Of a DNA stretch of 12,277 nt, positions 1-12,277 are shown one piece after another; the stretch's first letter is position 1, and each line of letters begins with the position of its first letter. Where the stretch lies: the NCBI GenBank assembly GCA_903920405.1, contig CAIXMC010000220.1, positions 1 through 12,277 on the forward strand, in the 5' to 3' direction. The position numbers and the translations under genes are program-made. The notes under the pieces are model-generated. The model worked only from the letters and a program-made list of their open reading frames with translations. It ran no database searches and was not told the origin of the DNA. Source of the stretch: an uncultured beta proteobacterium. GTDB taxonomy: Bacteria > Pseudomonadota > Gammaproteobacteria > Burkholderiales > Burkholderiaceae_C.

Positions 1-222
1 GGCATGTTAAGCGGCCTCAACATTGAAGCCACCGTGCGCCTGGCGCAAGCCTTGACTATTCCCGTCATTGCCTCAGGCGGACTGTCTTGCATGGCCGACA
101 TTGAAGCCCTGTGTTCTGTGGAAGATGAAGGCATTGAGGGCGTGATTTGCGGTCGCGCCATTTACAGTGGCGAGCTTGATTTTGAGGCAGCGTTGATAAG
201 GGCTGAGGCGTTGAATGGGTAA
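1..222 (+). CDS. hisA: HisA C-terminus (phosphoribosylformimino-5-aminoimidazole carboxamide ribotide isomerase), 5' truncated by window edge
   Basis: The frame is open from base 1 ([12 protein letters not shown]...) and stops with TAA at 220-222, giving the last 73 residues of a (beta/alpha)8-barrel histidine enzyme. Seen directly: [11 protein letters not shown], the phosphate-binding turn PVIASGGL, and [22 protein letters not shown], the usual HisA ending. HisA isomerises ProFAR to PRFAR in the cytoplasm, the step before HisF/HisH. The call is HisA rather than the homologous HisF because of the GRAIYxGxLDF C-terminus, and because a complete hisF lies downstream. In related bacteria hisA and hisF are normally adjacent; here about 975 bp separates them. 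The start lies outside the window. Confidence 0.95.
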
Positions 223-252
223 GCAATAACTGACATTGTTATCGCACAAGCC

Positions 253-771
253 ATGAGTCACCCCCATTGCCCAAAATCAACGATAGAAAACGCCTTGTCC
301 TCGGTCTATATTGAAACATCCATTGTGAGCTACCTGTCTGCGCGTGACAGTAGTTCCTTGTTGGGTGCTGCTCACCAGTTGGTGACGCGCAAGTGGTGGA
401 CACGTCGCCATCTTTATCACTGCTTTATTTCTGATATCGTCATTCGGGAATGTCGGGCAGGAGATTCTTCGGCAGCACTTCGCAGGTTGGATGCGGTGAG
501 AGAATTTTCATCATTGGCTATCAATGACAATGCCATCGATATTGCAGAAATTCTGCTGACTCAAGGCATTGTCCCCAAAAAGGCCGCTGATGATGCCTTG
601 CATGTTGCCATTGCAACCACCCACGGCATGGATTTCATACTGACATGGAATTGCCGCCACATTGCCAATCCCATCATTCAAGCACGCATTGCCGCATATC
701 TTGAAACGATTGGTTTGCAGCTTCCCTTCGTTTGTACACCTGAAGAACTGTTAGGAGAACAGGATGATTGA
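253..771 (+). CDS. PIN-domain protein, VapC-like putative toxin nuclease
   Basis: A 172-residue protein resembling the single-domain PIN (VapC-type) family that carries the motif VYIETSIVSYL. PIN proteins are Mg2+-dependent RNases, often toxins paired with a neighbouring antitoxin. Visible candidate acidic residues are E21 (YIETS, where classical PIN domains have Asp), E66 (IREC) and D114 (DDALHVAIA), followed by TWNCRHIAN with N133 near the fourth acidic position. The C-terminus VCTPEELL is typical of this subfamily. The ATG at 253 has no clear Shine-Dalgarno and adds about 17 residues before the conserved VYIETS; a TTG at 295 would give a more family-like start. The gene begins 30 nt after hisA and overlaps the next gene by 8 nt, so the pair is probably co-translated. 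Toxicity is inferred, not shown. Confidence 0.8.
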   Translation: MSHPHCPKSTIENALSSVYIETSIVSYLSARDSSSLLGAAHQLVTRKWWTRRHLYHCFISDIVIRECRAGDSSAALRRLDAVREFSSLAINDNAIDIAEILLTQGIVPKKAADDALHVAIATTHGMDFILTWNCRHIANPIIQARIAAYLETIGLQLPFVCTPEELLGEQDD

Positions 772-982
772 TGAAATTTTGCTCGAAGTGATAGCCGTCA
801 AAGAAGCATTGGCAGAACAATCTAACTATGACATTCGGCGACTGGCAAAGGAAGTGCGTCAGTCTGAAATTGAAACGGCATTGCAGGGATGGCATCATGT
901 TCAGACACCCGCAACACCCTTGCCCTTCTCTGCATTCCAGGTCACTCGCTTTGCCAAACGCCCAGGATTTATCAAACAATAA
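764..982 (+). CDS. Small partner protein of the PIN gene, putative antitoxin
   Basis: A 72-residue protein starting inside the 3' end of the PIN gene. An AGGAGA sequence at 753-758 lies 5 nt before ATG 764, the clearest ribosome-binding site in this part of the window. The N-terminal half (IDEILLEVIAVKEALAEQSNYDIRRLAKEVRQ) looks helical and resembles the short, poorly named proteins that accompany this PIN subfamily, which often show an EVR/VKE...NYDI/NHDL pattern. The C-terminal half is Pro- and Phe-rich (TPATPLPFSAF) and I do not recognise it. No ribbon-helix-helix or AbrB DNA-binding domain is visible. The antitoxin role is inferred from overlap, size and position only. The order, toxin first, is the reverse of most VapBC pairs. 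Confidence 0.65.
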   Translation: MIDEILLEVIAVKEALAEQSNYDIRRLAKEVRQSEIETALQGWHHVQTPATPLPFSAFQVTRFAKRPGFIKQ

Positions 983-1033
983 CGGTTGCTTTGTTGCCTG
1001 CCCCTATTGGTTTTAAATATATTTTCAAAATTC

Positions 1034-1179
1034 AGGATATGGTCAACAATAAGTTGTGCATTTGGCCGTCAGAGTTAAAGATGCAATGCTAGGCGCAAAT
1101 CGCGCAGTGTGGCCTAGCCACGACGCAGTGCGCCCAAATCTGACGAGCCAAATGCGGAACTTATTATTGACCATATCCT
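1034..1179. mobile_element. 146-bp MITE-like element with about 41-bp inverted terminal repeats
   Basis: The left arm (1034-1073, beginning AGGATATGGTCAACAATAAG) matches the reverse complement of the right arm (1139-1179) at about 37 of 41 aligned positions, with one 1-nt gap. The centre carries a small palindrome, GTGGC-CTA-GCCAC (1109-1121). There is no room for a transposase, so this looks like a non-autonomous element. A second copy of the left 57 nt occurs at 5433-5489, showing that the sequence is dispersed. No convincing target-site duplication is visible. The element lies between the PIN-partner gene and hisF and ends 18 nt before the hisF start codon, so it occupies the whole 5' region of hisF. 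Confidence 0.8.
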
Positions 1180-1197
1180 AAGTCTATTGAGTGAGTT

Positions 1198-1965
1198 ATG
1201 TTAGCCAAACGCATCATTCCCTGCCTTGACGTAACCCATGGCCGCGTGGTCAAAGGTGTTAATTTTGTGCAACTGCAAGATGCCGGTGACCCCGTGGAAA
1301 TTGCCGCACGTTACAACGACCAAGGCGCAGACGAACTCACTTTTCTAGACATTACAGCCACCAGCGATGAGCGCGATGTTATTTTGCACATCATCGAAGC
1401 GGTGGCCAGCCAAGTGTTTATTCCGCTCACAGTAGGAGGTGGTGTTCGCACGGTGAATGATGTTCGCCGGCTGCTCAACGCTGGTGCAGACAAAATCAGC
1501 TTTAACTCTGCTGCCATTGCCAACCCCTCTGTCATACAGGAGGCTTCACGCAAATATGGCGCGCAGTGCATTGTGGTCGCCATTGATGCCAAACGCAGAC
1601 AAGGTGTAGCCAGAGACAGTTGGGATGTCTATAGCCACGGAGGGCGCAAAAACACAGGCCTTGATGCTGTGGCCTGGGCGGTTCAAATGGTCAGCTATGG
1701 CGCAGGTGAAATTTTGCTCACCAGCATGGACCAAGATGGCACCAAAGCAGGGTTTGATCTGGCGCTCACCCGCGCTGTGAGTGAAGCAGTCAGTGTGCCG
1801 GTGATTGCCTCAGGCGGCGTAGGCACGCTCGACCATCTGGCCGACGGCATTCAAAAAGGCGGCGCTGATGCCGTACTGGCTGCCAGCATTTTTCACTATG
1901 GCGAGTTCACCGTAGCCCAGGCCAAAGCCCGCATGGCCGAGCGTGGCATACCGGTTCGTTTGTAA
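1198..1965 (+). CDS. hisF: Imidazole glycerol phosphate synthase cyclase subunit HisF
   Basis: Complete 255-residue (beta/alpha)8-barrel protein of normal family length. HisF pairs with the glutaminase HisH and converts PRFAR plus ammonia to imidazole glycerol phosphate and AICAR, linking histidine and purine synthesis. Both catalytic aspartates are present: D11 in [15 protein letters not shown] and D130 in [11 protein letters not shown]. The phosphate-binding loops LTVGGGVRT (78-86) and PVIASGGVG are intact. The ATG at 1198 gives the standard N-terminus [11 protein letters not shown]; only a weak GAGTGA precedes it. No hisI or hisE follows: the next gene is convergent, so the his cluster ends here. 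The MITE-like element immediately upstream and the TA-like pair beyond it separate hisF from hisA, so hisF expression may depend on read-through or on sequence supplied by the insertion. Confidence 0.98.
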
Positions 1966-1988
1966 GCCTTTTAGGCCTCTAACGCACG

Positions 1989-2064
1989 CCAGTATTGCGT
2001 AGTTAGCTACTACAACAATAGCAAATTAGATATCTTATGCTTACCAGTATTGCGTCAGTAGCTA
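1989..2064. repeat. Two copies of a 21-nt imperfect direct repeat
   Basis: CCAGTATTGCGTAGTTAGCTA (1989-2009) recurs as CCAGTATTGCGTCAGTAGCTA (2044-2064), with a 55-nt offset between copies. The second copy runs into the stop codon of waaF on the minus strand (2062-2064). The repeats fill most of the 96-bp gap between the convergent hisF and waaF genes. No strong T-tailed terminator hairpin is visible there. Confidence 0.6.
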
Positions 2065-3069
2065 TAACCATTGAAGCACCGAAGTAGCACTGATGTCGTT
2101 CAGGCATCTTGTGTGGCCTAGCGGGCAGATGCGCTGAAAACAGGGTGCGCAATCCAGGGGTGGGTGATAAGTGGCATCGTTCTTGAGCCACAACACGTGG
2201 GCGTTCGCATTCAGTGGTGGCGTGTGCAGCGGGCTGCTTGAGCCAAAAATGGCCACCTGTGGCACGCCCAGGCCTGCGGCGATGTGCATCAGACCTGAGT
2301 CATTGCTGACGATGGCTTTGCAAGCGCTGACCACACACATCGCTTGCATGAGAGATGTTTTGCCAGCCAGATTGATCCGAAGATGTGTGTTCTTGCCACA
2401 GATGCGTGCGATGTTGGAACATAAACCGGACTCTTTGCCAGAGCCTAGCAATACCACGGGTGCATTGAGTTGGCTGGCCAGTGCAGCAAAGTGGTGGATG
2501 GGCCAGCGCTTGGCGTCTCCATATTCAGAACCCGGTGCGAATACATAGTAGTTGCCATAAGACAACCCGAACTGATCAAGGGTGGCACGGACATCAGTGG
2601 ATGCCAACTGCAATTGAGGCGGGTCATGCTTAACATCATGGCCACAGAGGGCAGCATAAAACGCCACCATGGGCAGTTGCTGGCGACTCGACGGGTTTTT
2701 CAGGCGGTAAGTGAGCAGACCCCAGCGCATTTCACCAAAATAACCCACACGTTTGGGAATGCCTGCAAAAAAAGGCAACAATGCACTTTTGAAAGAATTG
2801 GGGCAGATGTAGGCTATCTCAAACTGCCCATGTATCTGCGTGGCCAGACGGCGACGTTCTCGCAGGTGCAAGCCACCATGCGCAAAGGGAAATTCAATGA
2901 TGTCTGCCACATGCGGCATGGCACGGTAAACAGGGGCCACCCAAGGCAGCGCCCCTACGGTCAGACGCTCACCGCGTGAATTAAGTTGGCGCAAAAAGGG
3001 TTCGGTCATCACGGCATCGCCAATCCACTGCGGGGCGATGACAAGGCTTTGACACCCATAACCTGACAT
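2062..3069 (-). CDS. waaF: ADP-heptose:LPS heptosyltransferase II (glycosyltransferase family 9)
   Basis: A 335-residue GT-B fold enzyme, slightly shorter than the usual 340-350. WaaF adds the second L-glycero-D-manno-heptose to the LPS inner core at the cytoplasmic face of the inner membrane. Visible motifs: N-terminal LVIAPQWIGDAVMTEPFL (9-26); PNSFKSALLPFFAGIPKRVGY (90-110 region) with GEMRWGLLT; donor-site SEYGDAKRWP (181-190); and NDSGLMHIAAGLGVPQVAIFGSSSP (256-280 region). The C-terminus has four cysteines (C307, C310, C315, C322) in CAPCFQRICPLGHTRC, typical of WaaF and not of WaaC. It starts 3 nt after the zf-CHCC gene stops, so it is the last gene of a minus-strand ilvE / zf-CHCC / waaF operon. 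No good Shine-Dalgarno precedes ATG 3069, suggesting coupling to the upstream gene. Confidence 0.93.
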   Translation of the reverse strand: MSGYGCQSLVIAPQWIGDAVMTEPFLRQLNSRGERLTVGALPWVAPVYRAMPHVADIIEFPFAHGGLHLRERRRLATQIHGQFEIAYICPNSFKSALLPFFAGIPKRVGYFGEMRWGLLTYRLKNPSSRQQLPMVAFYAALCGHDVKHDPPQLQLASTDVRATLDQFGLSYGNYYVFAPGSEYGDAKRWPIHHFAALASQLNAPVVLLGSGKESGLCSNIARICGKNTHLRINLAGKTSLMQAMCVVSACKAIVSNDSGLMHIAAGLGVPQVAIFGSSSPLHTPPLNANAHVLWLKNDATYHPPLDCAPCFQRICPLGHTRCLNDISATSVLQWL

Positions 3070-3072
3070 AAA

Positions 3073-3291
3073 TTAAAAATTAAGAATAAATTTTTTGGTT
3101 TTGAATTGTGTTTTAAGTTTATAGACTGTGCCGCAATAAGGGCACTGGGCACCGTCTTTGTTGCTCAAAACATCCAAAGAGACCCTGGGGTGGGTGTTCC
3201 AGAGTTTCATGTCGGCCAAGGGGTTGGGGCAGAGGATACAGCCCTGGGTGTTCAGGTCTGATAAAAAAAGTTCAAATTTTGCGTTTCTCAT
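3073..3291 (-). CDS. Small zf-CHCC zinc-binding domain protein
   Basis: A 72-residue protein from ATG 3291 (MRNAKFELFLSDLN) with the CHCC zinc-finger pattern: C21 in CPNPLADMKLWNTHPRVSLDV, H34 in NTHPRV, and C50/C53 in CPYCGTVYKL. This PF10276-type family includes the mitochondrial complex I subunit NDUFS6; in proteobacteria small versions are common between ilvE and waaF. The exact bacterial role is not established. An in-frame ATG at 3345 overlaps the ilvE stop (TGATG) and would add 18 residues. I prefer 3291 because the family starts near there and a GAGGT lies about ten bases upstream, but the longer form is possible. The C-terminus is unusually Lys/Phe-rich (QFKTKKFILNF). An extra Cys (CILC) precedes the first ligand. 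Confidence 0.85.
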   Translation of the reverse strand: MRNAKFELFLSDLNTQGCILCPNPLADMKLWNTHPRVSLDVLSNKDGAQCPYCGTVYKLKTQFKTKKFILNF

Positions 3292-3344
3292 CAATATTTT
3301 AACCTCATAAAAGGGCAAGTCATGGCACGATTTTTGGTGTGTCA

Positions 3345-4301
3345 TCAGACTTTTGTGAGCCAGTGGGCATATTTGAGGTTGCGGTGATTGACAATGTCAA
3401 AAAATGCGTTCTGGATTTTCTCGGTGATGGGGCCACGGCTGCCCACATAGCCCGCCTTGCCCAGTTCAATGCGGTCCAGCTCACGAATGGGAGTGATTTC
3501 GGCGGCAGTACCGGTGAAAAAGGCTTCATCAGCAATATAAATCTCGTCACGGGTGATACGCTTTTGCACCACTTCAACCCCTAGGTCTTGACAAATGTGC
3601 AGCACGGTATTGCGGGTAATGCCGTTCAGCGCCCCAGCAGACAAGTCAGGTGTATAGACCACGCCATCTTTGACCATGAACAGGTTTTCGCCAGAGCCTT
3701 CAGAGACAAAGCCGTTGGCATCGAGCAACATGGCCTCGTCGTAGCCGTCGTCAAGAGCTTCCATATTGGCCAAAATGGAGTTGGTGTAATTGCTGACGGC
3801 CTTGGCCTGTGTCATGGTGATGTTGACATGGTGGCGGGTGTAACTGGAAATTTTGACCCGAATACCGCGTGTCAAACCTTCATCGCCCAAATAAGCCCCC
3901 CAGGACCAAGCGGCCACCATCAGGTGAATGGTATTGCCTTTGGGACTGATGCCCAGTTTGCGGCTGCCAATCCAGCTCAAAGGCCGCAGGTAGCACGATT
4001 CAAGCTGGTTGGCACGCACCACGGTTATTTGTGCCTCCATGATGTCATCGAATGTAAATGGAATTTTCATTCGCAAAATTTTGGCGCTGTTCAAAAGGCG
4101 CTGAGTGTGGTCTTGCAACCTGAAAATTGCCGTGCCCTCATCCGATTTGTAAGCACGAACCCCCTCAAAAACACCGCAGCCATAATGCAGGGTGTGGGTC
4201 AGCACATGAATATTGGCATCTCGCCAATCCACCAATTGGCCATCCATCCAGATTTTTCCATCACGATCAGACAGGGCAGAAGAGGGCAAGGGAAGGGACA
4301 T
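3345..4301 (-). CDS. ilvE: Branched-chain amino acid aminotransferase (fold-type IV PLP enzyme)
   Basis: A 318-residue protein, close to the usual 305-310. IlvE reversibly transfers the amino group between glutamate and the keto acids of leucine, isoleucine and valine in the cytoplasm. Seen: GKIWMDGQLVDWRDA (15-29), LHYGCGVFEGVRAY (38-51), the PLP-binding lysine K167 in MTQAKAVSNYTNS, GYDEAMLLDANGFVSEGSGENLF, GITRNTVL, and FFTGTAAEITPI near the C-terminus. These favour IlvE over D-amino acid transaminase. It is the first gene of the minus-strand cluster with zf-CHCC and waaF and is divergent from dusA across 127 bp. Its stop codon TGA overlaps an in-frame ATG of the downstream zf-CHCC gene. 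No clear Shine-Dalgarno precedes ATG 4301. Confidence 0.97.
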   Translation of the reverse strand: MSLPLPSSALSDRDGKIWMDGQLVDWRDANIHVLTHTLHYGCGVFEGVRAYKSDEGTAIFRLQDHTQRLLNSAKILRMKIPFTFDDIMEAQITVVRANQLESCYLRPLSWIGSRKLGISPKGNTIHLMVAAWSWGAYLGDEGLTRGIRVKISSYTRHHVNITMTQAKAVSNYTNSILANMEALDDGYDEAMLLDANGFVSEGSGENLFMVKDGVVYTPDLSAGALNGITRNTVLHICQDLGVEVVQKRITRDEIYIADEAFFTGTAAEITPIRELDRIELGKAGYVGSRGPITEKIQNAFFDIVNHRNLKYAHWLTKV

Positions 4302-4386
4302 GACGTGGTTCTTTCAGAGGAGAGTGCGGTTTAAAACTGGGGAAAAATTGTGTACGCAGGTTCGAGCAGATAGTGTGGTATGCGTA

Positions 4387-4404
4387 GGTCTATGATGATA
4401 GACC
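4387..4404 (+). other. Perfect hairpin in the dusA leader
   Basis: GGTCTAT (4387-4393) pairs with ATAGACC (4398-4404) around a GATG loop, 24 nt before the dusA start. It is followed by AAACCCTTTT, too T-poor for a confident terminator. It could be a leader-RNA stem, an operator half-site pair or chance. It sits in the 127-bp divergent region 4302-4428, in which I see no convincing sigma-70 promoter. Confidence 0.4.
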
Positions 4405-4428
4405 AAACCCTTTTAGAAAAACCCAATA

Positions 4429-5451
4429 ATGCTCCATCACACCCTCTGTATTGCACCCATGTTGAATCTTACGGATCGTCATTGCAGATATTTTCATCGC
4501 CTGCTCACGCATCATGCACTGCTCTACACCGAGATGGTCACGACCGGATCGCTGATTCATGGTGATGCGGCTCGTTATTTGCACCATCACAAGCAGGAAC
4601 ACCCAGTGGCACTGCAACTCGGTGGCAGTGACTGCGCAGAGTTGGCACAGTGTGCCCGTTTGGCCGAGCAATGGGCTTATGTGGAAGTCAATTTGAATTG
4701 CGGTTGTCCAAGTGAGCAGGTGCAGCGTGGCGCTTTTGGGGCATGCCTGATGAAAGAGCCGCATCAGGTGGCCGATTGCGTTAAAGCCATGCGAGATGCC
4801 GTGGCCATTGATGTCACAGTCAAGCACCGTATTGGCATTGACAAAATAGAAAGTTATGATTTTGTTAGAGATTTTGTGGGAACAATCAGCTTGGCCGGTT
4901 GCAACACTTTCATTGTTCATGCCCGCAACGCCTGGTTGCAGGGATTGAGTCCCAAAGAAAACCGCGAAGTTCCTCCTTTGCGTTATGAACAGGTCTATCG
5001 TTTGAAAAAAGATTTTCCCCATCTTCAGATCGTGATCAATGGGGGTGTATGCACAACCGATCAAATTCATGGCCATCTGCAACAGGTCGATGGTGTGATG
5101 GTGGGACGCGAGGCCTACGACAACCCCTGGTGGTTAAGCGGTTGGGACGCCACATTTTTTGGTTCACAAGAACAGCGTTCAAACCCCATGACCCGTGAAT
5201 GTGTAGAGCAACAGATGGTGGCTTACATGATTGAAGAATCAGCCCATCGCGGCACAGTCTGGCCTTTCATTGCCCGTCATATGTTGGGGCTGCGCCACAA
5301 ACTGCCGGGTGCGAGGCGCTGGCGACAGGTCTGGAGCGACCACACGCTCAAAAACATGTCGCCCGAGCTTGTCATGCAGATGGCGCACAGGTGGCCTGAT
5401 GGGCCATGTGTGGGGGAAACGGCTTCCCACTTAGGATATGGTCAACAATAA
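4429..5451 (+). CDS. dusA: tRNA-dihydrouridine synthase A
   Basis: A 340-residue FMN-dependent TIM-barrel enzyme that reduces uridines in the D-loop of tRNA (positions 20/20a for the DusA subgroup). Seen: APMLNLTDRHCRYFHRLL (9-26), LLYTEMVTTGSLIHGD (31-46), HPVALQLGGSD (58-68), NLNCGCPSEQVQ with the catalytic-type C93, VTVKHRIGID with K132, FIVHARNAWLQGLSPKENREVPPL with H164, and DGVMVGREAYDNPWW. The LLYTEMVTTG and SPKENREVPPL blocks point to DusA rather than DusB or DusC. C91 is an additional cysteine where many homologues have V. The last six codons and the TAA stop fall within the half MITE at 5433-5489, so the native C-terminus (GYGQQ) was probably replaced by repeat-derived residues. No strong Shine-Dalgarno is visible before ATG 4429. 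Confidence 0.96.
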   Translation: MLHHTLCIAPMLNLTDRHCRYFHRLLTHHALLYTEMVTTGSLIHGDAARYLHHHKQEHPVALQLGGSDCAELAQCARLAEQWAYVEVNLNCGCPSEQVQRGAFGACLMKEPHQVADCVKAMRDAVAIDVTVKHRIGIDKIESYDFVRDFVGTISLAGCNTFIVHARNAWLQGLSPKENREVPPLRYEQVYRLKKDFPHLQIVINGGVCTTDQIHGHLQQVDGVMVGREAYDNPWWLSGWDATFFGSQEQRSNPMTRECVEQQMVAYMIEESAHRGTVWPFIARHMLGLRHKLPGARRWRQVWSDHTLKNMSPELVMQMAHRWPDGPCVGETASHLGYGQQ

Positions 5452-5489
5452 GTTTTGCATTTGGCTCGTCAGAGTTAAAGATGCAATGC
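5433..5489 (+). repeat. Solo left arm of the MITE-like element, overlapping the dusA stop
   Basis: These 57 nt match 1034-1089 nearly perfectly (one substitution, one extra T), beginning AGGATATGGTCAACAATAAG. Homology stops sharply at AATGC (5489). The central palindrome and right arm of the full copy are absent, so this is a half element left by deletion or partial insertion. The flank TTAGG resembles the right end of the full copy read in reverse (CTTAGG). The first 19 nt form the end of the dusA reading frame. Confidence 0.8.
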
Positions 5490-5523
5490 CAGAAAAATTT
5501 TCAAAATTATCGGCGACCGTCTC

Positions 5524-5550
5524 ATTTTATGGGAATTTTTCCCATAAAAT
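5524..5550. promoter_or_regulatory. Perfect 27-bp palindrome, candidate operator of the DUF6502-DUF5666 operon
   Basis: ATTTTATGGGAA (5524-5535) and TTCCCATAAAAT (5539-5550) are exact inverted 12-mers around TTT, ending 9 nt before ATG 5560. It is AT-rich with a GGG/CCC core and no following T-tract, so it looks like a protein-binding site rather than a terminator. TAAAAT (5545-5550) could serve as a -10 box, though no good -35 is visible. Autoregulation by the DUF6502 product is inference. Confidence 0.55.
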
Positions 5551-5559
5551 AACGTCACC

Positions 5560-6426
5560 ATGTCGTCCAACACATCATTTGACAACCAATTCCCTGTTCT
5601 CGGTGCCGTACTGCGTACGATGGCACCGCTGGTGCGTTGGCTGGTGCGATCTGGCGTGGGTTACACAGAATTTGCTTCAGCGATCAAGCCTATTTTTCTT
5701 GTAGAAGCGCGCAGCGAGGCTGTACGTACTGGTGGAAAAACCACAGACTCAGCTTTGAGCCTGCTCTCAGGATTGCATCGAAAAGACGTTCGTCATGCTG
5801 CTCTTGATACAGTCACAAGCAGTTCAAACCATTTGGTGACTCGGCCAAGCCTGCCCTCTCAAGTAGTGGCACGCTGGGTGGCATCGGACTTGCCAGATAC
5901 CTTAAGCCTCTTTGGCGAACCATCGTTTGAAACTTTGGTGAAGTCCATCTCTTGTGATTTGCATCCCCGTGCGGTTCAGCACGAACTGGCACGACTCGGT
6001 GTGGTCTGCGTCACAGATGACTCTATAGCGCTGGTGCGCCGTGCCTTCACGCCTGACCCTTCCAAAAACGAGAGCCATCAGTTGCTGGCTGACAACGTTG
6101 CAGATCATTTGTCCGCTGGTGTTCATAACCTGACTGAGGGTGTGCAGCGCAAATACCTGGAGCAAAGTGTGTTTGCAGATGGCTTGTGTGCCAATTCGGT
6201 CAAATCACTGGAGCAGCTTGCCAACCAGCTCTGGAAAGACGTGATGACGTGCGTTGTGAAGGCTGCCGTTCCCCTGTGCGAACACGACGAACCGCTTGGA
6301 GGAACTCAGCGTTTGCGATTGGGCATGTTTTGTTATGCAGAACCTATGGCCGACTTGTCCTTCAAGACAAGCTCGCTGCCTGCAACACAGCAGACCAACA
6401 CCCAAAAACAGGAACCAAAAAAATGA
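5560..6426 (+). CDS. DUF6502-family protein, putative helical DNA-binding regulator
   Basis: A 288-residue soluble protein with no signal peptide or membrane segment. The N-terminal part, PLVRWLVRSGVGYTEFASAI (23-42), followed by TDSALSLLSGLHRKDVR (62-78), is the hallmark of DUF6502 proteins. The region looks like a helical, helix-turn-helix-type fold, with GLHRKDV as a plausible recognition or turn element. The rest is mainly helical; its last residues (ATQQTNTQKQEPKK) are polar and probably disordered. No enzymatic motif is visible. The stop TGA overlaps the ATG of the following DUF5666 gene by 4 nt (ATGA at 6423-6426), indicating tight coupling. A perfect palindrome ends 9 nt before the start codon and no Shine-Dalgarno is visible, so the mRNA may have a very short leader. 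Function is unknown; a regulatory role is suggested by fold appearance and context only. Confidence 0.8.
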   Translation: MSSNTSFDNQFPVLGAVLRTMAPLVRWLVRSGVGYTEFASAIKPIFLVEARSEAVRTGGKTTDSALSLLSGLHRKDVRHAALDTVTSSSNHLVTRPSLPSQVVARWVASDLPDTLSLFGEPSFETLVKSISCDLHPRAVQHELARLGVVCVTDDSIALVRRAFTPDPSKNESHQLLADNVADHLSAGVHNLTEGVQRKYLEQSVFADGLCANSVKSLEQLANQLWKDVMTCVVKAAVPLCEHDEPLGGTQRLRLGMFCYAEPMADLSFKTSSLPATQQTNTQKQEPKK

Positions 6427-7937
6427 AAAATATCATAGTGACATTTTTTGAAGGGGCAAGATGTGTTGGTGCATCTTTGTGTCTATTGACGTTGCTGGTG
6501 ATCAGCGCTTGCGGCGGCGGAGAGGGTGGCAGTTGGATGGCTGATGTGGGTACAGGAGGCACGGGCCTGGCCGAAGGTACGGTCACTGGTTTTGGGAGTG
6601 TGATTGTTGACGGCATTGAATATGACGATTCCAATGCCACCATCGGGCAAGACGATGGCACTGGCGCAATCATCAATGCTGATTTGCAATTAGGCCATCG
6701 GGTACAACTGACGCTCAACGCTGACCGTAGTGTCAAGTCGGCCACAGTTTTGCCCCAATTGGTGGGGACTGCAAGTACAGCGATGGATGCCAGTGGCAGT
6801 TTTCTGGTCATGGGGCAGCGAGTTCGACTGGCCGGTAGTGCGTCCGACACCACCCAAAGTACGGCTGCCGTCTTGGCCGGCTTTGACACCACTGCCATTG
6901 CTGCGAGTGATTCGCTGGAAGTTCACGGTACTTGGGTATTTGACAAACAGCTTGCCTGTTATGTACTGATTGCCAGCCGCGTAGAAAAGCTGACCACACT
7001 ATCTGCTCTTCTGCAACTCTCTGGTGTCGTGCAGGCTATCACGGGCAATGTACTTCTGCTCAACACGGCGACAGGGCTGAAAGTACAGGCCGCCAACCTG
7101 CCTTCTGGTGTGGCGGTTGGCCATTTGGTTAGGGTGTGGGCAACGCAGGCCGCATGGAAAGCCGTGGCTTTTAATACTCTACAAGCCAGCCGTGTGATGG
7201 GCAGCACACTCACTGCTGACGTTATTGCCGATCAAACCCTGCGTTTGAGCGGTACGGTTTCCAGCTATGACGCAGATACGCGAACGGTTGAACTTCAAGG
7301 CACAAAAGTTCAGTTGAGTCCGCAGTTGCAGCTCAATGAGCAGGCCTTGGCGCAAGGTGCGTTTGTGAGTCTTGAAGTGAGGCGATCTGATGACGATCTT
7401 GTCGCCGACAGTGGCACACAGCGGGGCGAAGTGGGGACGGCCACCGATTTGGGGCAAAGCGTGACTCTGAAAGAAATCTCCAATGACATTGATTGGTCGT
7501 CTGACCCCGTGCCATTGAGTCTGCGCGGAGTCACAGTGACAGCGGCTGCTTCAACCATCTCCAGCACCTGTCGTCAAGCCAACCCCAACACTGACCTCCT
7601 GGTCGAGGTGACGGGTCGCTGGTCGTCATCTGTCAACACGGTAGTTGCACAAAAAATTCAATGCACACCTGTCAGCATTGATGATGAATTTGAAACCCAT
7701 TCAACCATTGATCGCAAGGGAGTCGTGTCACAAATCAACTTGACCACGCGCACCTTCCGCCTTCAGACCAAGCATGAATCTGTGAGCGTTCAATGGGACG
7801 GACAGACATTTTTTGCTACCGAATTCAAGAATCACCCCGAAAGCCTGACCGGTCAAAGTGTCGAAGTCGAGGGTGTGTATAAAACAGGCATTTTTTGGGC
7901 GAGAACCATTAAGCGAAGTCAGCAACACGACGATTGA
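6423..7937 (+). CDS. DUF5666-repeat lipoprotein, first paralogue
   Basis: The frame is open from 6186, but the true start is ATG 6423: it gives a lipoprotein signal peptide (MKNIIVTFFEGAR..., hydrophobic core LLTLLVISA, lipobox cysteine C30 followed by GGGEGG) and overlaps the DUF6502 stop. The mature protein (504 residues in all) has repeated beta-rich units of roughly 60-80 residues typical of DUF5666, for example EGTVTGFGSVIVDGIEY (51-67), VGTASTAMDASGSFLVMGQRV, SGVVQAITGNVLLL, SGTVSSYDADTRTVELQGTKV (276-296) and KGVVSQINLTTRTFRLQ. These resemble small OB-like barrels. C383 and C414 match a cysteine pair in the downstream paralogue and may form a disulfide. Likely anchored in the envelope facing the periplasm. 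No catalytic motif is seen; function unknown. Confidence 0.85.
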   Translation: MKNIIVTFFEGARCVGASLCLLTLLVISACGGGEGGSWMADVGTGGTGLAEGTVTGFGSVIVDGIEYDDSNATIGQDDGTGAIINADLQLGHRVQLTLNADRSVKSATVLPQLVGTASTAMDASGSFLVMGQRVRLAGSASDTTQSTAAVLAGFDTTAIAASDSLEVHGTWVFDKQLACYVLIASRVEKLTTLSALLQLSGVVQAITGNVLLLNTATGLKVQAANLPSGVAVGHLVRVWATQAAWKAVAFNTLQASRVMGSTLTADVIADQTLRLSGTVSSYDADTRTVELQGTKVQLSPQLQLNEQALAQGAFVSLEVRRSDDDLVADSGTQRGEVGTATDLGQSVTLKEISNDIDWSSDPVPLSLRGVTVTAAASTISSTCRQANPNTDLLVEVTGRWSSSVNTVVAQKIQCTPVSIDDEFETHSTIDRKGVVSQINLTTRTFRLQTKHESVSVQWDGQTFFATEFKNHPESLTGQSVEVEGVYKTGIFWARTIKRSQQHDD

Positions 7938-7992
7938 TGGTTCATTTCATTTACCGGTACACACTGTTCCCATTATCCAAGAAGGTTAATTT

Positions 7993-9555
7993 ATGAAAAA
8001 CATACAAAATCGTTCCATTAGCTTGGGCCGTATTCCAACGACTCTGGTTGGGGTCACACTCTCTGTTCTACTGGCAGCTTGCGGCGGAGGTGGCGGGGCA
8101 GTAGCCAGTTTACCCACCGGCGCGGTTCAGTTGGCCAGCGGCACTGTCACTGGTTTTGGTAGCGTCTATGTTGACGGTATCAAAATAGAAGATGCGACGG
8201 CCTCGGTCAGGCGAGAAAACAGGGACGGCTCTTTCAGCAATGTGGCACTGAAATTGGGCCATAGGGTGCGTGTTGAGCATGACGGCCTCACGGCCAGCAG
8301 TGTCAATGTAGATGCGGCAGTCATTGGTCTCGTCAGTGCCGTGGATACTGCCAACAACACACTCACCGTTGCCGGGCAATTGGTCAAGGTCAATGCTGAT
8401 AGCACCACTTCCATCATGCCGGTCACTGTCTATGGTGGCATCAATACTGCTGGTGTCAGCTATACAGCACTGACCGATGTCTCTGCCAATGATCTGGTGC
8501 AGGTGTATGGCAGTGCGGTTTACAACAGCGCAGTTTACGAGTTGCAAGCTACCCGAATTGAGGCGCAAAGCACAAATACCGGCACCAGCGTGATGGGTAC
8601 GGTATCCAATATTGACACCACAGCCAAGACCTTCAAGATCAACGGCCTGCAAGTCAATTACAGCGCGGCTACAGTGGTGCCAATGGCTTCAACCCTGACC
8701 AATGACCAGCCTGTGGTGGTATGGGGTAGCAGCTTAAGCAACACCAGTGGAACGCCCACCTTGACAGCCTCACGTGTACGTCTGACCCGTGCCAGTTTGG
8801 GTACGGTTGCATTAGGAAAAACACAACTCAGTGGACTGGTGAGTAAATACGACGCTTTTGCCAAAACCCTGGAAATAGATGGCATCATCATCAATGTAGC
8901 CAGTGCCACTGTAACGCCCGTAGTCAATACTCTGGCGGATAACAGCTTTGTTGACATCAAAGGTAGCTTTAACTCAACCGGTGTGGTTGTTGCAACTACG
9001 GTGCGCATCCGTCAACAAAATACGGGCACTGATACGGCTCGCATTAACCTTGGCGGTGTGATCAGCTCATTTGTGGATAGCACATCTTTTGTGGTGCGTG
9101 GTGTTCCGGTTGATGCATCAATGGCAACAACAAGATGTGTTCTGGCCGATGGGGTGTACGTTGACGTGGTAGCAAAAGCCCAGGCTGGCACTGCTGTGGT
9201 ATTGGCCAGCACAGTCAATTGTCTGCCTGCACCCTCCACATTTTCCATGCGTGAAAGCGAGGGCACGGCATCAATGGTCAATCAAACCGCTCAAACGTTT
9301 ACCTTGATCCATGACGGTCGCACTCAAACTGTACTTTGGTCAGATCAAACCGTATTCACGGGTATTACCGCTGCCAATCTGGCAACGACCGCGAAACTAA
9401 AAGTTGTTGGCTACATCAACAGCAGCAATGTGTTGGTAGCACGTGATATACATTTGGACGGTCAAGACGACCATGATGCATTTACATCACTGTCGTTGGA
9501 TGATGACAAAACGGGCTGGGGTAAATACAAGACAAAGAAGAGCCACAACGACTAA
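7993..9555 (+). CDS. DUF5666-repeat lipoprotein, second paralogue
   Basis: A 520-residue lipoprotein with signal peptide, lipobox LLAAC (C30) and a Gly-rich linker GGGGG. A GAAGG lies about 8 nt before ATG 7993. It shares with the upstream gene the opening motif GTVTGFGSVxVDGI (50-63), the xLGHRVxx block (88-93), and a cysteine pair (C382, C410) at a matching place. At least five DUF5666-like units are visible: IGLVSAVDTANNTLTVAGQLV (111-131), MGTVSNIDTTAKTFKINGLQV (201-221), SGLVSKYDAFAKTLEIDGIII (280-300), GGVISSFVDSTSFVVRGVPV (354-373) and EGTASMVNQTAQTFTLIHDGR. The C-terminus is acidic then Lys-rich (DDHDAF...KYKTKKSHND). The gap to the first paralogue is 55 bp, so the two are probably co-transcribed after gene duplication. 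Function unknown; envelope location is inferred. Confidence 0.85.
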   Translation: MKNIQNRSISLGRIPTTLVGVTLSVLLAACGGGGGAVASLPTGAVQLASGTVTGFGSVYVDGIKIEDATASVRRENRDGSFSNVALKLGHRVRVEHDGLTASSVNVDAAVIGLVSAVDTANNTLTVAGQLVKVNADSTTSIMPVTVYGGINTAGVSYTALTDVSANDLVQVYGSAVYNSAVYELQATRIEAQSTNTGTSVMGTVSNIDTTAKTFKINGLQVNYSAATVVPMASTLTNDQPVVVWGSSLSNTSGTPTLTASRVRLTRASLGTVALGKTQLSGLVSKYDAFAKTLEIDGIIINVASATVTPVVNTLADNSFVDIKGSFNSTGVVVATTVRIRQQNTGTDTARINLGGVISSFVDSTSFVVRGVPVDASMATTRCVLADGVYVDVVAKAQAGTAVVLASTVNCLPAPSTFSMRESEGTASMVNQTAQTFTLIHDGRTQTVLWSDQTVFTGITAANLATTAKLKVVGYINSSNVLVARDIHLDGQDDHDAFTSLSLDDDKTGWGKYKTKKSHND

Positions 9556-9602
9556 ACAAGTTGGAATGGGTCAACCCTTTGAAGATAGAACGATAACTCT
9601 CA

Positions 9603-9628
9603 GCGCATCAGTCCAAAAGCTGATGCGC
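9603..9628 (+). other. 9-bp hairpin downstream of the DUF5666 operon
   Basis: GCGCATCAG (9603-9611) pairs perfectly with CTGATGCGC (9620-9628) around an 8-nt loop. It has no T-tract and lies 25 nt before the intrinsic terminator, so it may be a 3' mRNA-protecting stem. Confidence 0.6.
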
Positions 9629-9653
9629 CAGAAGAAATGAATCCGCAACTTTT

Positions 9654-9684
9654 GCCCGGGCAGGAAACTGTCAGGGCTTTTTTT
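9654..9684 (+). terminator. Intrinsic terminator of the DUF6502-DUF5666 operon
   Basis: GCCCGGGCAG (9654-9663) pairs with CTGTCAGGGC (9668-9677) with one mismatch and one G-U pair around a GAAA tetraloop. Seven T follow directly (9678-9684). This is a classic rho-independent terminator about 100 nt after the second DUF5666 stop. Confidence 0.85.
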
Positions 9685-9698
9685 AGTATAGTGGACAC

Positions 9699-9815
9699 GT
9701 AACCGTTTACACCCCGCCTTGTAGGTCGGACTTCATTCCGACATTTTTGCCTTGTTGTCGGACTGAAGTCCGACCTACGGGACATGGATAAACCAGGCGG
9801 GGTCTAAACGGTTAC
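9699..9815. repeat. Nested inverted repeat, REP/BIME-like element
   Basis: Outer arms: GTAACCGTTTACACCCCGCC (from 9699) and the reverse complement of 9795-9815 agree except at about one position. Inner arms: 9721-9743 and 9756-9778 are inverted repeats matching at 22 of 23 positions. Each inner arm is itself palindromic (GTCGGACT-GA-AGTCCGAC in the right arm). The whole could fold as a long cruciform. GTCGGACTxxAGTCCGAC-type palindromes resemble dispersed REP sequences of proteobacteria. There is no coding content. It lies between the operon terminator and ispD. Confidence 0.8.
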
Positions 9816-9844
9816 ACCCATTAAGTTCAAACAAATTATTTAAA

Positions 9845-10569
9845 ATGAGCAACCCGAGGGTTCAAATATTTCTCCTTGCATATACGCTCTGATTCCTTGC
9901 GCCGGAACGGGGTCGCGATCAGGGGCTGCCGGCCCCAAGCAATACCAGTTCATTGCCGACAAGCCTTTGGTGATGCATACACTCGCAGCGTTTGCAGCCG
10001 TGTTGCGCATCACCAAGACGCTGGTGGTGGTAGCACCTGAAGACACATTTCTGGCTTCATACTGTTTTGAAAATACTATGTTTTCAATAGCTAACTGTGG
10101 GGGTGCATCAAGGGCTAAGAGCGTTTTTAATGGGTTAAATGGGTTGCTGGAAGAGGGGGCTACAGTGCATGACTGGGTACTGGTTCATGATGCCGCACGT
10201 TGCCTGATTCTTGCGGATTGGATTAACCAGTTGATTGATGGCTGCCTGCTAGATGAAGTGGGTGGCCTGCTGGCTTTGCCGTTGCCTGACACCCTCAAAC
10301 AATCAAAAAATGCCAGGGTGACAGCCACATTTGATCGTCACGACAAGTGGCTGGCGCAAACACCTCAGATGTTTCGCATTGGTATTTTGCTGCGGGCTTT
10401 GGAAATGGCAGGCGATGCAGTGACCGATGAATCCAGTGCCATTGAGGCCATGGGGCTACAGCCCAGATTGGTGGTTGGCAGTTCGCAAAATTTCAAGGTA
10501 ACCTATTCACAAGACTTTGAACTGGCAGAGGCTGTGCTGCATCACCGTTCCCAAAGGCAGTCTTTATGA
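9845..10569 (+). CDS. ispD: 2-C-methyl-D-erythritol 4-phosphate cytidylyltransferase; 5' end frameshifted or with an unusual start
   Basis: IspD joins MEP and CTP to CDP-ME in the MEP isoprenoid pathway. The conserved protein is readable from codon GCT 9886: [20 protein letters not shown], the CTP-binding loop with its essential Arg and Lys. It continues through [31 protein letters not shown] and [16 protein letters not shown] to TGA 10567-10569, about 227 residues, which is full family length. The first in-frame ATG (9967) would delete the catalytic loop and cannot be the true start. Upstream in that frame, back to TAA at 9841, there is no ATG, GTG or TTG, only ATT 9868 or ATA 9880. ATG 9845 (MSNPR...) looks like a natural start but is in another frame and reaches TGA at 9890-9892. 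A 1-nt loss between 9845 and 9886, a sequencing error or a rare start codon would explain this. The stop overlaps ispF by 4 nt. Confidence 0.85.
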
Positions 10570-11054
10570 AGGGAATGAATATCAGAATAGGACAGGGCTG
10601 GGACATTCACGCTCTGGTAGCTGGGCGAAAATTGATACTCGGCGGGGTTGATGTGCCCTTTCACTTAGGCTTGCTGGGGCACTCTGATGCCGATGTGCTT
10701 TTGCATGCCATCACGGACGCACTCTTGGGAGCAGCAGCACTGGGCGATATTGGAACGCATTTTCCTGATACCAATGAACAGTTCAAAGGTGCAGACTCTC
10801 TGGTTTTGCTACGAGAAGCCGTTCGGCGCGTGCGTGAAAAAGGTTTTGAAATAGGCAATATCGACAGCACCATCGTGGCCGAATTGCCTAAGCTGATGCC
10901 GTTCATTCCTGCCATGTGTGCGGAAATTGCTCAGACGCTGGGCATTGCACCAAGTCAGATCAATGTCAAGGCCAAAACGTCTGAAAAAATGGGGGCTGTG
11001 GGGCAGGGGCAGGCCATAGAAGCATATGCTACGGTGCTACTGACATCACCATAG
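10566..11054 (+). CDS. ispF: 2-C-methyl-D-erythritol 2,4-cyclodiphosphate synthase
   Basis: Complete 162-residue enzyme of normal length. It cyclises CDP-ME 2-phosphate to MEcPP with release of CMP, the fifth step of the MEP pathway, acting as a homotrimer. The metal site is intact: D13 and H15 in GQGWDIHAL, and H47 in [25 protein letters not shown]. The C-terminal [11 protein letters not shown] block is also present. GQGWDIH replaces the more common GxGYDVH, a mild variation. ATG 10566 overlaps the ispD stop (ATGA); a second in-frame ATG at 10575 (MNIRIGQG) is an equally good family start. Coupling to ispD is evident from the overlap. Confidence 0.97.
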
Positions 11055-11184
11055 CTGACATTGATACTCGGGCGCGTTCAACTGAGGAATCCAGGTTGAA
11101 TGGCTAATCAGTCAAATGAGTGATTTTCCCCTGCCAAGAAAACCATGTGATCTCATCAAACGTAACCCATTGATATTGCCATCC

Positions 11185-12277
11185 TTAACCATGCGCCTTG
11201 TCATTGCGTGCAATGGCCAATAGTCGATCCACCTCGGCGCGGTCGTGTAAACAATTGTGAGCATGCCAGCGCAAAATCAGCCACATAAAGCCGGCAATCG
11301 TCAACCCAAACAGGGTGATGGCACCAAACGTCGGCAGCCCTAGCCCCGTGGTCAAACTGTAAAGTGCGCCTAAACCCAAAATGCAGGCTTGCTCATTGAA
11401 GTTTTGAACTGCTATCGATCTCCCTGCACCCATCAAGTTGTGACCTCGGTGCTGCAACAAGGCATTCATAGGCACCACCAGAAAACCACCCAGCGCTCCC
11501 AGTAAAATCAAAAAGGGTGCAGCCACCCAGACATTGGTGATAAAAATCAGCATAATGATCAGCAAACCCATGCCAATGCCCAGGTTAATCACGCGGGGTC
11601 CATCTTCCAGTCGCATCTGCATGGAGGCCACCACAGCCCCCACCGCCATGCCAACGGCCACGACACCTTGCAGCGTGGAGGCCTCTGTGACCGTGTAGCC
11701 CAGCGAAGCAGCAGCCCAAGCCAGCACAATAAACCGCAAATTGCCCGCCACCCCCCAAATCAAAGTGGTGGCAGCCAATGAAATTTGCCCCAACTTATCG
11801 CGCCACAAACGTACATTGCACGACCAAAAATCAGACAACAATGAACCCAATTGCTGCGGCAGTGGGCGCATCAACACACCCGACAACGGAATGTAGGTGT
11901 TGAACAAGGCGGCAAGCAAATAGACAAGAATCAGCACTGAGATAGCAGCTTCAGGCGCACTGTCGATGCCGGTGTTGATGAACGGAAAGTCAAATGCCAA
12001 CAGCTTATTAGCCATGTACGGCCCCACCAACTGTCCACCGAACAAGACACCCAACATGATCGAACCAATGGTCAGCCCCTCAATCCAGCCATTGGCCTTG
12101 ACCAATTGGGAGGCAGGCAACAATTCGGTCAAAATGCCATACTTGGCAGGTGAATAAGCAGCAGCCCCCAAACCCACCACGGCATAAGCCAGCAGCGGAT
12201 GAGTGCCCAATAACATGAACAAGCAGCCTGCCACCTTGATGAAGTTGCTGATGAGCATAACCCTGCCCTTGGGCAGA
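11185..12277 (-). CDS. lplT: LplT-like lysophospholipid transporter (major facilitator superfamily), 5' truncated by window edge
   Basis: The minus-strand frame is open to the window edge; upstream of ATG 12258 it reads CPKGRV, matching the AKGRVM motif inside LplT, so ATG 12258 is internal and the start is outside. About 363 residues are visible, mostly membrane helices. Diagnostic: GLGAAAYSPAKYGILTELLP (nt about 12170-12112), LVKANGWIEG, LIWGVAGNLRFIVLAWA, LGALGGFLVVPMNALLQHRGH and GAGRSIAVQNFNEQ. LplT flips lysophospholipids across the inner membrane for re-acylation by Aas. Whether an aas domain or gene lies nearby cannot be seen here. The C-terminal tail after the last helix (HDRAEVDRLLAIARNDKAHG) is hydrophilic. 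It is convergent with ispF across 130 bp, in which I see no T-tailed terminator. Confidence 0.9.
   Translation of the reverse strand, partial: LPKGRVMLISNFIKVAGCLFMLLGTHPLLAYAVVGLGAAAYSPAKYGILTELLPASQLVKANGWIEGLTIGSIMLGVLFGGQLVGPYMANKLLAFDFPFINTGIDSAPEAAISVLILVYLLAALFNTYIPLSGVLMRPLPQQLGSLLSDFWSCNVRLWRDKLGQISLAATTLIWGVAGNLRFIVLAWAAASLGYTVTEASTLQGVVAVGMAVGAVVASMQMRLEDGPRVINLGIGMGLLIIMLIFITNVWVAAPFLILLGALGGFLVVPMNALLQHRGHNLMGAGRSIAVQNFNEQACILGLGALYSLTTGLGLPTFGAITLFGLTIAGFMWLILRWHAHNCLHDRAEVDRLLAIARNDKAHG

Follow-up and report, generated by a model that had tools for sequence, protein, structure and literature searches.

Among the closest known systems for DUF6502, the protein family at the centre of this analysis, are the TetR-type helix-turn-helix regulators and the winged-helix regulators of the IclR and CRP/FNR types. 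For the lipoproteins encoded beside it the comparison lies with OB-fold proteins: the periplasmic CusF and YgiW, and likewise PriB and the cold-shock domains, are single small domains, unlike the lipid-anchored chain of several such domains predicted for the third gene of the unit described here, whose likeness to a CusF-type copper protein is one of fold only. The two families themselves, PF20112 (DUF6502) and PF18914 (DUF5666), stand in Pfam as families of unknown function, with models to which no function is attached, and the first and third genes of the unit are members. DUF5666 appears as a table line in PMC10714799, and a literature search covering few subscription papers found no paper naming DUF6502 or PF20112; within the literature searched, the suggestion of an earlier sequence-only reading that these genes make up a discrete and so far undescribed unit was borne out. 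Relative to the Pfam entries, the present analysis adds a predicted operator, a helix that appears to change with it and a predicted OB-fold chain. What emerges is probably a new family of transcription factors that has an operator code and a lipoprotein partner dedicated to it. This offers a first testable function for the DUF6502 and DUF5666 families, for which a DNA site and classes of specificity are now available.

In the window, by which is meant the whole 12,277-nt stretch of DNA that was analysed, DUF6502 and two lipoprotein genes lie on a common strand behind a palindrome and are followed by a hairpin and T run (Table 1). The palindrome, ATTTTATGGGAATTTTTCCCATAAAAT, consists of two perfectly matching 12-nt arms separated by three T, and the pattern TTATGGGAANNNTTCCCATAA, with up to three mismatches allowed, occurred in none of 200 shuffles of the window. 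The DUF6502 stop codon and the start codon of gene 2 overlap by 4 nt (ATGA), and the terminator hairpin has a predicted stability of -15.8 kcal/mol, equalled in 7 of 200 shuffles. A promoter scan gave no plus-strand match between 4860 and 5560, and the flanking genes, dusA upstream and ispD downstream, have no evident link to the unit. All five elements originally proposed (palindrome, DUF6502 gene, two DUF5666 lipoprotein genes and terminator) are present, but the family assignment of gene 2 did not hold, as it has no match to Pfam DUF5666 even at E 0.1. Gene 3, by comparison, exceeds the PF18914 cut-off of 27 bits, in five stretches, and has 327 relatives at E <= 0.001. Genes 2 and 3 share 29% identity over 437 columns (BLASTP, E 1e-29 for the single comparison), so that gene 2, a paralogue of gene 3 without a PF18914 match, is a relative of DUF5666 rather than a member by model.

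Table 1. Features of the DUF6502 unit, in window positions
Feature	Position	Strand	Details
Predicted DUF6502 operator, 27-nt palindrome	5524..5550	.	Core GGG-N7-CCC 5531-5543; matrix score 31.0
DUF6502 gene, predicted transcription factor, 288 aa	5560..6426	+	PF20112 61.9 bits; model mean pLDDT 82.6
Predicted helix-turn-helix, codons of residues 63-84	5746..5811	+	Second helix from R74 of HRKD segment
Gene 2, lipoprotein, 504 aa	6423..7937	+	Paralogue of gene 3; without own Pfam DUF5666 match
Gene 3, DUF5666 lipoprotein, 520 aa, predicted OB-fold chain	7993..9555	+	PF18914 74.8 bits; pLDDT 86.1; OB-fold matches
Intrinsic terminator, hairpin and T run	9654..9684	+	Hairpin 9654-9677, T run to 9684

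The DUF6502 protein scores above the curated PF20112 cut-off of 27 bits, has 407 relatives at E <= 0.001 and is modelled with helices at residues 63-70 and 74-84, the second of which begins at an arginine, R74, that is invariant across 74 sequences. Its earlier description as a putative DNA-binding protein is upheld by this predicted helix-turn-helix, together with the conserved operator and the co-change of helix and operator set out below. Other identities were considered and set aside: the NCBIfam row for HrpD5 is weak (E 0.045, 13 bits against 300) and was taken as chance, and the search for a relative with a solved structure returned a single row, LHD101B4, at E 0.046. A membrane-spanning fusion of DUF6502 and lipoprotein was likewise rejected, most of the long frames merely opening far upstream of the domain. 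At one locus (L050 of G020, reverse strand, 3-1256) DUF6502 does run in frame into a lipoprotein-like segment, and the contig ends inside that frame; this single in-frame case may be a fusion or an error.

The adjacency of DUF6502 and DUF5666 is conserved well outside the circle of close relatives, so that a neighbourhood confined to close relatives, the first outcome that would have counted against the sequence-only reading, did not occur. Among 399 genomes sampled across the window's order, DUF6502 was found in 67 and DUF5666 (counted at E <= 0.001) in 69; the latter is present in 56 of the 67 genomes with DUF6502 against 13 of the 332 without it, while 11 genomes have DUF6502 and no DUF5666 (Fisher p 3e-44 for co-occurrence, ancestry ignored). 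A sample of the phylum yielded DUF6502 in 21 of 398 genomes, five of them shared with the order sample. At the level of the locus, 93 of 98 DUF6502 frames have a downstream frame in the available sequence, and for 35 of these 93 downstream frames a possible start lies at position -4 or -1 relative to the DUF6502 stop. With three near-identical frames left out (L019, L028 and L029), 74 of the remaining 90 downstream proteins match DUF5666 (E <= 0.01) and five match FecR, and the G and GTG residues of a GxGGTG motif are kept in at least 90% of partners. The partners at L130, L134 and L135 begin with numerous GGIGGTG-like repeats, placed behind the signal sequence or close to it. The window's own DUF6502 subfamily, whose genomes include Rhodoferax, Zoogloea, Ferrovum and Methylibium, was represented by 38 loci from titled genomes, or 37 once L226, which has no usable frame, is removed: a gene-3-like protein lies downstream in 34 of these 37, with two such proteins, as in the window, in nine, and none was found in the available sequence of L223 (Acinetobacter) and two other loci.

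The core of the palindrome recurs upstream of DUF6502 genes throughout the phylum, a point that the sequence-only reading had missed: the palindrome is, as judged from comparison across loci, the predicted family-wide operator of DUF6502. The comparison drew on 97 loci (the window plus 20, 60 and 16 short loci, with not all DUF6502 profile matches included) holding 98 DUF6502 frames, 96 of them with enough upstream sequence; the scan took in at most 330 nt ahead of the domain, and tiles from the same contigs served as controls. A GGG-N7-CCC core with at least six A/T among its seven spacer positions is present in 46 of the 96 upstream regions, compared with 9 of the 2878 control tiles. When spacings of 0-16 are compared, 70% or more A/T being required, the clear peak is at seven (47 of 96 loci versus 1.2% of tiles); a spacing of eight occurs in 6 of 96 loci and 0.7% of tiles, and a spacing of zero in 8 of 96 loci, but in 5.6% of tiles. 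A symmetric weight matrix built from the GGG-N7-CCC sites of the window's order, applied at a cut-off score of 8, recovers sites in 73 of the 96 loci, against 32 of the 2878 tiles, when the training loci are included, and in 12 of 16 loci and none of 123 control tiles outside the training order, which is the fair test. Within the window's subfamily the figures are 36 of 37 loci and 10 of 963 tiles, four of the 37 proteins being identical to ones used earlier. In the 73 loci that score at least 8 the centre of the best site has a median position of -55 relative to the putative start (lower decile -130, range -234 to +16), and several loci contain two operator-like sites. With a predicted DNA-binding domain and a conserved palindrome before its own gene, DUF6502 thus has the in-silico marks of an autoregulating one-component transcription factor.

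The operator and the predicted DNA-contacting residues of DUF6502 appear to vary jointly when loci (those with less than 120 nt of upstream sequence left out) are classed by the residues at the start of the second helix. Among 121 proteins of the class [HY]R[KR][DE], the upstream site is GGG-7-CCC in 82, GGG-8-CCC in three and GTG-7-CAC in seven, whereas among seven of the class [TS]RK[DE] it is GGG-8-CCC in six and GGG-7-CCC in none; the difference in spacing has a Fisher p of 1e-7, shared ancestry ignored. On a quick tree from which proteins shorter than 230 residues (L183 and L184 included) were left out, the [TS]RK[DE] proteins form one clade, so the shift to spacing 8 counts as one event; the two members of the class that lie outside the window's order both have spacing 8. 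The GTG-7-CAC form is found in two of three HRKY proteins and in four of nine RR[DE] proteins, the RR[DE] class showing no GGG form, and, as the HRKY clade stands apart from an RR[DE] clade on the same quick tree, it would have arisen at least twice. GTA-7-TAC precedes one of two HRAE proteins and GGG-7-CCC all three NRKE proteins; none of the operator forms was found upstream of HAKD, HRQD, NRKD or NRKV, each represented by one protein. That the form of the site should change with helix class is hard to explain unless DUF6502 itself reads it, and the paired shift in helix and spacing provides a natural example in which a regulator and its site have changed in step.

These patterns also bear on whether the palindrome might act in the leader as an RNA hairpin, as an attenuator or a cover for the start site, with no protein operator involved. 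The RNA fold of the palindrome is indeed stable (-14.2 kcal/mol, z -5.3, with none of 200 shuffles equally stable) and its end, 9 nt before the DUF6502 start codon, fits a leader hairpin; a hairpin, however, has no need of the fixed distance between GGG and CCC, which is seven, or eight in one clade, nor of a spacing that tracks the helix class of a protein, and at other loci the site can be as far as 234 nt upstream, while some sites precede other genes. We regard this explanation as very improbable.

A protein operator could instead belong to another, widespread regulator of which DUF6502 is merely one target. A strict form of the site, TGGGAWWWWWTCCCA, occurs 72 times in the 399 genomes, 40 times in genomes with DUF6502 and 32 times in genomes without it. 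By genome, it is present in 28 of 67 with DUF6502 and in 32 of 332 without, and the latter group gives the idea of another regulator its footing, as does G017, where DUF6502 was not found and a strict site precedes an operon of membrane-protein and multihaem-cytochrome genes. The site is nonetheless commoner where DUF6502 is present, its form follows the DUF6502 helix class, the G017 genome is only 82% complete, and 12 of the 32 DUF6502-free sites share a single invariant sequence, TGGGATATTATCCCA or its complement (in G195, G231, G261 and G350, for example), which looks like a different conserved element. Another regulator is accordingly improbable, and DUF6502 remains the preferred reader of the site. 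Since 23 of the 40 strict sites in DUF6502 genomes fall within 400 nt of a DUF6502 match, it would act mostly near its own gene. In the window's 2.68-Mb genome the window site is the sole zero-mismatch match to TTATGGGAANNNTTCCCATAA, looser copies of the palindrome (L002, L003 and L004) scoring 8.1, 1.8 and 13.3; a large regulon was rejected on the single strict occurrence.

Taken together, the results make it likely that the DUF6502 proteins form a family of one-component transcription factors, each in control of its own operon, most likely by autorepression, and that the lipoproteins are envelope OB-fold chains; the regulatory part of this reading is well supported by comparison. We infer that a DUF6502 dimer would bind the palindrome directly, contacting it through the helix that starts at the HRKD segment, with the GGG triplets spaced about one helical turn, and that the bound protein would control, by repression, its own promoter and with it the expression of DUF6502 and lipoproteins 2 and 3. 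Repression is the likeliest mode because the site stands just before the start codon. Activation of the operon from the same site would be compatible, in many loci, with the median and lower decile of site positions given above, and the loci with two sites count in its favour, but the window site, centred 23 nt before the start codon, speaks against it and leaves activation rather unlikely.

The products of genes 2 and 3, co-produced under the proposed autorepression, would be tethered in the envelope, probably at the outer membrane. Read by eye, both carry a lipobox (VISAC and LLAAC, respectively) behind a hydrophobic stretch, as had been anticipated, and the cysteine of gene 3, C30, is invariant in 56 sequences. 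The lipoboxes and the gene 3 model support the proposed envelope lipoproteins of beta structure, and the OB-fold matches of that model predict several OB-fold domains in a chain on a lipid anchor, which may bind a small ligand. For the suggested role as a sensor or adhesion module nothing was found in support, gene 3 modelling as an OB-fold chain. Among the 56 relatives of gene 3, C410 is invariant and C382 is kept in at least 90%, and gene 2 aligns a matching pair; to judge from this conservation, C382 and C410 possibly form a disulfide.

Some of the sites and neighbours of DUF6502 point towards redox functions, and this link is a lead rather than a result. In G012, G027 and G034, and also in G017, a distant site stands ahead of a gene for a membrane protein and the multihaem-cytochrome genes that come after it; at L091 and L136, relatives of these genes are found next to DUF6502 or in its vicinity. 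In G252 and G341 a distant site precedes a gene with two CXXCH motifs. In several genomes of the window's genus, a cytochrome-c lipoprotein (PF13442) lies near DUF6502 at L042, a protein like flavocytochrome c sulfide dehydrogenase (PF21706) at L040 and L048, and a TlpA-like redoxin at L045. The TlpA-like redoxin gene (PF08534) is divergent to DUF6502 at L045, L165 and L166, with ApbE-, DUF4266- and DUF3570-like neighbours, recognised by eye, that recall the ApbE/DUF3570/DUF4266/TlpA flavinylation clusters of PMC8238504; the main text of that paper mentions neither DUF5666 nor DUF6502, and the window is without flavinylation-cluster genes. L045 also holds an operator-like site (12771-12795, score 28.6) between DsbD and Reg_prop/GGDEF genes, 2 kb behind its DUF6502-DUF5666 pair. 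A general enrichment of c-type cytochromes near DUF6502 was not borne out by the counts of CXXCH frames (13 of 320 near it versus 11 of 445 at greater distance; p 0.29, not significant), and no CXXCH or redox gene was seen in the window. A more ambitious reading, which we hold as speculative, is that of a new family with a recognition code, in which helix residues would set operator triplet and spacing, the regulator would report the state of the envelope together with multi-OB-fold DUF5666 lipoproteins, and it would have been recruited repeatedly to genes of extracytoplasmic electron transfer. If the redox lead holds, such transfer in Proteobacteria would gain a named regulator.

Several other features of the window lie outside the unit. 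A dispersed repeat with inverted ends, AGGATATGGTCAACAATAAGTT, occupies 1034-1183 and 5429-5492, one copy overlapping the end of dusA; it has 173 matches per strand in the 2.68-Mb genome at up to three mismatches, many of them arranged as pairs that face each other some 140 nt apart, and in this arrangement resembles a miniature transposable element. Downstream, at about 9845-9967, ispD seems to have no start in its reading frame. By eye, its N-terminal signature can be followed in frame from about 9890 with no start codon, the ATG at 9845 belonging to a different frame; a frameshift, a sequencing error or an unusual start may explain this. Just behind the terminator, at 9699-9815, GTAGGTCGGACTTCATTCCGACA and its partner make up a nested inverted repeat; its core of 22 nt is matched 12 times in the genome when up to three mismatches are allowed.
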